NCBI RefSeq assembly: GCF_012530535.1
Contig: NZ_CP051299.1
Coordinates: 2,108,001-2,172,000, forward strand
Direction: 5' to 3'
Length of the DNA stretch: 64,000 bases
From: Microcella flavibacter
GTDB lineage: Bacteria; Actinomycetota; Actinomycetes; Actinomycetales; Microbacteriaceae
Position numbers and translations under genes: made by a program. How positions within the stretch are numbered: position 1 is the stretch's first letter; each line of letters opens with the position of its first letter. The notes under the pieces were generated by a model that made no database searches, was not told the DNA's origin, and saw only the letters and a list, made by a program, of their open reading frames with translations. Positions 1 to 64,000 of the stretch are shown here, in pieces.

Positions 1-749
1 TTGGTACCGGTCGACAGGATCATCCGCCAGAAGTGCGCGAAGAGCTTCGCGTAGGAGTACCCCGACCGTCGACCGCCCTCCTCGCGCAGGAGCACCGGGC
101 AGGTGACGATCCGATTGGCGACCCACGTGAGCGCTACGTCCAGGTACACGCCGGTCCCGGAGTACGCCGCGATGCTGCGACCGACGTCGCCGACGACCAG
201 TCGGAAGCTGTTGAAATCCCGCGCCTGCCCGCCCCCGAAGACCTTCTGGAGGATGGCTTTCGACGCCCGGGATGCCGTGTTGCGGACGAGGCCGTGCGGC
301 GGCGGGTTCATCGCCTTGGCGTACACGACCGAAGCCTGCTGATCGAGTGCAGTGTCGAGCATCGCCGCCATGTAGGAGGGATCGTGCTGGCCGTCCTCGT
401 CGATCGTGACGATCCATGCGCCGCCGGACGATGCCATCCCGGCCAGGGTGGCGGCGTGCTGCCCGAAGTTGCGGCTGAGCCAGACCGTCTTCACGTGCGG
501 GAAGCGGTCCGACAGCATCCGCAGCGTCTCATCGGAGCGGTCGGGCCCATGGTCGTGCACGAGGATCACCTCGCCGACCCTCGCTCGACGGCGGCCGGGC
601 GTCGTGAATCCCACCGTGTACGGCACGAGCTCCTCGAGCACCGCCGCGAGGGTGCGCTCCCCCTGATACACCGGGATCACGACGGAGATGTCGTGCACGT
701 AGGTCGCGCCCGTCGACGCAACGCCGACGTCGATGCCGTCCAGAGTCAT
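1..749 (-). CDS. Family-2 glycosyltransferase, bactoprenol-phosphate type (3' end cut by the window)
   Basis: About 249 residues are visible and the C-terminus lies beyond base 1. The N-terminal GT-A fold shows a VVIPVYQGERTL start, a histidine variant of the usual nucleotide-binding aspartate (VILVHDHGPDRSDE), the stretch LSRNFGQHAATLAGM that is typical of dolichol- or undecaprenyl-phosphate sugar transferases, and a DEDGQHDP acceptor/metal motif. The family moves a sugar from an NDP-sugar onto undecaprenyl phosphate at the inner membrane. C-terminal membrane helices, if any, are outside the window. The ATG at 749 follows the preceding glycosyltransferase by 36 bp on the same strand, so it is probably the last gene visible in the deoxysugar operon. 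With GtrA nearby, a bactoprenol-linked sugar destined for the cell surface is a reasonable inference; the sugar itself is not known. Confidence 0.85.
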   Translation of the reverse strand, partial: MTLDGIDVGVASTGATYVHDISVVIPVYQGERTLAAVLEELVPYTVGFTTPGRRRARVGEVILVHDHGPDRSDETLRMLSDRFPHVKTVWLSRNFGQHAATLAGMASSGGAWIVTIDEDGQHDPSYMAAMLDTALDQQASVVYAKAMNPPPHGLVRNTASRASKAILQKVFGGGQARDFNSFRLVVGDVGRSIAAYSGTGVYLDVALTWVANRIVTCPVLLREEGGRRSGYSYAKLFAHFWRMILSTGT

Positions 750-785
750 CGTTCTGCTCCTCTCGGGTCGTGAATGTCCTGCATG

Positions 786-1616
786 TCAGCGCATCCGATT
801 CCGCAGGACGACGTATGCGGCCTGCCGCTTGATCGCCATGAGCGCCGCACGTCGATTCCCGACGCGCTCATCCGACGCCGATACGGCCTCGGGGTGGTGC
901 TCGGCGAGCCAGCGGTGGAAGCCGGTCACTTGCTCGGCCTGGCTCCCGCGGAGCGCCACGCTCCACTGCCCGCCGTTCATCCTGAAGACAGCTCCTACGG
1001 TGAGATCGGGGACAAAATCCCCTCTCATCAGGATCCGGCAGTAGGTCGCCTGGTCGACGAGGTACGGGTAGGTGAAGAACCAGAACCCGTCCTCCTCCAG
1101 CTCCTGACGACGCATCATGACGGAACCCGGCTCGCCGAACTGGTTCGAACCGGAGCGCACCACGGCGCGCACGGCCTCGACGCCGCGCATCGGGCGCGTC
1201 AGGCCGGCGAGTCCGCGTGCGCCGATGATGGTGCGCCCACGGGCGTCGACGATCTCGCGCTGGCACGCCGTGAGCACTGCGCCGGGATGGGCGTCGAGGA
1301 TCGCGCTCTGCCGCGACAGCACCTCCGGCTTCAGCAGATCATCGCCGCACACCATCTTGATGTACTCGCCGACGGCGGCGGCGGAGACTCGATTGAAGTT
1401 GCGCTCGGCTCCGCCCCCGGCCTCCGTGACGAGCAGTCGGACGCGCTCGTCCGAGGAGAACCTCTGGAGCTTCTCCCACGTGCCGTCGGTCGAGCTGTGA
1501 TCCGCGATCACCAGCTCGAAGTCGGGGTGGTCCTGCGCGAGGATCGACTCCACGGCGTCCTCCACGAACGGCGCGTTGTTGAACGTCGGCATGACGACGG
1601 ACAGGCGGGGGGTCAT
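786..1616 (-). CDS. Family-2 glycosyltransferase
   Basis: A 276-residue cytoplasmic GT-A enzyme. It starts MTPRLSVVMPTFNNAPFVEDA, followed by FELVIADHSSTDGTW (nucleotide-binding region) and VCGDDLL (DxD-like metal site near residue 95). No membrane segment is evident, unlike the next gene in the operon. The ATG at 1616 overlaps the stop of the upstream GtrA gene by 4 bp (ATGA), which decides the start against an in-frame extension running back through gtrA. It probably adds a sugar to the polysaccharide served by this operon; the donor could be the dideoxysugar made by the upstream genes, but nothing in the sequence fixes this. Confidence 0.85.
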   Translation of the reverse strand: MTPRLSVVMPTFNNAPFVEDAVESILAQDHPDFELVIADHSSTDGTWEKLQRFSSDERVRLLVTEAGGGAERNFNRVSAAAVGEYIKMVCGDDLLKPEVLSRQSAILDAHPGAVLTACQREIVDARGRTIIGARGLAGLTRPMRGVEAVRAVVRSGSNQFGEPGSVMMRRQELEEDGFWFFTYPYLVDQATYCRILMRGDFVPDLTVGAVFRMNGGQWSVALRGSQAEQVTGFHRWLAEHHPEAVSASDERVGNRRAALMAIKRQAAYVVLRNRMR

Positions 1617-2104
1617 GGAGCGTTCCCTCCTCGGCGCCGGAACGAGAAGTGCCGGTGACCGAAGTAGCTGATGAGCGTGGTGATGAAGACGATGAGCGCC
1701 TGAGCGATCAACGGGTGGATGCCGCCGAACTCGACGAGCACCGGTAGGAGGACGGCGTTGACGCCGAGGGCGACGAGGTACACGCTCTCGAAACGCGCCA
1801 GATCTCGCAGCGTGTTGCCGCGGACCCGGAAGACGAAGCGCCGGTACAGCACGAAGGCGCAGAGCACGGCGGCGATGTGCGAGAGCACGAGAGCGGTCAT
1901 ATAGCCCCACACCTGTCCGGCGGTGTAGAGGAAGAGGGTGAACCAGAGGAATCCGATGGCGGTGTTCGCGACACCGACGATGAGGAACGCGACGCGGTGA
2001 TCGCGCACGAGCCGCAGCAGCGGGCCCGGCGGGCCGCTCATGCCGTTGCTCGAGAGCGCGGGCTCCGCTCCCCCCTCGGAGGGCGCGGGTGCGGGCTCAG
2101 TCAT
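1613..2104 (-). CDS. GtrA-family membrane protein
   Basis: A 163-residue protein with a Pro/Ala-rich cytoplasmic head (residues 1-28) and four predicted hydrophobic helices from about residue 38 to the end (AFLIVGVANTAIGFLWFTL is the first). The conserved GtrA ending YFGHRHFSFRRR is present. GtrA proteins act with bactoprenol-linked glycosyltransferases, probably moving the lipid-linked sugar across the membrane. Its start overlaps the oxidoreductase stop by 8 bp and its stop overlaps the next glycosyltransferase by 4 bp, so it is translationally coupled on both sides. This context argues that the sugar made by the operon ends up outside the cell. Confidence 0.85.
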   Translation of the reverse strand: MTEPAPAPSEGGAEPALSSNGMSGPPGPLLRLVRDHRVAFLIVGVANTAIGFLWFTLFLYTAGQVWGYMTALVLSHIAAVLCAFVLYRRFVFRVRGNTLRDLARFESVYLVALGVNAVLLPVLVEFGGIHPLIAQALIVFITTLISYFGHRHFSFRRRGGNAP

Positions 2105-3131
2105 GGTGCGCGCGCATTCGCGTCGCGAGCGCATCCCAGTCGTCGTGCTCGGAGAGCCGGACCGAGCGATCCTCCCACGCCGAACGCCGGATGCATTCCA
2201 TGAGCAGCCCGTGGGCCTGCCGACGATCGAGCTCGACAGCGCCCGAGCCATCCCGCACGGTGCGCACGAACCGCTCGATCTGGGTGCGGAACTGATCGGC
2301 GGCGGCGATGTCGAGCACCGTCGCAGCGGTGTTGCGCGTGACGGTGACGGAAGGGCGACGATCGGCGGGGATCGAGAATGCTCGATCGACCTCGATGCGG
2401 CCGGTCTCCCCCCAGAGGCGCGCCTCGTTCCGGTAGTCGAGTCCGAATCCGTAGGAGAGGTGCGCCACGACCCCGCTCTCGAGGGTCAGCGCCGCGGTGC
2501 CCCACTGGTCGACCTCGGCACCGCGGCTCTGCGCGGTCGCCACCACGGAGACGGGGAGTCGCGAGCTGTAGAAGACGGCCATGTCGGCGCAGTAGGCGCC
2601 CGCGTCGTTGAGGGCGCCGCCCTGGAGCGCTCGGCTGTTGCGCTGGTCGTCGGCGGGGAAGGCGGGGAATCCGAAGGAGAGGGAGAGGTGGGCGAGGTCG
2701 CCGATCCCGCCGTTCGCGATCGTCTCGCGCACGACGAGGCTCTGCGGATGCGTCTCGCACATGAAGTTCTCGAACAGCACGAGCTCTCGCTCCCGAGCGA
2801 GTCCGACGAGCTCGCGGACGGCGTCATACGACCCCGCCAGCGATTTCTCGCAGAGTACGTGCTTGCCGGCGCGAAGCGCGCGACCCACCCACTCCCGGTG
2901 CAGCCCGATTGGGAGCGGCACGTATACGGCGTCGATCGACGGGTCGTCGATGATCTGCTCGTACTCTTCGCGCGCCGTCCCGCCGAAGCGCTCCACCAGC
3001 GCGCTCGCGCGCGAAGCATCGCGGGATGCGATCGCCGTCAGCTCGATGCCGGGCGTCGCGACGATCGCCGGGAGCGTGCTCTTCTCCGCGATCTTCGCCG
3101 CCCCGAGAACTCCGAGACTCAGATGTGGCAC
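2097..3131 (-). CDS. Gfo/Idh/MocA-family NDP-sugar 3-ketoreductase (probable)
   Basis: A 344-residue oxidoreductase. The Rossmann start is LGVLGAAKIAEKSTL, and the family EKP motif appears as CEKSLAG near residue 90; the C-terminal half is the usual alpha/beta substrate domain. In 2,6-dideoxysugar pathways a Gfo/Idh/MocA enzyme reduces the C3 keto group left by the 2,3-dehydratase, and the dehydratase gene lies immediately upstream. The GTG at 3131 overlaps that gene by 13 bp and gives a normal-length Rossmann start. The catalytic role is inferred from family and neighbour; a general NAD(P)-dependent sugar dehydrogenase is the alternative. Confidence 0.75.
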   Translation of the reverse strand: MPHLSLGVLGAAKIAEKSTLPAIVATPGIELTAIASRDASRASALVERFGGTAREEYEQIIDDPSIDAVYVPLPIGLHREWVGRALRAGKHVLCEKSLAGSYDAVRELVGLARERELVLFENFMCETHPQSLVVRETIANGGIGDLAHLSLSFGFPAFPADDQRNSRALQGGALNDAGAYCADMAVFYSSRLPVSVVATAQSRGAEVDQWGTAALTLESGVVAHLSYGFGLDYRNEARLWGETGRIEVDRAFSIPADRRPSVTVTRNTAATVLDIAAADQFRTQIERFVRTVRDGSGAVELDRRQAHGLLMECIRRSAWEDRSVRLSEHDDWDALATRMRAHHD

Positions 3132-3862
3132 AGGATGCTCCGCACGTGCGGATTGATGTAGTTGTCGTGCAGGAGGAACCGCTTGATCTGCGAGAGTGTG
3201 AACCACCGGTAGTCGTCCGGGATCTCGGGAAGGTCCTGCGGTTCCACGCTCACCAGGACGTTGAGGTTCGACTTCAGGAAGAATCGGCCGCCGTCCTCGG
3301 CCAGCCACTTCTCGTAGAGGACGCGGGAGCGTCGATCCCCTTCCCCGACGAAGAATTCGGAGAACCGCGGGACCTTGCCGCCGTGCGCGGTCTTCAGATT
3401 GGAGTAGGTCGCCTGGAGCGTGGGCGAGATCTGGAACAGCAGGGTGTTCCCGGGCTCGGCCTTCGCATGCAACAAGTAGTGGTCGACCCCGTCGAAGGTG
3501 GTGCGAACGATGCCCAGCACCCCCATTTCCTTCTGGTGCACGAAGGGCTGGTCCCACCCGCTCACCTCGCGCTCCGCGTTCTTGATCTCGACGCCGATGA
3601 TGCGGAAGAACTCGCCGGACTCGTGGTAGATCTCGCCGCTCGTCCCGTCGACGTGCCAGCCGCGGAGCTCGGTGACGGGCTTGCGCTCGAGCACCACCGC
3701 GCTCCGCTCCCGGATCCCGTCGATCCACGCGTACAGCTCGTCATCGGTGTGAAAGCTGTTCTGGTCGGCGAGCACGAGGTCTACGTAGCGACCGAGCCGC
3801 TGTGCGTCATCCTCCGAGGCGCTTCGCGCGATGAGGTCGTGGAGGTCGTCGCGGAGTGTCAT
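3119..3862 (-). CDS. NDP-hexose 2,3-dehydratase family protein, half-length (single domain)
   Basis: A 247-residue protein matching the sugar 2,3-dehydratase family (EvaA/TylCVI/SpnO type). Recognisable pieces are EVSGWDQPFVHQ, HAKAEPGN and ISPTLQATYSN. These enzymes remove the C2 hydroxyl of dTDP-4-keto-6-deoxyglucose. Family members in antibiotic clusters are normally about 450-490 residues and contain two copies of this domain; here only one copy is present. The ATG at 3862 is 31 bp after the ketoreductase stop. An in-frame upstream extension overlaps the ketoreductase gene and adds no second domain, so this is not a truncated reading of a longer gene. A homodimer replacing the internal duplication is plausible. 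Confidence 0.75.
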   Translation of the reverse strand: MTLRDDLHDLIARSASEDDAQRLGRYVDLVLADQNSFHTDDELYAWIDGIRERSAVVLERKPVTELRGWHVDGTSGEIYHESGEFFRIIGVEIKNAEREVSGWDQPFVHQKEMGVLGIVRTTFDGVDHYLLHAKAEPGNTLLFQISPTLQATYSNLKTAHGGKVPRFSEFFVGEGDRRSRVLYEKWLAEDGGRFFLKSNLNVLVSVEPQDLPEIPDDYRWFTLSQIKRFLLHDNYINPHVRSILCHI

Positions 3863-3893
3863 GTCTGTGGTCCTGTCCTTGGAGCAGCGAAGC

Positions 3894-4739
3894 TCACCGA
3901 GCGGCGTCGTGCTGGATGAGCGAGATCGTGGTGGCGTCGCCCCAGATGCCGGGCGAGTCGAAGGGTCGGTCCGGGAAGGCTCCATAGTCGAGCCGGATGC
4001 TCCACCCATGATCCGCGATGTACCGCTCCATCCTCGACGCGAGGGACTCCGGCACGCCGCTGCAGCAGTGGATGATCCCGGTATGAGCGTCCTGGGAGGC
4101 GGCGTCCACGATCTGCACCGCGAGCTGCTCGATGTCGATGAAATCGTACTCGTTCTTGCCGGTCGTGAAGGGGAACAGCTCGTCACCCCTCAGGGCCGCC
4201 ACCCGCAGCTTCGCGAACACCGATTGGCTGTGCTCATCGTCCCCGACGATGTAGAAGCACCGCAGCCACTGGAGAGCGGCGCCTCGCGATGGCAGCTCGA
4301 GGGCGAGCAGCTCCCGCAGGGCGCGCTTCGCGACTCCGTACGGGGACGCGGGGCGTTCGAGCGTGTCGGCGGTGACCGCCCCTTCGTGGTACCCGACCTC
4401 GTGCATGGTGCCGGCCACAGCTATCCGGCCCACCCCGGCCTCGGCCGCGTCGACCAGGAAGCGATGATGCATGGAGAGATCGTCACCGTGCGCCCGGGAG
4501 CCGAGGACGAAGCCGTCGCGCCAGGCGAAGTGCAGGAGGACGTCGGCCTCGCCGATCTCCTCCAGGAGTGCGGCCGACGGTGCGCCGATGTCCTCCGTCA
4601 TGGTCACGACCCCGTCGGGCTGCTGAGCCGGAGCGGATCGTGAAACAGCTACGGTCCGCACACCGCGACGGGCCAGCTCAGCGACCACATGACGCCCGAT
4701 GTAGCCGTTGGACCCGGTCACCACGACTTTGTTGATCAT
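3894..4739 (-). CDS. NAD-dependent epimerase/dehydratase, probable NDP-sugar 4-ketoreductase
   Basis: A 281-residue extended-SDR enzyme. It begins MINKVVVTGSNGYIGRHV with the TGxxGxxG cofactor motif and has the catalytic YxxxK as SPYGVAKRA near residue 145. It lacks the longer C-terminal region of RmlB. An AAGGATGACGAG ribosome site precedes the ATG at 4739. Position between rmlB and the 2,3-dehydratase makes a final C4-keto reduction of a deoxysugar its most likely job; an epimerase role cannot be excluded. It probably shares a transcript with rmlB, which ends 75 bp upstream. Confidence 0.75.
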   Translation of the reverse strand: MINKVVVTGSNGYIGRHVVAELARRGVRTVAVSRSAPAQQPDGVVTMTEDIGAPSAALLEEIGEADVLLHFAWRDGFVLGSRAHGDDLSMHHRFLVDAAEAGVGRIAVAGTMHEVGYHEGAVTADTLERPASPYGVAKRALRELLALELPSRGAALQWLRCFYIVGDDEHSQSVFAKLRVAALRGDELFPFTTGKNEYDFIDIEQLAVQIVDAASQDAHTGIIHCCSGVPESLASRMERYIADHGWSIRLDYGAFPDRPFDSPGIWGDATTISLIQHDAAR

Positions 4740-4814
4740 CTCGTCATCCTTCGGTTCTCTCGACGGCGGGAACGTGCCGAACCCGCGCGCGGGCGCCCTC
4801 GCGGGCACGGCCGC

Positions 4815-5858
<1,044 letters not shown>

Positions 5859-8321
5859 TCACGGCGAGCGCGTAATGGCTCCGGACGCGAGGTCGAGCGA
5901 CAGGCGTCCGCCCTGGAACGCGACCATGCAGCTGGTCGACGAGCACGTCTGAGACGCGACCGGCCACCCGAGATCGCCGCGCTGCGAGCCGAGGCGCGCG
6001 TACTCACGGAAGATCGGGCTGCTCGTCAGGAGCACCGCCGTGCCGGCCGGGGAGGCGTACCCGTAGGCGTTCTGGAACGCCTGCGCGCGCCCGCCGCCGC
6101 GAGCCGCATCGGCGAACACCGCGCTGGTCGGCGCTCCGGCAGCGGCCATCCCGCCCACGCGTCGGAATTCCGGCGCGAGGGGATCGGGCACGATGTGGAC
6201 GCCCCCGGCCGCCGACCAGCCGATTACCCCGCTGCGGAAGTCGATCGAGCAGGTGGTGCCCGTCGGGCAGGTCTCCGCGCTCGCGGGCCACCCGAGGGAG
6301 CTGTACTGGGAGCCGAGCGCCGCGTAGCGCTGGAAGATCGCGCTGTTCTTCCGAAGAGCATGCGTGCCGCTGCTCGACGAGTAGACGTAGCCGGCCTGGA
6401 AGTCCTGCGCCGAGCCCCCGCCTCCGACCGCGTACCCGAACTCGCCGCTGGTCGGCGCGCCCAGCAGTCCGGTGACGCCGCCGGTCTCCTCGAAGGCCTC
6501 CTCGATGTCGCCGGTGATCACGTGGATGCCGCCTGCGGGGCTCCAGACGATCCGCCCCTCGTCGAAGAGCACGCTGCACGAGGAGGTTCCGGAACAGGAC
6601 TCGCCCGACCGCGGCCAGCCCAGCGGGCCGTACTGCGAGCCGAGCGCCGAGTACCGCTGGAAGATGCCGCTCCCCTTCCGAAGCGCCACGGCCTCGGTCC
6701 CCCTCCGGTAGACGTAGCCACCCTGGAAGTCCTGGGCGGAACCGCCCCCGGCGACGGCGTATCCCGTCTCCGATCCGACCGGCACCCCGAGAGATCCCCG
6801 CGGTCCTCCGGCCTGCCGGTACGCCGCCAGTACCGCGCCGGTCACCGATCGCACTCCGGTGCTCGGCGTCCATCCGAGGACGCCCGATTCGAACTCGACC
6901 CAGCACGCTCCGGAAACGCAGGTCTCCGGAGAGGTCGGCCAGCCCAGCTCCCCCGTCGGCCCTCCCGTTGCCTCGTAGGTCTGCGTGATAGCGCTCCGCG
7001 CGAGCAGATGATGGTCACCGCCGGGGCCGAGGTAGATCGTTCCCCCGGTAAAGCGCTGCATGGAACCGCGCCCATCCGGGCTCGCGGAGACGGCCTGGCG
7101 CGGAGCCCCGAGCGCACCCTCGGCGTGTCCTTGGGCGTAATAGACGAGCCATGCCGCGCCCGTGACCTCCGCCACCCCGCCCGAGGGGGTCCAGCCGATC
7201 GCACCCCCCTGGAACGCGGCGACGCATCCCACCGAGTCGCAGAGCTCGCTCGTACGCGGCCATCCGTGCCCGCCGTATTGCGACCCGTCAGCGGCGTACC
7301 GGGCGAAGATCGCGCTGTTCTTCCGCAGCGCGGCAATTCCGGACCCGCTCGCATAGATGTAGCCCTTGGTGAACTCCTGCGCATAGCCACCGCCATTGGG
7401 CGAGTACGCGAGCTGCGGGCCCGCCGGGCTGCCGATCTCGCTGCCCGATGCGCCCAGAGACCTCCAGAGAGTGCCGATGGTGCCTGGCACGTCGTACGTC
7501 GTCGGGCCGAACCAGTCGACGAAGTAGCTGTAGAAGTTCCTATTGCCGTACGAGGAGCAGGAGTCACCGATCCCGTAGCCGGCGTTGAGGGCGGCGCGAT
7601 TCGGCTGGTACGGCGTGTAGATGTAGAGATTGGCCGTGGCCTGATTGTGGATGTACACGGACGTCGAGCCGCACGCGGCGTTCGGGTGCCACTGAATGGT
7701 GTTGACCCGCCCGGGCTGGTAGCGCCACTGCGAAGAGGTCTGGGTGTACCGCTGCATCTGCGCGGCGGCGTTGTAGACCTGGTTGTAGAAGCCGTAATAC
7801 GCGGAGTCGCACGCGGCCGTGTCGGGGCAGCCGTACCCCATTGCCGCCCGCCACGCGTAGTCGGACGGGGCCGTCGAGGTGACGAGGCCCTGCTCCTTCT
7901 GGAGCATCACGATGAGGACGCGGGGGTTGATACCGCAGGCCTGGGAGACCTTCCAGACCACCCGGGCCGCGGACTCCTGCGCTGCTCCTTGATATCGCGC
8001 GCACCGACTGGTCGCCTCGCGCGTGAAGGTGTCGCCGCGCCAGTTGATCAGGCACTGGCGCCCCGTGGCGCATCGGGAGACGCGCGACTCGAAGAAGCTC
8101 TGCACCTCCGACTCGGTCATCGTGCGCGAGTCGAAGAACACCTCGTCGCTGATGATGTTCCCCGGGTCGAACTGGCTGAGGTCCGCGGCCCTCGCGGGCG
8201 GCGCCGACGAGTGATCGGCGACGACGATGACGGCGACCATCAGCAGGGCGAGGAGGACGGCGACGGATCGCTGAACGCGGTCGACCGCTGCCTGCGATCG
8301 CGAGTGAACTGCTCCGGACAC
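5859..8321 (-). CDS. Secreted LGFP-repeat protein with an N-terminal lysozyme-like domain
   Basis: An 820-residue exported protein. A signal peptide or anchor covers residues about 18-46 (SVAVLLALLMVAVIVVADHS, then Ala-rich APPARAADL). Residues about 50-260 form a cysteine-containing domain with NIISDEVFF, CGINPRVLIVMLQKEQGL and MGYGCPD; the KEQG glutamate recalls lysozyme-like catalytic sites, but activity is unproven. The rest is a long series of LGFP-type repeats marked by LGAP, LGWP and LGVP words (GALGAPRQ, GELGWPTS, GSLGVPVG, GLLGAPTS and others). LGFP repeats bind cell-wall glycan in mycolata, so an envelope-anchoring or wall-remodelling role is likely. The GTG at 8321 follows GGGGGAAAA. 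It is transcribed divergently from the membrane protein gene at 8513. Confidence 0.8.
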   Translation of the reverse strand: MSGAVHSRSQAAVDRVQRSVAVLLALLMVAVIVVADHSSAPPARAADLSQFDPGNIISDEVFFDSRTMTESEVQSFFESRVSRCATGRQCLINWRGDTFTREATSRCARYQGAAQESAARVVWKVSQACGINPRVLIVMLQKEQGLVTSTAPSDYAWRAAMGYGCPDTAACDSAYYGFYNQVYNAAAQMQRYTQTSSQWRYQPGRVNTIQWHPNAACGSTSVYIHNQATANLYIYTPYQPNRAALNAGYGIGDSCSSYGNRNFYSYFVDWFGPTTYDVPGTIGTLWRSLGASGSEIGSPAGPQLAYSPNGGGYAQEFTKGYIYASGSGIAALRKNSAIFARYAADGSQYGGHGWPRTSELCDSVGCVAAFQGGAIGWTPSGGVAEVTGAAWLVYYAQGHAEGALGAPRQAVSASPDGRGSMQRFTGGTIYLGPGGDHHLLARSAITQTYEATGGPTGELGWPTSPETCVSGACWVEFESGVLGWTPSTGVRSVTGAVLAAYRQAGGPRGSLGVPVGSETGYAVAGGGSAQDFQGGYVYRRGTEAVALRKGSGIFQRYSALGSQYGPLGWPRSGESCSGTSSCSVLFDEGRIVWSPAGGIHVITGDIEEAFEETGGVTGLLGAPTSGEFGYAVGGGGSAQDFQAGYVYSSSSGTHALRKNSAIFQRYAALGSQYSSLGWPASAETCPTGTTCSIDFRSGVIGWSAAGGVHIVPDPLAPEFRRVGGMAAAGAPTSAVFADAARGGGRAQAFQNAYGYASPAGTAVLLTSSPIFREYARLGSQRGDLGWPVASQTCSSTSCMVAFQGGRLSLDLASGAITRSP

Positions 8322-8512
8322 TTTTCCCCCATCGCGCGGCCTCCCCCGAGGCCATCTTTGCCATTGTCCATCACGTCGCCCCGGAGCGCGAGGAACGACT
8401 CAGGCTGATCGACTCCGGGCTAGCATGTCCGGGAGCGCCAGCGAGCAGGGGATTCTCGACCCGTCGCCCTTTCGCGCTCGGAAACTCCCCGCTCGGAATC
8501 ACGAAGGCACAC

Positions 8513-10732
8513 ATGACCGCACTGGATGCCAGGCCGCTCCCGCGCCTCGTCGAAGAAGACGCTCGGGGCCGTACGTCGGCGACGGCGGTCGCCGCACTGG
8601 TAGCTGGTGCCCTCACGCTCCTCCTGGCGTCGGCGCGCCTCGTGCTCACCCCCCGGTACTACTACTACGACGACACGCAGACGGGCGCCGTCGGGCAATG
8701 GTGGGAGCTCGGCGAACGCCTGACGACCGGTGAGTGGAGCATCCTGAGTCCGTCCCGCTGGCAGGCGGGCAATTACCTCGCGGAGGGCCAATGGGGGCTG
8801 CTCAGCCCCCTCACGAGCCTCATCGCCCTTCTCACCAGGGCGAGCGAGGACATGGTCGTGGCCGCGACGATCGTGAAGGTGTCGCTCCTCGTCCTGACCG
8901 CAGTGGGCACCGTGCTCCTCCTCCGCTCCTTCGGATCGAGCGCGACGTGGGCGATCGCCGCCGGCGTCGCGACTCCCCTCATCGGCTTCACCGCGTACAT
9001 GGACGCCCCGTCCTGGGTGACCGGCCTCGTGACCTCCTCGCTCTTCCCGTGGGCATGGTGGGGCCTCCGACGCGCCTCGATCGGCCGTAATCCCTCGATC
9101 CTTCTCGTCGCGAGCTCTCTGCTCGTGACGGCCGGCTACGTGTTCGGCGTCCTCGCGCTCGCGACGCTGATGATCGCGACGCTCATCCAGCACGCCGTGC
9201 GCTCCGAGCGGGCGGCAGCCCTCCGCGTCCTCCTCGCCGGAGGGATCATCGGCGCGATCTCCCTTGTCATCTACCTGCCGGCGATCCTCACGTCCTCGGT
9301 CTCCGTGCGGGCATCCACCGCCATCGACAACGACAACTTCCTCAACGCCGACCTCAGCGATCTGCTCGCGGCGAGCATCCCGACCGGATCGGTCTCCATC
9401 CAGGCCTGGTGGGGGGCGTTCCCCGGCGCGCCGCTGCAGTACGTCGCGTGGTTCGTGCCTCTCGTGCTGCTGGCCCTGCCGTGCGCGCGCCGCACGCTCG
9501 TCGACCTCGTCCCCGCCGGCGTCACCGCCGTGACCATGCTCCTGCTCGTCATCGGTCCGAGTGCGGTCGGACCGCTCCGCTTCCCCGTGCGCATGATGCC
9601 CTACCTCGGGATCGCCGTGATCGTCATCGTGATCGTGCTGCTCAGTCGCGTCGACTGGAGCACGATCCCCCGCGGCCGATGGATCGGCGTCTCGATCCTC
9701 CTCGCCGCCGGGGGCTTCGCCGCATGGTCGCAGCAGCCCGAGACGCTCCTGCGCGTCGCGCTCGCCGTCGGCGCCGGGGTCGCCGCGATCGCGGTCCTGC
9801 GCCTGCTCGCCGTCGGCCGAATCCCCCCGCTGCCACGACTCGACGCCTCCAGGACGGCCGCCCTCGTGGTCGTCGCCACGTCCGCCGCCCTGACCATCCC
9901 TCAGATCTACTGGCTGCCGGCCAGCCCCCTGCCTGATTTCGGCGCGGAATCGGAGGTCGAGGAGCTGGATCAGATCTTGCCCGAAGCCCGCGGTGACACG
10001 TTCGTCGTGGGTTCGGCTCTCGAACGTCTCCGCACCGGCGGCGACGAGGTACTGGCGGCCAACCTGTGGTACTTCGCCGAACCGGACGTGCAGAACACGT
10101 ACACCGTGCTGCAGTATCGCGAGTACGCGGAGGAGCTCTGCATGGATCTGCGCGGCTCGACCTGCCAGTCCGCCTTCGAGACGCTGTTCGACGTGGATCG
10201 CCTGACCGACGAGCCCCTCGCGGACCTGCTCGCGATCTCCTCGGTGCTGGTGCTGGAGGAGGACGGCCGCTCCCGCGCTCCCAAGGCGCCTGACGGCTGG
10301 AGCATGACCGAGCAGGGGGACGCCGGCTGGCTGTTCGTGCGGGACGAGGAGATCCCCGGCGCAGGCGGAGTCGCCTGGACCGCACCGGGGGTGGATCTGC
10401 GCATCGACGAGCTGACGGAGACCGGGATCCGGGCGACCGTGCTCGAGGATGTGGACTCCGGAGCCGCGGTGCTGAGCAGGCTCGCCTGGCCCGGCTACAC
10501 GGTGGACGGCGCCACGCTCGCCGACCCGCATCGTGGATACCTCCTCGCTGTCGACCTCGCCGGTGCGCGCGCCGGAGACACCATCGCCATCGAGTTTCGG
10601 CCGCCGGCCTGGTCCCTGCTCGCTGGGGGCGGGATCCTCGCGCTCGCCGTAGGACTGGCGTGGAGCGCGTGGGCGGCGGTCGCCGCGCGACGCGACGATC
10701 GCCCGTCCGTCAACCGCGCGGGGCGGCGATGA
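8513..10732 (+). CDS. Large polytopic membrane protein (YfhO/GT-C-like)
   Basis: A 739-residue protein with roughly a dozen hydrophobic helices across residues 25-480 and one more near the C-terminus, enclosing an extracytoplasmic region of about 200 residues. The first loop carries YYYYDDTQTGAVGQWWELG; an acidic pair after the first helix is typical of GT-C lipid-linked glycosyltransferases and YfhO-like proteins. I cannot assign a substrate. A GAAGG site precedes the ATG at 8513. The flanking genes are an LGFP protein and glycosyltransferases, which suits an envelope-glycan role. The 3' end overlaps the convergent glycosyltransferase gene by 23 bp. Confidence 0.7.
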   Translation: MTALDARPLPRLVEEDARGRTSATAVAALVAGALTLLLASARLVLTPRYYYYDDTQTGAVGQWWELGERLTTGEWSILSPSRWQAGNYLAEGQWGLLSPLTSLIALLTRASEDMVVAATIVKVSLLVLTAVGTVLLLRSFGSSATWAIAAGVATPLIGFTAYMDAPSWVTGLVTSSLFPWAWWGLRRASIGRNPSILLVASSLLVTAGYVFGVLALATLMIATLIQHAVRSERAAALRVLLAGGIIGAISLVIYLPAILTSSVSVRASTAIDNDNFLNADLSDLLAASIPTGSVSIQAWWGAFPGAPLQYVAWFVPLVLLALPCARRTLVDLVPAGVTAVTMLLLVIGPSAVGPLRFPVRMMPYLGIAVIVIVIVLLSRVDWSTIPRGRWIGVSILLAAGGFAAWSQQPETLLRVALAVGAGVAAIAVLRLLAVGRIPPLPRLDASRTAALVVVATSAALTIPQIYWLPASPLPDFGAESEVEELDQILPEARGDTFVVGSALERLRTGGDEVLAANLWYFAEPDVQNTYTVLQYREYAEELCMDLRGSTCQSAFETLFDVDRLTDEPLADLLAISSVLVLEEDGRSRAPKAPDGWSMTEQGDAGWLFVRDEEIPGAGGVAWTAPGVDLRIDELTETGIRATVLEDVDSGAAVLSRLAWPGYTVDGATLADPHRGYLLAVDLAGARAGDTIAIEFRPPAWSLLAGGGILALAVGLAWSAWAAVAARRDDRPSVNRAGRR

Positions 10733-11540
10733 ACCGTCGGTAGGCGATGCGTCGCACCGGCTCGGGGACGAAGCGGTACACGCCGCGCACGAGCAGGTTG
10801 CGCGCGAACTGCGTTCGCGTCGTGAAACCGATGCGCCTGAAGGCGTACTGCAGCGCCTTCTCGCTGCGCCACTGCTCGATGCCGCCCCGGCGGGCGTAGG
10901 CGCCCTCGCCGACGCGGTACATCACGAGCGGCTCGGCGACGTTGCCGACCGCGGCGCCCGCCGCGATCATGCGCGCGAACAGCCAGTAGTCCTCCATGAC
11001 CCCGAGGGGCTGATAGCCCCCGGCACGGTCGACGGCGGAGCGGCGGTAGACGACGGTCGGATGGCTGAACGGGTCGTGGAACCGCGCGTAGGCGGCGATG
11101 TCGGCAGGGTCGGTGCGCGGCGTGCGCGAGCCGACGATGGTGCCGACGTCGTCGAGGAACTCGAACATGCCGGTGCCGACCAGATCGAGCCCCTGCTCGA
11201 TCAGCGGCAGCTGCCGCGAGAAGCGCGAGGGCAGCGAGATGTCATCCGCATCCATGCGCGCCACCACGTCGTGATCGCAGCGCGCGAGACCCTCGGTGAG
11301 CGCCGCGGCCAAACCGACGTTGGCCGGCAGCGCGACGTGCTCGACGGGCACGGCGCTCGCCGCGACCGCCTCGCGGATCGCCGTCGCGAGGGCGTCGTCG
11401 ACGGGGCCGTCCTGCACGATGACGACCTGCGCCGGAGGTCTCGACTGCTCGTCGACGCTGCTGCGGAAGGCCTTGCTGAAGTGGTCGGCGCGATCGCCGT
11501 GGTAGACCGGCAGCAGCAGGGAGAAGGGCAGCGCCGTCAT
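10710..11540 (-). CDS. Family-2 glycosyltransferase
   Basis: A 276-residue GT-A enzyme. The N-terminal LLLPVYHGDRADHF, the ARMDADDISLPSRF metal motif near residue 95 and the acceptor-side VMEDYWLFARMI are all visible. It resembles the WcaA-like group that uses UDP- or TDP-sugars for surface polysaccharides. The ATG at 11540 overlaps the stop of the preceding glycosyltransferase (ATGA), which rules out the long in-frame extension through that gene. It is the second gene of a two-gene leftward unit. The donor and acceptor are unknown. Confidence 0.85.
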   Translation of the reverse strand: MTALPFSLLLPVYHGDRADHFSKAFRSSVDEQSRPPAQVVIVQDGPVDDALATAIREAVAASAVPVEHVALPANVGLAAALTEGLARCDHDVVARMDADDISLPSRFSRQLPLIEQGLDLVGTGMFEFLDDVGTIVGSRTPRTDPADIAAYARFHDPFSHPTVVYRRSAVDRAGGYQPLGVMEDYWLFARMIAAGAAVGNVAEPLVMYRVGEGAYARRGGIEQWRSEKALQYAFRRIGFTTRTQFARNLLVRGVYRFVPEPVRRIAYRRFIAAPRG

Positions 11541-12490
11541 CGACCGGCCCCGACGTCGACCCGCGCCACCGCGGTCGCCACCGGCAGACCGGCGAGCACG
11601 TCGGCCGTCGGGCGCGGATCGGTGCGCCAGCCGTCGCGCCAGCCGCGGCGGAAGGCGTCGTCGAGTACGCCCCGATCGGCGCTGCGCATCGCGGTGCGCA
11701 CCCAGCGGCGCACCGACGAGGCGCCGTACAGCAGCTTCTCGCGACGGCGCAGGCTGCGCGACCGGCGCAGCATCCACAGCTTGTTGCGCACCTCGTAGTA
11801 GAAGCGCGCCCCGGGGTCGGCGTCGGTCGCCCCGAGCACGCGCGTCTTGTGCACGACGACGCTCGCCGGGGCGAAGACTCCGCGCCCGTCGCGCAGCAGG
11901 CGCGTCGAGTACTCGAAGTCGTCGTTCCAGATGAAGTAGTCGGCGAGCGGCAGACCGGCGCGACGCACCGCGTCCGCCCGCACGAGCATCGACACGAACG
12001 AGGTGCTCCGGATGGCCATGCCGCCCGCGCTCTCGGCCCGCTCGCGCTCCTCGCGCCCCACGAAGGGCTTGCGGCGCGGGGTGTTCATGGGATGGTCGCT
12101 GCCGTCCGTCCACACCACTCGGGAGCCGGCGACCGAGGCGCCCGCCTCCTCGGCGGTGGCGCGCAGGCGCTCGAGCGCCGTCGCCGTCGGCACGGTGTCG
12201 TCGTCCATCAGCCACAACCAGTGCGGATCGTGCCGCTCGAGCGCGTGCGCGAGCCCGGCCGCAAAGCCGCCGGCGCCGCCCGTGTTGCGCTCGAGGCGCA
12301 CGAGGTCGACGAGGGGCCCGGCGGCGAGCGCGACCGCGGAGGAGTCATCGGTCGACGCGTTGTCGACGACGACGATCGACGCCGGCGGCTCGGTCTGATC
12401 GTGCAGCGCCTGCAGCACCTCGATGAGGAGGTCCCGCCGGTTGAAGGCGACGACGACCGCGACGGTGCGGGGGCGGGTCGTGTCGGTCAT
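11537..12490 (-). CDS. Family-2 glycosyltransferase, GlfT/rhamnosyltransferase-like
   Basis: A 317-residue GT-A enzyme. It has VAVVVAFNRRDLLIEVL, then VVVDNASTDDSS, a three-aspartate metal site WLWLMDDDTVP near residue 95, and DYFIWNDDFEYSTRLL as the catalytic-base region near residue 190. The MDDDT plus W-DD-E pattern is shared with galactofuranosyl- and rhamnosyltransferases of actinobacterial cell walls. It is the first gene of a unit with the next glycosyltransferase, overlapping it by 4 bp. The likely role is cell-wall polysaccharide assembly; the precise sugar is not determinable. Confidence 0.85.
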   Translation of the reverse strand: MTDTTRPRTVAVVVAFNRRDLLIEVLQALHDQTEPPASIVVVDNASTDDSSAVALAAGPLVDLVRLERNTGGAGGFAAGLAHALERHDPHWLWLMDDDTVPTATALERLRATAEEAGASVAGSRVVWTDGSDHPMNTPRRKPFVGREERERAESAGGMAIRSTSFVSMLVRADAVRRAGLPLADYFIWNDDFEYSTRLLRDGRGVFAPASVVVHKTRVLGATDADPGARFYYEVRNKLWMLRRSRSLRRREKLLYGASSVRRWVRTAMRSADRGVLDDAFRRGWRDGWRTDPRPTADVLAGLPVATAVARVDVGAGR

Positions 12491-12672
12491 GATCTCTCAG
12501 GCGTCGGCGGGCAGGACGGTTCCCCATTCTGCCGTGCCGGGCGCCCGCCCGCGTGCAGGGCGCTCGGTCGGACCGGACCGCTGAGGAGGCGCTGGTAGGG
12601 TCGACGGGACCGACCAGCGGCGGCGGCACGACCGGTCCGGCGTGCCCCGCGATGCGATCACCAGGGGGCAGG

Positions 12673-13818
12673 ATGAGCGGGGCGACCCTGCGCGTGGTGC
12701 TCGACCAGGTCGCCTCCCCCGCTCCGAACGGCGTCGGGCGCTATGGTCTCGAGCTCGTGCGCCAGCTCATCGCGACGGCACCCCGGGGGTGCCTCGTCAG
12801 CGGGATCGTGCCCTCCTCCCCCGAGGCCGAGTACGCGAGGATCACCGAGTCGCTGCCCGGGCTCGCGGGCCTCTACAAGAGCGCGCTCGACCGCTCCCAG
12901 CTCGCCGCGGCGTGGCAGCACGGCTTCACCCGCCTGCCCGGCTCCGGCATGATCCACGCCCCGAGCCTGCTGGCGCCGCTCTACCGCCACGACCGCTTCA
13001 GCGCGCCGGAGGAGCAGATCGTCGTCACGATCCACGACGCCGTCCCCTGGACGCATCCGGAGGCCATGCCCGCTCGAGCGGCGTCCTGGGCCCGCGCGAT
13101 GGGCCGGCGCGCGGAGCGGTACGCCGACGCCGTGGTCGTACCCACCCACGCGGTCGCCGAGCAGCTCTCCACCGTGCTCGACCTCGGCGACCGCATCCGG
13201 GTCATCGCCGGCGCGGTGAGCACCTCGCTCGTCCTGCCCGACGACGCCGACGCCGTCGCGGATTCGCTGTCGCTGCCGGAGCGGTACGTGCTCGCCGTCG
13301 GTCCGTTCACGGCGCGGACGGGCATCCGGGATCTGGTCTGGGCGATGGTCGATCTGCACGCACCGGCGGTGCCGCTCGTGCTCGTGGGGGCCGGTGCCGG
13401 CCCGCGGGACGAGCTCGAGTCGGTGCTGCAGGACGCTCGGATCCCCGACGACCGCGTCGTCGAGCTGGGCGCGCTCAGCGATGCGGAGCTCGCCGTCGTC
13501 TACCAGCGGGCGCACGCCCTCGTCATGCCGTCGATCGCGGAGGGGCTCGCGCTGCCGGCCCTGGAGGCGATGAGCCTCGGCACCCCGGTCGTGCACTCCG
13601 ACGCCCCCACCCTGCTCGAGGTGGCGGCCGATGCCGGTCTCGTCGTGCCGCGCTCGGATGCATCGACCTTCCCCCGACGGCTCGCGGAGACGCTGCGCGA
13701 CCTGCTCTCCGACGACGCGCAGCGGCAGGAGCTCGCGTGGCGCGGACGGGATCGCGCGAAGGCCTTCACCTGGCGGGATGCCGCCGAGAAGACCTGGCAG
13801 CTGCACTCCGACCTGTAG
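12673..13818 (+). CDS. GT-B glycosyltransferase (family 4/1)
   Basis: A 381-residue GT-B enzyme. The N-terminal domain has VASPAPNGVGRYGLELV, the glycine-rich loop near residue 20 that binds the donor phosphate. The C-terminal domain holds AHALVMPSIAEGLALPALEAM, the E-x7-E nucleotide-sugar motif of family 4. The ATG at 12673 is preceded by AGGGGGCAGG and lies about 70 bp after a TAGGGT -10-like word at 12596. It probably adds mannose, rhamnose or a similar sugar to an envelope glycan. It converges on the LCP gene with only 16 bp between the stops. Confidence 0.85.
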   Translation: MSGATLRVVLDQVASPAPNGVGRYGLELVRQLIATAPRGCLVSGIVPSSPEAEYARITESLPGLAGLYKSALDRSQLAAAWQHGFTRLPGSGMIHAPSLLAPLYRHDRFSAPEEQIVVTIHDAVPWTHPEAMPARAASWARAMGRRAERYADAVVVPTHAVAEQLSTVLDLGDRIRVIAGAVSTSLVLPDDADAVADSLSLPERYVLAVGPFTARTGIRDLVWAMVDLHAPAVPLVLVGAGAGPRDELESVLQDARIPDDRVVELGALSDAELAVVYQRAHALVMPSIAEGLALPALEAMSLGTPVVHSDAPTLLEVAADAGLVVPRSDASTFPRRLAETLRDLLSDDAQRQELAWRGRDRAKAFTWRDAAEKTWQLHSDL

Positions 13819-13834
13819 CCCGCCGAACGGGGAG

Positions 13835-15163
13835 TTACGGCGCGGCGGACTCGACCGGCGCCACGGCCTCGGCGACGAGCTGCCGCGCGAGGACGTAGTC
13901 GGGGTCCACGTTGTCGAGCGTCGGCGGCACGAGCTCGAGGTCGGTGACGGGATGCTCCCGCGACTGGACGGCGAGATCCGCGAACCGCCCGAGCATCGCC
14001 TGCGGGATGTCAGTCTTGACGACCTGCGTGCCCGCCTCGGCGATGGCCTGGAAGCGGGTGAGCACGGTCGCGGGCTCGAGCTGACGCAGCATCGCCTCCT
14101 GCAGCTGCCGCTGATGCTCCATGCGCTGGAAGTCGGTGATGTTGTAGCGGGTGCGGGCGAACCACAGGGCGGTGAAGCCGTCGAGCCGCTGCTCGCCGGC
14201 GGGGATCACGAACTCGAGCGGGCGCCCGTTGGTGCCCACCTCGACAGGCTGCTCGAGCGACACCGTCACACCGCCGAGCGCGTCGATGAGCTGCGCGAAG
14301 CCCTGCATGTCGATGAGGGCCGTGTACTGCACGGGGATGCCCGTCACGCCCTCCACGGCGTCGCGCATGGCCTCGATGCCGGGCGTCGAGCCCTCGGCCG
14401 CGGCGTCGGGGTACAGCTCGGGGCGCTCCTCCGCGTAGGGGTAGAGGTAGCTGATGAGGCAGTCGTCGCCGCAGGAGTAGCCGTCGGGGAAGGCCTCCCA
14501 GAGCGGGGAGCCCTCGGAGAAGGGCGCGTTGTAGAGGTTGCGCGGGATGCCGATCATCGTCACCGCGCCGGTGTCGGCGTCGATGCTCGCGAGGCTGATC
14601 GAGTCGGGGCGGAGGCCGGTGCGGTCGGGCCCCGCGTCGCCGCCGAGCAGCAGGATCGTGTAGCGGCCGTCGATCGGATCCTCGATGCCTCCTCCGGCGA
14701 AGACGCTGCCGAGGGCGTCGCGGCCGACGCCGGTGTTCCAGGCCGCCCAGCCGGTCGTCCCCACCGCGAGCACCAGGCTCAGCGCGGTGAAAGCGGCGAG
14801 GGCTCCGCGCGCCCGGGGCGCGACGGTGCCGACCCGCACCAGCGCGAAGGCGTTGATGGTCGTCGCGAACCACAGCACGGCGTAGAACACGAGACCGAGC
14901 TGGGCCACCCAGAGCGAGACGACGTTGGTGGCGATCGTGAGCGCGACGGGGCGCCACAGCAGGAAGAGCAGGAGCATCGCGAGCGCGATCGCCCAGAGCG
15001 TGAAGGTGGCGCCGACGGCGAAGCGGCCCCAGCGCCGGTTGCCGGCGAGCATCTGCGCCGTGCCGGGGATGAGGAGGTTCAGCCCGAGCAGCCACCAGCC
15101 GCGGCGGGTCATGAGCGCGGACTGCCGCGCATCGGGCAGCCGCAGCGGTGACACCAGGCTCAC
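13835..15163 (-). CDS. LytR-CpsA-Psr (LCP) family cell-wall glycopolymer ligase
   Basis: A 442-residue membrane protein. Hydrophobic helices occupy residues about 20-140, followed by an extracytoplasmic LCP domain. Hallmarks are ILLLGGDAG, LRPDSISLASID, IGIPRNLY, and the arginine/aspartate series ALWFARTRYNITDFQRMEH. LCP proteins transfer polyprenyl-phosphate-linked glycopolymers onto peptidoglycan, which fits the glycosyltransferases on both sides. The GTG at 15163 overlaps the purE stop (GTGA), placing it at the end of a purK-purE-lcp transcript. The several N-terminal helices are more than the single one of classical LCP proteins. Confidence 0.88.
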   Translation of the reverse strand: MSLVSPLRLPDARQSALMTRRGWWLLGLNLLIPGTAQMLAGNRRWGRFAVGATFTLWAIALAMLLLFLLWRPVALTIATNVVSLWVAQLGLVFYAVLWFATTINAFALVRVGTVAPRARGALAAFTALSLVLAVGTTGWAAWNTGVGRDALGSVFAGGGIEDPIDGRYTILLLGGDAGPDRTGLRPDSISLASIDADTGAVTMIGIPRNLYNAPFSEGSPLWEAFPDGYSCGDDCLISYLYPYAEERPELYPDAAAEGSTPGIEAMRDAVEGVTGIPVQYTALIDMQGFAQLIDALGGVTVSLEQPVEVGTNGRPLEFVIPAGEQRLDGFTALWFARTRYNITDFQRMEHQRQLQEAMLRQLEPATVLTRFQAIAEAGTQVVKTDIPQAMLGRFADLAVQSREHPVTDLELVPPTLDNVDPDYVLARQLVAEAVAPVESAAP

Positions 15164-15678
15164 GAGCGCCGGGAGGCGACCGTGGCCTTCAGCGCCTCGT
15201 TCTTCGCGGCCACCGCGTCCTCGAGCGAGGCGGCGAAGTCGGCCAGTCGCTGGGCGACCGCGGGCTCGCTCGACCCCACGATGCGGGCGGCCAGCAGCCC
15301 CGCGTTGCGGGCGCCGCCGATCGAGACGGTGGCGACCGGGATGCCCGCGGGCATCTGCACGATGCTGAGCAGGCTGTCCATGCCGTCGAGGTGCTTCAAG
15401 GGCACGGGCACGCCGATGACGGGCAGCGTCGTGACGGAGGCGATCATGCCGGGCAGGTGCGCGGCGCCGCCAGCACCGGCGATGATGGCGCGGATGCCCC
15501 TGCCGGCGGCCTCGCGCCCGTAGGCGATCATCGCGTCGGGGGTGCGGTGCGCGCTCAGCACCTCGACCTCGTGCTCGAGCCCCATCTCGTCGAGCGCGTC
15601 GACGGCGTGCTGCATCACCGACCAGTCGGAGTCTGATCCCATGACGACGGCGATACGGGCGGCGGGCACGCGCTCCAT
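15160..15678 (-). CDS. purE: N5-carboxyaminoimidazole ribonucleotide mutase
   Basis: A 172-residue protein. It has the class I PurE signature VVMGSDSDWSVM, LSAHRTPD with the active-site histidine, and IAGAGGAAHLPGM. It isomerises N5-CAIR to CAIR in de novo purine synthesis, directly after PurK, whose gene ends 8 bp upstream. The ATG at 15678 gives the usual length; no strong ribosome site is seen, so translation may depend on purK coupling. Its stop overlaps the LCP start by 4 bp. Confidence 0.95.
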   Translation of the reverse strand: MERVPAARIAVVMGSDSDWSVMQHAVDALDEMGLEHEVEVLSAHRTPDAMIAYGREAAGRGIRAIIAGAGGAAHLPGMIASVTTLPVIGVPVPLKHLDGMDSLLSIVQMPAGIPVATVSIGGARNAGLLAARIVGSSEPAVAQRLADFAASLEDAVAAKNEALKATVASRRS

Positions 15679-15686
15679 GCTAGGGG

Positions 15687-16787
15687 TCAGTCGTCGAAGC
15701 AGGCCGCGGCGGCGCGCGCGCGGTACGCGGTGTCGTCGAGCTCGGCGCCCACCGCGGTCACGTGGCCGGCCTTGCGCCCGGGCCGCGGATCCTTGCCGTA
15801 GGCGTGCACGGCGACCGCCGGCTGGTGCGCGAGGGCGGTGCGGATGCTCGCCTCGGGCAGCCCGCCGAACACGTTGATCATGACGCTCACCGGGGCCACG
15901 GGCGCCGTGTCGCCGAGCGGCCAGTCGAGCACGGCCCGGAGGTGCTGCGCGAACTGGCTCGTGGTCGAGCCGTCGATCGAGAAGTGGCCGCTGTTGTGCG
16001 GGCGCATGGCGAGCTCGTTGACGAGGAGGCGGCCGTCGGCGGCCTCGAAGAGCTCGACGGCGAGCACGCCCGTCACGCCGAGGCCCTCCGCGACGGTGCG
16101 CGCGAGCTCCTCGGCCGCGCGGAGCGTCGCGGTGCCGGCCCGGGGCGCCGGGGCGATGACCTCGGCGCAGACGCCGTCGCGCTGCACGGTCTCGACCAGC
16201 GGCCAGGCGCGCATCTCGCCGCTCGGGCGTCGCGCGACGAGCTGCGCCAGCTCGCGCTGGAAGACGACGAGCTCCTCGACCAGGACGGCGCCCGCGGCGA
16301 GCCAATCGTCGGCGCCGTGGGCGTCGTCGACGACGCGCACGCCCTTGCCGTCGTAGCCGCCGCGCGCGGTCTTCACGACCGCCCGCCCGCCGTGGTCGGC
16401 GAGGAAGGCGCCGAGCTGCTCGGCGGTCTCGATGCGGGCCCAGTCGGGCATGGCGACGCCGAGCGCACCGAGGCGCTCGCGCATGAGCAGCTTGTCCTGC
16501 GCGTAGAGCAGCGCGTCGGGGCCGGGCCGCACGGCGACGCCCTCGGCCTCGAGCGCGCGCAGCACCTCCTGCGGCACGTGCTCGTGGTCGAAGGTGATGG
16601 CGTCGCACTCCGCGGCGAAGGCGAGCACCGTCGCGGGGTCGCGGTAGTCGCCCACCTGCGTCGCGGCGAGCCGGGCCGACGAGCCCTCCGCCTCGGCGAG
16701 CACGCGGATCTCGATGCCGAGCGCGACGGCCGCGGGGATCATCATGCGCGCGAGCTGTCCACCTCCGATGACGCCGACGACGGCCAT
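15687..16787 (-). CDS. purK: N5-carboxyaminoimidazole ribonucleotide synthase
   Basis: A 366-residue ATP-grasp enzyme. It begins VGVIGGGQLARMM, has VKTARGGYDGKGV in the ATP-grasp region near residue 155 and NELAMRPHNSGHFSIDG near residue 265. It uses ATP and bicarbonate to carboxylate AIR. The ATG at 16787 follows a strong AGGAGG. A longer in-frame reading upstream is antisense to the neighbouring gtrA gene and is not coding. It is divergent from gtrA with 66 bp between the starts. Confidence 0.95.
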   Translation of the reverse strand: MAVVGVIGGGQLARMMIPAAVALGIEIRVLAEAEGSSARLAATQVGDYRDPATVLAFAAECDAITFDHEHVPQEVLRALEAEGVAVRPGPDALLYAQDKLLMRERLGALGVAMPDWARIETAEQLGAFLADHGGRAVVKTARGGYDGKGVRVVDDAHGADDWLAAGAVLVEELVVFQRELAQLVARRPSGEMRAWPLVETVQRDGVCAEVIAPAPRAGTATLRAAEELARTVAEGLGVTGVLAVELFEAADGRLLVNELAMRPHNSGHFSIDGSTTSQFAQHLRAVLDWPLGDTAPVAPVSVMINVFGGLPEASIRTALAHQPAVAVHAYGKDPRPGRKAGHVTAVGAELDDTAYRARAAAACFDD

Positions 16788-16853
16788 GGTCCTCCTCGAT
16801 AGGATTGCGGAACGCGAACCGCTCCATTCTGGCCGATAAACCGAGAGGCGCTT

Positions 16854-17336
16854 GTGCCCCGCATCCTCGCCCAGGTCGGCCGCTTCGGCGTCGTGGGGAT
16901 CGTGGGCCTCGTCGTCGACATCGCGCTGTTCAACCTGCTGCGCGCCACGGTGCTCTCGCCGGACGAGCTCGCGGCCGGGCCGATCGTGGCGAAGATCGTC
17001 TCGACCTCCGTCGCGATCGTCGTCAACTGGGTGGGCAGCCGCTACTGGAGCTTCCGGCTCGAGCAGCGCCGGCCCCCGCTGCGCGAGGCGGTCGAGTTCG
17101 TGCTCGTCAGCATCGGCGGTCTGATCATCGCCGTCGCCTGCCTCGCCGTCTCGCGCGAGGTGCTCGGCCTCACGAGCGTGCTCGCCGACAACATCGCCTC
17201 GAACGTCGTCGGCCTGGGGCTCGGCGCGCTGTTCCGGTTCTCGCTCTACCGCTGGTGGGTGTTCCACCCGCGTCGCGGATCCTGGCGGCGCCCGGCGCCG
17301 GTCAGCGCGACCGCAGGCGCCCGTCCGGCGGGATGA
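16854..17336 (+). CDS. GtrA-family membrane protein
   Basis: A 160-residue protein with four hydrophobic helices (first at about residues 10-30, FGVVGIVGLVVDIALFNLL) and the conserved motifs VNWVGSRYWSF and RFSLYRWWVFH. The GTG at 16854 follows GAGAGGCG. It may flip a bactoprenol-linked sugar or assist an adjacent transferase; no partner glycosyltransferase is immediately next to it. A TAGGAT word at 16800 could be its -10 element. The last 35 bp overlap the convergent PH-domain gene. Confidence 0.85.
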   Translation: MPRILAQVGRFGVVGIVGLVVDIALFNLLRATVLSPDELAAGPIVAKIVSTSVAIVVNWVGSRYWSFRLEQRRPPLREAVEFVLVSIGGLIIAVACLAVSREVLGLTSVLADNIASNVVGLGLGALFRFSLYRWWVFHPRRGSWRRPAPVSATAGARPAG

Positions 17337-17844
17337 CGCTCGTGGCCGCCGTCTGGCGGCGCTGCGCCGCCACCGACGAGGTGCTCGCCTCCATGAGGTC
17401 GCCGAGCGCCTCCTGGACGAGGAGCGCGCGGGGAGCATCCCGCAGCACCACCGGGGCGTCGAGACCGGTGTTGATGAGCACGTCGCCCGAGCCGAAGAGC
17501 CGCTGCAGCGGCGATTGGCGCAGGCGCACGTCGTAGCTGCGACCGTGCAGCAGCTCCTGCCGGGTGCGGGCGATCAGGCCCGTGCGCAGCACGACGCGGC
17601 GGGTGGTGATGAGGTAGTGGGTGCCGAGCCAGCGCACGAGCGGCAGCAGGAAGAGCAGCACGGCGACGAGCGCGGCGCCGGCGACGGCGGCGAGGCGCTG
17701 CCACTCCTCATCGAGCGCCGTGACCCCGTAGGCGGCCCCGCCGCAGGCGGCGATGAGCAGCAGGCTCGGCAGGGCGAGCGCGCGGGCGTGCGGGCGCACG
17801 CGGGCGATGACCCTCTCGGGCACGCGGGGCTGCTCGCCGGTCAT
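17302..17844 (-). CDS. PH-domain (YdbS/bPH2-like) membrane protein
   Basis: A 180-residue protein. Two hydrophobic helices lie at about residues 25-45 and 50-72, followed by a bacterial PH-like domain with THYLITTRRVVLRTGLIARTRQELLHG and SGDVLINTG. Such proteins are common in actinobacteria and have no settled function. The ATG at 17844 lies 3 bp after the birA stop, so the two form an operon. The C-terminal 12 codons overlap gtrA on the other strand. Confidence 0.8.
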   Translation of the reverse strand: MTGEQPRVPERVIARVRPHARALALPSLLLIAACGGAAYGVTALDEEWQRLAAVAGAALVAVLLFLLPLVRWLGTHYLITTRRVVLRTGLIARTRQELLHGRSYDVRLRQSPLQRLFGSGDVLINTGLDAPVVLRDAPRALLVQEALGDLMEASTSSVAAQRRQTAATSVIPPDGRLRSR

Positions 17845-17847
17845 GCG

Positions 17848-18642
17848 CTATTCATATCGCAGGTGCGTCACGTCGCCGGCCGAGACGGTCAGCGCGTCGC
17901 CCTCGGCGGGATGCACCCGCAGGCTGCCGTCATCCGCGAGCCCGTCGGCGGTGCCCATGAGCGGCGGCAGCCCGGGACGATCGACCCGCACGGCCCGCCC
18001 CGCGGTCTGGAGCAGGGGCTCGACCCGCGCGCGCAGCGCGGCCGGCCCGGTCGCCGCGCGCCACTCGCCGATCAGACCCGTGAGCTCGTCGAGGTAGGCC
18101 GCGAGCGCGCGATCGAGCAGCTCGGACGGGGTCTCGCCCTCGAGCGCGGCGCCCTCGAGGTGCAGCGACGTCGCGGTCAGCACGGGCAGCTGCTCGCGCG
18201 TCATGGCGGTGTTGAGTCCCGCGCCGATGACAACGCCGTGCGGGGTCAGCTCGGTGAGCACGCCGCACAGCTTGCGCCCGTCGACGAGCACGTCGTTGGG
18301 CCACTTGACACCCGCCGAGGGGACGCCGAGGCGCCGGGCAGCCGTCGCCATCGCGGTGCCGGCGAGCAGCGGCAGCCAGCCGAGCAGGGCGCGCGGGCCG
18401 CCCGACGCCGGGTCGCCCGCACCGCCCTCGAGCGCGACGAACACCGACACCGCGAGCGAGGCGCCCGGCGGGGCGCTCCAGACTCGATCGAGGCGACCGC
18501 GACCCGCGGTCTGGTCGTCGGTCGCGAGCACGGCGAGGTCGCCCAGCCCCTCGGCCCGGCGCACGAGGTCGGCGTTCGTCGAGGGGCAGGAGTCGCGCCA
18601 CTCGAGGGAGGGGGCCACCGCGCGGCTGAGGGGGAACTGCAT
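17848..18642 (-). CDS. birA: Biotin-[acetyl-CoA-carboxylase] ligase, monofunctional
   Basis: A 264-residue enzyme. It has DSCPSTNADLV, TAGRGRLDRVWSAPPGASL (biotinyl-AMP loop), VKWPNDVLVDGRKLCGVLTE and GAGLNTA, all in class I biotin ligase order, plus a small C-terminal domain. The N-terminal repressor helix-turn-helix is absent, so it should not regulate biotin genes. Its substrates are probably the BCCP domain of the carboxylase alpha subunit at 32786-34561 and others elsewhere. The ATG at 18642 sits 6 bp after TACGCT, consistent with a leaderless message. Confidence 0.93.
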   Translation of the reverse strand: MQFPLSRAVAPSLEWRDSCPSTNADLVRRAEGLGDLAVLATDDQTAGRGRLDRVWSAPPGASLAVSVFVALEGGAGDPASGGPRALLGWLPLLAGTAMATAARRLGVPSAGVKWPNDVLVDGRKLCGVLTELTPHGVVIGAGLNTAMTREQLPVLTATSLHLEGAALEGETPSELLDRALAAYLDELTGLIGEWRAATGPAALRARVEPLLQTAGRAVRVDRPGLPPLMGTADGLADDGSLRVHPAEGDALTVSAGDVTHLRYE

Positions 18643-18648
18643 GACTCG

Positions 18649-18654
18649 AGCGTA
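18649..18654 (-). promoter_or_regulatory. Candidate -10 element of birA
   Basis: TACGCT on the minus strand, six bases before the birA ATG. It shares the leaderless spacing seen before other genes in the window. Confidence 0.35.
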
Positions 18655-18812
18655 CGGCGGCCGACCCCGGGCGCCGCCGAGAAGGGCCGCAGCAGGCAGG
18701 CAGGCAGTCGGCGGGCACGAGCAGGCGGGCGGGGCGGCGCGCTGGTAGCGTTGCCGACCGCCCGGACCGCGTCGACGGGCCGCCGAACTCGAGACCACCC
18801 GAGGAGCCCCGC

Positions 18813-20393
18813 ATGCCACGATCGAGCCCCAGCGCCGCGGCACCGCCCCGCGAGGCCTTCACCGGCCAGGTCGGCTTCATCCTCGCCGCGATCGGCTCGG
18901 CCGTCGGGCTGGGCAACATCTGGCGATTCCCCGGCGTCGCCTACGAGAACGGCGGCGGGGCGTTCCTCATCCCGTACATCGTCGCGCTGCTGACGGCGGG
19001 CATCCCGATCCTCTTCCTCGACTACGCGATCGGCCACCGGTTCCGCGGGGCCGCTCCCACGGCGCTGCGCCGGCTCGGCGGGGCGCGGGCGGGCCGCCTG
19101 CTCGAGGGGCTCGGCTGGTTCCAGGTCGCGATCGCCTTCGTGATCGGCCTCTACTACACGGTCGTCATCGCGTGGGCGCTGAGCTACTTCGTCTTCTCGT
19201 TCGACATCCGATGGGGGGATGACCCCGCCGGGTTCTTCACGGGCGAGTACCTGCGCGTCAGCGACCCGGGGCTCAGCCTCGACTTCGTGCCGGGCGTGCT
19301 CGTGCCGCTGGCCATGGTGTGGATCGCCGTGATCGTGGTGCTCGGGCTGGGCGTCGCGAAGGGCATCCAGCGCGCGAACGTCGTCTTCCTGCCGCTGCTG
19401 CTCGTCGGGTTCCTCGCGCTCGTGATCCGCGCGCTCTTCCTCGACGGCGCGGCCGAGGGGCTCAACGCCCTCTTCACGCCCGACTTCGCCGCGCTCGCCG
19501 ACCCGGCCGTCTGGATCGCCGCCTACAGCCAGATCTTCTTCTCGCTGTCGATCGCCTTCGGCATCATGATCACCTACTCCTCGTACCGGCAGCGCCGCGC
19601 GAACCTCGCGGCCCCCGGGCTGGTGGTCGCGTTCGCGAACTCCTCGTTCGAGATCCTCGCCGGCATCGGCGTGTTCGCCACGCTCGGCTTCTTCGCGGTG
19701 CAGCAGGGCGTCGCGGTCGGCGACCTCGAGGGCCTCACCGGGGTCGGGCTGTCGTTCATCACCTTCCCGGCGATCGTGGCCGAGATGCCCGGCGGGCCGA
19801 TCTTCGGGGCGCTCTTCTTCGGCTCGCTCGTCATGGCCGGCTTCACCTCGCTGCTGTCGGTGCTGCAGGTCGTCTCGGCGGCGTTCCAGGAGAAGTTCGG
19901 CGTCGGCCCGCGGGCGGCGGCCGCGACGATCGGCGGGGTGTCGGCGGTGCTGTCGATCCTGCTGTTCTCGACCACGAGCGGACTCATCGCGCTCGACACG
20001 GTCGACCACTACGTCAACAACATCGGGATCGTCGCCTCGGCCGTGCTCACCACGGTGCTCGTGATCCTCGTGCTGCGCCGCGGCGCCGAGCTGCGCGGGC
20101 ACCTCAGCGCGGTCTCGACCCTCCCCGTCGGCCGGTGGTGGACGGTGCTCGTCGGCGGGCTCGCCCCCCTCGTACTCACCGTCATGCTCGTCACGCGCAT
20201 CGTGGCGCTGCTCACCGAGGGCTACGAGGGGTACCCCTCCGGCTACCTCGGCATCGTCGGCTGGGGCTCGCTCGGCCTCATCGTCGTCGGCGCCGTCGTG
20301 CTGACCGCGGTCCGCTGGCGCCGCACGCCCGACGACTTCGTGCCGTGGCCGGCACCCCGAGATCTGCCGACCTGCGCGGAGGCCCGCCGATGA
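18813..20393 (+). CDS. metP: Na+-dependent neurotransmitter:sodium symporter family, probable methionine/alanine importer
   Basis: A 526-residue transporter with about twelve helices. The NSS signature FILAAIGSAVGLGNIWRFP lies in helix 1, followed by YENGGGAFLIPY. The best clue to substrate is the next gene, a 55-residue MetS-like protein overlapping by 4 bp; in Corynebacterium the MetP-MetS pair imports methionine and alanine. The ATG at 18813 follows GAGGAG. A TAGCGT -10-like word lies at 18747. Substrate assignment is by analogy. Confidence 0.8.
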   Translation: MPRSSPSAAAPPREAFTGQVGFILAAIGSAVGLGNIWRFPGVAYENGGGAFLIPYIVALLTAGIPILFLDYAIGHRFRGAAPTALRRLGGARAGRLLEGLGWFQVAIAFVIGLYYTVVIAWALSYFVFSFDIRWGDDPAGFFTGEYLRVSDPGLSLDFVPGVLVPLAMVWIAVIVVLGLGVAKGIQRANVVFLPLLLVGFLALVIRALFLDGAAEGLNALFTPDFAALADPAVWIAAYSQIFFSLSIAFGIMITYSSYRQRRANLAAPGLVVAFANSSFEILAGIGVFATLGFFAVQQGVAVGDLEGLTGVGLSFITFPAIVAEMPGGPIFGALFFGSLVMAGFTSLLSVLQVVSAAFQEKFGVGPRAAAATIGGVSAVLSILLFSTTSGLIALDTVDHYVNNIGIVASAVLTTVLVILVLRRGAELRGHLSAVSTLPVGRWWTVLVGGLAPLVLTVMLVTRIVALLTEGYEGYPSGYLGIVGWGSLGLIVVGAVVLTAVRWRRTPDDFVPWPAPRDLPTCAEARR

Positions 20394-20557
20394 CCCCCCT
20401 CGCCATCGCGTTCCTGATCGGGGCGCTCGTCATCGTCTGGGGCGGGCTCGCGGCGAGCATCCTGTTCCTGCGCCGTCGGCCCGAGCGCGACGACTACCCC
20501 TCCGGCGGCGAGCACGACGAGCGCGACGGCCCCGGGCCGGTCGAGCGCGACAGCTAG
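20390..20557 (+). CDS. metS: Small membrane subunit of the methionine/alanine importer
   Basis: A 55-residue protein: one hydrophobic helix (residues about 3-27, LAIAFLIGALVIVWGGLAAS), then RRRPE and a charged tail rich in Asp and Glu. This size and layout match the MetS small subunit that NSS-type MetP needs for transport. The ATG overlaps the metP stop (ATGA), which is strong support that it is translated although it is very short. Confidence 0.8.
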   Translation: MTPLAIAFLIGALVIVWGGLAASILFLRRRPERDDYPSGGEHDERDGPGPVERDS

Positions 20558-20599
20558 GGCGGGCCGCGTGCCCGCCCCGACCCCGGCCGCCCGCCGCGC

Positions 20600-21502
20600 A
20601 TGACGGGCGCCGTGCTGCTCGCGCTCGGCGCGGCCGTGCTGCTGGGCACGAGCGACTTCCTCGGCGGGCTGCTCTCGCGCCGCGCGCCCCTCATCGTGGT
20701 GCTGCTCGGCAGCCAGCTCGTCGTCGGGGCGCTGCTCTCGCTGGGACTGCTCGTCAAGCCCTACGACGCGGCGGCGGGCGGCGCGATCGTCGCGGGCATC
20801 GTGAGCGGAGCATCCACCGCCCTCGCCCTGGCCGCGCTGTTCCGCGGGCTCGCGATCGGCACCATGGGCATCGTGGCGCCCGTGTCGGCGCTCGCCGTGA
20901 TCGTGCCCGTCGCGCTCGGCATCGCGCAGGGCGACGCGGTGGGCGGGATGCTCGCCCTCGGCCTGCTGCTGGCGGTCGCGGGCACCGTGCTCGCGTCGGC
21001 CCCCGAGGTGCGCGCGGGGCGCCGAGCCGCCCTCTCCCTCCTCCTGGGCGGGATCGCGGCGCTGGGCTTCGGCGCCTCCCAGGCCGCGATCGGCCTCGGC
21101 AGCGCCGAATCGGTCATGACGACCCTGCTCACCCACGCCGCGACCGTCATCGGGCTCTTCATCGTCGCGTTCAGCGCCTGGGTGCACGTGCGCCTGCGCG
21201 GTGCGGCCGCCCGCATGCGGTCGGGGCGCCCGGCCTCGCCCGCGCTGCTGGCCGCGCGCATCACCGGGCGCGACGTCGCGGGCATCCTCGTGACGGGCGT
21301 GCTCGTCGCCGGCGCCAACCTGTCGTTCGCCATCGCCACGACCGGCGGCGCGCTCAGCACCGTCGCCGTGCTCGCCGCGCTCTACCCGGTCGTGACGGTC
21401 GTGCTGGCGCGGCAGGTGCTGCGCGAGCGGGTGCGCCGGCTTCAGCTCGTCGGGGTCGTGCTCGCGCTCGTCGGCGTCGGGCTCATCGCCGCGGGCGGCT
21501 GA
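20600..21502 (+). CDS. EamA/DMT-superfamily permease
   Basis: A 300-residue protein made of two repeated five-helix halves. The first half includes GTSDFLGGLLSRR and IGTMGIVAPVSALAVIVPV; the second ends TVAVLAALYPVVTVVLARQVLRERV, the usual DMT ending. It is probably a drug/metabolite exporter; the substrate is unknown. It starts 42 bp after metS on the same strand and may share its transcript. Its last 61 bp overlap the convergent glycosyltransferase-like gene. Confidence 0.8.
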   Translation: MTGAVLLALGAAVLLGTSDFLGGLLSRRAPLIVVLLGSQLVVGALLSLGLLVKPYDAAAGGAIVAGIVSGASTALALAALFRGLAIGTMGIVAPVSALAVIVPVALGIAQGDAVGGMLALGLLLAVAGTVLASAPEVRAGRRAALSLLLGGIAALGFGASQAAIGLGSAESVMTTLLTHAATVIGLFIVAFSAWVHVRLRGAAARMRSGRPASPALLAARITGRDVAGILVTGVLVAGANLSFAIATTGGALSTVAVLAALYPVVTVVLARQVLRERVRRLQLVGVVLALVGVGLIAAGG

Positions 21503-22800
21503 GTCTCGAGCGGCTGCGGCTGCGGCTGCGGCTGCGGCTGCGGCATCGGCATCGGCACCTGCGCCTGCCGTACCGGCGCCACCGGACGCCGCCCTCCCCG
21601 CCCGACAACCCGGCGCCCGAGCACGAGGCCCGCGCGCAACGGCACCCCGATGACGAGCGCGAGCGCGGGCAGCAGCCCGGCCTCGTGCGCGCCGAGAGCG
21701 GTGCGGCGGTTCCAGGCGGCGCGCAGCGGGCCGCCGAGCGTCGAGCGCACGGGACGGCGGGCCGCTCCGAGCACGCCGGCCTCGCGCCGGGCGACGAGCT
21801 CGGCGAGCACGGCCTGCGCGTCGTCGTGCTCGGGGGCGTGCAGGTAGTTGCGGGCCGACCAGCCCGGGGTGGGCATCCGGAACCGGCCCTCGAGCGCGTC
21901 GTCCATGCTGCCGAAGAGGCCGCTGCCCTCGAACACGGTGTTGATGAGCGCGTCGCCGACGCCGAAGTCGGTGAGCGCGAGGCCGGGGATGCCGCGCGCG
22001 ACCGCCTCGATGAGCGCGGTCGAGCTGACCGTGATGAGCGCGCCGGCCGTGTCGAGCGCCGCGAGCATCGAGTCGTGCCGGGTCAGCAGATTGGCCGGCC
22101 GGTCGACCTCGTGCAGCAGCGCGTCGAGCGGGTAGCGCTCGTCGTGCGTCTGCGCCTCGCCGTCGAGGGCGCGCAGCTTGAGCACGACGCGGCGATCGGG
22201 GTTGCGGCGGGCGAGCGCGACGAGCAGCGCGATGATCGCGCGCCGGTCTGCGAGGCTCTCGGGCACGAGCGCCTGCGCGGCGAAGACGATGTCGTCGCCC
22301 GCCGAGGGGTGCCGCTCGAGGAAGGGCAGGGTGGCCACGGCGAAGCGCTGCGGCCAGCCGAGCTGCTGGGCGCGCGCGGCGAAGGCCTCGCGCTCGCGCA
22401 GCGAGTGCACGATCATCGCGTCGGCCTGCGCCCGGTAGAACAGCGCCTTCCGCGAGGCCGGGATGCCCACCCCGGGCAGCCCGCTCAGCAGCACGGGCCG
22501 CCCGGGCAGGGCCGCCAGCTCGGCGAGCACGACCGCGGCGGTGGGCCCGCGCATGCCGACGAGCACGGCCTCGGGGCGCTCGCCGCGCACGTGCTCGACG
22601 AGCGCGGCCAGCGAGTGCGGCGCGAGCGGAGCATCCCGCCAGCGGGTCTGGGCGAGCGCGGCGCGGCGCTGCGCGGCGCTCGGCGCGACCGGGCTGGCGA
22701 TGAGCGCGAGGCCCGCGCCCTCGGGCGCGAGACGCTCGGCCGTGCCCGCGGCCCACTTCAGGTACGAGTCGGAGTCGGCGAGGGCGAGCAGCCGGGTCAT
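21442..22800 (-). CDS. DUF6716-type putative glycosyltransferase of the nonulosonate operon
   Basis: A 452-residue protein. It starts MTRLLALADSDSYLKWAAG and is alpha/beta throughout its first 330 residues (GLALIASPVAPSAAQRR, RPVLLSGLPGVGIPASRKAL, SSTALIEAVARGIPGLAL), which resembles a GT-B or CDP-glycerol-transferase-like layout. I believe it is the family annotated as DUF6716 that accompanies neuB/neuA in actinobacteria. The tail is low complexity, a Pro-Gln repeat encoded by hexamers at 21511-21558. The start overlaps the neuB stop by 4 bp. The stop lies inside the convergent permease gene, so the last 20 residues share DNA with it. Confidence 0.7.
   Translation of the reverse strand: MTRLLALADSDSYLKWAAGTAERLAPEGAGLALIASPVAPSAAQRRAALAQTRWRDAPLAPHSLAALVEHVRGERPEAVLVGMRGPTAAVVLAELAALPGRPVLLSGLPGVGIPASRKALFYRAQADAMIVHSLREREAFAARAQQLGWPQRFAVATLPFLERHPSAGDDIVFAAQALVPESLADRRAIIALLVALARRNPDRRVVLKLRALDGEAQTHDERYPLDALLHEVDRPANLLTRHDSMLAALDTAGALITVSSTALIEAVARGIPGLALTDFGVGDALINTVFEGSGLFGSMDDALEGRFRMPTPGWSARNYLHAPEHDDAQAVLAELVARREAGVLGAARRPVRSTLGGPLRAAWNRRTALGAHEAGLLPALALVIGVPLRAGLVLGRRVVGRGGRRPVAPVRQAQVPMPMPQPQPQPQPQPLETQPPAAMSPTPTSASTTPTS
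21511..21558. repeat. Hexanucleotide tandem repeat (CGGCTG/CGGCAT, eight units)
   Basis: Five CGGCTG units are followed by two CGGCAT and one CGGCAC on the plus strand. On the minus strand they encode alternating Pro-Gln and Pro-Met in the tail of the DUF6716 protein. Slippage would add or remove dipeptides without shifting the frame. Confidence 0.9.
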
Positions 22801-23669
22801 GCGGGCACGCGGCGCAGCTTCGCCATGGGGGCGAGCTCGCCGGGCTGCACGACCTTGACGCCGTCGCCGAGCGCCTGCTCGATGACGCGGATGTCGCGCA
22901 CGAGGTGGGCGAGGCCCTGCGGCTCGAGCGAGGCGGCGTGATCGCTGCCCCACATGGTGCGGTCGAGAGTGATGTGCCGCTCGACGATGGAGGCGCCGAG
23001 GGCGACGGCCGCGAGGCTGATCTGCAGGCCGCGCTCGTGGCCCGAGTACCCGATCGGCACATCGGGGTAGCGCGCGGCGAGCGCGGGGATCACCCGCAGG
23101 TTCGCCTCCTCCGCGGGCATCGGGTAGGTCGAGGTCGCGTGCAGCAGCGCGAGCGGGCTGCCGGCGAGCGCCGCGACCGCGCGGTCGATCTGCTCGAGCC
23201 TCGACATGCCCGTCGAGAGGATGACCGGACGGCCCGTGCGCGCGATGGCGTCGAGCAGCTCGAGGTCGGTGACGGAGGCGCTCGCGACCTTCAGGGCGCA
23301 CACGTCGAGGTCGTCGAGGAAGGCGACCGCGGGCGCGTCCCAGGGGGAGGCGAAGAAGTCGAGCCCGCGCAGCAGCGCGTGATCGCCGAGCTCGATGTAC
23401 TGGTCGCGGTCGAGCTCGACGCGGTACCGGTACTCGAGGTAGCTCATCTCGCCCCACGGCGTCTCGCGCCGCACCGCCTTCATGTGCTCGGGCGTCGAGA
23501 TCTCGGGCGTGCGCTTCTGCAGCTTGACCGCGTCGGCCCCGGCGTCGGCGGCGACGTCGATGAGCCGCTTCGCGATCTCGACGTCGCCGTTGTGATTGAG
23601 GCCGATCTCGGCGATCACGTAGGCGGGGTGGCCCGCGCCGATCCGCCGGCTCCCGATGCTGAAGGTCAT
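22797..23669 (-). CDS. neuB: N-acetylneuraminate synthase family protein lacking the SAF domain
   Basis: A 290-residue TIM-barrel enzyme. It has VIAEIGLNHNGD, VKLQKRTPEISTPEH, DFFASPWD, VASASVTDLELLDAI, STGMSRLEQI and PIGYSGHERG, then VERHITLDR near the end. NeuB condenses phosphoenolpyruvate with ManNAc or a related amino sugar to give a nonulosonic acid. Typical NeuB is about 340-350 residues because of a C-terminal antifreeze-like SAF lid; this protein stops at the end of the barrel. Both ends overlap neighbours by 4 bp. The exact nonulosonate is unknown. Confidence 0.85.
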   Translation of the reverse strand: MTFSIGSRRIGAGHPAYVIAEIGLNHNGDVEIAKRLIDVAADAGADAVKLQKRTPEISTPEHMKAVRRETPWGEMSYLEYRYRVELDRDQYIELGDHALLRGLDFFASPWDAPAVAFLDDLDVCALKVASASVTDLELLDAIARTGRPVILSTGMSRLEQIDRAVAALAGSPLALLHATSTYPMPAEEANLRVIPALAARYPDVPIGYSGHERGLQISLAAVALGASIVERHITLDRTMWGSDHAASLEPQGLAHLVRDIRVIEQALGDGVKVVQPGELAPMAKLRRVPA

Positions 23670-24373
23670 GTCGTCCCGCTCCCCGCGCCCGCGAGCGCCT
23701 CGGCGAGCAGCAGGTGCTGCTCGGTATCGATCTCGATGGCGAGGTGCTCGTCGACGAGCGCCGGCACCACCCGCCCGAAGAATCGGTGCCGGGCCTCGAG
23801 GAACCCGCGCGCCCGCATCACGTAGAACGCGCCCGTCTCGGCGACCTGGGGCGGAGCATCCTGCCGGCGCAGCCGCACCGCCGCATCGTGGTTGACGCCC
23901 CGCCAGCCCTGCTCCCCGGGCTGCCAGAGGAACACGGGCGTCGCGATCGCGGCGAAGACCACGTCGGCCTCGCCCGAGCGCACCCGGGCGACGGCGTCGT
24001 CGAGGTCGGCCGGGCCGATGAACGGCGAGGTCGCCTGCAGGAACACGAGCAGCTCCACGGGCCCGAGCTGCCCCAGGGCGTGCAGCAGCGCCGCCTCCGA
24101 GCTCGCCTCGTCCGTCGCGAGCGCGGCCGGGCGTCGGACGACCTCGGCGCCGCAGCGCACGGCCTCCTCGGCGATGGCGGCGTCGTCGGTGCTCACGACG
24201 ACGCGGTCGATCGCCGTGCTGGCCCGGGCGGCGTCGATCGCCCGCCCCACGAGGCTGCGGCCGCCGATGCGCCGCAGGTTCTTGCCCGGCACGCCCTTCG
24301 ACCCGCCGCGCGCGGGGATGACCGCGACGACCCCCGCCACCTCGGGGCGGGGCCCCGGCCCGGTGGCGCTCAC
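23666..24373 (-). CDS. neuA: Acylneuraminate cytidylyltransferase (CMP-nonulosonate synthase)
   Basis: A 235-residue nucleotidyltransferase. The signature VVAVIPARGGSKGVPGKNL binds CTP, and VFLQATSPF and the N-terminal Rossmann-like fold match NeuA/KdsB. It activates a nonulosonic acid as CMP-sugar, the donor for sialyltransferases. The GTG at 24373 overlaps the stop of the upstream transferase gene (GTGA). It contains no fused hydrolase domain. Confidence 0.87.
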   Translation of the reverse strand: MSATGPGPRPEVAGVVAVIPARGGSKGVPGKNLRRIGGRSLVGRAIDAARASTAIDRVVVSTDDAAIAEEAVRCGAEVVRRPAALATDEASSEAALLHALGQLGPVELLVFLQATSPFIGPADLDDAVARVRSGEADVVFAAIATPVFLWQPGEQGWRGVNHDAAVRLRRQDAPPQVAETGAFYVMRARGFLEARHRFFGRVVPALVDEHLAIEIDTEQHLLLAEALAGAGSGTT

Positions 24374-25305
24374 GGCGCGAGCACCGGGATGGGATCGAGC
24401 CGGATGCGCGAGCCGGTGCCGGCGAGCACGCGCTCGAGCGTCTCGATCGCGCTCGACGGGCTCGAGACGATGTCGAGCGCGCGGGTCGTGCCGCCGAGGG
24501 CGAGCTCGACGGGCAGCGCCGCCGGCCGCAGGTGCACGTGGCGCTCGACCGCGAGCGCCCGCAGCACGCGCGCGGGCTCGCGGCGGTGGGGCAGGTAGCT
24601 GACGGGGCCGTGACGGGCGATGTCGCGCACCCAGCCGAGGTGCTCCTCGACCGAGCGGCGGCCGTCGGCGACGGCGGCGGTGCCGAGCACGATGCGGTGG
24701 GCGGTCGGGATGCCCTGCGCGGCCTGCCCGGCGCGGCGGGTCCAGGCGAAGTCGTGGTGCTGCACGATCGCGCCGATGCCGCGCAGGCGCTCGACGGCCT
24801 GCTCCCCCGGCGGCAGGTAGGTCGTGACGCGCAGGCGGCCCTCGGCGGCGAGCCGCAGCAGGGTGCGCGTCGTGGTCGCCCCGAGCGAGCGGCGCAGCGC
24901 CGGCGCGGGCGCGCCCGGCCGCAGCAGCGGCGAGCCGGTCGCGAGCAGCGCGGCGAGGTGACGGGTGATGGCGCCGTCGTCGACGAGCACGAGCGCCGCG
25001 GGCTCGACGCGCGCGAGCCGCGCCTGCACCTGGCCCGAGAAGGGGTCGCCGATGATCCAGCGGCCCTCGGCGCGGAACCGGCCCGCCGGCAGCAGCGGCC
25101 GGTCGATGCCGAGCCGCGCGAGCTCCGGAGCGCCTGCGGCCTCCGCGGCGTCGAGCGTGCGGGCGAGCTGCACGTCGCCCGAGCGCGGGATGACCGCGAT
25201 GCCGTCGGGATGCTCGGCGGCGGCACCGCTCAGGGCGGCGTGCTCGAGCACGCCGAGCAGCTGCAGGGGCGATTCCGCCCATGCCGTCGTCATCGGATGC
25301 CGCAT
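24370..25305 (-). CDS. Putative sialyltransferase (polysialyltransferase/GT52-like)
   Basis: A 311-residue protein starting MRHPMTTAWAESPLQLLGVLEH; the E-SPLQLL start is typical of the bacterial alpha-2,8-polysialyltransferase/GT52 group. A second motif, VLVDDGAITRH near residue 105, matches the conserved D-D-G loop of that group. With NeuA and NeuB directly downstream it is the obvious candidate to use the CMP-nonulosonate. The ATG at 25305 has GGGGGAGG five bases upstream, better than the ATG at 25293. It is the first gene of the operon; a TACCGT -10-like word lies at 25336-25341. Confidence 0.65.
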   Translation of the reverse strand: MRHPMTTAWAESPLQLLGVLEHAALSGAAAEHPDGIAVIPRSGDVQLARTLDAAEAAGAPELARLGIDRPLLPAGRFRAEGRWIIGDPFSGQVQARLARVEPAALVLVDDGAITRHLAALLATGSPLLRPGAPAPALRRSLGATTTRTLLRLAAEGRLRVTTYLPPGEQAVERLRGIGAIVQHHDFAWTRRAGQAAQGIPTAHRIVLGTAAVADGRRSVEEHLGWVRDIARHGPVSYLPHRREPARVLRALAVERHVHLRPAALPVELALGGTTRALDIVSSPSSAIETLERVLAGTGSRIRLDPIPVLAP

Positions 25306-25503
25306 CGTCGCCTCCCCCGGTCGTGCCGATCCCCCGACGGTAGGAGCGGCCCGTGTCCCGGCGAGGGCTCGCCGATGAACGGCGGGGGAACGGGGGGCGA
25401 GCATTCGTCGCCATCGCCGCGGCCCGGCTCTCGGAGGTCGGGCACGGCGGTCGGGAGCATTCTTGTGGGGTTCCGCCAACGGTGCGCCGTGCATCCTGGT
25501 CGA

Positions 25504-25509
25504 TAGGCT
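25504..25509 (+). promoter_or_regulatory. Candidate -10 element of the carboxylase beta-subunit gene
   Basis: TAGGCT ends seven bases before the GTG at 25517, predicting a leaderless transcript and supporting this start over the ATG at 25544. A small palindrome, GGCGAG-GG-CTCGCC, lies at 25360-25373 in the 211-bp region shared with the divergent sialyltransferase gene. Confidence 0.4.
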
Positions 25510-25516
25510 GACGGGC

Positions 25517-27115
25517 GTGACTGACGCCGCTGCCGCACCCGACATGTCGACCACCGCCGGGAAGATCGCCGATCTGCGGCACCGGTACCACGAGGCGGTG
25601 ACCGCGAGCGGCGAGGCCGCCATCGAGAAGCAGCACGCCAAGGGCAAGATGACCGCCCGCGAGCGCATCGACACCCTGCTCGACCACGGCAGCTTCGTCG
25701 AGATCGACGAGTTCGTGCGGCATCGCACCCACGCCTTCGGCATGGAGGCCAAGCGCCCCTACGGCGACGCGGTCGTCACCGGCACGGGCACCATCCACGG
25801 CCGCCAGGTGGCCGTGTACAGCCAGGACTTCACGATCTTCGGCGGCTCGCTCGGCGAGGTCGCCGGCGAGAAGATCATCAAGGTCATGGAGCTCGCCATC
25901 AAGACGGGCGTGCCCATCGTCGGCATCCTCGACTCGGGCGGCGCGCGCATCCAGGAGGGCGTCGTCGCGCTCGGCAAGTACGGCGAGATCTTCCGGCGCA
26001 ACACCGCGGCGAGCGGCGTCATCCCGCAGATCTCCATCATCTGCGGCCCGGCCGCGGGCGGCGCGGTCTACTCCCCCGCCCTCACCGACTTCGTCATCAT
26101 GGTCGACAAGACGAGCCAGATGTTCGTCACCGGCCCCGACGTCATCAAGACCGTCACGGGCGAGGACGTCGGTATGGAGGAGCTCGGCGGCGCGCTCACC
26201 CACAACCGCATCTCGGGCGTTTCGCACTACCTCGCGCAGGACGAGAACGACGCCTTCGACTACGCCCGCTCGCTGCTGAGCTACCTGCCCGACAACAACC
26301 TCGCCGAGCTGCCGCAGTACGAGGCGAGCGCCGAGCTCGAGATCACCGACGCCGACCGGCGCCTCAACACGATGGTGCCCGACAGCCCGAACCAGCCCTA
26401 CGACGTGCTCGACATCATCGACCACGTCGTCGACGAGGGCTCGTTCCTCGAGGTGCAGCCGCTGTTCGCGCCGAACATCGTCATCGGCTTCGCCCGAGTC
26501 GAGGGCCGCAGCGTCGGCGTCATCGCCAACCAGCCGCAGGCGATGGCCGGCACGCTCAACATCGACGCGGGCGAGAAGGCCGCGCGCTTCGTGCGCTTCT
26601 GCGACGCCTTCTCCATCCCCATCCTCACCCTCGTCGACGTGCCCGGCTACCTGCCCGGCACCGACCAGGAGTGGCAGGGCGTCATCCGCCGCGGCGCGAA
26701 GCTCCTGTACGCCTACGCCGAGGCCACCGTCCCCCTCGTGACGGTCATCACGCGCAAGGCCTACGGCGGCGCGTACATCGTCATGGGCTCGAAGCAGCTC
26801 GGGGCCGACATGAACCTGGCCTGGCCCACCGCCGAGATCGCCGTCATGGGCGGGCAAGGCGCGGTGAACATCCTGTACCGCGACAAGATCCGCGCCGCGG
26901 AGGCCGCCGGCGAGGACGTCGCCGCCGTGCGCACCCAGCTCGCGAACGAGTACACCTACGACGTCGCGAGCCCGTTCCTCGCGGCCGAGCGCGGCGAGCT
27001 CGACGGCATCATCGAGCCGGCCGCCACGCGCGTCGCGATCATCAAGGCCCTGCGGGCGCTCAAGACGAAGCGCTCGAGCCTGCCGCCGAAGAAGCACGGG
27101 AACATCCCGCTGTGA
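25517..27115 (+). CDS. Acyl-CoA carboxylase carboxyltransferase (beta) subunit
   Basis: A 532-residue protein of the PccB/AccD5 type. It has [17 protein letters not shown] near residue 45, [19 protein letters not shown], the acyl-CoA oxyanion motif [17 protein letters not shown], and the C-terminal [16 protein letters not shown] with [13 protein letters not shown]. It transfers carboxyl from biotin to acetyl- or propionyl-CoA. An epsilon subunit overlaps it, and a matching biotinylated alpha subunit lies at 32786-34561. Substrate choice between acetyl- and propionyl-CoA cannot be read with confidence here. Confidence 0.93.
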
Positions 27116-27372
27116 CCGGCCCCCAGCCCGATGCGACGGCGATGGATGCTCCCGCCCCCGTCGTCCGCATCACCGCGGGCAGCCCCACCGACGAGGAGCT
27201 CGCCGCGGCCCAGGCCGTCATCGCGGCCGTGCTCGCCGAGCAGGCGGCGATCGGAGCGGCCCGCGTGCTGCCGCCCGTCGACCACTGGAGCCGCGCCGCT
27301 CGGGCACCCCGTGCCGCCGTGTACCCCGGCCCGGGTGCCTGGTCGGCATCGCGCGGCCAGCGGGGATGCTGA
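27112..27372 (+). CDS. Acyl-CoA carboxylase epsilon subunit
   Basis: An 86-residue protein with the ACC-epsilon core [22 protein letters not shown] near residue 20 and an Arg/Trp/Ala-rich end (DHWSRAAR). This actinobacteria-specific subunit joins alpha and beta subunits in the holoenzyme. The GTG overlaps the beta-subunit stop (GTGA), confirming the operon. It is too short and unusual in composition for homology alone, but the position is diagnostic. Confidence 0.85.
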
Positions 27373-27682
27373 ACGCTCCCCCCGAACTGGGGCGGTTTGT
27401 CCCCCAAAATGACGACTGTGCACGCTCTCGACCACAGGGCATGATTGCTTCCAATAGGTGACGCGGCTCCATCGAGAACCGCTCACCGCCCATCCCGGCC
27501 GGTAAGGGTATACCGGCTGGTGATTGGGGGGCGAGTTAGAGGCACATTCGGGTTGTGGCTCTAACTCGATACGTTGCGAAGGGCCGGGGATGGGTACCCC
27601 GGCCCTTCGATCGTTAACGGGGCGGTGCTGATAAGAACCGCGTTGACGAGAACCGCCGCGAACCGGACCGCCACCCAGCCTT
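27373..27682. other. 310-bp intergenic region with three hairpins between convergent units
   Basis: No gene is supported here. The region is visibly richer in A and T than its neighbours. Three inverted repeats follow each other: GCCGGTA (27498-27504) with TACCGGC (27511-27517); GAGTTAGAG (27533-27541) with CTCTAACTC (27559-27567); and the 12-bp terminator-like stem at 27578-27608. It separates the carboxylase genes from the convergent two-component genes, so termination from both sides is the simplest role. Confidence 0.6.
27578..27608. terminator. Bidirectional intrinsic-type terminator hairpin
   Basis: A perfect 12-bp stem, GAAGGGCCGGGG with CCCCGGCCCTTC, around a 7-base loop. It lies between the convergent epsilon-subunit and membrane-protein genes. 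There is no long T tract, as is usual in high-GC actinobacteria. Confidence 0.6.
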
Positions 27683-28729
27683 CTACGCCTCGACCTCGCG
27701 GCGATTCCGCGGGATCTCGAGCCACAGGTCGACCTCGTCCTCGTCGTCGTCCTCGCCCGTCGAACCCAGGTCGCCGAGCTCTTCGGTGGGCGTGAGCCCC
27801 ACGACCGTCACGGCGATCTCCGAGTCGGCCGGCGCGGTGCGGATGATGAGCCGGCTCGCCTCCGTTCCCTCGAGCGCGGCCGCGAGCTCGGCGTGCACGC
27901 GGGCGCGCGCCTCGTCGGGCAGGTCGTCGAGGCCGCCCTCGTCGTAGAGGCTCACCGAGGCGCCGCGGCGGCGCGCCCGCATGACCTGGCGGCGCACGCC
28001 GTCGTCGAGCAGGGTGCGGCCGCGGATCTCGTCGCGGATGGCGGCCTCGAGATAGCGGCACTCCAGCGCCTGCTCCTCGGTGAGCTCGCCGCCGGTGCGC
28101 TCGATGATGCGCAGCATCGGCACGGCCATCGAGCCGGTCTGCCCGAGCCGGAACTGCCGCTCGTAGAGGTGCGCCTCCTGGGCGGCCTGCCAGTCGGTGG
28201 CCTCCCTCTCGGCGGTCGCGAAGCGGGCCGCGTCGCGCGATGCCCGCGCGAGCGCGCTGCTGAGGATGTGCGAGATCGCCACCCACGAGACGGAGCCGAG
28301 CACGCCCGCGGTCAGCAGCATACCGGGGCCCGCCCAGGCGGCCGTCTGCAGCACCAGCACGGCCGCGCCCACCCAGGCGAAGGTGTTGCGCAGCCGGGTC
28401 GACGTGATCGTGAGGAGAGTGCCGATCGCCGCGACGTACCACGTGGCGTAGCCGAGGCCGCCCTCGCGGCCCGCGTCGAGCTGCGGCGAGATGAGCAGGG
28501 GCATGGCGGCGCAGACGATGAGGTTCATCGCCGCCATCCAGATCGGCATGCGCGCGCCGCTGCCCGGCAGCAGGCTGATGACGGTGGCCGCCGCGTAGAG
28601 CGCCATCGCCAGCAGCACCGGCAGCGGGTTGCGGGGCACGTCGATCGTGTAGAGCCCGAGCACGATGTGGTAGCCGGAGAAGAGCGCCGCCATCGTGACG
28701 ATGAGCGCGCGGGGCACGCCGATCCTCAT
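27683..28729 (-). CDS. Membrane protein with a degenerate histidine-kinase-like cytoplasmic part
   Basis: A 348-residue protein. About five or six hydrophobic helices fill residues 8-160, then a helical cytoplasmic region (LARASRDAARFATAEREATDW onward) and an acidic C-terminus. The arrangement of N-terminal helices, coiled linker and globular domain copies the sensor kinase upstream, but I see neither an H-box histidine followed by Asp/Glu nor N and G ATP-binding boxes. Its start overlaps the kinase stop by 4 bp. It may modulate that kinase; function is otherwise unknown. Confidence 0.75.
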   Translation of the reverse strand: MRIGVPRALIVTMAALFSGYHIVLGLYTIDVPRNPLPVLLAMALYAAATVISLLPGSGARMPIWMAAMNLIVCAAMPLLISPQLDAGREGGLGYATWYVAAIGTLLTITSTRLRNTFAWVGAAVLVLQTAAWAGPGMLLTAGVLGSVSWVAISHILSSALARASRDAARFATAEREATDWQAAQEAHLYERQFRLGQTGSMAVPMLRIIERTGGELTEEQALECRYLEAAIRDEIRGRTLLDDGVRRQVMRARRRGASVSLYDEGGLDDLPDEARARVHAELAAALEGTEASRLIIRTAPADSEIAVTVVGLTPTEELGDLGSTGEDDDEDEVDLWLEIPRNRREVEA

Positions 28730-29994
28730 CGCCGCTCCCCGCCCGCGCCGGGCTCCAGCGTGGGCGCGACCGCCGCCATGACCGGCCAGTGCAGGTGCAC
28801 GACGGTGCCGCGACCGGGCGCCGAGCGCACGTCGGCGAGGCCGCCCGCGGAGGCCATGCGCTCGATGATCGAGCGGCGCACGCCGAGGCGCTCGCCGGGC
28901 ACGAGCGCCGGATCGAACCCGGCGCCGGCATCCCCGATCTCGATCTCGATCGCGCCGCCCTGCACACCCGAGACCCGCAGCCAGCGGCGCACGTCCGGTC
29001 CGCCGGCGTGCTGCACCGAGTTCACCATCGACTGCACGGCGGCCGAGTAGAGCGCCTCGGCCTGGGCGGCCGGGATGATGCGGGTGTCGAGCGAGCGCAC
29101 GCGGATCGAGATCGGCACCGACAGCTCGCGCGCGGCCGTGACGATGCGCTCGGCCACCTGGCGGAACCGCACCGTGCTGCCGTCGTCGGGCGTCGCCTGG
29201 GCCGCCTCTTCGAGGTGGCGCATCGCGTTCGTCGCCATGGTGGCCGCGAGCGCCCTCTCAGCGGGCGACGCGGCCCGGGCCGCGCTGATGAAGGTCGTCA
29301 GCACGCTGTCGTGCACGATCGCATCGACCTCGACCCGCTCGACCTCCGTCGCGTGCTGGCGAACGGCGTGCGCGTACCGCTCGAGGGCGTTGCCCTGCGC
29401 CTCATCGACCGAGGTCGCCGCGACCCGCGTCATCGTCACGATCACGAGCACCGCGCCGCCGAGGATGACGGCGAAGACGGCGTCGAACAGCCCGATCTCC
29501 CACGGACCGCCGCCGCCGTTGGGCGTCGCGCGAATGGTGCCGTAGATGAACGGCACGATGAACAGGTAGAGGGATGCTCCGCGCACGCGCAGCCCCACCG
29601 CGGCGCACGCCGTGGCCACCGTCGTCAGCTGGTACAGCCAGTGGTTGCCCGTCTGCGGCTCGATTACGAAGAACGGCCAGGTGATGAGCGCGATCACGTA
29701 GACGACGGCGACGACCCGGTGCGATCCGACGACGAACCGCTTCACGATCGAGCAGATCATGGCCAGCAGGATCGAGCCGAACACCGCCGCGACCGCGAGG
29801 GTCGACCAGAGCGGCTCGCTCAGCCCGAACTGCGCGGGGATGGTGAGCAGCGCCTGGAGGGCGAAGACGACCCCGAAGCCCGAGACCGAGCGGGAGAGCA
29901 CCGTGTCGACGCGCTTGCGGCTCAGGGGCTGGCGCGGCAGCTTGGCCCCGAGGGGCGCGCGGAGGGCGGCGGGGGCCGCCTCAGGCGGAGTCAT
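28726..29994 (-). CDS. NarL-type sensor histidine kinase
   Basis: A 422-residue kinase. About six helices span residues 35-205, followed by a dimerisation/phosphoacceptor helix with VEVDAIVHDSVLTTF, where the histidine is followed by Asp as in the HisKA_3/DesK-like class. The ATPase domain shows an N-box QSMVNSVQHAGG and a G-box GDAGAGFDP with GRGTVVHLHWP. It overlaps the response regulator stop by 14 bp and the degenerate partner by 4 bp, so all three are one operon. The signal is unknown; there is no extracellular sensor domain, which suggests sensing within the membrane. Confidence 0.85.
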   Translation of the reverse strand: MTPPEAAPAALRAPLGAKLPRQPLSRKRVDTVLSRSVSGFGVVFALQALLTIPAQFGLSEPLWSTLAVAAVFGSILLAMICSIVKRFVVGSHRVVAVVYVIALITWPFFVIEPQTGNHWLYQLTTVATACAAVGLRVRGASLYLFIVPFIYGTIRATPNGGGGPWEIGLFDAVFAVILGGAVLVIVTMTRVAATSVDEAQGNALERYAHAVRQHATEVERVEVDAIVHDSVLTTFISAARAASPAERALAATMATNAMRHLEEAAQATPDDGSTVRFRQVAERIVTAARELSVPISIRVRSLDTRIIPAAQAEALYSAAVQSMVNSVQHAGGPDVRRWLRVSGVQGGAIEIEIGDAGAGFDPALVPGERLGVRRSIIERMASAGGLADVRSAPGRGTVVHLHWPVMAAVAPTLEPGAGGERR

Positions 29995-30634
29995 CACCGT
30001 CCGGGTCGAGCCCGGGGAGGATGCCGTCCTCCACCGCGCGACGCAGCAGGTCGACCTTGGTGGGGGCGGGACGACCGACCTCGACGTACTTCGCGCGGAT
30101 GCGGTCGAGGTACTCGCGGGCCGTGGAGTAGCCGATGCCGAGCTGCTGGGCGGCGAGCTTGAGGGGCAGGCCCGAGGCGTAGAGGTGCAGGATCTCGCGC
30201 TCGCGACGGCCGAGCTGCGCCTTGGCGAAGTCGCGGTCGGCGTCGATCGCGCTCGCCCACTCCAGGTTGTTGAGCACGTCGCCACGGGCCACGGTCTCGG
30301 CGGCCGTGATGACCGTCTTCGTGGCCGAGGACTTCGGGATGACGCCGGCGGCGCCGGCGGCGAGCGCCTCGCGCACGCTCGCGACGCGGTCGGCGATCGA
30401 GTGCACGAGCACGGCCGACCCGGTGGCCTGCACGGCCTTGACGTTCTCGGTGACGCTCGAGCCGTCGCCGAGGCTGAGGTCGAGCACGACGACGTCGACC
30501 TCGCGCCCGGCGAGGCCCTCGACGAGCTCGGGAACGGTGGCGGCGGCGATGACGAAGTCGAAGCCGGCGTTGCCGAAGGCGGCCTGCAGCCCGAGGCGCA
30601 CGGACTCGTGGTCGTCGACGACGGCGATGCGCAC
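29981..30634 (-). CDS. LuxR/NarL-family response regulator
   Basis: A 217-residue regulator. The receiver begins VRIAVVDDHESVRLGL with the acidic pair, has VVLDLSLGDG carrying the phosphorylated Asp near residue 50 and a PKSS lysine near residue 100. The C-terminal helix-turn-helix reads LGRREREILHLYASGLPLKLAAQQLG. The GTG at 30634 gives the usual receiver start; in-frame codons back to 30691 are possible but would add 19 residues. A TACGAT -10-like word lies at 30716-30721 on this strand. Confidence 0.88.
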   Translation of the reverse strand: MRIAVVDDHESVRLGLQAAFGNAGFDFVIAAATVPELVEGLAGREVDVVVLDLSLGDGSSVTENVKAVQATGSAVLVHSIADRVASVREALAAGAAGVIPKSSATKTVITAAETVARGDVLNNLEWASAIDADRDFAKAQLGRREREILHLYASGLPLKLAAQQLGIGYSTAREYLDRIRAKYVEVGRPAPTKVDLLRRAVEDGILPGLDPDGDDSA

Positions 30635-30766
30635 CGCTCTGCCTTCGGCTACGACCACGGACTGCACCCCCCACGCACGACTCTGGGGCACGCTCGGGTG
30701 GCGCGCCGCCCCCCATCGTAGTGGGAGGGGCGCGGCCGGGCCGCGCCGCCGCGCGGCGGCATCCCG

Positions 30767-31999
30767 CTAGTCGCGCACGAGTCGCGCGACGGCCTCGACG
30801 TGGTGCGTGTGCGGGAAGAGGTCGAAGGCGCGCAGGTGGTCGAGCCGGTAGCCGTGCTCGGCCGCGAGTGCGACGTCGCGCGCGAGCGCCACGGGGTCGC
30901 AGGCGACGTAGACGATCTGCGCCGGGGCGAGCCGGCCCAGGATGCCCATGACCTCGGTGCCCGCTCCCGAGCGCGGTGGATCGAGCACGACCGTCGCGGC
31001 GCGCAGGCGGTCGCGCTCGGCGGAGCTCGCGCTCTGCTCGGCATCGCGCAGCCACCGGTCGACCCGGGAGGTCTCGGCCGCTGCGCCCACCCAGTCGGAG
31101 AGGTTCTCGGCCGCGTGGTCGGTGGCGCGGGCATCCGACTCGACGCTCGTGATGCGCGTCGTCGGGCCGAAGCGGTCTCCGATCGCCGCCGCCAGCAGGC
31201 CGACGCCGCCGTAGAGGTCGAGGTTCGCCGCGCGCGGGTCGAACAGGGCGTCGTCGACGGCCTGCTGCACGGCCGCGCTCAGGGCGGTCGGGGCCTCGCG
31301 GTGCACCTGCCAGAAGCCGGTGTCGTCGAGCTGGAACTCGCGCTCGCCGACGCGCTCGCGGATGAGGCTCGGCTTCTGCTCGCCGAGCACGAGCCGGGCA
31401 TCCCCCCGCGTCGGGGCCAGCACGTCGACCGTGGCCACGCCGGTGAAGCGCTCGGAGAACGGGGTCGCGGCCCGCACCGCGGCCGAGGCCAGCGGCACCT
31501 CCTGCACGGGGATCACCGAGTGCGAGCGGCTCGCCATCGGGCCGATGCGACCCTCGTCGTCGACGTGCAGGCGGATGCGCGTGCGCCAGCCGAGACCGTT
31601 GGCGGCGTGATCGCCGGCCATCTGCTCGACCTTGACGTCGCTGGTGATGCCGGCCATGCGCTGCAGCGCCTCGGCGAGCACCTGGCGCTTGAGCTCGCGC
31701 TGGTGGGAGAGCGCGATGTGGCCGAACTCGGCCCCGCCCGCCCGGCTGCGGGGGTCGCGGTCGATCGAGGCGGCGGCCCAGACGTGGTCGCGGCGGTGCT
31801 CGCTCGGCTCGACGACGCGCACGGCGTCGGCGCGCCAGAAGCTCTTCTTGCGGTCGTCGCTGATGCGCGCGACCACCGTCTCGCCCGGCACCGCGTCGGT
31901 CACGAAGACGACGCGGCCGTCGAGCCGGCCCACGGCGATGCCGCCGTGCGCGATCTTGCTAACCTCGACCTCGACCTCGCGGCCGATGAATTCACCCAT
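30767..31999 (-). CDS. TrmA/RlmCD-family RNA (uracil-5-)-methyltransferase without Fe-S cysteines
   Basis: A 410-residue protein. An N-terminal TRAM domain (MGEFIGREVEVEVSKIAHGG onward) is followed by the methyltransferase. SAM site LDLYGGVGLLAAAIG, VVLDPPRSGAG, the catalytic cysteine in VYVACDPVALARDV and the base HTHHVEAVARL are intact. The Cys cluster that binds 4Fe-4S in E. coli RlmD is replaced (RDPRSRAGGAEFGH). It probably makes m5U in 23S rRNA. The ATG at 31999 lies six bases after a minus-strand TAGGCT. Confidence 0.87.
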   Translation of the reverse strand: MGEFIGREVEVEVSKIAHGGIAVGRLDGRVVFVTDAVPGETVVARISDDRKKSFWRADAVRVVEPSEHRRDHVWAAASIDRDPRSRAGGAEFGHIALSHQRELKRQVLAEALQRMAGITSDVKVEQMAGDHAANGLGWRTRIRLHVDDEGRIGPMASRSHSVIPVQEVPLASAAVRAATPFSERFTGVATVDVLAPTRGDARLVLGEQKPSLIRERVGEREFQLDDTGFWQVHREAPTALSAAVQQAVDDALFDPRAANLDLYGGVGLLAAAIGDRFGPTTRITSVESDARATDHAAENLSDWVGAAAETSRVDRWLRDAEQSASSAERDRLRAATVVLDPPRSGAGTEVMGILGRLAPAQIVYVACDPVALARDVALAAEHGYRLDHLRAFDLFPHTHHVEAVARLVRD

Positions 32000-32005
32000 G
32001 CGCCC

Positions 32006-32011
32006 AGCCTA
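32006..32011 (-). promoter_or_regulatory. Candidate -10 element of the RNA methyltransferase gene
   Basis: TAGGCT on the minus strand, six bases before the ATG at 31999. It is identical to the -10 word before the carboxylase beta gene. Confidence 0.35.
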
Positions 32012-32063
32012 GGTTCCCGGCTCACGGCACGGCGCCGGGCGGCGCTCGACCGGCAGGAGCCGC

Positions 32064-32693
32064 ATGCGCCTCTACCTCGCCTCCACCTCGCCCGCGCGCC
32101 TCGCCACGCTGCGCGCCGTCGGCATCGAGCCCGTGACGATCGCCCCGGGCGTCGACGAGGAGGCGGCGGTCGCTGCGGCCGCTCCGCTCACGGCGCCCGA
32201 GATGGTGCAGCTGCTCGCGCGCCTCAAGGCCGAGGCCGTGCTCGGCTCCGCCTCCCTGCCGGCGCACGAGATCGACGGCTTCATCCTCGGCGGCGACTCG
32301 GCCTTCGAGCTCGACGGCGCCGTGCACGGCAAGCCGCACCGTCCCGAGGTCGCGCGCGAGCGGTGGCTGCGCCAGCGCGGGCGCAGCGGCGTGCTGCACT
32401 CCGGCCACTGGCTCATCGACCACCGCGGGGGCGCCGTGCGGGGGGCCGTCGGGCGGCCGGCCCAGGCGCTCGTGCAGTTCGCGCAGGACATCGACGAGGC
32501 CGAGATCGACGCCTACATCGCCACCGGCGAGCCGCTGAAGGTCGCCGGCGCCTTCACCATCGACTCGAAGGGGGCGGCCTTCATCGACCGCATCGAAGGG
32601 GACCCGCACGCCGTGGTCGGGCTCTCGGTGCCCCTCGTGCGCACCCTCGTGCACGAGCTCGGCGGCCGGTGGACGGAGCTCTGGAACCGCTGA
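32064..32693 (+). CDS. Maf-like nucleoside triphosphate pyrophosphatase
   Basis: A 209-residue Maf/Ham1-fold protein. It starts MRLYLASTSPARLATL, the Maf substrate loop with SPRR changed to SPAR, and has ILGGDSAFELDG near residue 75 and GEPLKVAGAFTIDSKGAAFI near residue 155. It hydrolyses non-canonical or pyrimidine NTPs. In many actinobacteria it sits between the carboxylase beta and alpha genes, as here. Starts are divergent from the RNA methyltransferase by 64 bp. Confidence 0.88.
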   Translation: MRLYLASTSPARLATLRAVGIEPVTIAPGVDEEAAVAAAAPLTAPEMVQLLARLKAEAVLGSASLPAHEIDGFILGGDSAFELDGAVHGKPHRPEVARERWLRQRGRSGVLHSGHWLIDHRGGAVRGAVGRPAQALVQFAQDIDEAEIDAYIATGEPLKVAGAFTIDSKGAAFIDRIEGDPHAVVGLSVPLVRTLVHELGGRWTELWNR

Positions 32694-32771
32694 CGCCCGC
32701 TGTGGGCTCCTGCAAGGCATCGGCCGTGCTTTTGTGCGGGTGGCCCAACCGCCGCCGGTCGAGCGCGCCCC

Positions 32772-32777
32772 TAGGGT
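32772..32777 (+). promoter_or_regulatory. Candidate -10 element of the carboxylase alpha-subunit gene
   Basis: TAGGGT ends eight bases before the ATG at 32786. The spacing predicts a leaderless or nearly leaderless message. Confidence 0.4.
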
Positions 32778-32785
32778 AGAGAACC

Positions 32786-34561
32786 ATGGCCCGCATCACG
32801 AAGGTTCTCATCGCCAACCGCGGGGAGATCGCCGTCCGCGTCATCCGCGCCGCCCGCGACGCCCGCATCGGCACCGTCGCCGTCTACGCCGATCAGGATC
32901 GGGATGCCCGGCACGTGAAGCTCGCCGACGAGGCGTACGCGCTCGACGGCTCGACGAGCGCCGAGACCTACCTCGTGATCGAGAAGCTGCTGTCGATCGC
33001 CCGCCGCTCCGGCGCCGACGCCGTGCACCCGGGCTACGGCTTCCTCGCCGAGAACCCCGACTTCGCCCGCGCCGTCATCGCCGCCGGCCTCACCTGGATC
33101 GGGCCGTCGCCCGACGCGATCGAGCAGCTCGGCGACAAGGTCAGCGCCCGGCACATCGCCGAGCGCGTCGGCGCCCCGCTCGCCCCGGGCACGCTCAACC
33201 CCGTCGCCGACGCCTCCGAGGTGCTCGACTTCGTCGACGTGCACGGCCTGCCCGTCGCCATCAAGGCGGCCTTCGGCGGCGGCGGTCGCGGCCTCAAGGT
33301 CGCCCGCACCCGCGAGGAGGTGCCCGAGCTCTTCGACTCGGCCACCCGCGAGGCCGTCGCCGCCTTCGGCCGCGGCGAGTGCTTCGTCGAGAAGTACCTC
33401 GACAAGCCGCGCCACGTCGAGACGCAGTGCCTCGCCGACGCGCACGGGACCGTCGTCGTCATCTCCACCCGCGACTGCTCGCTGCAGCGCCGGCACCAGA
33501 AGCTCGTCGAGGAGGCCCCCGCGCCGTTCCTCAGCGCCGAGCAGACCGAGCTGCTCTACACGGCGTCGAAGGCCATCCTCCGCGAGGTCGGCTACGTCGG
33601 CGCCGGCACCTGCGAGTTCCTCATCGGCGCCGACGGCACCGTCTCCTTCCTCGAGGTCAACACCCGACTGCAGGTCGAGCACCCCGTCTCGGAGGAGGTC
33701 ACCGGCATCGACCTCGTGCGCGAGCAGTTCCGGCTCGCCGAGGGCGAGGCGCTCGGCTACGACGACCCGCCCGCCCACGGGCACTCCTTCGAGTTCCGCA
33801 TCAACGGCGAGGACCCGGGCCTCAACTTCATGCCGATGCCCGGCCCCGTGCACGTGCTGCGGTTCCCCGGCGGCCCCGGCGTGCGCGTCGACTCGGGCGT
33901 CACCACGGGCGACGTCATCTCCGGCGTCTTCGACTCGCTGCTCGCGAAGCTCATCGTCACCGCGCCGACGCGCGAGGAGGCGCTCGAGCGCTCACGCCGC
34001 GCCCTCGCCGAGTTCGAGGTCGCCGGCCTGCCGACCGTGCTGCCCTTCCACCGCGCGATCGTCGACGACCCGGCCTTCGCCCCCGCCGACGGCGCCCCGT
34101 TCACCGTCTACACGCGCTGGATCGAGACCGAGTTCGACAACACGATCGAGCCGTGGAGCGGCACGCTCACCGACACCGTGCCCGTGGCGGATGCCCGGCA
34201 CACGGTCGTCGTGGAGGTCGGCGGCAAGCGGCTGGAGGTGTCGCTGCCCGGCACGCTCATGCCGAGCGGAGCATCCCGGGCCGCCACCGCCCTCGCCGCC
34301 CCGCCCAGCCGCCGCGGCGGGTCCGCCGTCGCCGTCGGCGCCTCGGGGGATGCCGTGACGAGCCCCATGCAGGCGACCGTCGTCAAGCTCGCCGTCGCCG
34401 AGGGCGACCGGGTCGTCAAGGGCGACCTCGTCGTCGTGCTCGAGGCCATGAAGATGGAGCAGCCGATGTCGGCCCACAAGGACGGCGTCGTCGCGTCGAT
34501 CGGCGCGGCCGTCGGCGAGACGGTGGCCTCCGGCCACGTGCTGCTCTCCATCGCCGACTAG
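32786..34561 (+). CDS. Acyl-CoA carboxylase biotin carboxylase/BCCP alpha subunit
   Basis: A 591-residue AccA3-type protein. Biotin carboxylase domain: [30 protein letters not shown], the ATP-grasp loop [12 protein letters not shown] and [20 protein letters not shown]. After a linker, the C-terminal BCCP domain (about residues 520-591) carries the biotin site [12 protein letters not shown]. It carboxylates its own biotin with ATP and bicarbonate for the beta subunit at 25517-27115. BirA at 17848-18642 can attach the biotin. Confidence 0.95.
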
Positions 34562-34614
34562 CGCGGCGCCGCGGCGCTCGCGCCCGCGCCGGCCCGCCGC
34601 TCGAGTCGCCCCTG

Positions 34615-34686
34615 CGTCGAGTTGCGCTTTCCTGCCGAGTTGCGCGCTCGGAACCCTCAACTCGGCACCGAACGCTCATCTCGGCG
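34615..34686. repeat. 72-bp nested palindromic repeat (copy A, 3' side of the DUF559 gene)
   Basis: The left end CGTCGAGTTGCGCT (34615-34628) is followed by an inner perfect 10-bp inverted repeat, TGCCGAGTTG (34633-34642) and CAACTCGGCA (34658-34667), around a 15-base loop. The right end CGCTCATCTCGGCG (34673-34686) is a degenerate complement of the left end. The stop codon of the minus-strand gene (34676-34678) lies inside the right arm. Copy B at 35787-35859 has the same order and orientation. Confidence 0.85.
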
Positions 34687-35740
34687 CGCCGGCACGCTCC
34701 AACAGGTGGGCGAACGCTCCTGTATCGCGCAGTGTCGTCGGCGTCCAGCGCACGACGCCGAGGCCGAGCGCGCGCAGCCGGTCCTCGCGCAGCTTCTCGT
34801 CGACGACGGCCCTGGCCGCGGATCGACCGTCGCCCGCGTCCCTCGTCAGGTACTTGGCGACACCATCGCACTCGCCGACGAGGTGCGCCTCCGGCCAGAA
34901 GAAGTCGACGACCATCGGCCCTTCGCGGTCGCGGAAGACGACCTGCTGCCTCGGCGGCGAGAATCCGAGATCGAGGATGAGCAGCAGGCTGCGCGCCTCG
35001 GCCGGCGACTCGCACCCGTCGGTCGCGAGTCGCAGCAGCGCTCGCGCCGCGCGGACTCCCCTTGCGGCGCCGAGCAGGTCCAACTCGGCGCCGACCTCCG
35101 CCGGCGTCGTGAGGGGCGACCCGTCTCGAGGCGAGAACAGTCCAGAGCACAGCAGTTCGAAGGCGGTGCGGCGCGGAGCTGTGCGAGCGACGTCGGCGAG
35201 CGTCCGTGCGGGCGTCGTCACTGGCAGTCCGTCGACGCGGTCGATCTCGGCGAGCGCATGCGAGTGTCGCGCGGTTCGTCCGCTGCTGTGCGCCGAGCAT
35301 CCCTGCGGCACGGTCAGAATGGGACGATCGGGCCACCGCGACAGCGTGCGCGCGCCGTGCAGCATCGCCGCCGATTCGTGCGAGATCACGTTGCCGACGG
35401 GAGCGACGAGACCGGCGGCGCGGGTGAGTGCGCGGAATCGATCGTCGTCGGGATGCTCGCCTCGAGCGATCGCGGACGTCGTGGCGTTGCGCCAGCGGAG
35501 CACTCCACGCACCACGGGGGTCAACTCGCCGGCGCGGACGAACGCCCGCAGCTCGCCCTCAAGCCCGCGAGCCGACCAGTCGGAGCGCCGCACGAACTCG
35601 TCGACCCACGTCGGCCGGCCGATGACCGCCGGGCCCGCCGTGGTGATGATCCCGCTGAAGCCCTCCGCGATGTGCGCCATGCGCGGAGGATGCCCGCCCG
35701 CGAGAGCGGCTCGGCGCCACCCGTGCACGATCGGGGCCAT
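34676..35740 (-). CDS. AbiEi-like/DUF559 PD-(D/E)XK nuclease-fold protein
   Basis: A 354-residue protein. The N-terminal two-thirds resemble AbiEi antitoxin-type proteins: a winged-helix region, VISHESAAMLHGARTL near residue 125 and LPVTTPARTLADVARTAPRR near residue 180. The C-terminal third is DUF559/Vsr-like, with SPAEA, then MVVDFFWPEA and LVGECDGVAKY giving the acidic residues of a PD-(D/E)XK site, and EDRLRALGLGVVRWT. No methylase or restriction partner is adjacent. The ATG at 35740 is a moderate choice; an ATG at 35680 is possible. The gene is bracketed by two copies of a palindromic repeat, and its stop lies within one of them. Confidence 0.75.
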   Translation of the reverse strand: MAPIVHGWRRAALAGGHPPRMAHIAEGFSGIITTAGPAVIGRPTWVDEFVRRSDWSARGLEGELRAFVRAGELTPVVRGVLRWRNATTSAIARGEHPDDDRFRALTRAAGLVAPVGNVISHESAAMLHGARTLSRWPDRPILTVPQGCSAHSSGRTARHSHALAEIDRVDGLPVTTPARTLADVARTAPRRTAFELLCSGLFSPRDGSPLTTPAEVGAELDLLGAARGVRAARALLRLATDGCESPAEARSLLLILDLGFSPPRQQVVFRDREGPMVVDFFWPEAHLVGECDGVAKYLTRDAGDGRSAARAVVDEKLREDRLRALGLGVVRWTPTTLRDTGAFAHLLERAGAPR

Positions 35741-35786
35741 CTCACGACCACCCCCGGTTCGGGAGGAGTCGCACGGCCTGCGCGCT

Positions 35787-35859
35787 CGTCGAGTTGCGCT
35801 CTCGATGTCGAGTTGAGGTTTCTGAAGCGACAACTCGACGGGACCGCCGCAACTCGGCG
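35787..35859. repeat. 73-bp nested palindromic repeat (copy B, 5' side of the DUF559 gene)
   Basis: CGTCGAGTTGCGCT (35787-35800) is identical to the left end of copy A. The inner stem is GTCGAGTTG (35807-35815) with CAACTCGAC (35831-35839), again around 15 bases. The outer arms CGAGTTGCG (35790-35798) and CGCAACTCG (35848-35856) pair perfectly. Compared with copy A, the inner stem changes C:G to T:A on both arms, a compensatory pair. It lies 46 bp upstream of the gene start. Confidence 0.85.
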
Positions 35860-35932
35860 AATCGAGGGGGACTACGTCGCGCCAGCGCGGCCACCGCGTG
35901 GGGCGCGGCGCGGCTCGGCCGCGCGGGACGCG

Positions 35933-37372
35933 CTACTCGTGCACGACGTGCATCGCGCGCGCAGCATCCGTCACGGCGCCCGAGAGGGACGGGTACACCG
36001 AGTACGCGCGGGCCAGCTGGTCGACGGTCAGGCGGTGCTCGACCGCGAGCGCGATGGGCAGGATGAGCTCGGAGGCCTTCGGCCCGACGACGACCCCGCC
36101 GATGACGGTGCCCGAGCCGGTGCGGGCGAAGAGCTTGATGAAGCCGTCCTTGACGCCCTGCATCTTGGCGCGCGGGTTCGAGGCGAGCGGCAGCTTGTAG
36201 ATCTGGCCCTGGGCGACGCCGTCCTCGATCTGCTTCTGCGACCAGCCGACGGTGGCGATCTCGGGCGCGGTGAAGATGTTCGAGGTGACGTTGCGCAGCT
36301 CGATGGGCGAGACGGCGTCGCCGAGCGCGTGGAAGACCGCGGTGCGGCCCTGCATCGAGGCGACCGAGGCGAGGGGCAGCGAGTCGCTGCAGTCGCCGAC
36401 CGCGTAGATGGACGGGATGGAGGTGCGCGCAACCCGGTTGGTGCGGATGTGCCCGCTCTCGGTGAGCTGCACCCCGGCCTCCTCGAGCCCGATGCCGGCG
36501 GTGTTCGGGATCGACCCGACGGCCATGAGCACGTGGCTGCCCTCGATGACGCGGCCGTCGCCGAGGTCGACGCGCACGACGTCGCCGTCGCGGACGACGG
36601 ACTGCGCGCGGCTGCGGCTGAGCAGCTCCATGCCGTTGCGGCGGAACACGCGCTCGATGAGGGCGGCGGCATCCGCATCCTCGCCCGGCAGCACCTGGTC
36701 GCGGCTGGAGACGAGGGTGACCTTCGCGCCGAGCGCGGTGTAGGCGCTGGCGAACTCGGCGCCGGTGACGCCCGAGCCGACGACGATGAGGTGCTCGGGC
36801 ACGTCGTCGATCTCGTAGAGCTGCTTCCAGGTGAGGATGCGCTCGCCGTCGGGCTTCGCATGATCCAGTTCGCGCGGCGAGGCGCCGACGGCGACGATGA
36901 CCGTGTCGGCGTCGCAGGTGTCGACGTCCGTGCGCTTCTTGCCGGATCCGACCGAGACCACGACGCGCTGCGGGCCGTCGAGCCGCCCGTCGCCGACGAC
37001 GATGCGCACGCCGGCCTTCACGAGCTGCTGCTTCATGTCCTCCGACTGCTGGCGCGCGAGGCGCAGCAGGCGCTGGTTGACGGCGCGCAGGTTGACGGTG
37101 ACCTCGGGCTTGACGCTGCGCCCGCTCTCGCCGCGGGCGAAGAACTGCACGCCGAGGTCGGTGGCGTCGCCGATGGCGCCCGCGGCCTCGGCCGTGGCGA
37201 TGAGGGTCTTCGAGGGCACGACGTCGGTGAGCACGGCCGAGCCGCCGACGCCGACCCGCTCGACGAGGGTGACGTCGGCGCCGAACTGGGCGCCGGCGAG
37301 GGCGGCCTCGTAGCCGCCGGGCCCTCCCCCGAGAACGACGATGCGGTGCTGGCGTTCGAAGAGACTGGGCAT
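35933..37372 (-). CDS. NAD(P)H-quinone dehydrogenase of the LpdA type
   Basis: A 479-residue flavoprotein disulfide-reductase fold. FAD motif VVLGGGPGGYEAALAGAQFG, NAD motif LIVVGSGVTGAEFASAY, and the second FAD motif SIYAVGDCSDS. The redox cysteine pair of dihydrolipoamide dehydrogenase is absent (GGSAVLTDVVPSKTLI), and the C-terminal His-Glu pair is not seen, so it cannot oxidise dihydrolipoamide. This matches the mycobacterial LpdA (Rv3303c) group of quinone reductases. The ATG at 37372 has GGAGGA upstream. It is divergent from the PNP gene with 79 bp between starts. Confidence 0.85.
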   Translation of the reverse strand: MPSLFERQHRIVVLGGGPGGYEAALAGAQFGADVTLVERVGVGGSAVLTDVVPSKTLIATAEAAGAIGDATDLGVQFFARGESGRSVKPEVTVNLRAVNQRLLRLARQQSEDMKQQLVKAGVRIVVGDGRLDGPQRVVVSVGSGKKRTDVDTCDADTVIVAVGASPRELDHAKPDGERILTWKQLYEIDDVPEHLIVVGSGVTGAEFASAYTALGAKVTLVSSRDQVLPGEDADAAALIERVFRRNGMELLSRSRAQSVVRDGDVVRVDLGDGRVIEGSHVLMAVGSIPNTAGIGLEEAGVQLTESGHIRTNRVARTSIPSIYAVGDCSDSLPLASVASMQGRTAVFHALGDAVSPIELRNVTSNIFTAPEIATVGWSQKQIEDGVAQGQIYKLPLASNPRAKMQGVKDGFIKLFARTGSGTVIGGVVVGPKASELILPIALAVEHRLTVDQLARAYSVYPSLSGAVTDAARAMHVVHE

Positions 37373-37438
37373 GCCCCTATCCTCCCACGCGGCGCGGATG
37401 CGCACCGATGCGCAGAAGCCCGCTCACCTGCGCGGCAA

Positions 37439-37444
37439 TACGAT
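37439..37444 (+). promoter_or_regulatory. Candidate -10 element of the purine-nucleoside phosphorylase gene
   Basis: TACGAT ends seven bases before the ATG at 37452. The alternative ATG at 37443 would overlap this hexamer, which favours 37452 as the start. Confidence 0.4.
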
Positions 37445-37451
37445 GGGGGCC

Positions 37452-38285
37452 ATGACCGACCACGCCGCGCACCCCCTCGACGACCCCGCCGCCGACCCGT
37501 TCGCGCTCGCCGCGGAGGCCGCGGCGCAGATCGCCGCGATCACGGGCGTCGAGAAGCACGACATCGCCCTCACCCTCGGCTCGGGCTGGGCGAAGGCCGC
37601 CGACCTCATCGGCGAGACGACGCACACGATCGCCGCGACCGACGTCGCCGGCTTCAGCAAGCCGGCGCTCAGCGGCCACGTGGGCACCCTCCGCTCGGTG
37701 CTGCTGCCGAGCGGCAAGCGCGCCCTCGTCATCGGCGCCCGCACCCACTACTACGAGGGGCACGGGGTGCGCCGCGTCGTCCACTCGGTGCGCACGGCGG
37801 CCGCGGCCGGGGCATCCATCATGATCCTCACCAACGGCGCGGGCGGCATCAAGGAGCACTGGACGCCCGGCACCCCCGTGCTCATCAGCGACCACCTCAA
37901 CCTCACGGCCGACTCGCCCCTCGAGGGCGCCACCTTCATCGACCTCACCGACCTCTACTCGCAGCGCCTGCGGGCCATCGCCCGCGAGATCGACCCGGGC
38001 CTCGACGAGGGCGTCTACGTGCAGAACCGCGGACCGCACTACGAGACGCCCGCCGAGGTGCAGATGGCGAAGGCCATGGGCGGCCACATCGTGGGCATGT
38101 CGACGGCGCTCGAGGCGATCGCGGCCCGCCAGTCGGGCATGGAGGTGCTGGGCCTCTCGCTCATCACCAACCTCGGCGCGGGCATCTCGCCCGAGCCGCT
38201 CAGCCACGGCGAGGTCATCCAGGCCGGCAAGGACGCCGAGCCGGTCATCAGCGCGCTGCTGGCCCGCATCGTCGCGGCGCTGTAG
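37452..38285 (+). CDS. Purine-nucleoside phosphorylase (class II, PunA-like)
   Basis: A 277-residue trimeric-type PNP. It has LTLGSGWAKAADLI, GHVGTLRSVLLPSGK, GARTHYYEGHG, ILTNGAGGIKEHW, GPHYETPAEV and GMSTALEAIAARQ, all PNP-II active-site segments. It phosphorolyses inosine and guanosine to base and ribose-1-phosphate. The downstream phosphosugar mutase can take the pentose phosphate onward, making a purine salvage unit. Confidence 0.93.
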   Translation: MTDHAAHPLDDPAADPFALAAEAAAQIAAITGVEKHDIALTLGSGWAKAADLIGETTHTIAATDVAGFSKPALSGHVGTLRSVLLPSGKRALVIGARTHYYEGHGVRRVVHSVRTAAAAGASIMILTNGAGGIKEHWTPGTPVLISDHLNLTADSPLEGATFIDLTDLYSQRLRAIAREIDPGLDEGVYVQNRGPHYETPAEVQMAKAMGGHIVGMSTALEAIAARQSGMEVLGLSLITNLGAGISPEPLSHGEVIQAGKDAEPVISALLARIVAAL

Positions 38286-38354
38286 CCCCGCCAACCGACC
38301 CGCCCCCGACCCGAGCGACCACCGCGGCACCGCTGCCGCCGGAAGGAGCATCCC

Positions 38355-40034
38355 GTGACCACGATCGACGCCGCCAAGGCCTGGCGCGACCAGGATCCCG
38401 ATGCCGAGACGCGCGCCGAGCTCGACGCGCTCATCCCGCGCGCGGAGGAGGGCGACGCGGCCGCGATGTCCGCCTTGCGCGACCGCTTCGACAGCCGACT
38501 CGCCTTCGGCACCGCGGGGCTCCGCGGCGAGCTGGGCGCGGGCCCGAACCGCATGAACCGCGTGCTCGTCGCGCAGGCGGCCGCCGGTTTCGCCGACTTC
38601 CTGAGGGCCCGAGAGGATGCCCCCTCCATCGTCATCGGCTACGACGGGCGCATCAACTCCGACGTCTTCGCGCGCGACACCGCCGAGATCATGGCCGGCG
38701 CGGGGGTGCGCGCTGTGCTGCTGCCCCGCGCGCTGCCGACGCCCGTGCTCGCCTTCGCCGTGCGCCACCTCGACGTCAGCGCCGGCGTCATGGTGACGGC
38801 GAGCCACAACCCGCCGCGCGACAACGGCTACAAGGTCTACCTCGGCGGCGCGGACCAGGGCTCGCAGATCGTCGCCCCCGTCGACGGCGAGATCCACCGG
38901 GCGATCCTCGCGGTCGCCGATCGCACGACGGTGGATGCCCTCCCGCGGTCGACCGACTACGCCCTCGCCGACGAGGCCGTCGTCGAGGAGTACGTGCAGC
39001 GCACGGCCGCCCTCGTGCCGTCGGGCGCGGGCGCGCCCGCCCGCGTCGTCGTGCCCTTCGTCTACACCGCCATGCACGGCGTCGGGTGGGAGGTCGCGGA
39101 GCGCGTCCTCGCCGCCGCCGGCCTCGGCGAGGCCACCGTCGTGCCCGAGCAGATCGCGCCCGACGGCGCCTTCCCGACGGTCGCCTTCCCGAACCCGGAG
39201 GAGCCGGGCGCGATGGACCTGTCGTACGCGACGGCGAACCGCTCGGGCGCGCAGCTCGTCATCGCCAACGACCCCGACGCCGACCGGCTCGCGGTGGCCG
39301 TGCCCGACGCGTCCGCGCCCGACGGGTGGCGCCGGCTGAGCGGCAACGAGGTGGGGGCGCTGCTGGGCTGGCGCATCGCCGAGCGCCTGCACCGAGCGGG
39401 TGCGCGGGCGAAGCTCGCGGCATCCATCGTCTCCTCCCCCGCCCTCGCGGCCGTCGCCGACTCGTACGGCCTCAGCTACAGCGACACCCTCACCGGGTTC
39501 AAGTGGGTCTCGCGCGTCGGCGGGCTCGCCTACGGCTACGAGGAGGCCCTCGGCTACCTCGTCGACCCCGAGAAGGTGCGCGACAAGGACGGCATCTCGG
39601 CCGCGGTCGAGTTCCTCGCCCTCGTCGGCGAGCTGGCCGCCGAGGGGCGCACGATCGCCGACCACCAGGCCGACTTCGACGAGCGCTTCGGCGCCTTCGC
39701 GAGCGCCCAGGTCTCGCTGCGCGTCACCGACCTCGCCCGCATCGGCGCGATCATGAGCGCCCTGCGCGCGAACCCGCCGACATCGATCGGGGGCGTCGAG
39801 GTGCGCCAGGTCGACGACTTCATCGACGGCTTCGGGGTGTTCCCGGCGGGCGACATCCTGCGGTTCTGGATGCACGGCGGCGCCCGCGTCATCGTGCGGC
39901 CGAGCGGCACCGAGCCCAAGGTCAAGGTCTACATCGACGCCTCGTCGACCGCCGGCCCGGCGGCCGAGCGACGACGAGACGCCGAGGCGCAGGTCGCGGC
40001 GCTCGAGGAGGGCATGCGGGCGCTCGTCGCCTGA
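38355..40034 (+). CDS. Phospho-sugar mutase (PGM/PMM or phosphopentomutase-like)
   Basis: A 559-residue alpha-D-phosphohexomutase. Near the N-terminus is FGTAGLRGELGAGPNRMN; the phosphoserine loop is VMVTASHNPPRDNGYKVY near residue 150; the metal loop DPDADRLAVAV is near residue 305; the C-terminal phosphate clamp is VIVRPSGTEPKVKVY. The GTG at 38355 follows GGAAGGAG. In actinobacteria this longer form accompanies PNP and probably converts ribose-1-phosphate or deoxyribose-1-phosphate to the 5-phosphate; glucose-1-phosphate is the alternative. Confidence 0.88.
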   Translation: MTTIDAAKAWRDQDPDAETRAELDALIPRAEEGDAAAMSALRDRFDSRLAFGTAGLRGELGAGPNRMNRVLVAQAAAGFADFLRAREDAPSIVIGYDGRINSDVFARDTAEIMAGAGVRAVLLPRALPTPVLAFAVRHLDVSAGVMVTASHNPPRDNGYKVYLGGADQGSQIVAPVDGEIHRAILAVADRTTVDALPRSTDYALADEAVVEEYVQRTAALVPSGAGAPARVVVPFVYTAMHGVGWEVAERVLAAAGLGEATVVPEQIAPDGAFPTVAFPNPEEPGAMDLSYATANRSGAQLVIANDPDADRLAVAVPDASAPDGWRRLSGNEVGALLGWRIAERLHRAGARAKLAASIVSSPALAAVADSYGLSYSDTLTGFKWVSRVGGLAYGYEEALGYLVDPEKVRDKDGISAAVEFLALVGELAAEGRTIADHQADFDERFGAFASAQVSLRVTDLARIGAIMSALRANPPTSIGGVEVRQVDDFIDGFGVFPAGDILRFWMHGGARVIVRPSGTEPKVKVYIDASSTAGPAAERRRDAEAQVAALEEGMRALVA

Positions 40035-40073
40035 GCCGGCCCGTCGCCTCGGCCGGCGCCCCGTGAGAGCGCT

Positions 40074-40166
40074 GCGTGTCGCAACTCCTGCATCCGTGCC
40101 CGCGCTCCGCGCGCTGCCGCGACGCCTCGCCCTCGCCGCGCGAAGACTGCAGGAGTTGCGGCACGC
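40074..40166. repeat. 93-bp MITE-like element with 19-bp inverted ends (copy C)
   Basis: The left end GCGTGTCGCAACTCCTGCA (40074-40092) and the right end TGCAGGAGTTGCGGCACGC (40148-40166) are inverted complements at 18 of 19 positions, with 55 bp between them. No open frame is supported inside. It lies between the mutase gene and a membrane-protein gene. A second 93-bp copy with near-identical ends is at 63675-63767. Confidence 0.85.
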
Positions 40167-40227
40167 CGACCCGTGCCGCCGCCCCCACCCCGATCCCGCC
40201 CGTAGCCCCCTGTGCTTGACTGATCGG

Positions 40228-41364
40228 GTGCCCCGACCCCGCCTGCTGACCCCCCTCGTGGCGCGCCTGCTGTTGCTCGCGCTCGTCGTCGGCGCGGTCG
40301 GCATCGGGGCGGGTGCGGTGGGGCAGCCGGAGCTCTCCGGGCTGCTGCGCACCGCGGGCATCCTCATCGCGGCCACGGCCCTCGTCGCCCTGTGGGCCCG
40401 CCGCGGGCACGACCGCCTCGAGCGCCTGCCGGCCATCTCGGCCGTCATCATGGCCGTCGCCACCGCGCTCGCGGCCGTCGCCATCATCTGGCTGCTCAAC
40501 AACGGCCCCGACCGGCCGATCGGCCTGATCGGCGCGACCGCGGCGATCGGCATCGTCACGGCGAGCGCCGCGGCGAGCGCCGGCACCACGATCCTCATCC
40601 GCGCGCACGTCGAGGCCATGCCCGCCCACGTGTGGAGCGGCATCGGCGGCGCCGGCCTCGCCATCCCCTTCATCGTCGCGGGCGCCGCCCCCGAGGCCGT
40701 CATGGCCGGCGCCGTCGGCCTCGCCATCGCCGACCGCGCCTACCACCGCAACCAGGCGCACGAGCTCGCCGTGCGGGAGGCACGCCTCCGCGGCGAGCCG
40801 GTGCCCGCGCCCGCCCCGCGCTGGACCCCGCGGGAACGCCGCCGCGCCCTCGTCCTCGGCCTCGCCGCCGTGCTCGTCGTCGCCCTCGCCTGGGCGGTCG
40901 GCATCGGCATCGGCGAGCTGCTGGGCGCCGCCGCCGTCGGGCAGGCCTTCGCCGTCGTCGCGCTCGCCGTCATCCCGCTCGCCCTGCAGACGGCGCTGCT
41001 GATGCGCAGCGCGCGTGCGTTCCGGCCGTGGGCGATCGCGGGCGCCGGGATGCTCGCTCTCGCCGCCCTCACCGCCCTCCTCGTGCCGCTCGAGGCCGTG
41101 AGCTTCGCGGCGATCGCCCTGCAGTCGGCCGCCGTCGCCCTGCTCGCCGGCGCGCTCGCCCGGCTCGGGCGCGGAGCCGGCCGCGAGGGCGCGGCCCAGG
41201 TCGCCGTACTCGCCGCCACCCTGTGGTGGCTCACCATCGTGCCGACGGGCGGCCTGCTCATCGCGGTCGTCGCCATCGTCACGACCGCGATGTCGTTCCG
41301 CCGGAAGGCGGCGAGCGCCCCGCGCCCGACGCGGCCGCCGCAGTCGGCGACCGCCGCCGGCTGA
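40228..41364 (+). CDS. Hypothetical polytopic membrane protein
   Basis: A 378-residue protein with about ten hydrophobic helices (LLLLALVVGAVGIGAGAVG is the first) and a short basic loop RWTPRERRRALVLG near residue 210. It is extremely rich in Ala, Val and Leu. I do not recognise the family. The GTG at 40228 is chosen because an in-frame extension to 40063 would run through the repeat at 40074-40166 and adds only Arg/Ala-rich sequence. No obvious partner; the next genes are convergent PTS genes. Confidence 0.6.
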   Translation: MPRPRLLTPLVARLLLLALVVGAVGIGAGAVGQPELSGLLRTAGILIAATALVALWARRGHDRLERLPAISAVIMAVATALAAVAIIWLLNNGPDRPIGLIGATAAIGIVTASAAASAGTTILIRAHVEAMPAHVWSGIGGAGLAIPFIVAGAAPEAVMAGAVGLAIADRAYHRNQAHELAVREARLRGEPVPAPAPRWTPRERRRALVLGLAAVLVVALAWAVGIGIGELLGAAAVGQAFAVVALAVIPLALQTALLMRSARAFRPWAIAGAGMLALAALTALLVPLEAVSFAAIALQSAAVALLAGALARLGRGAGREGAAQVAVLAATLWWLTIVPTGGLLIAVVAIVTTAMSFRRKAASAPRPTRPPQSATAAG

Positions 41365-41418
41365 ACCGGGCCGCAGCGCCGCGCCGACGCGTCGCATCGC
41401 GTCGCGTCGCGAGGACCT

Positions 41419-41691
41419 TCAGCCGATCGCGGCCTCGATCTTGCGGCTCAGCTCCTCGGTGTCGAAGTAGTTCTCGATCACGACGACGTCGGCGCGCGTC
41501 GGGCCGATCGCCTCGACGAACTCGGCGCTCGTGAGGATGACCTGCGCGTCGGCGGCCACGGTGCAGACCGAGGCGATGTCGGCCGCCACGACCGAGGCCG
41601 TGAGGCCCAGGCGCTGCAGCACGCGCTCGGCGTTGACCTTGAGGATGCCGCTCGAGCCGATGCCCGCGCCGCAGATGGTGACGATCTTCAT
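41419..41691 (-). CDS. PTS EIIB component, ascorbate/lactose-like
   Basis: A 90-residue protein. It starts MKIVTICGAGIGSSGILKV, the P-loop-like phosphocysteine site of UlaB/SgaB-type EIIB. It takes phosphate from EIIA and would pass it to a sugar in an EIIC channel. No EIIC gene is present in the window. The start overlaps the EIIA stop by 4 bp, so it closes an add-EIIA-EIIB operon. A regulatory role, or partnership with an EIIC encoded elsewhere, must be considered. Confidence 0.85.
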   Translation of the reverse strand: MKIVTICGAGIGSSGILKVNAERVLQRLGLTASVVAADIASVCTVAADAQVILTSAEFVEAIGPTRADVVVIENYFDTEELSRKIEAAIG

Positions 41692-42140
41692 GCGCCGCTC
41701 CGGCCCTCGAGGATGGCGCGCACCTCGTCGCGCGTGGTCGCCGCGGCGACCGCCGCGATGGCGGAGGAGTCGTTGAACGCGTTCGCGAGAGCGGCGACCG
41801 AGGCGAGGTGGGCATCCGGAGCCACGCCGGCGAGGCCGATGACGACCCGCACCGGATCGTTGTGCGCGTGCCCGAAGGCGACCGGCTCGGCGAGCGTCAC
41901 CACCGAGAGCCCTTCGCAGCGCACGTCCGCGCCGGGGCGCGCGTGGGCGAGGGCGAGGCCGGGCGCGATGACGATGTACGGGCCGTGATCGTCGACCATG
42001 CGGATCATCGCCTCGGTGTACTCGGCGGTCGTGCATCCCGAATCCACGAGGGCGTCGCCGGCGAGGCGTACCGCATCGCGCCAGTCGGCGGCGCGGGCGC
42101 CCACGACGATGGCGCGATCGGCGAGCGGCGGCAGGGTCAT
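41688..42140 (-). CDS. PTS EIIA component, mannitol/fructose/ascorbate-like
   Basis: A 150-residue protein. The phosphohistidine site is in GLALAHARPGADV near residue 68, and the domain ending matches UlaC/FruA EIIA. EIIA receives phosphate from HPr. It overlaps the adenosine deaminase stop and the EIIB start by 4 bp each. The coupling of a PTS phosphorelay pair to adenosine deaminase is unusual. Confidence 0.87.
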   Translation of the reverse strand: MTLPPLADRAIVVGARAADWRDAVRLAGDALVDSGCTTAEYTEAMIRMVDDHGPYIVIAPGLALAHARPGADVRCEGLSVVTLAEPVAFGHAHNDPVRVVIGLAGVAPDAHLASVAALANAFNDSSAIAAVAAATTRDEVRAILEGRSGA

Positions 42141-43273
42141 CGATCGCCCTCGGCGTCGAGGAAGGGCTCGAATCCGGCGATGATCGCGTCGGTGAGGGTC
42201 TCGCGGTCGTCGACGGAGAGGAAGGCGGCCGACGCGGCGTTGAGCTGAAGGGTGAGCACGTCGTCGAGGTCGTAGCCGAAGGCCTCGCTCACGAGCGCGA
42301 GCTCGCGGCTCAGCGTCGTGCCGCTCATGAGGCGGTTGTCGGTGTTCACCGTCACGAGGAAACCCAGCTGGTAGAAGAGGTCGAGCGGGTGGTCGACCAT
42401 CTCGTCGCCCCACTGCGCGATCGCGCCGGTCTGCAGGTTCGAGCTCGGGCTCGTCTCCAGGCAGATGCGGCGGTCCTTGATCCACTCGGCGAGCTCGCCG
42501 AGGCGGGCGTAGCTGGTGCCGTTCTCGGTCGAGATCTCGATGTCCTCGGCCAGGCGCACGCCGTGGCCGAGGCGCAGGGCGCGGCCGTCGAGCAGCGCGC
42601 CGCGGATCGAGTCGAGGCCGTCGGCCTCGCCCGCGTGCACCGTGGCGGGGAAGAAGCTCTGCGCCAGGTGGTCGAAGGCGTCGCGCATGCGGCCCGCCGG
42701 GAACCCGGCCTCAGCGCCGGCGATGTCGAAGCCGACCACGCCCGCGTGCCGGTGGCGCACCGCGAGCTCGGCGATCTCGAGACCGCGGTCGGCGTGGCGC
42801 ATCGCGCTGATCAGCTGGCCGACGCGGATGGTGCGGCCGTCGGCGCGCGCCTCGGCGACGCCGTCGTCGAGGCCCGCCTGCACGGCCTCGACCGCCTCGT
42901 CGAGGCTGAGGTCCTTCTGCTGGTGCTGCTCGGGCGCCCAGCGGATCTCGCCCCAGATGACGCCGTCGGCGGCCAGGTCGAGCACGAACTCGTGCGCGAC
43001 GCGGCGCAGCCCCTCGGCGGTCTGCATCACGGCGGTGGTGATGTCGAAGGTCTTCAGGTACTCCACGAGCGAGCCCGAGTTGCTCTTCTCGGCGAACCAG
43101 GCACCCAGCTCGTCGGCCGTCGTCGCCGGCAGCTCGAGGCCGATCCCGGCGGCGAGCTCGATGATCGTCTGCGGCCGCAGACCCCCGTCGAGGTGGTCGT
43201 GCAGCGACACCTTGGGCAGCTGCTCGAGGGCGATGTCGGTGCCGGGGAGGAGGGTCTCAGTCGCCGTCGTCAT
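42137..43273 (-). CDS. add: Adenosine deaminase
   Basis: A 378-residue zinc hydrolase. Zinc ligands HDHLDGG near residue 27, ATVHAGEADG near residue 215, catalytic LGHGVRL near residue 240 and VTVNTDNRLMSGTTLS near residue 300 are present; the NTDNR form is common in actinobacterial enzymes. It deaminates adenosine and deoxyadenosine to inosine compounds, feeding the PNP. The ATG at 43273 lies seven bases after a minus-strand TAGGTT. Confidence 0.95.
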   Translation of the reverse strand: MTTATETLLPGTDIALEQLPKVSLHDHLDGGLRPQTIIELAAGIGLELPATTADELGAWFAEKSNSGSLVEYLKTFDITTAVMQTAEGLRRVAHEFVLDLAADGVIWGEIRWAPEQHQQKDLSLDEAVEAVQAGLDDGVAEARADGRTIRVGQLISAMRHADRGLEIAELAVRHRHAGVVGFDIAGAEAGFPAGRMRDAFDHLAQSFFPATVHAGEADGLDSIRGALLDGRALRLGHGVRLAEDIEISTENGTSYARLGELAEWIKDRRICLETSPSSNLQTGAIAQWGDEMVDHPLDLFYQLGFLVTVNTDNRLMSGTTLSRELALVSEAFGYDLDDVLTLQLNAASAAFLSVDDRETLTDAIIAGFEPFLDAEGDR

Positions 43274-43335
43274 AGGGCTAAACCTACCGCCCGGCGGGCA
43301 AGAGCGCGCTGGGGGCGGAGCCCTACGCTGAGGGC
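43274..43335. promoter_or_regulatory. Divergent leaderless promoters of add and the nucleoside hydrolase
   Basis: Sixty-two bases separate the two start codons. TAGGTT on the minus strand (43281-43286) is 7 bp from the add ATG; TACGCT on the plus strand (43324-43329) is 6 bp from the hydrolase ATG. The short shared region suits co-regulation of both genes. Confidence 0.5.
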
Positions 43336-44289
43336 ATGCCCGAGAAGATCATCCTCGACTGCGACCCCGGCCATGACGACGCGATCGCGCTGCTGCTCGC
43401 GCACGGCAGCCCCGAGATCGAGCTGCTCGCCGTCACCACGGTCATGGGCAACCAGACCATCGAGAAGGTCACCCGCAACGCCCTCTCGGTGGCCCGCGTG
43501 GCGGGCATCACGGGCGTGCCGTTCGCCCGGGGCGCGCACCGCCCGCTCGTGCGCGCGATCGAGACGGCGCCGAGCATCCACGGGGAATCGGGGCTCGACG
43601 GCCCCGTCCTGCCCGAACCGACCATCGAGCTGGATGCCCGGCACGCCGTGCAGGTCATCATCGACACCGTCATGGCCCACGAGCCCGGCACCGTCACGCT
43701 CGTGCCCACCGGCGCCCTCACCAACATCGCCCTCGCCGCCCGGCTGGAGCCGCGCATCGTCGAGCGGGTGAAGCAGGTCGTGCTCATGGGCGGCGGCGTG
43801 CACGTCGGCAACTGGAGCGCGGTGAGCGAGTTCAACATCGTCATCGACCCCGAGGCCGCGCACATCGTCATGAACGAGCGGTGGCCGCTCACGATGGTGG
43901 GCCTCGACCTCACGCACCAGGCGATCGCGACGCCCGCGGTCGCCGCCGCGATCGCCGCCGTCGGCACCGGCCCCGCGCGCTTCGTCGGCGAGCTGCTCGA
44001 GTTCTTCGGGCGCACCTACCGCGACGCGCAGGGCTTCGAGCACCCGCCCGTGCACGACCCCTGCGCGGTCGCCTACGTCATCGACCCGAGCATCATGACC
44101 ACCGTGCGGGCTCCGCTCGACGTCGAGCTGACGGGCGCGCTCACGGTGGGCATGACGGTCGCCGACCTGCGCGGGCCCGCCCCCGAGGGATGCACGACGC
44201 AGGTCGCGATGGACCTCGACAACGACCGCTTCTGGGCGCTCGTCGTCGACGCGCTCGAGCGCATCGCCGCTGGCGCGGTGGAGCATTAG
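43336..44289 (+). CDS. Inosine/uridine-preferring nucleoside hydrolase (IunH family)
   Basis: A 317-residue hydrolase. The calcium/ribose site KIILDCDPGHDDAIALLLAHG is at the N-terminus; further motifs are VLMGGGVHVGNWSAVSEFN near residue 150 and HDPCAVAYVIDP near residue 235. It splits nucleosides to base and ribose by hydrolysis, an alternative to the phosphorolytic route nearby. The stop TAG at 44287-44289 runs directly into a double-hairpin repeat. Confidence 0.93.
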   Translation: MPEKIILDCDPGHDDAIALLLAHGSPEIELLAVTTVMGNQTIEKVTRNALSVARVAGITGVPFARGAHRPLVRAIETAPSIHGESGLDGPVLPEPTIELDARHAVQVIIDTVMAHEPGTVTLVPTGALTNIALAARLEPRIVERVKQVVLMGGGVHVGNWSAVSEFNIVIDPEAAHIVMNERWPLTMVGLDLTHQAIATPAVAAAIAAVGTGPARFVGELLEFFGRTYRDAQGFEHPPVHDPCAVAYVIDPSIMTTVRAPLDVELTGALTVGMTVADLRGPAPEGCTTQVAMDLDNDRFWALVVDALERIAAGAVEH

Positions 44290-44340
44290 GATCGCGAAGC
44301 GATCCGCGACCCCAGCGCCGACCGAGCTGCGCTCGGTCGG
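44289..44340. repeat. Double-hairpin intergenic repeat (copy 1), probable bidirectional terminator
   Basis: Hairpin 1 pairs GGATCGC (44289-44295) with GCGATCC (44299-44305) around GAA. Hairpin 2 pairs CCGACCGAGC (44318-44327) with GCTCGGTCGG (44331-44340) around TGC. A 12-base spacer, GCGACCCCAGCG, separates them. The element begins on the last base of a TAG stop. A second copy with the same layout is at 61179-61231. Confidence 0.8.
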
Positions 44341-44357
44341 ACACCAGCGCGAAACCC

Positions 44358-45656
44358 CTACGCCTCGACGACCCCCGCGATGAGCGGCCCGCCGGTCTCG
44401 ATCTCATCGCCGGCGTCGCCGATGCGGTAGCCGCCCTCGAGCGCCTCGAGCGCGCGGTCGAACCGCGCCGCGTCGTTGGTGCTCATGGTGAACAGCGGCT
44501 GGCCCTTGGTGACCGTGTCGCCCGGCTTGGCGTGCAGGTCGATGCCGGCGGCGTGGTCGACCGGGTCCTGCTTGCGGGCGCGGCCCGCTCCGAGGCGCCA
44601 GGCGGCGATGCCGAAGGGCAGGGCCTGCTGCGCGACGAGCACGCCGTCGCGGTCGGCCGTGACGACGTGGGTCTCGGACGCGACCGGGAGCGGAGCATCC
44701 GGATCGCCGCCCTGGGCGCGGATCATGGCGTTCCACGCGTCCATCGCGCGGCCGTCGTGGAGGGCCGCAGCGACGTCGACGTCGGTGACGCCGGCGAGGT
44801 CGAGCATGTGGCGGGCGAGCTCGACGGTGAGCTCGACCACGTCGGCGGGGCCGCCGCCGGCGAGCACCTCGACCGATTCGCGCACCTCGTTGGCGTTGCC
44901 GATGGCGAGGCCGAGCGGCACGTTCATGTTGGTGAGCACGGCGCGCGTGGCGACGCCGGCGTCCTCGCCGAGGCGCACCATGACCTTCGCCAGCTCGCGC
45001 GACTGCTCGATGTCCTTGAGGAACGCGCCCGAGCCGAACTTCACGTCGAGCACGAGGGCGGCGGTGCCCTCGGCGATCTTCTTCGACATGATCGACGAGG
45101 CGATGAGCGGGATGCACTCGACCGTGCCGGTGATGTCGCGCAGGGCGTAGAGCTTGCCGTCGGCGGGGGCGAGCCCCGAGCCCGCGGCGCAGACGACCGC
45201 GCCGGCGCTCTCGAGCTGCGCCATCATCTCGTCGACGCTGACGTTCGCCCGCCACCCCGGGATGCTCTCGAGCTTGTCGAGCGTGCCCCCGGTGTGACCC
45301 AGCCCGCGCCCGGAGAGCTGCGGCACGGCCACCCCGAAGGCGGCGACCAGCGGCGCCAGCGGCAGGGTGATCTTGTCGCCCACGCCGCCCGTCGAGTGCT
45401 TGTCCGTGGTCTTCTTGGAGAGCCCGGAGAAGTCGAGGCGGGTGCCGCTCGCCACCATGGCGAGCGTCAGGTCGCGCACCTCCTCGCGCTCCATGCCGTT
45501 GAGGAAGATCGCCATCGCCATCGCGGCCATCTGCTCGTCGCCGATGTAGCCGCGGGTGTACGCGTCGACCATCCAGGCGATCTGCTCGGGGTCGAGGGCG
45601 CCGCGGTCGCGCTTGGTGCGGATGAGGTCGACGACGTCGTAGGGCTCAACGGCCAT
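44358..45656 (-). CDS. deoA: Thymidine phosphorylase
   Basis: A 432-residue pyrimidine-nucleoside phosphorylase. DVVDLIRTKRDRGAL at the start, the phosphate loop DKHSTGGVGDKITLPL near residue 85, SGRGLGHTGGTLDKLESIPG and ALVLDVKFGSGAFLKD near residue 200 are diagnostic. It phosphorolyses thymidine and deoxyuridine. The ATG at 45656 overlaps the cdd stop by one base (TAATG) and has GGAG upstream. It ends the leftward nucleoside operon. Confidence 0.95.
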   Translation of the reverse strand: MAVEPYDVVDLIRTKRDRGALDPEQIAWMVDAYTRGYIGDEQMAAMAMAIFLNGMEREEVRDLTLAMVASGTRLDFSGLSKKTTDKHSTGGVGDKITLPLAPLVAAFGVAVPQLSGRGLGHTGGTLDKLESIPGWRANVSVDEMMAQLESAGAVVCAAGSGLAPADGKLYALRDITGTVECIPLIASSIMSKKIAEGTAALVLDVKFGSGAFLKDIEQSRELAKVMVRLGEDAGVATRAVLTNMNVPLGLAIGNANEVRESVEVLAGGGPADVVELTVELARHMLDLAGVTDVDVAAALHDGRAMDAWNAMIRAQGGDPDAPLPVASETHVVTADRDGVLVAQQALPFGIAAWRLGAGRARKQDPVDHAAGIDLHAKPGDTVTKGQPLFTMSTNDAARFDRALEALEGGYRIGDAGDEIETGGPLIAGVVEA

Positions 45657-46072
45657 TACTGCTCTCCAGGGGTGGTGTAGGCGGCGAGGGTGCGCGGGCC
45701 GAAGGCGTCGGGCAGCACCTCGTCGATGGTCTTGATGCCCGACACGGTCTCGAGCAGCATGCCCTCGGCCGAGTGCTCGAACAGCAGCTGGCGGCAGCGG
45801 CCGCAGGGCATGAGAGCGCCGCCGTTGCCGTCGACGCAGGTGAAGGCGACGAGGCGGCCGCCGCCGGTCATGTGCAGGCTCGAGACGAGCGCGCACTCGG
45901 CGCACAGCGTCAGGCCGTAGCTGGCGTTCTCGACGTTGCAGCCGGCGATGACGCGGCCGTCGTCGACGATCGCGGCGACCCCGACCGGGAACCTCGAGTA
46001 CGGCACGTAGGCCTTCCGCATGGCGTCGAGGGCGACGGCCCGCAGGGCGTCCCAGTCGATGGCGTCGGTCAC
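45656..46072 (-). CDS. cdd: Cytidine deaminase
   Basis: A 138-residue homotetrameric-type deaminase. Zinc and catalytic motifs NVENASYGLTLCAECAL (C-A-E) and MPCGRCRQLL (PCxxC) are intact, as is YSRFPVGVAA at the start. It converts cytidine to uridine ahead of DeoA and the hydrolase. The GTG at 46072 has AGGAG upstream. It overlaps deoA by one base. Confidence 0.95.
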   Translation of the reverse strand: MTDAIDWDALRAVALDAMRKAYVPYSRFPVGVAAIVDDGRVIAGCNVENASYGLTLCAECALVSSLHMTGGGRLVAFTCVDGNGGALMPCGRCRQLLFEHSAEGMLLETVSGIKTIDEVLPDAFGPRTLAAYTTPGEQ

Positions 46073-46102
46073 GATGACTCTCCTCTTGCGATGGGCGCGG
46101 GC

Positions 46103-46137
46103 GGGATGGCGGGCGCGCTGCGCGCCCGCCGCATCCC
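46103..46137. terminator. Intercistronic hairpin between the ABC permease gene and cdd
   Basis: GGGATG (46103-46108) and CATCCC (46132-46137) enclose GCGGGCGCGC and GCGCGCCCGC, giving a long GC-rich stem with a small bulge. It sits in the 70-bp gap and could lower expression of cdd-deoA relative to the transporter, or protect the upstream message. Confidence 0.45.
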
Positions 46138-46142
46138 GAGCA

Positions 46143-47438
46143 TCACGCCTTGATGTAGGGCTTGCCGCTCGCCGCCGGGGCTCGGGAGAGCCCGACGAAG
46201 CCGGCGACCGCCACGATGGTGACGACGTACGGCAGCATGAGCATGAACTCGCTCGGCACGGGCGAGCCCACGATCGACAGCGTCGACTGCAGGTTCGTCG
46301 CGAAGCCGAACAGCAGCGCGGCGAGCGTCGCCCTGATCGGATCCCAGCGGCCGAAGATGACGGCCGCGAGCGCGATGAAGCCGGCGCCGTTGGTCATGTC
46401 CTTGCCGAAGGAGCCGATGGCCGCGAGGGTGAAGAACGCCCCGCCGCCGCCGACGATCGCGCCGGCGAGCAGCACGTTCCAGAAGCGGGTGCCGCGCACG
46501 TTGATGCCGACGGTGTCGGCCGCGGTCGGGTGCTCGCCGACGGCGCGCAGGCGCAGGCCCCAGCGCGTCTTGAAGAGCCCGAACCAGACCACCGCGATGG
46601 CGATGTACATGAGGTAGACGATGACCGTCTGGCGGAACAGGATGCCGCCGAGCACGGGGATGTCGCTCAGCAGCGGCAGCGCGATGCGCTCGAAGCGGGC
46701 CGGCGAGTTGAACAGCTCGGGGTTCGGCACCATGACGGTCGAGTACAGGAAGCTCGTGAGGCCCAGCACGAGCACGTTGAGCACGACGCCGACGATGACC
46801 TGGTCGACGAAGTACTTGATCGCGAAGGCGGCGAGCACGAACGAGACGAGGGCGCCGGCGATCATGGCGCCGAGCAGGCCCACCCACGGGCTGCCCGTCA
46901 CGGTCGCGATGAGGGCGGCCATGAACGCGCCGGCGAGCAGCTGGCCCTCGATGGCGATGTTGACGACGCCGACGCGCTCGGAGATCACGCCGCCGAGCGA
47001 GCCGAAGATGAGCGGCGTCGAGACGGTGAGGGCTCCGGCGAGGAGGCCGACGAGCGGCACGGTGGCGCCCGCGGCGGCCCACGTGAGGAAGCCGACGAGG
47101 AACAGCACCGCGAAGAGCGTCACGACCCACAGCGGCACCTTCTTCGCCGCGCGCACGAGCGCGAAGGCGACGCCGGTGATGACGAGCATCGAGACGGTGA
47201 CGACGACGCTCGTGGCGATGAGCGGCAGGTCGAGCGCCGGCAGCTGGATGGCGTCGCGCGCCTCCGAGAGCCGGAACGAGGTCGTCTGGTCGCCGCGCCC
47301 GAGGGCGAAGAACAGCACGACGGCGAGCGCGGTGAAGACCGCGAAGCCGATGGGCGCCTTCCAGCTGCGCACCACGATGGGGCTGGATGCTCCCGCCGGG
47401 GTCGTCACCGGCGCGGCGGTTGCGGGTGCAGCGGTCAC
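46143..47438 (-). CDS. Nucleoside ABC importer, permease (NupQ/RnsD-like)
   Basis: A 431-residue membrane protein with about ten helices. The BPD-transport-2 permease motif GSLGGVISERVGVVNIAIEGQLLAGAF lies near residue 155, and VGEHPTAADTVGINV near residue 295 is the ATPase-contact loop. It pairs with the permease encoded upstream and the duplicated ATPase. The GTG at 47438 overlaps the previous stop (GTGA). Substrates are probably nucleosides given cdd, deoA and the BMP lipoprotein. Confidence 0.88.
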   Translation of the reverse strand: MTAAPATAAPVTTPAGASSPIVVRSWKAPIGFAVFTALAVVLFFALGRGDQTTSFRLSEARDAIQLPALDLPLIATSVVVTVSMLVITGVAFALVRAAKKVPLWVVTLFAVLFLVGFLTWAAAGATVPLVGLLAGALTVSTPLIFGSLGGVISERVGVVNIAIEGQLLAGAFMAALIATVTGSPWVGLLGAMIAGALVSFVLAAFAIKYFVDQVIVGVVLNVLVLGLTSFLYSTVMVPNPELFNSPARFERIALPLLSDIPVLGGILFRQTVIVYLMYIAIAVVWFGLFKTRWGLRLRAVGEHPTAADTVGINVRGTRFWNVLLAGAIVGGGGAFFTLAAIGSFGKDMTNGAGFIALAAVIFGRWDPIRATLAALLFGFATNLQSTLSIVGSPVPSEFMLMLPYVVTIVAVAGFVGLSRAPAASGKPYIKA

Positions 47439-48804
47439 TGGGTCACCTCCGCCTTGCGGGCGAGCTGGGGCAGACGCCACTGGTACGTGCCATCGGGCGT
47501 CGGCAGTCGGAAGATGGAGCGCACGAGCGGCGGCGCCGCGATGAAGAGCACGATGAACGACTGCACGACGAGCACGATGTCGACCGGGATGCCCTCCGAG
47601 GCCTGCATCGTGAACGAGCCGGCCTTGAGCGCGCCGAACAGCAGGCCCGCGAAGAAGACGCCCCAGGGCTTGGAGCGGCCGAGCAGCGCGACGGTGATCG
47701 CGTCGAAGCCGATGCCCGCGTCGAGCCCGGCGGCGAAGCCCCCGGTGAAGTTGCCGAGCACCTGCTGCACGCCGGCGAGGCCGACGAGGGCCCCGGCGAT
47801 GAGCATGACCTTGACGTAGACGGCCTTGACGTCGATGCCCGCGGTCTGCGCCGCGTGCGGGTTCTCGCCGACGGCCCGGAACTGGAAGCCCATCGCCGAG
47901 CGATTGAGCAGGTACCAGACGTAGATCGTGGCGAGCACGACGAGGATGAAGCCGATGTCGAGGTTGTACTGCGGGCCCAGGAGGCTCGGGTACTGCGCCG
48001 ACTCGAGGATCGGCCCGCTCTGCGGGTTGTTCTGCCCCGGCTCCTGAAGGGCGCCCGGCGTGCGCAGCAGGAACGAGATGAGGTAGAACGCGATGTAGTT
48101 GAGCATGATCGTGACGATCACCTCGTGGGCGCCGGTGCGGGCCTTGAGCAGACCCACGATGCCGCCCCAGATCGCGCCGCCGATGATGCCGACGACGAGC
48201 GCGACCACGAGGTGCAGGCCCGGGGCCATCGGCACGTAGGCGCCGACGTAGCCCGCAGCGGCGGCGGCGATGAGGATCTGGCCGCGGCCGCCGATGTTGA
48301 ACAGGCCGACGCGGAACGCGAGCGCGACGCCGAGGCCGGCCGCGATGAGCGGCGTGGCGAAGACGATCGTCTCGGTGAGCGGGCGGATCGCGACCGCGAA
48401 GCCGCGGTCGGTCTCGTAGTTGAAGATCGACCCGCGGAACAGGGCGGCGTACCCGCCGCTGACGGCATCCCACGCGGCGCGCAGCATGTCGGCGGGGCGC
48501 GAGAAGAAGTAGCCGGCGGTCTCGGCGACGCGCTCATCGGTGAGGACGATCAGCAGTCCGCCGAAGACGAGCGCGAGCACGACGGCGAGCACCGAGATGG
48601 CCGCGCTGCCGCCGAAGATCTCCTTCAGCAGCTGGTTCGACTTCGGCTGCTCGTGCGGGGTGCCCGCCGCGGCGCCGGTGGTCGCGGGATCGTGCGGCCC
48701 GGTCGCCTCGGCGGCGACGGCGGCCGTGGTCGGCGCGGCAGGGAGTCCGTTGCCGGGGCCGTCGGGAGCGCGACCGCTGTGCGGGGGCGTGGTGTTCGAG
48801 TCGC

Positions 48805-48808
<4 letters not shown>
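47435..48808 (-). CDS. Nucleoside ABC importer, permease (NupP/RnsC-like)
   Basis: A 457-residue membrane protein. A Pro/Ala/Gly-rich cytoplasmic tail of about 60 residues precedes about nine helices (SVLAVVLALVFGGLLIVLT is the first). The family motifs FRVGLFNIGGRGQILIAAAA and VGENPHAAQTAGIDV are present. The ATG overlaps the ATPase gene stop by 4 bp. The long disordered N-terminus is unusual for the family but its function is unknown. Confidence 0.88.
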
Positions 48809-50319
<1,511 letters not shown>

Positions 50320-50518
50320 GCTCCGCGCCTTCCCGCGCCGAGGGTGGGCCGGCGCTGTGCGAGTGGTGGAGTTCCGGGTACCGCAGGCCGCAGCAGGGCG
50401 ACCGCGGCGTGCCCTGCGGCTAATGGTACGGGAGCGCGAGCACCGCGATATGAGCAGGGATGCGCGCATCTGAGCAGTGGCCCCGTCGGCGAGCAGCGGC
50501 GGGAGCCCGGAGAACGGG

Positions 50519-50551
50519 CCGGGGGAGGCCAGCAGCGCTGGCCTCCCCCGG
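50519..50551. terminator. Strong hairpin downstream of the BMP lipoprotein gene
   Basis: A perfect 15-bp stem, CCGGGGGAGGCCAGC with its complement, around the loop AGC. It lies 17 bp after the stop of the lipoprotein gene on the minus strand and before the ATPase gene. It probably causes partial termination, giving the binding protein more transcript than the transporter. The remaining 50320-50518 holds no gene. Confidence 0.65.
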
Positions 50552-50567
50552 GTGGAACTGGGTGGGA

Positions 50568-51656
50568 CTACTGACCGGGCGACGCCGGCGAGCTGACCTC
50601 GATCGAGCCGTCGATGATGCCGACGGTGATCTCGTCGAGCTGCGCCTGCAGCTCGGCGTCGACGAGCGACTCGAAGTCGTGGAACGGGGCGAGGCCCACG
50701 CCCTCGTTCTCGAGGTTGCCGACATAGGGAGAGTTGTCGAAGTTGCCCTCGCCGGCGGCCATGACGACGTCGTACACGCCGTTGCTGATGTTCTTCAGCA
50801 CCGAGGTGAGGAGCAGGTCTCCGACGCTCGGGTCGGTCTCGAACACGTCGGAGTCGACGCCGAGGAGGGCGACCTCACGACCGGAGTCGCGGATGGCCTC
50901 GGCGGCCGACTGGTAGATCGGGCCACCGACGGGCAGCAGCACGTCGACGTTCTGGTCGAGGAGGCCCTGGGCCGTGGTGAGGGCCTCGGTGCCGGCGTCG
51001 AAGCCGCCGGTGAAGGCGCCGTCCTGCGCCTCGAAGTCCCAGCCGAGGGCCTGGACGTCGGTGCCGTTGACCTCGTTGTGGTACTCGACGCCCTGCACGA
51101 AGCCGTCCATGAAGATCGTGACGGGCGGGATGGGCAGGCCGCCGAAGGTGCCGACGACGCCGGTCTCGGAGTAGCTCGCGGCCGCGTAGCCGGCGAGGAA
51201 CGCCGCCTGGACGGTGTCGAACTGGATCGGCTTGACGTTGTCGCCCTCGACGGCCGAGTCGATGATCGCGAAGTTGATGTCGGGGTTCGCGGCGGAGGCC
51301 TCGGCGGTCGCCTCCTCGAGCAGGAAGCCCACCGTGATGATGAGGTCGCAGCCCTCGTCAACGAGGCTCTGCACGTTGGGGCCGTAGGCGTTCTCGTCCT
51401 GCGACTGCACATCGGTGAACTCGACGCCGAGCTCCTCCGCTGCGCGCTCGAGGCCCTCGAAGCCGGCCTGGTTGAACGAGCGGTCGTCGAACCCGCCGGC
51501 GTCGGAGACGATGCAGGGAAGGAAGTCGAGCGCCTCGTCGGTGGGGCCGGCGGTGCCGCCCTCCTCGGGCGCCGCGGCGCACCCGGCGAGCACGAGCGCG
51601 CTCGCTCCGAGCATGGCAAGACCGCTGACCGCGGCCTTACGGGAAGTGAAGTTCAC
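50568..51656 (-). CDS. BMP-family nucleoside-binding lipoprotein
   Basis: A 362-residue substrate-binding protein. The lipoprotein signal SALVLAGCAAAPEEG places the lipidated Cys near residue 25. Periplasmic-binding fold motifs include DDRSFNQAGFEGLERAAEEL and DLIITVGFLLEEATAEA; the BMP/PnrA group binds purine nucleosides. The GTG at 51656 follows GGAGGA at ideal spacing. It heads the transporter operon. A 7-bp hairpin, CCCAGCG with CGCTGGG, lies at 51677-51695 in the presumed leader, and TAACGT (51708-51713, minus) is a candidate -10. Confidence 0.92.
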   Translation of the reverse strand: MNFTSRKAAVSGLAMLGASALVLAGCAAAPEEGGTAGPTDEALDFLPCIVSDAGGFDDRSFNQAGFEGLERAAEELGVEFTDVQSQDENAYGPNVQSLVDEGCDLIITVGFLLEEATAEASAANPDINFAIIDSAVEGDNVKPIQFDTVQAAFLAGYAAASYSETGVVGTFGGLPIPPVTIFMDGFVQGVEYHNEVNGTDVQALGWDFEAQDGAFTGGFDAGTEALTTAQGLLDQNVDVLLPVGGPIYQSAAEAIRDSGREVALLGVDSDVFETDPSVGDLLLTSVLKNISNGVYDVVMAAGEGNFDNSPYVGNLENEGVGLAPFHDFESLVDAELQAQLDEITVGIIDGSIEVSSPASPGQ

Positions 51657-51892
51657 TGTGTCCTCCAAAAAGGTGCCCAGCGAGGGGCGCTGGGGCTGTG
51701 TGGCTACACGTTAGCGGTGCGCGGGCCTGCTGAGCAGTGCCGGAGGGGCCGGGTGATGCAAGCGTTACGAAGATGCGACGCGCCCGAAATTCCGCGGAAA
51801 TCCAAGGCTCGAACCGGTGGATGCGCGCAGGAGTGCGCGGATGAGCAGGTCGGGGCGCGCCGGGCGGCGGCCGCTCCGGGCTCGCGGGTGCG
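51657..51892. other. Intergenic region between manC and the BMP gene
   Basis: Besides the leader hairpin and -10 candidate of the BMP gene in its first 60 bases, I see no gene, repeat or clear terminator in 51715-51892. Both flanking genes read leftward, so this is the promoter region of the lipoprotein operon. Confidence 0.5.
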
Positions 51893-53014
51893 CTAGAGCA
51901 GGTCGTTGCGACCGGAGAGCTTGATGGCGTCGACGACGCTCTTCACGCGCTGCGCGTGCTCGCGCGTGGTCACGAGCAGAGCATCCGGCGTATCGACGAC
52001 GACGATGTCGGTGACCCCGATGAGGGAGATGAGCCGCTGGCTCTGGCTGACGACGACGCCGCTCGAGGAGTCGGCGAGCACGCGCGCGCCCTCGCCGAGG
52101 ATCGCCAGATCGCCGGTGCGACCGCCCGAGAGCAGCTTCGCGAGCGAGGAGAAGTCCCCGACGTCGTCCCACGGGAAGTCGCCGCGCACCACCGCGAGGC
52201 GTCCGGCCGCCGCGGCGGGCTCGGCCACGGAGTAGTCGATCGCGATCTTCGTGAGCATCGGCCAGATGGCGTCGACCACGCGGTCGCGCTTCGGGGTGTC
52301 CCAGGCCTCGGCCATCTGCAGCAGGCCCTCGTGCAGCTCCGGCTGCGTCTCGGCCAGCTGGGCGAGCAGCCGGTCGGCGCGGGCGATGAACATGCCGGCG
52401 TTCCAGAGGTAGTCGCCGGAGGCGACGTACCGCGTCGCCGTCTCGAGGTCGGGCTTCTCGACGAAGCTGTCGACGATCTCGGCGTGCGGGGCGCCCTCGA
52501 CGACGAGCGGCTCGCCGCAGTGGATGTACCCGAAGCCGACCGAGGGCTCCGTGGGCGTGATGCCGATGGTGGTGATGTAGCCGGCGCGCGCCACGGCGAC
52601 GGCCTCCGTCACCGCGCGGCGGAACCGCGGCGCGTCGGAGATGACGTGATCGGCCGCGAACGACCCGATCACGACGTCGGGGTTGCGGCGATGCAGGATG
52701 GCCGCCGCGAGCCCGATCGCGGCCGAGGAGTCCTTCGGCTCGGTCTCGAGGATGATGTTCTGCGCGCGCAGCTCGGGCAGCTGCTTCTCGACGGCGCCGC
52801 GGTGAGCCCGCCCCGTGACGACCGTGATGCCGTCCTCACCGCAGAGCGGCAGCAGGCGCTGCCAGGTGTCGCGCAGGAGCGTGTGGCCGCTGCCGGTGAG
52901 GTCGTGGAGGAACTTGGGAGCCTCGGCCCGCGAGAGCGGCCAGAGCCTCGATCCGACGCCGCCCGCGGGGATGATGGCGTGGAAGTCGGCGAGGGGTCCT
53001 TCGAGTCGCTCCAT
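51893..53014 (-). CDS. manC: Mannose-1-phosphate guanylyltransferase
   Basis: A 373-residue nucleotidyltransferase. The GTP loop AIIPAGGVGSRLWPLSRAEAPKFL is at the N-terminus, FAADHVISD near residue 120, and SFVEKPDLETATRYV with LWNAGMFI near residues 185-210. There is no C-terminal isomerase domain, so it is monofunctional. It makes GDP-mannose for cell-wall mannans and glycolipids, consistent with the glycan genes elsewhere in the window. The ATG at 53014 lies eight bases after a minus-strand TAGGGT (53023-53028). Confidence 0.92.
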   Translation of the reverse strand: MERLEGPLADFHAIIPAGGVGSRLWPLSRAEAPKFLHDLTGSGHTLLRDTWQRLLPLCGEDGITVVTGRAHRGAVEKQLPELRAQNIILETEPKDSSAAIGLAAAILHRRNPDVVIGSFAADHVISDAPRFRRAVTEAVAVARAGYITTIGITPTEPSVGFGYIHCGEPLVVEGAPHAEIVDSFVEKPDLETATRYVASGDYLWNAGMFIARADRLLAQLAETQPELHEGLLQMAEAWDTPKRDRVVDAIWPMLTKIAIDYSVAEPAAAAGRLAVVRGDFPWDDVGDFSSLAKLLSGGRTGDLAILGEGARVLADSSSGVVVSQSQRLISLIGVTDIVVVDTPDALLVTTREHAQRVKSVVDAIKLSGRNDLL

Positions 53015-53226
53015 AGGGCGAAACCCTAGTGGCGCTCGGCTCGCGGTGCACCGCCGACAGCACTCCCCCCTTGGAGGGGGTGGTCAGCGGAGCATCCCGA
53101 GCACTCAGATAAGTCGACGTAGACTTCAGTCATCGGCGGCCACCAGTCGAGCTCGGTCCGGGCATCACCGGATCTCATGGACGCAGAATCCTGCGCCCGT
53201 CGTCCCTGCCCTGAGGAGGGTTTCTC
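53015..53226. promoter_or_regulatory. Divergent promoter region of manC and sdhCDAB
   Basis: On the minus strand TAGGGT at 53023-53028 serves manC. On the plus strand TAGACT at 53120-53125 is a candidate -10 for sdhC with a leader of about 95 bases. A C-rich hairpin CCCCCT-TGG-AGGGGG lies at about 53067-53081. No small gene is supported. Confidence 0.4.
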
Positions 53227-53667
53227 GTGCCAGCGAAGGTAACGGGAGCAGGAGCCGTCGGCTCCGCACCCCCGACCATCCCCGCTCCCCGACCGTCTCG
53301 ACTCGCCGGAACGCTGTACCGCGGCCGCGAGGGGATGTGGTCATGGGTGCTCCACCGCATCACCGGCGTGGCCATCTACTTCTTCCTGCTCGTCCACATC
53401 CTCGACACCGCGCTCGTGCGGGTCAGCCCCGAGGCCTACAACATCGTGATCGGCTCGTACCAGACGCCGATCATGGGCCTCGGCGAGCTCGCCCTCGTCG
53501 GCGCGATCGGGTTCCACGCGCTCAACGGGCTGCGGATCATCCTCGTCGACTTCTGGGGCGTCGGCACCCGGTACCAGCGCGGCATGTTCTACGGCGTGCT
53601 CGGGCTCTGGGCCGTGCTCATGATCGGCTTCGCCCCCCGCCACCTCATGAACGTCTTCGGAGGCTGA
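53227..53667 (+). CDS. sdhC: Succinate dehydrogenase cytochrome b556 subunit
   Basis: A 146-residue membrane anchor. Three helices; the quinone/haem region is WSWVLHRITGVAIYFFLLVHILDTAL at residues about 38-63, with the haem-ligand histidine of the second type at GFHALNGLRII. The GTG at 53227 follows GAGGAGGG. It anchors the SdhAB dimer to the membrane and carries electrons to quinone in the TCA cycle and respiration. Confidence 0.92.
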   Translation: MPAKVTGAGAVGSAPPTIPAPRPSRLAGTLYRGREGMWSWVLHRITGVAIYFFLLVHILDTALVRVSPEAYNIVIGSYQTPIMGLGELALVGAIGFHALNGLRIILVDFWGVGTRYQRGMFYGVLGLWAVLMIGFAPRHLMNVFGG

Positions 53668-53669
53668 TC

Positions 53670-54112
53670 ATGACGACCATCGACGCACCCCGCACCCCGT
53701 ACGCGACGACCCGCAAGGGCGTCAATTGGGAGAAGTGGGGCTGGATCTACATGCGCGCATCGGGCGTCGTGCTCGTCGTGCTGATCTTCGGCCACCTCTT
53801 CGTCAACCTCTTCCTCGGCGAGGGCGTGAAGCAGATCGACTTCGCCTTCGTCGCCGGCAAGCTCGCCGATCCGTTCTGGATGGTCTGGGACACCGCGCTG
53901 CTCTGGCTCGCGATGATCCACGGCGCGAACGGCATGCGCACGATCGTCAACGACTACGTCGACAAGCCCCAGGTGCGCCGCATCCTGCTCGGCGCGATCG
54001 CCGTCTCGACCGCGGCCCTGGTGATCCTCGGCACGCTCGTTATCTACACCTTCGACCCGTGCCCCGCCGGCGCGGACCCTTCGCTCGTCGCATCGTTCTG
54101 TGAGGACCTCTG

Positions 54113-54113
<1 letters not shown>
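53670..54113 (+). CDS. sdhD: Succinate dehydrogenase hydrophobic membrane anchor subunit
   Basis: A 147-residue protein with three helices. [20 protein letters not shown] and [17 protein letters not shown] carry the conserved histidines. The ATG begins 2 bp after the sdhC stop and its own stop overlaps sdhA by one base (TGATG). With SdhC it forms the quinone site. Confidence 0.92.
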
Positions 54114-55899
<1,786 letters not shown>

Positions 55900-55900
<1 letters not shown>

Positions 55901-56652
55901 TGGCGACCGCCACCGCAACCCCGGCCGCCGAGGTCGCGGCCATCCAGGCGTTCACCGTCACCCTCATCGTGCGGCGCTTCGATCCCGAGAAGGATGCGGA
56001 CCCGTACTGGGAGGACTTCGACGTCGAGATGTACTCGACCGATCGCGTGCTCGACGCCCTGCACAAGATCAAGTGGGATCAGGACGGCACGCTGTCGTTC
56101 CGCCGCTCGTGCGCCCACGGCATCTGCGGCTCGGACGCCATGCGCATCAACGGCCGCAACCGCCTGGCCTGCAAGACGCTCATCAAGGACCTCGACATCA
56201 CGAAGCCCATCTACGTGGAGGCCATCAAGGGCCTGCCGCTGGAGAAGGATCTCATCGTCGACATGGAGCCCTTCTTCGAGTCGTACCGCCAGGTGCAGCC
56301 GTTCCTCGTCGCGGGCTCGAAGCCCGAGAAGGAGCGCCTGCAGACGATCGAGGAGCGCGCCCGCTTCGACGACACCACCAAGTGCATCCTCTGCGCCGCC
56401 TGCACCTCCTCGTGCCCGGTGTTCTGGACGGACGGGCAGTACTTCGGCCCCGCCGCGATCGTCAACGCGCACCGCTTCATCTTCGACAGCCGCGACGAGG
56501 CCGCCCAGGTGCGCCTCGACATCCTCAACGACAAGGAGGGCGTGTGGCGCTGCCGCACGACCTTCAACTGCTCCGAGGCGTGCCCCCGAGGCATCGAGGT
56601 GACCAAGGCGATCGCCGAGGTCAAGCAGGCCATCCTGCGCGGCAAGCCCTAG
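55900..56652 (+). CDS. sdhB: Succinate dehydrogenase iron-sulfur subunit
   Basis: A 250-residue protein. The 2Fe-2S ligands are in SCAHGICGSDAM with a later RLAC; the 4Fe-4S and 3Fe-4S ligands are in CILCAACTSSCPV and FNCSEACPRGI. It passes electrons from SdhA to the membrane subunits. A 26-bp perfect terminator stem begins 6 bp after the stop. Confidence 0.97.
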
Positions 56653-56657
56653 TCGCA

Positions 56658-56713
56658 CCGCGCACGACCGACGGCCCCGGGATGCTCATCCCGGGGCCGT
56701 CGGTCGTGCGCGG
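56658..56713. terminator. 26-bp perfect-stem bidirectional terminator
   Basis: The left arm 56658-56683 and the right arm 56688-56713 are exact complements around the loop GCTC. It separates sdhB from the convergent surface-protein gene. It is by far the longest perfect hairpin in the window. Confidence 0.85.
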
Positions 56714-56751
56714 TCGCCCGGCCGACGACGCCGGTCGGGCGACCGCGGGCA

Positions 56752-57972
56752 TCACTCCGCCGCGAGCGCCGCGCGGCGACGGACCAGCAGAGCGGAGCCC
56801 AGGCCGACGAGGGCGAGCAGCGCACCGAGCAGGCCGAGCGCCGGGGCGACCGGGCTCGCTCCGGTCAGCGCGAGCCGGCCCTCCGACGCCGCCGCGGTGA
56901 CCGAGGCGGGCGTCACGCCGTCATCGTCCGCACCGGTCCCGGTGGTGACGGTGCCGTCGGGGGCCGCGTCGGTGACGGGGTCGGTTCCCGGGTCGGTGCC
57001 CGGGTCGGTGCCGGGGTCCGTGCCCGGGTCAGTGCCGGGGTCCGTGCCCGGGTCGGTTCCGGGATCCGTGCCCGGGTCGGTCCCGGTCTCGGCGTCGCCG
57101 ATCACGCCGATCGCCACGTCGCCGATGGTGATCGGCAGGGTGATCGTCGGGTCGAGCAGGGTGCCGCCGAGCAGCGAGTCGTCGCCGGAGGTGCCGCCCG
57201 TGCCCCCGCCGATGATCGGGAGGCCGGGCATCCCGCCCCCGGTGCCGGAGCCGCCGGTCGTCGCGTCGCCGATGACGCCGAGCGCCACGTCGCCGACGGT
57301 GATCGGAGCGATCACGTCGGGCGACACCACCGTGCCGCCGGCGATCGAGTCGTCACCCGAGCTCGAGCCGGAGCCCGCAGCGGGCGCCGCCTCGACGGGC
57401 GCGCCGCCGGCGGTGGAGCCGCCGGTCGTCGCATCGCCGATGACGCCGAGCGCCACGTCGCCGACCGTGATCGGAGCGATCGCGTCGGGCGACACCACCG
57501 TGCCGCCGGCGACCGAGTCGTCACCGGTCGAGGTCGCGGGTGCCGCCGGGACGGGCGCCGGGGCCGGCGCCGGCGCGGGTGCGGATGCGGTCGATCCGCC
57601 GGAGGAGGCGTCGCCGATCACGCCGAGCGAGACGTCGCCCACCGAGATCGGGATGCTCACGACCGGCGCCGCGACCGTCCCGCCGCCGATCGAGTCGGCA
57701 CCGGACGATGCGGCCGGGGCCGGGGCCGGGGCGGGAGCCGGGGCCGGGGCCGGGGCGGGCGCGGTCGAGCCGCCCGTCGCGGCGTCGCCGATGAGGCCGA
57801 GCGACACGTCGCCCACCGACACGGGGATCGACACGAGACCGCCGACGACGGTCCCGCCGAGCAGCGAGTCGTCGCCGCTCGAGTCGGCGGCCGATGCCGC
57901 CGTCGCGCCGGCGACGCTGATGCCGCCCGCGATCACGACGCTCCAGAGCGCCTTGGTCATGAATCTGGACAT
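56752..57972 (-). CDS. Sortase-anchored surface protein with five chaplin-like repeats
   Basis: A 406-residue secreted protein. A signal peptide covers residues 1-29 (cut after ATAASAAD). Five repeats begin near residues 33, 91, 150, 206 and 263, with consensus PI-x-VGDV-x-LGVIGDA preceded by GDDS-x2-GGTVV; they are separated by Pro-Ala spacers. A Gly-Thr-Asp-Pro tract follows. The end is a sorting signal: LALTG (LPXTG-like), a hydrophobic helix and RRR. The repeat core recalls the amyloid-forming chaplin core but has no Cys. The ATG at 57972 follows AAGGAG. No sortase gene is in the window. A wall-anchored structural or adhesive role is inferred. Confidence 0.75.
   Translation of the reverse strand: MSRFMTKALWSVVIAGGISVAGATAASAADSSGDDSLLGGTVVGGLVSIPVSVGDVSLGLIGDAATGGSTAPAPAPAPAPAPAPAPAASSGADSIGGGTVAAPVVSIPISVGDVSLGVIGDASSGGSTASAPAPAPAPAPVPAAPATSTGDDSVAGGTVVSPDAIAPITVGDVALGVIGDATTGGSTAGGAPVEAAPAAGSGSSSGDDSIAGGTVVSPDVIAPITVGDVALGVIGDATTGGSGTGGGMPGLPIIGGGTGGTSGDDSLLGGTLLDPTITLPITIGDVAIGVIGDAETGTDPGTDPGTDPGTDPGTDPGTDPGTDPGTDPGTDPVTDAAPDGTVTTGTGADDDGVTPASVTAAASEGRLALTGASPVAPALGLLGALLALVGLGSALLVRRRAALAAE
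56977..57084. repeat. Nine 12-bp tandem repeats encoding Gly-Thr-Asp-Pro
   Basis: Nine 12-base units (consensus CGGGTCGGTGCC on the plus strand) run from 56977 to 57084. They encode the GTDP spacer before the sorting signal. Copy number could change in frame by slippage. Confidence 0.9.
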
Positions 57973-58084
57973 GGTGATGTACTCCTTGGTCTGCGTGCTG
58001 AGAGGGACGTCGGCGCGGTCGCGCCGGACGCGAAGGATGCGTGTGCTCGCGCTGCCCTGAGGGCGCGCGCGAGCGCATCCGCTC

Positions 58085-59050
58085 TCAGTCGGGAGACGGG
58101 ACGGAGTCGGAGGACGGGGCGACGGGCAGCCGGTCATCGCGCGGCGGCGCCGTGCGGCCGGCGTCGAGCTGCGGAGCGCCCGAGGCGTCGAGCATCGCGG
58201 CCCCGAGCACGCCGGGCGCGGCGCCCGCGGTGACGGACGAGACGGCGACGGGGTCGCCGGCGAGCGGACCGTGCGCGGTCGGGTCGTCGGCGGGGCTCAG
58301 CAGGTCGGGCGCGCCCACCGGCGCGGGGAGCTCGGCGCCGGCGCCCGGGACGGGGCCGGCGACGGTCGACGGCTCGGCGGCGACCGCGATGCCGACGCTC
58401 CCGACGAGGGCGGCGGGGAGGGCCGCGCTCGACGCCGCGCCGAGGTCGGTCTCGGCGCCCTGTCCGGCGGGCAGTGCCGGGTCGAGCCCGGGCACGAGGT
58501 CGACGGCGGGCTGCGTCGGGGCCGGCGAGGGCGCCGGCGCGCCGGGGAGATCCGTCGCGGGGGGCTCGGGGGTGGGAACCGTGGGCAGCGCGGGCAGGTC
58601 GGCGACGACCTCGACGACGACCTCGACGACCGGGGCGGTCGTGCCGACGACCGCGCCGACGGCGGCGCCGGTGGTGGAGTCGACCGCGGCGGTGACCGGT
58701 GCGGCCCCCTGCTCGACCACGATCTGCGTGAGCGGGGCGGCGACGGGGGCAGCGGCATCCACCACCGCGACGGCGCCGTCGACGGTCGCGTCGACGGCAT
58801 CGGTGGCGGAGTCGACGACGGAGGTGAGGCCGTCCCCCGCTCCGCCGAGGAGGGAGCCGAGCGACGCCGGGCGCTGCTCGGCCGCCGCGGCGCCGTCGCT
58901 CGGGGAGAGGACGCCGAACAGGGTCCAGCCGGCGGCGAGCGCGAGGCCGGCGACGAGGAGGGAGCGCCAGCGCGATCCCGCGCCGCGGCGCGTCGCGCTC
59001 TGCTCCACGGCCTGTGCCGTGGAGGGCCGCCCCTCAGCGACTCCGCTCAT
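58085..59050 (-). CDS. Secreted Pro/Ala/Val-rich low-complexity protein
   Basis: A 321-residue protein. An N-terminal cytoplasmic stretch (about 28 residues) precedes one signal-anchor helix (WRSLLVAGLALAAGWTLFGVL). The rest is Ala, Val, Pro and Asp-rich, with coiled or beta-prone Val stretches (APVVEVVVEVVADLPALP) and no cysteine. There is no sorting signal. It lies 112 bp upstream of the chaplin-like gene on the same strand, so they may be co-expressed. The ATG at 59050 follows GGGGGGTGA. I do not recognise a family. Confidence 0.6.
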   Translation of the reverse strand: MSGVAEGRPSTAQAVEQSATRRGAGSRWRSLLVAGLALAAGWTLFGVLSPSDGAAAAEQRPASLGSLLGGAGDGLTSVVDSATDAVDATVDGAVAVVDAAAPVAAPLTQIVVEQGAAPVTAAVDSTTGAAVGAVVGTTAPVVEVVVEVVADLPALPTVPTPEPPATDLPGAPAPSPAPTQPAVDLVPGLDPALPAGQGAETDLGAASSAALPAALVGSVGIAVAAEPSTVAGPVPGAGAELPAPVGAPDLLSPADDPTAHGPLAGDPVAVSSVTAGAAPGVLGAAMLDASGAPQLDAGRTAPPRDDRLPVAPSSDSVPSPD

Positions 59051-59117
59051 CGAATCACCCCCCGGGTGCGATCGGTAGAGGAACCATGCTCCTGTTGCGA
59101 GCATCCGTCAACCCCCT

Positions 59118-59135
59118 CTCGGTAGAACTACCGAG
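59118..59135. promoter_or_regulatory. 18-bp palindromic operator candidate
   Basis: CTCGGTAG-AA-CTACCGAG is a perfect palindrome in the gap between the divergent surface-protein and BrkB genes. It lies 15 bp before the -10 candidate of the BrkB gene, where a dimeric repressor or activator could act. The regulator is unknown. Confidence 0.5.
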
Positions 59136-59149
59136 ACGACCGCGCTCGC

Positions 59150-59155
59150 TAGGGT
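59150..59155 (+). promoter_or_regulatory. Candidate -10 element of the BrkB-family gene
   Basis: TAGGGT ends six bases before the ATG at 59162, again the leaderless spacing. Confidence 0.4.
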
Positions 59156-59161
59156 TGGACG

Positions 59162-60232
59162 ATGGCCGAGACCCGCACCGACCCCCGACCGTCGCCCGCT
59201 CGGCGGGACGGCGACGAGGAGCCCGAGGCGGAGCATCCCGCCATCGGCGCCCGGATCGGCGTGATCGTGCAGCGCGTCATGCAGTGGCGGGTCGTGCGGG
59301 TCTTCCTGCACTACGGCTCCGAGCGCGGGCCGATCCTCGCGAGCGGGCTCGCGTACCAGGCGATCTTCGCCGTCTTCGCCGGCATCTGGGTCGGCTTCTC
59401 GATCGCCGGGCTCGTGCTCACCGGCGACGTCGGGCTGCGGCAGAGCCTCATCTCGATCCTCAGCGAGAGCGTGCCCGGCCTCATCGACGACGGCGCGGGG
59501 GGCGGCGCGATCGACCCGGAGGATCTGCTGAACGCGGGCGTGTTCCGGCTCAGCGGCGTGATCGCCCTCATCGGCCTGCTCGTGACCGCGCTCGGCTGGC
59601 TCGCCTCGGCGCGGGACGCCGTGCGCGCGCTCTTCGGACTGCCCGCGGTCGAGGGCAACGTGCTGCTGCTGCGCCTCAAGGATCTCGGCCTCGCGGTCGG
59701 CTTCGGCGCCCTGCTCATCCTCTCCGCCGCACTGAGCGTCGTCGGCACCCAGGCCACCGACCTCGTGCTCGGGCTCGTCGGGCTGCGCGAGACGCCCGTC
59801 GCTCTCGTGCTCTCGCGCATCGTCTCGCTCGCCGTCATGTTCGCCCTCGACACGGTGGTGCTCGCCGCCCTGTTCCGCGTGCTCGCGGGCGTGCCCATCC
59901 CCTTCGCCCGGTTGCGCACGGGCGCCCTCCTCGGCGCCGCCGGTCTCGGCGCGCTCAAGGTGCTCAGCGGCCTGCTGCTCGGCGGCGCGACCTCCAACCC
60001 GCTGCTCGCCTCCTTCGCGGTCATCATCGGTCTGCTGATCTTCTTCAACCTCGTGTGCCAGGTGATCCTCATCGCGGCGGCCTGGATCGCGGTCGGGGTG
60101 ACGGACGCCGCGATCGTGCTCGACCCCGAGCTCGAGGCGAAGCGGCTGGAGGAGGCGCGCGCGCTCGTCGCCGCGCACCCCGAGGCGTCGGCGGGGAAGC
60201 GCGGCTTCTGGGCGCGGCTGCTGCGGCGCTGA
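59162..60232 (+). CDS. YihY/BrkB-family inner membrane protein
   Basis: A 356-residue protein with six helices from about residue 65 to 320. Family motifs include SGLAYQAIFAVFAGIWVGFS in the first helix and FNLVCQVILIAAAWIAVGV in the last. The N-terminal 50 residues are acidic and hydrophilic. The family was once called ribonuclease BN by mistake; its role is not settled, with envelope or transport functions suggested. Confidence 0.85.
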   Translation: MAETRTDPRPSPARRDGDEEPEAEHPAIGARIGVIVQRVMQWRVVRVFLHYGSERGPILASGLAYQAIFAVFAGIWVGFSIAGLVLTGDVGLRQSLISILSESVPGLIDDGAGGGAIDPEDLLNAGVFRLSGVIALIGLLVTALGWLASARDAVRALFGLPAVEGNVLLLRLKDLGLAVGFGALLILSAALSVVGTQATDLVLGLVGLRETPVALVLSRIVSLAVMFALDTVVLAALFRVLAGVPIPFARLRTGALLGAAGLGALKVLSGLLLGGATSNPLLASFAVIIGLLIFFNLVCQVILIAAAWIAVGVTDAAIVLDPELEAKRLEEARALVAAHPEASAGKRGFWARLLRR

Positions 60233-60303
60233 CCGGCGGTCGCACGCCGGTCGGCCGGGGCGCGGCCGCGCGGAGGCCGGGCATCCCTGTCGGTGGTCGA
60301 ATC

Positions 60304-60309
60304 TAGGAT
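60304..60309 (+). promoter_or_regulatory. Candidate -10 element of the exonuclease III gene
   Basis: TAGGAT ends seven bases before the ATG at 60317. The alternative ATG at 60308 would overlap the hexamer, so 60317 is preferred. Confidence 0.35.
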
Positions 60310-60316
60310 GGGGACC

Positions 60317-61177
60317 ATGCCCGCACCGCTCCGCATCGCCTCCGTCAACGTCAACGGCGTCCGCGCCGCGTACCGCAAGGGCATGGGCGACTGGCTGGAT
60401 GCGCGGGGCGTCGACGTGCTCGCCCTGCAAGAGGTGCGCGCCTCCACCGACGACCTGCGCGGCCTGCTGGGCGACGGCTGGAGCATTCTGCACGACGCCG
60501 CCACGGCCAAGGGCCGCGCCGGGGTCGCGATCGCCGCCCGGCGCGAGTTCGACGCCCACCGCACCGCCATCGGGCCCGACGACTTCGACTCGGCCGGCCG
60601 CTGGCTCGAGGCCGACCTCGACGTCGACGGAACCCGGCTCACGGTCGTCAGCTGCTACGTGCACTCGGGCGAGGTCGACACCCCCAAGCAGGACGAGAAG
60701 TGGAAGTTCCTCGACGGGATGGAGGAGCGCCTGCCGCAGCTGGCGGCGCACTCGGAGCTCGCGCTCGTCGTCGGCGACCTCAACGTCGGCCACCGCGAGC
60801 TCGACATCAAGAACTGGCGCGGCAACCGCAAGAGCGCCGGGTTCCTGCCGCGCGAGCGCGCCTACTTCGACCGCTTCTTCGGGCCGCTCGGCGAGCCCGT
60901 CGAGGGCGTCGACGGGTCGACCGGCCCCGGCCTCGGCTGGGTCGACGTCGGCCGCCGCCACGCCGGCGAAGTCGACGGGCCGTACACCTGGTGGTCGCAG
61001 CGCGGCCAGGCCTTCGACAACGACACCGGCTGGCGCATCGACTACCACGTCGCCACCCCGGCCCTCGCCGAGCGGGTCGTCGACTACCGCGTCGACCGCG
61101 CCGCCTCGTACGACACCCGGTGGAGCGATCACGCTCCGGTGGTCGTCGACTACTCGATCTGCGCGCTGGAGCGATAG
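60317..61177 (+). CDS. xth: Exodeoxyribonuclease III (AP endonuclease)
   Basis: A 286-residue exonuclease III-type enzyme. IASVNVNGVRAAYRKG, the metal-binding LALQEVRA, VVGDLNVGHRELDIKNWR and the catalytic WSDHAPVVVDY are all in place. It cleaves at abasic sites in base-excision repair. The TAG stop is followed after one base by a double-hairpin repeat. Confidence 0.93.
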   Translation: MPAPLRIASVNVNGVRAAYRKGMGDWLDARGVDVLALQEVRASTDDLRGLLGDGWSILHDAATAKGRAGVAIAARREFDAHRTAIGPDDFDSAGRWLEADLDVDGTRLTVVSCYVHSGEVDTPKQDEKWKFLDGMEERLPQLAAHSELALVVGDLNVGHRELDIKNWRGNRKSAGFLPRERAYFDRFFGPLGEPVEGVDGSTGPGLGWVDVGRRHAGEVDGPYTWWSQRGQAFDNDTGWRIDYHVATPALAERVVDYRVDRAASYDTRWSDHAPVVVDYSICALER

Positions 61178-61178
61178 A

Positions 61179-61231
61179 GGATCGCATCGCGATCCCGCGA
61201 CGCCAGCGCCGACGAGGCTGCGCCTCGTCGG
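61179..61231. repeat. Double-hairpin intergenic repeat (copy 2)
   Basis: Hairpin 1 pairs GGATCGC (61179-61185) with GCGATCC (61189-61195) around ATC. Hairpin 2 pairs CCGACGAGGC (61209-61218) with GCCTCGTCGG (61222-61231) around TGC. The spacer CGCGACGCCAGCG is nearly that of copy 1. Stem 2 differs from copy 1 by changes on both arms that keep pairing. It follows the exonuclease TAG by one base. Confidence 0.8.
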
Positions 61232-61266
61232 ATCTCGGCGGGTCACTCGCGCCGCGCATCCCCTGA

Positions 61267-62283
<1,017 letters not shown>

Positions 62284-62287
62284 TCGC

Positions 62288-62857
62288 GTGCAGCCGGTCG
62301 TCCTCACCACGCCGCGGTTCACGCTGTCCGCGCCGTGCGCCGATGACGTCGACGCGGTGTTCGCCGCCTGCCAGGATCGGCAGCTGCAGCGCTTCGTGCC
62401 CGTCCCCGTGCCCTACGAGCGGTTCCACGCGGAGGGCTTCGTGCTCGAGCTCGTGCCCGAGTGGTGGCGCGACGACGTCGAGTACGTCTTCGGCATCCGA
62501 CGGGCGGCGGATGCTCCGCTCATGGGCGTCGTCGCCTGGCAGCGCGCCCGCGGCATGATCGGCTACTGGCTCGGGGCCTCGCATCGCGGGGAGGGCGTCA
62601 TGACCGAGGCGGCGGCCGCGGTCATCGACTGGGCCTTCGGGCACGAGGGCGTCGACGAGCTGCGGTGGGAGGCCGCTGCCGGCAACCTCGGCTCGGCCCT
62701 GGTCGCGCAACGCACCGGGTTCCGCTGGGACGGCACCGGCCGCATCGCGAACGTGCGCCCCGACCTGGAGGAGGGCGGCTGGCGCGCCGTGCTGCGGCGG
62801 GAGCACCTCGGCACCGTGCAGCCCGCGAGCGAGTGGCCGGTGCTGGGTGCGCGCTGA
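62288..62857 (+). CDS. GNAT-family N-acetyltransferase (RimJ/RimL-like)
   Basis: A 189-residue GNAT protein. The acetyl-CoA loop is WLGASHRGEGVMTEAAAAV near residue 100, followed by LRWEAAAGNLGSALVAQRTGF, the conserved N-x2-S/A-x-V-x3-G-F segment of the RimJ group. The GTG at 62288 starts 4 bp after trpS, implying co-transcription. The substrate is unknown. Confidence 0.87.
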   Translation: MQPVVLTTPRFTLSAPCADDVDAVFAACQDRQLQRFVPVPVPYERFHAEGFVLELVPEWWRDDVEYVFGIRRAADAPLMGVVAWQRARGMIGYWLGASHRGEGVMTEAAAAVIDWAFGHEGVDELRWEAAAGNLGSALVAQRTGFRWDGTGRIANVRPDLEEGGWRAVLRREHLGTVQPASEWPVLGAR

Positions 62858-63632
62858 CGGGTCGTCCGCGGCCGACCGCCGCGCGGAGAGCGCCGCGGCC
62901 GTCCGGGTGATGCTGTTCGATCTCGACGACTGCCTCATGGCGCACTCCCGCGCCGTCGCCCACGGGCTCGGCGCCGCGCGGATCGCAGCCGGCGGCGCCC
63001 TCGCCGCGGCCGACGCGGAGGCCGAGCTGCGGCGCTGGCGCGCGCTCGAGGAGCAGCACTACGCGCGGTACCTCACGGACGAGCTCGACTTCCTCGAGCA
63101 GCGGCGCGAGCGGGTGCGCGGGTTCCTCGCGCCGTTCGGCATCGCGCCCTCGCCCTCCGAGGCCCTCGACTGGTTCGAGGGCTACATGCACGGCTACCGC
63201 GCGGGGTGGGCGCTCTACGACGACGTGCTGCCGGCGCTCGACGCGCTCGAGCAGCGCGTGCCGGGCATCCGCTTCGGCATCATCACCAACGGCGACATCG
63301 CCTTCCAGACCGAGAAGCTCGTCGCGATCGGACTCGCCGACCGCATCGACCACGTCATCGCCTCGGGCGAGGTCGGCATCGCGAAGCCCGCCGCCGGCAT
63401 CTTCGAGGCGGCCGCGCGCGCCTTCGGCGTCGACGTCGCGGCGTGCGCCTACGTCGGCGACCGGCTGCGCACCGATGCGATCGGCGCGCACGACGCGGGG
63501 ATGCTCGGCCTCTGGCTCGACCGCGGCGAGCTGTCGAGCGCGCTCGCGTCCGAGTCCGCGGCGTCGCCCGACGCCCTGCCCGTGCCGCGCATCACGAGCC
63601 TGCTCGAGCTGCCCGAGCGCGTCGCGCCGTAG
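62847..63632 (+). CDS. HAD-superfamily hydrolase
   Basis: A 261-residue HAD phosphatase with a helical cap. Motif I VMLFDLDDCLM (DxD), motif II GIITNGD, a motif III lysine in GIAKPAAGIF and motif IV YVGDRLRTDAIGA are complete. The substrate is unknown; it resembles YjjG/pyrimidine 5'-nucleotidase-type enzymes. The GTG at 62847 overlaps the GNAT stop by 11 bp; starts at 62907 or 62910 just before motif I are alternatives. Confidence 0.85.
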   Translation: MRADGSSAADRRAESAAAVRVMLFDLDDCLMAHSRAVAHGLGAARIAAGGALAAADAEAELRRWRALEEQHYARYLTDELDFLEQRRERVRGFLAPFGIAPSPSEALDWFEGYMHGYRAGWALYDDVLPALDALEQRVPGIRFGIITNGDIAFQTEKLVAIGLADRIDHVIASGEVGIAKPAAGIFEAAARAFGVDVAACAYVGDRLRTDAIGAHDAGMLGLWLDRGELSSALASESAASPDALPVPRITSLLELPERVAP

Positions 63633-63674
63633 TTCGCGCCTCATCTGCCTGAATACGTGTACCGACGCCGGCGG

Positions 63675-63767
63675 GCGTGCCGGAAATCCTGCAATTCGGG
63701 TCCTGGACCGCGCCCGCTCTCCGTCCGGTCAAGTCTCTCCTTCACGATTGCAGGAGTTACGTCACGC
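63675..63767. repeat. 93-bp MITE-like element with 21-bp inverted ends (copy D)
   Basis: The left arm is 63675-63695 and the right arm 63747-63767, complementary at 18 of 21 positions, with 51 bp between. The right end contains TGCAGGAGTTACGTCACGC, two changes from copy C, and the total length is exactly the same. The stop codon of the minus-strand DUF559 gene (63757-63759) lies inside the right arm. Confidence 0.85.
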
Positions 63768-64000
63768 CCGGGCGATGAGCGGCGCTGGTCGCCCGGCGAA
63801 CAGCCAGAACGACACCGGGCAGATTGCCGATCACCTGCGCATAATCGACCCGCACGACCACGAATCCACGCCGAATCAGCTCGAGATCGCGAGGGTAGTC
63901 GCGCGCCTGCTGGTCGTGGTGCCACCGCCGCCCGTCCACCTCGACGACCACCCGGCCCTCGACGAGCAGATCCACGCGTCCGACGCCGGGTACCACCACC
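63757..64000 (-). CDS. DUF559/Vsr-like nuclease-fold protein, 3' part only
   Basis: The C-terminal 80 residues are visible; the gene runs off the right edge. GVGRVDLLVEGRVVVEVDGRRWH contains the Asp and Glu-Val-Asp residues of a PD-(D/E)XK/Vsr-type site, followed by RDLELIRRGFVVVRVDYAQV, the usual DUF559 ending. It corresponds to the C-terminal third of the protein at 34676-35740, though the two are clearly diverged. Whether an AbiEi-like N-terminal region is present cannot be seen. The TAA stop is within a 93-bp inverted-repeat element. Confidence 0.75.
   Translation of the reverse strand, partial: VVVPGVGRVDLLVEGRVVVEVDGRRWHHDQQARDYPRDLELIRRGFVVVRVDYAQVIGNLPGVVLAVRRATSAAHRPGVT

Follow-up and report, generated by a model that had tools for sequence, protein, structure and literature searches.

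Why should a gene for a predicted nuclease end inside the arm of a palindrome, and does the arrangement reflect chance, ordinary repeats or a working relationship between protein and DNA? The question is raised by the right-hand edge of the window (the whole stretch of Microcella flavibacter DNA analysed here, 64,000 nucleotides), which belongs to a genome of 2.62 Mb, hereafter G000. A preliminary description had proposed that two DUF559 genes of the window both end inside the right arm of a palindromic element, that both elements share the core GAGTTRCG, and that proteins and palindromes are functionally linked, for example as a domesticated or mobile system. For the gene at the window edge (gene B) the position of the stop codon was correctly described: its TAA (63757-63759) lies within GAGTTACG (63754-63761), in the right arm of an inverted repeat whose 24-nt arms (63672-63695 and 63747-63770) are 88% complementary and 51 nt apart, the 91-bp span of Table 1 being this element in the frame of its class. 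Gene B also deserves its domain name, scoring 26.7 bits against PF04480 (DUF559), above the cut-off of 20.6. Gene A does not: a profile search found no DUF559 match at E<=1 and no match to MTES_1575 either, leaving a remote homolog of gene B with 28% identity (alignment A1), and its stop codon (34676-34678) overlaps an outer degenerate half-site only, the best-paired core ending 7 bp from the stop. At the same time the observation had been understated, as each window gene is bordered by palindromes at both ends, those on either side of gene A sharing CGAGTTG half-sites.

Table 1. Genes and palindromes of the window and just beyond its right-hand end (window positions unless a contig or locus prefix is given).
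Feature	Position	Strand	Arms	Remarks
Gene A	34676..35740	minus		remote gene B homolog, AbiEi-like; PADLOC AbiEi E 9.9e-12
Gene A downstream palindrome	34614..34668		GCGTCGAGTTGCGCTTTC / GTGCCGAGTTGAGGGTTC	further GAGTTGCG at 34637-34644
Gene A downstream degenerate half-site	~34676-34688
Gene A upstream palindrome	35786..35841		TCGTCGAGTTGCGCTCTC / CCGTCGAGTTGTCGCTTC	outer half-site CGCAACTC at 35848-35855
Solo palindrome, gene B class	40075..40165		CGTGTCGCAACTCCTGCA / CGTGCCGCAACTCCTGCA	between two tandem genes
Gene B downstream palindrome	63676..63766		CGTGCCGGAAATCCTGCA / CGTGACGTAACTCCTGCA	91 bp; contains stop codon
Gene B, 3' part	63757..64000, past window end	minus		AbiEi-like winged helix + DUF559/MTES_1575 Vsr-like nuclease
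Gene B, whole ORF	C1:2171757-2172632 (L034:1462-2337)	minus		291 aa
Gene B upstream palindrome	C1:2172704-2172794 = L034:2409-2499			91 bp; beyond window

The shared core fared less well. GAGTTRCG does occur eight times in the window where 2.87 occurrences are expected, a count reached in 0 of 100 shuffles, but its polarity is opposite in the two classes (GAGTTGCG...CGCAACTC in class A, CGCAACTC...GAGTTGCG in class B). Homology of the two classes through this core was rejected for that reason; its presence in both is probably a coincidence, and it is not what generalises. The window also holds a perfect 28-bp inverted repeat with a 2-bp loop (56657-56714), which is unrelated to the gene-flanking palindromes.

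A PF04480 search of G000 returned four genes, gene B and three others scoring 30.1-39.6 bits. An inverted-repeat search found matching GTGCACAAATGCAGGAC-class palindromes on both ends of the gene at 0.88 Mb (gene III, L066) and matching TGTCCGGC-class palindromes on both ends of that at 1.76 Mb, and the gene at 0.41 Mb has CCGAACGTCGGA palindromes on both ends; all four, together with gene A, are bordered on both sides, each by its own motif. The arrangement was then scored in 75 family members from 26 Microcella genomes (full-length matches plus one broken copy, L073; the set excludes the partial match G004:C3:107292 and others that were shorter), with frames elsewhere in the same loci as controls. 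The four-arm score compares 18-mers from both arms of the upstream and downstream inverted repeats, with spans equal within 1 bp, a maximum of 108 and a threshold of at least 75. Matching palindrome pairs flank 44/75 genes compared with 2/1110 control frames. All 44 lie within 51 core genes (44/51), and the other 24 genes, which form two tree groups (21 and 3), have none (0/24); as this split was drawn after the first scores and the tree, 44/75 is the figure free of hindsight. A version of the scan without the span rule gave 38/75 genes and 11/715 frames at 69 of 90, and 37 of those 38 genes had spans equal within 1 bp. The seven core misses comprise L068, whose palindromes are present by inverted-repeat search and were missed in the scan; L112, with its motif visible at a score of 70; L116, a locus at a contig end; and L073, L078, L081 and L108. 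L073 (G001:C1:173803-174569) is a broken copy of the locus III gene, with a split match and two stops, which was left out of the tree and counted as a miss. For the gene A family in Microcella, 21 of the 26 loci tested (from 30) reach 75, a weaker figure, since this setting had no control frames and near-copies occur among the loci.

Two further controls bear on whether such pairs are a general property of these chromosomes. Edges of the unrelated GDPD family gave 0/21 (maximum 71; three of 24 loci were unscored and some scored ones adjoin a nuclease gene). AbiEi-like paralogs with a match that stops short of the nuclease part gave 0/20 (maximum 69; 20 of the 47 listed in the 26 genomes); of eight put through a Pfam scan, five carry AbiEi_4 and not one has a DUF559 or MTES_1575 match at E<=1. 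Measured from where the match begins, these paralogs (L385-L404) are about 140-200 aa long, and they lack a nuclease domain. It might be supposed that the genes landed between pre-existing host repeats, or that the pairing arose by chance, and both window genes do adjoin repeats sharing an 8-mer; with a separate motif for each gene and the three controls (2/1110, 0/21 and 0/20) against it, this explanation retains next to no probability. The functional link put forward in the preliminary description is thus supported, both by this enrichment and by the co-variation described below.

It is worth stressing that the feature which first drew attention is not the defining one. Of the 44 Microcella genes with high scores, 26 have their stop within the downstream element, a common arrangement but not a universal one, and 18 do not; the element may start as early as 55 bp before the stop or as late as 50 bp after it. 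A stop codon within the arm was therefore rejected as the hallmark. The rule is a palindrome of the same motif and the same span on either side of the gene. Nor does possession of a nuclease domain by itself entail such sites, given the 24 orthologs without a palindrome pair, 21 of which have the same active-site residues; loss of the active site as the cause of the missing palindromes in that 21-member group was rejected, since its nuclease residues are intact. The group consists of L070 (G000:C1:1257009-1257848) and 20 Microcella orthologs, all DUF559-type and at a shared locus; in some of its members (L131, L137) an upstream inverted repeat, CTCCACAATTCA, was seen.

The protein itself models as an AbiEi-like scaffold joined to a Vsr/EDxHD nuclease domain. 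All four G000 core proteins match DUF559 above cut-off and MTES_1575 (PF18741) below its own, and AbiEi_4 is found in three of the four, once above cut-off. A structure model of the Agrococcus jejuensis homolog, built on 60 aligned sequences, reached a mean pLDDT of 92.6 and a pTM of 0.88, and its secondary structure suggests a winged helix at 2-48 and a nuclease fold at 187-280, with a middle domain between them. Fold searches of the PDB matched the AbiEi antitoxin 6y8q (E 1.3e-5 over 208 columns) and I-Bth0305I 3r3p (E 1.1e-3, TM-score 0.79 by target length), with weaker matches to 3hrl (0.015) and Vsr 1cw0 (0.027), and sequence profiles matched 3hrl (6e-9) and 3r3p (0.003). Nine columns of the active site were checked in 50 core proteins and the 24 without palindromes: seven (E, Q, D, E, D, H, D) are nearly invariant, and the remaining two, an R and the first E of ESG, are variable. 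Typing of the genes on either side of A and B, and of one gene next to each of the three other G000 core genes, revealed no AbiEii (nucleotidyltransferase) toxin. Conflict systems are known to include AbiEi-type N-termini and Vsr-like nuclease domains (PADLOC matches; PMC3710099), and the nuclease might accordingly patrol for foreign DNA, with the palindromes serving as decoys or marks of self. Against such a defence or self-recognition role stand the orthologs at shared chromosomal places among the matches listed and the nature of the typed neighbours (HAD hydrolase, FGGY kinase, phosphorylase, GDPD, DapA, biotin carboxylase and pyridine nucleotide-disulphide oxidoreductase), and we consider it improbable.

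If protein and palindrome belong together, their sequences should be expected to change together, and across 98 genes they do: protein identity correlates with arm similarity (Mantel Spearman r = 0.309, compared with a maximum of 0.087 in 500 permutations), mean arm similarity rising from 6.2 of 14 at 25-30% protein identity to 12.0 above 80%. Neither of the two outcomes named in the preliminary description as refuting its proposal, a lack of enrichment or a lack of co-variation with protein clade, was thus seen, and a switch of arms accompanies divergence of the gene in the sister species discussed below. The locus of gene B, between a HAD hydrolase and an FGGY kinase, is common to at least 18 other fetched loci, yet the motifs there differ (for example CGTG(T/A)CGNAACTCCTGCA, GTTCGCAACTCAGGC and GTGCACGAACGTCTGCAG). 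Within a gene's four arms the span is equal and conservation drops outside the arms; between Microcella core genes the span varies from 74 to 104 bp. Differences in span among 504 pairs with alignable motifs are far from evenly distributed: 0-2 bp in 265 pairs, 3-8 in 16, 9-13 in 170, 14 in 10, 18-20 in 19 and 21-24 in 24. With 55 genes, one per 60%-identity cluster, 118/155 pairs are in phase with 10.75 bp, as against a mean fraction of 0.30 and a maximum of 0.41 in 300 span shuffles; at 50%-identity clusters 15 pairs remain, eight of them in phase. The genes in this test are related and the period was picked after the histogram had been seen, and for the latter reason the apparent steps of about 11 bp, and their reading as a pair of half-sites on one side of the double helix, are a strong hint and not proof. 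A histogram of centre-to-centre arm distances was discarded in favour of this motif-aligned version, frame jitter blurring the phasing.

These spacings bear directly on a role at the RNA level, in which the palindromes would be terminators or mRNA-stabilising hairpins at both gene ends. Their gene-end positions, the 26/44 stops inside the element and long arms that could pair in RNA agree with such a role; a hairpin, however, needs neither the same sequence at both ends nor a fixed but unconserved spacer, steps of about 11 bp or tracking of the protein, and the edges of the unrelated gene family show no such pattern (0/21), so that it appears very improbable.

Palindromes of the same classes also stand alone. 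Class B has seven solos in G000, and the flanks of gene B, whose arms are more irregular than those of its solos, are not among the seven places found. Class III occurs at 13 places in G000, 11 solos and its gene's own two flanks. At <=3 mismatches neither class B nor the G000 version of class III was found in the 25 other genomes. A 76-bp class is spread over 57 places in 12 of the 26 genomes (1-10 per genome), 13 of them gene flanks by position. Reversed patterns gave zero matches for all three classes. By eye, elements of class III and of the 76-bp class also have inner boxes. A grouping of solos close to their own gene, suggested by class B, is not borne out by class III, which is spread chromosome-wide. 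Upstream of a HerA-like ATPase gene in G000 three solos lie side by side, one from each of three of its own classes, whereas 18 other genomes with this gene have no solo of their own known classes there (for G024 no class is known); the cluster is best read as a gain in the G000 lineage. An identical 74-bp solo, spacer included, was seen in two species (G008:C1:2291081-2291154 and G009:C4:11530-11603).

The sister genome G005 is the closest of the 25 by GDPD identity (96%) and is assembled in one contig. When six class B solo places were compared by eye, five had no class B element in G005 and one (2393139) a half-arm remnant, so some of these absences are losses; at 2265803 G005 carries a solo of its own class III. 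The G005 gap matching the window solo (L189:11582-11638) holds a perfect 16-bp inverted repeat of other sequence, CCTTCCACAACTGCGG..., one arm of which has a single further near-match among 47 G005 stretches (L218). Within no genome was a second gene of one class seen, and the gene itself therefore does not appear to multiply; loci without the gene are present in G005, with no extra gene copies and no clean junction seen. No target-site duplication or clean insertion junction could be established, the G000/G005 alignments being too diverged at the junctions, and a dnaA pattern, searched in the fetched loci for placing the origin, had no match. The word 'mobile' in the preliminary description is supported in part, by the solos and by a three-class cluster seen in a single species, and 'domesticated' is compatible with inheritance at shared loci.

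The positions of solos bear on the main rival explanation, that of an autoregulator with a regulon: an AbiEi-type transcription factor whose gene flanks are its own operators and whose solos are operators of other genes, the sites tracking the protein because regulation must be kept. AbiEi and Rv2827c bind paired inverted repeats (PMC7319586), and the structure model matches AbiEi 6y8q. Fifteen class-76 solos (L144-L161 minus the gene flanks L152 and L157 and the misplaced L159) include eight between divergent and six between tandem genes, and several lie just upstream of -10-like boxes, recognised by eye. Enrichment in divergent promoters (8/15) is not claimed, some of these being corresponding sites of two species. 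The class-76 solos L147, L151, L154-L156 and L158 fill short divergent intergenic gaps and end a short way before -10-like boxes belonging to apparently leaderless genes, with boxes judged by eye against a consensus and gene starts taken from a simple caller. A regulator, however, has no need of a palindrome at the 3' end or of conserved nuclease residues, its AbiEi-like paralogs without a nuclease part lack palindromes (0/20), and some solos (L145, L002, L008 and L306) sit between convergent genes. With the comparison of sister species added to these points, we judge it unlikely, though a nuclease system and a regulator could both be partly true together.

That comparison concerns gene III. 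Its ortholog at the same locus in G005 (L086) is flanked by TGGCACAAATTCAGGCA palindromes in place of the GTGCACAAATGCAGGAC of G000; the G005 version is found at eight places in G005, two of them the gene flanks, and nowhere in G000 at <=3 mismatches. Among the fetched G005 stretches, counterpart regions were present for eight of the 11 class III solos of G000 and absent for L408, L409 and L412. In six of the eight the palindrome is at the same place with its arms switched (at 458 kb with one arm shifted by one base), at 2230 kb old-type arms are kept with one arm decayed, and at 232 kb the palindrome is absent. Across the eight switched elements (six solos and two flanks, 16 arms) position 11 is G in 16/16 arms in G000 and T in 16/16 in G005, position 16 is A in 16/16 and C in 15/16, and position 2 is T in 14 and G in 15, respectively. 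Spacers, with 55 positions, were identical at 50, 27, 34, 35, 37 and 35 positions in the solos and 35 and 23 in the flanks; unrelated pairs have a median of 19 and a maximum of 40. At 174 kb the spacer is 50/55 the same while both arms are switched, and the unswitched 2230 kb spacer scores 45; only these two sites support spacer orthology beyond flanking synteny, since the rest lie within the maximum for unrelated pairs, and at sites other than these two the whole element may have been replaced at a fixed place. The relic at 2230 kb, with its old-type arms, suggests the direction of the change.

Divergence within gene III is similarly uneven. Between the two species dN is 0.274 in the winged-helix part, 0.162 in the middle and 0.034 in the nuclease, and dS follows suit (0.78 and 0.84 in the winged-helix and middle parts, 0.27 in the nuclease); the higher dS outside the nuclease part suggests a recombinational exchange of the DNA-binding part. 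Purifying selection on the genes is indicated by dN/dS below 1 in the nine pairs computed. Persistence of solos at corresponding places with switched arms could equally reflect selected regulatory sites, and to that extent agrees with the regulator; the difference in motif between sister species weighs on the other side, a change between sister species being faster than is usual for a regulon.

The association extends beyond Microcella. Among the best 80 of 274 named loci, mostly from Microbacteriaceae genera, 65 reach a score of 75, compared with 6/640 frames; without 11 Microcella loci the figure is 55/69. A relative was found in 61 of 296 sampled Actinomycetota genomes. In a phylum-wide sample (24 of the 29 loci L308-L336, partial matches being left out) 17/24 reach 75, namely 3/3 from the same family and 14/21 from other families, and 7/24 fail; 184 control frames have a maximum of 76 and a 95th percentile of 72, and spans are often shorter, from 50 bp. 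As to carriers, one query each gave no plasmid match and one partial match (57% of the query) in an unannotated phage record.

What might connect these observations? Alongside the features demonstrated by comparison of sequences (flanking on two sides, the tie to nuclease-bearing members, co-variation of motif and protein, equal spans, solos scattered elsewhere and a change of motif at conserved places), the interpretation that we favour, and hold to be moderately probable, is a two-part system of a predicted nuclease and its cognate palindromes, REPtron-like but with an unrelated enzyme. One part would be the protein, in which an AbiEi-like winged helix at the N-terminus is followed by a middle domain and, at the C-terminus, a Vsr/EDxHD nuclease; the other would be the palindrome, two inverted half-sites of about 14-18 bp held a fixed number of DNA turns apart, with one palindrome at each gene end and solos in other intergenic gaps. 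A dimer might bind both arms on one face of double-stranded DNA, the nuclease would cut or nick at or near the arms, and repair of such breaks would create and maintain copies of the site. The unit would thus behave in a REPtron-like manner, as one gene with several dispersed sites, but with an enzyme of the double-strand type resembling a homing endonuclease, and when the DNA-binding part changed the sites would follow. A bolder version remains tentative, and we think it possible but more doubtful than not: a self-homogenising system, widespread in Actinomycetota, whose nuclease would cut dispersed half-sites so that repair rewrites both arms at most genomic sites while spacers can stay. For that version the 174 kb site is the most telling.

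Taken together the evidence points to an unrecognised protein-and-repeat system in bacterial chromosomes. In the open-access literature, searched by title and the start of the abstract, with preprints (bioRxiv) and most subscription journals outside its scope, no link between DUF559/AbiEi-type nuclease genes and palindromes was found among the papers listed. To our knowledge REP/RAYT is the one earlier class of protein-and-repeat systems. Genes of the DUF559 type, labelled as of 'unknown function', are frequent in these bacteria, and if each owns its palindromes they would form a testable class, the second after REP/RAYT and distinct from it in both enzyme and type of site. The switched arms of the two sister species make a joint change in the specificity of a DNA-binding protein and its genomic sites directly testable, and the more than 100 natural protein-site pairs are a potential data set on protein-DNA specificity.

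The proposed unit can be compared with three known systems. Firstly, it shares an N-terminal winged helix and its overall scaffold with AbiEi of type IV toxin-antitoxin systems (PDB 6y8q), which likewise binds paired inverted repeats: the AbiEi of Streptococcus agalactiae binds cooperatively to two inverted repeats of 23 bp, and Rv2827c to two pairs (PMC7319586). It differs in its nuclease domain, in the lack of AbiEii among typed neighbours, and in sites that flank the gene on either side and recur elsewhere. The names DUF559 (PF04480) and REase_MTES_1575 (PF18741) denote domains, for which no description of a palindrome partner was found and neither of which gene A matches. Secondly, the modelled nuclease fold and the conserved acidic and histidine residues are those of EDxHD homing endonucleases such as I-Bth0305I (PDB 3r3p), which is reported to act as a dimer on an unusually long target of nearly 60 bp (PMC3943268). 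Here, by contrast, the gene was not seen within an intron or intein, two complete sites border the gene, many other sites exist, and the scaffold is AbiEi-like. Thirdly, REPtrons combine REP palindromes with RAYT/TnpAREP (HUH) transposases, the coding sequence being bordered by palindromes (PMC8266576). Cognate palindromes bordering a gene, dispersed copies, co-evolution of protein and palindrome and a housekeeping-like gene are common to both (PMC8266576). The enzyme is different, a winged helix with a Vsr/EDxHD nuclease and no HUH protein among the matches listed (Pfam, NCBIfam and fold), and so is the site: REP hairpins are short, 20-40 bp (PMC3733652), whereas the arms here are spaced, with equal spans that measure 74-104 bp in core genes and start at 50 bp among distant relatives, and spans differing by about one helical turn suggest recognition of double-stranded DNA, unlike the single-stranded hairpin of REP. 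The number of places per class also sets the two apart, with 7-13 in the two G000 classes counted and 1-10 per genome in the 76-bp class.
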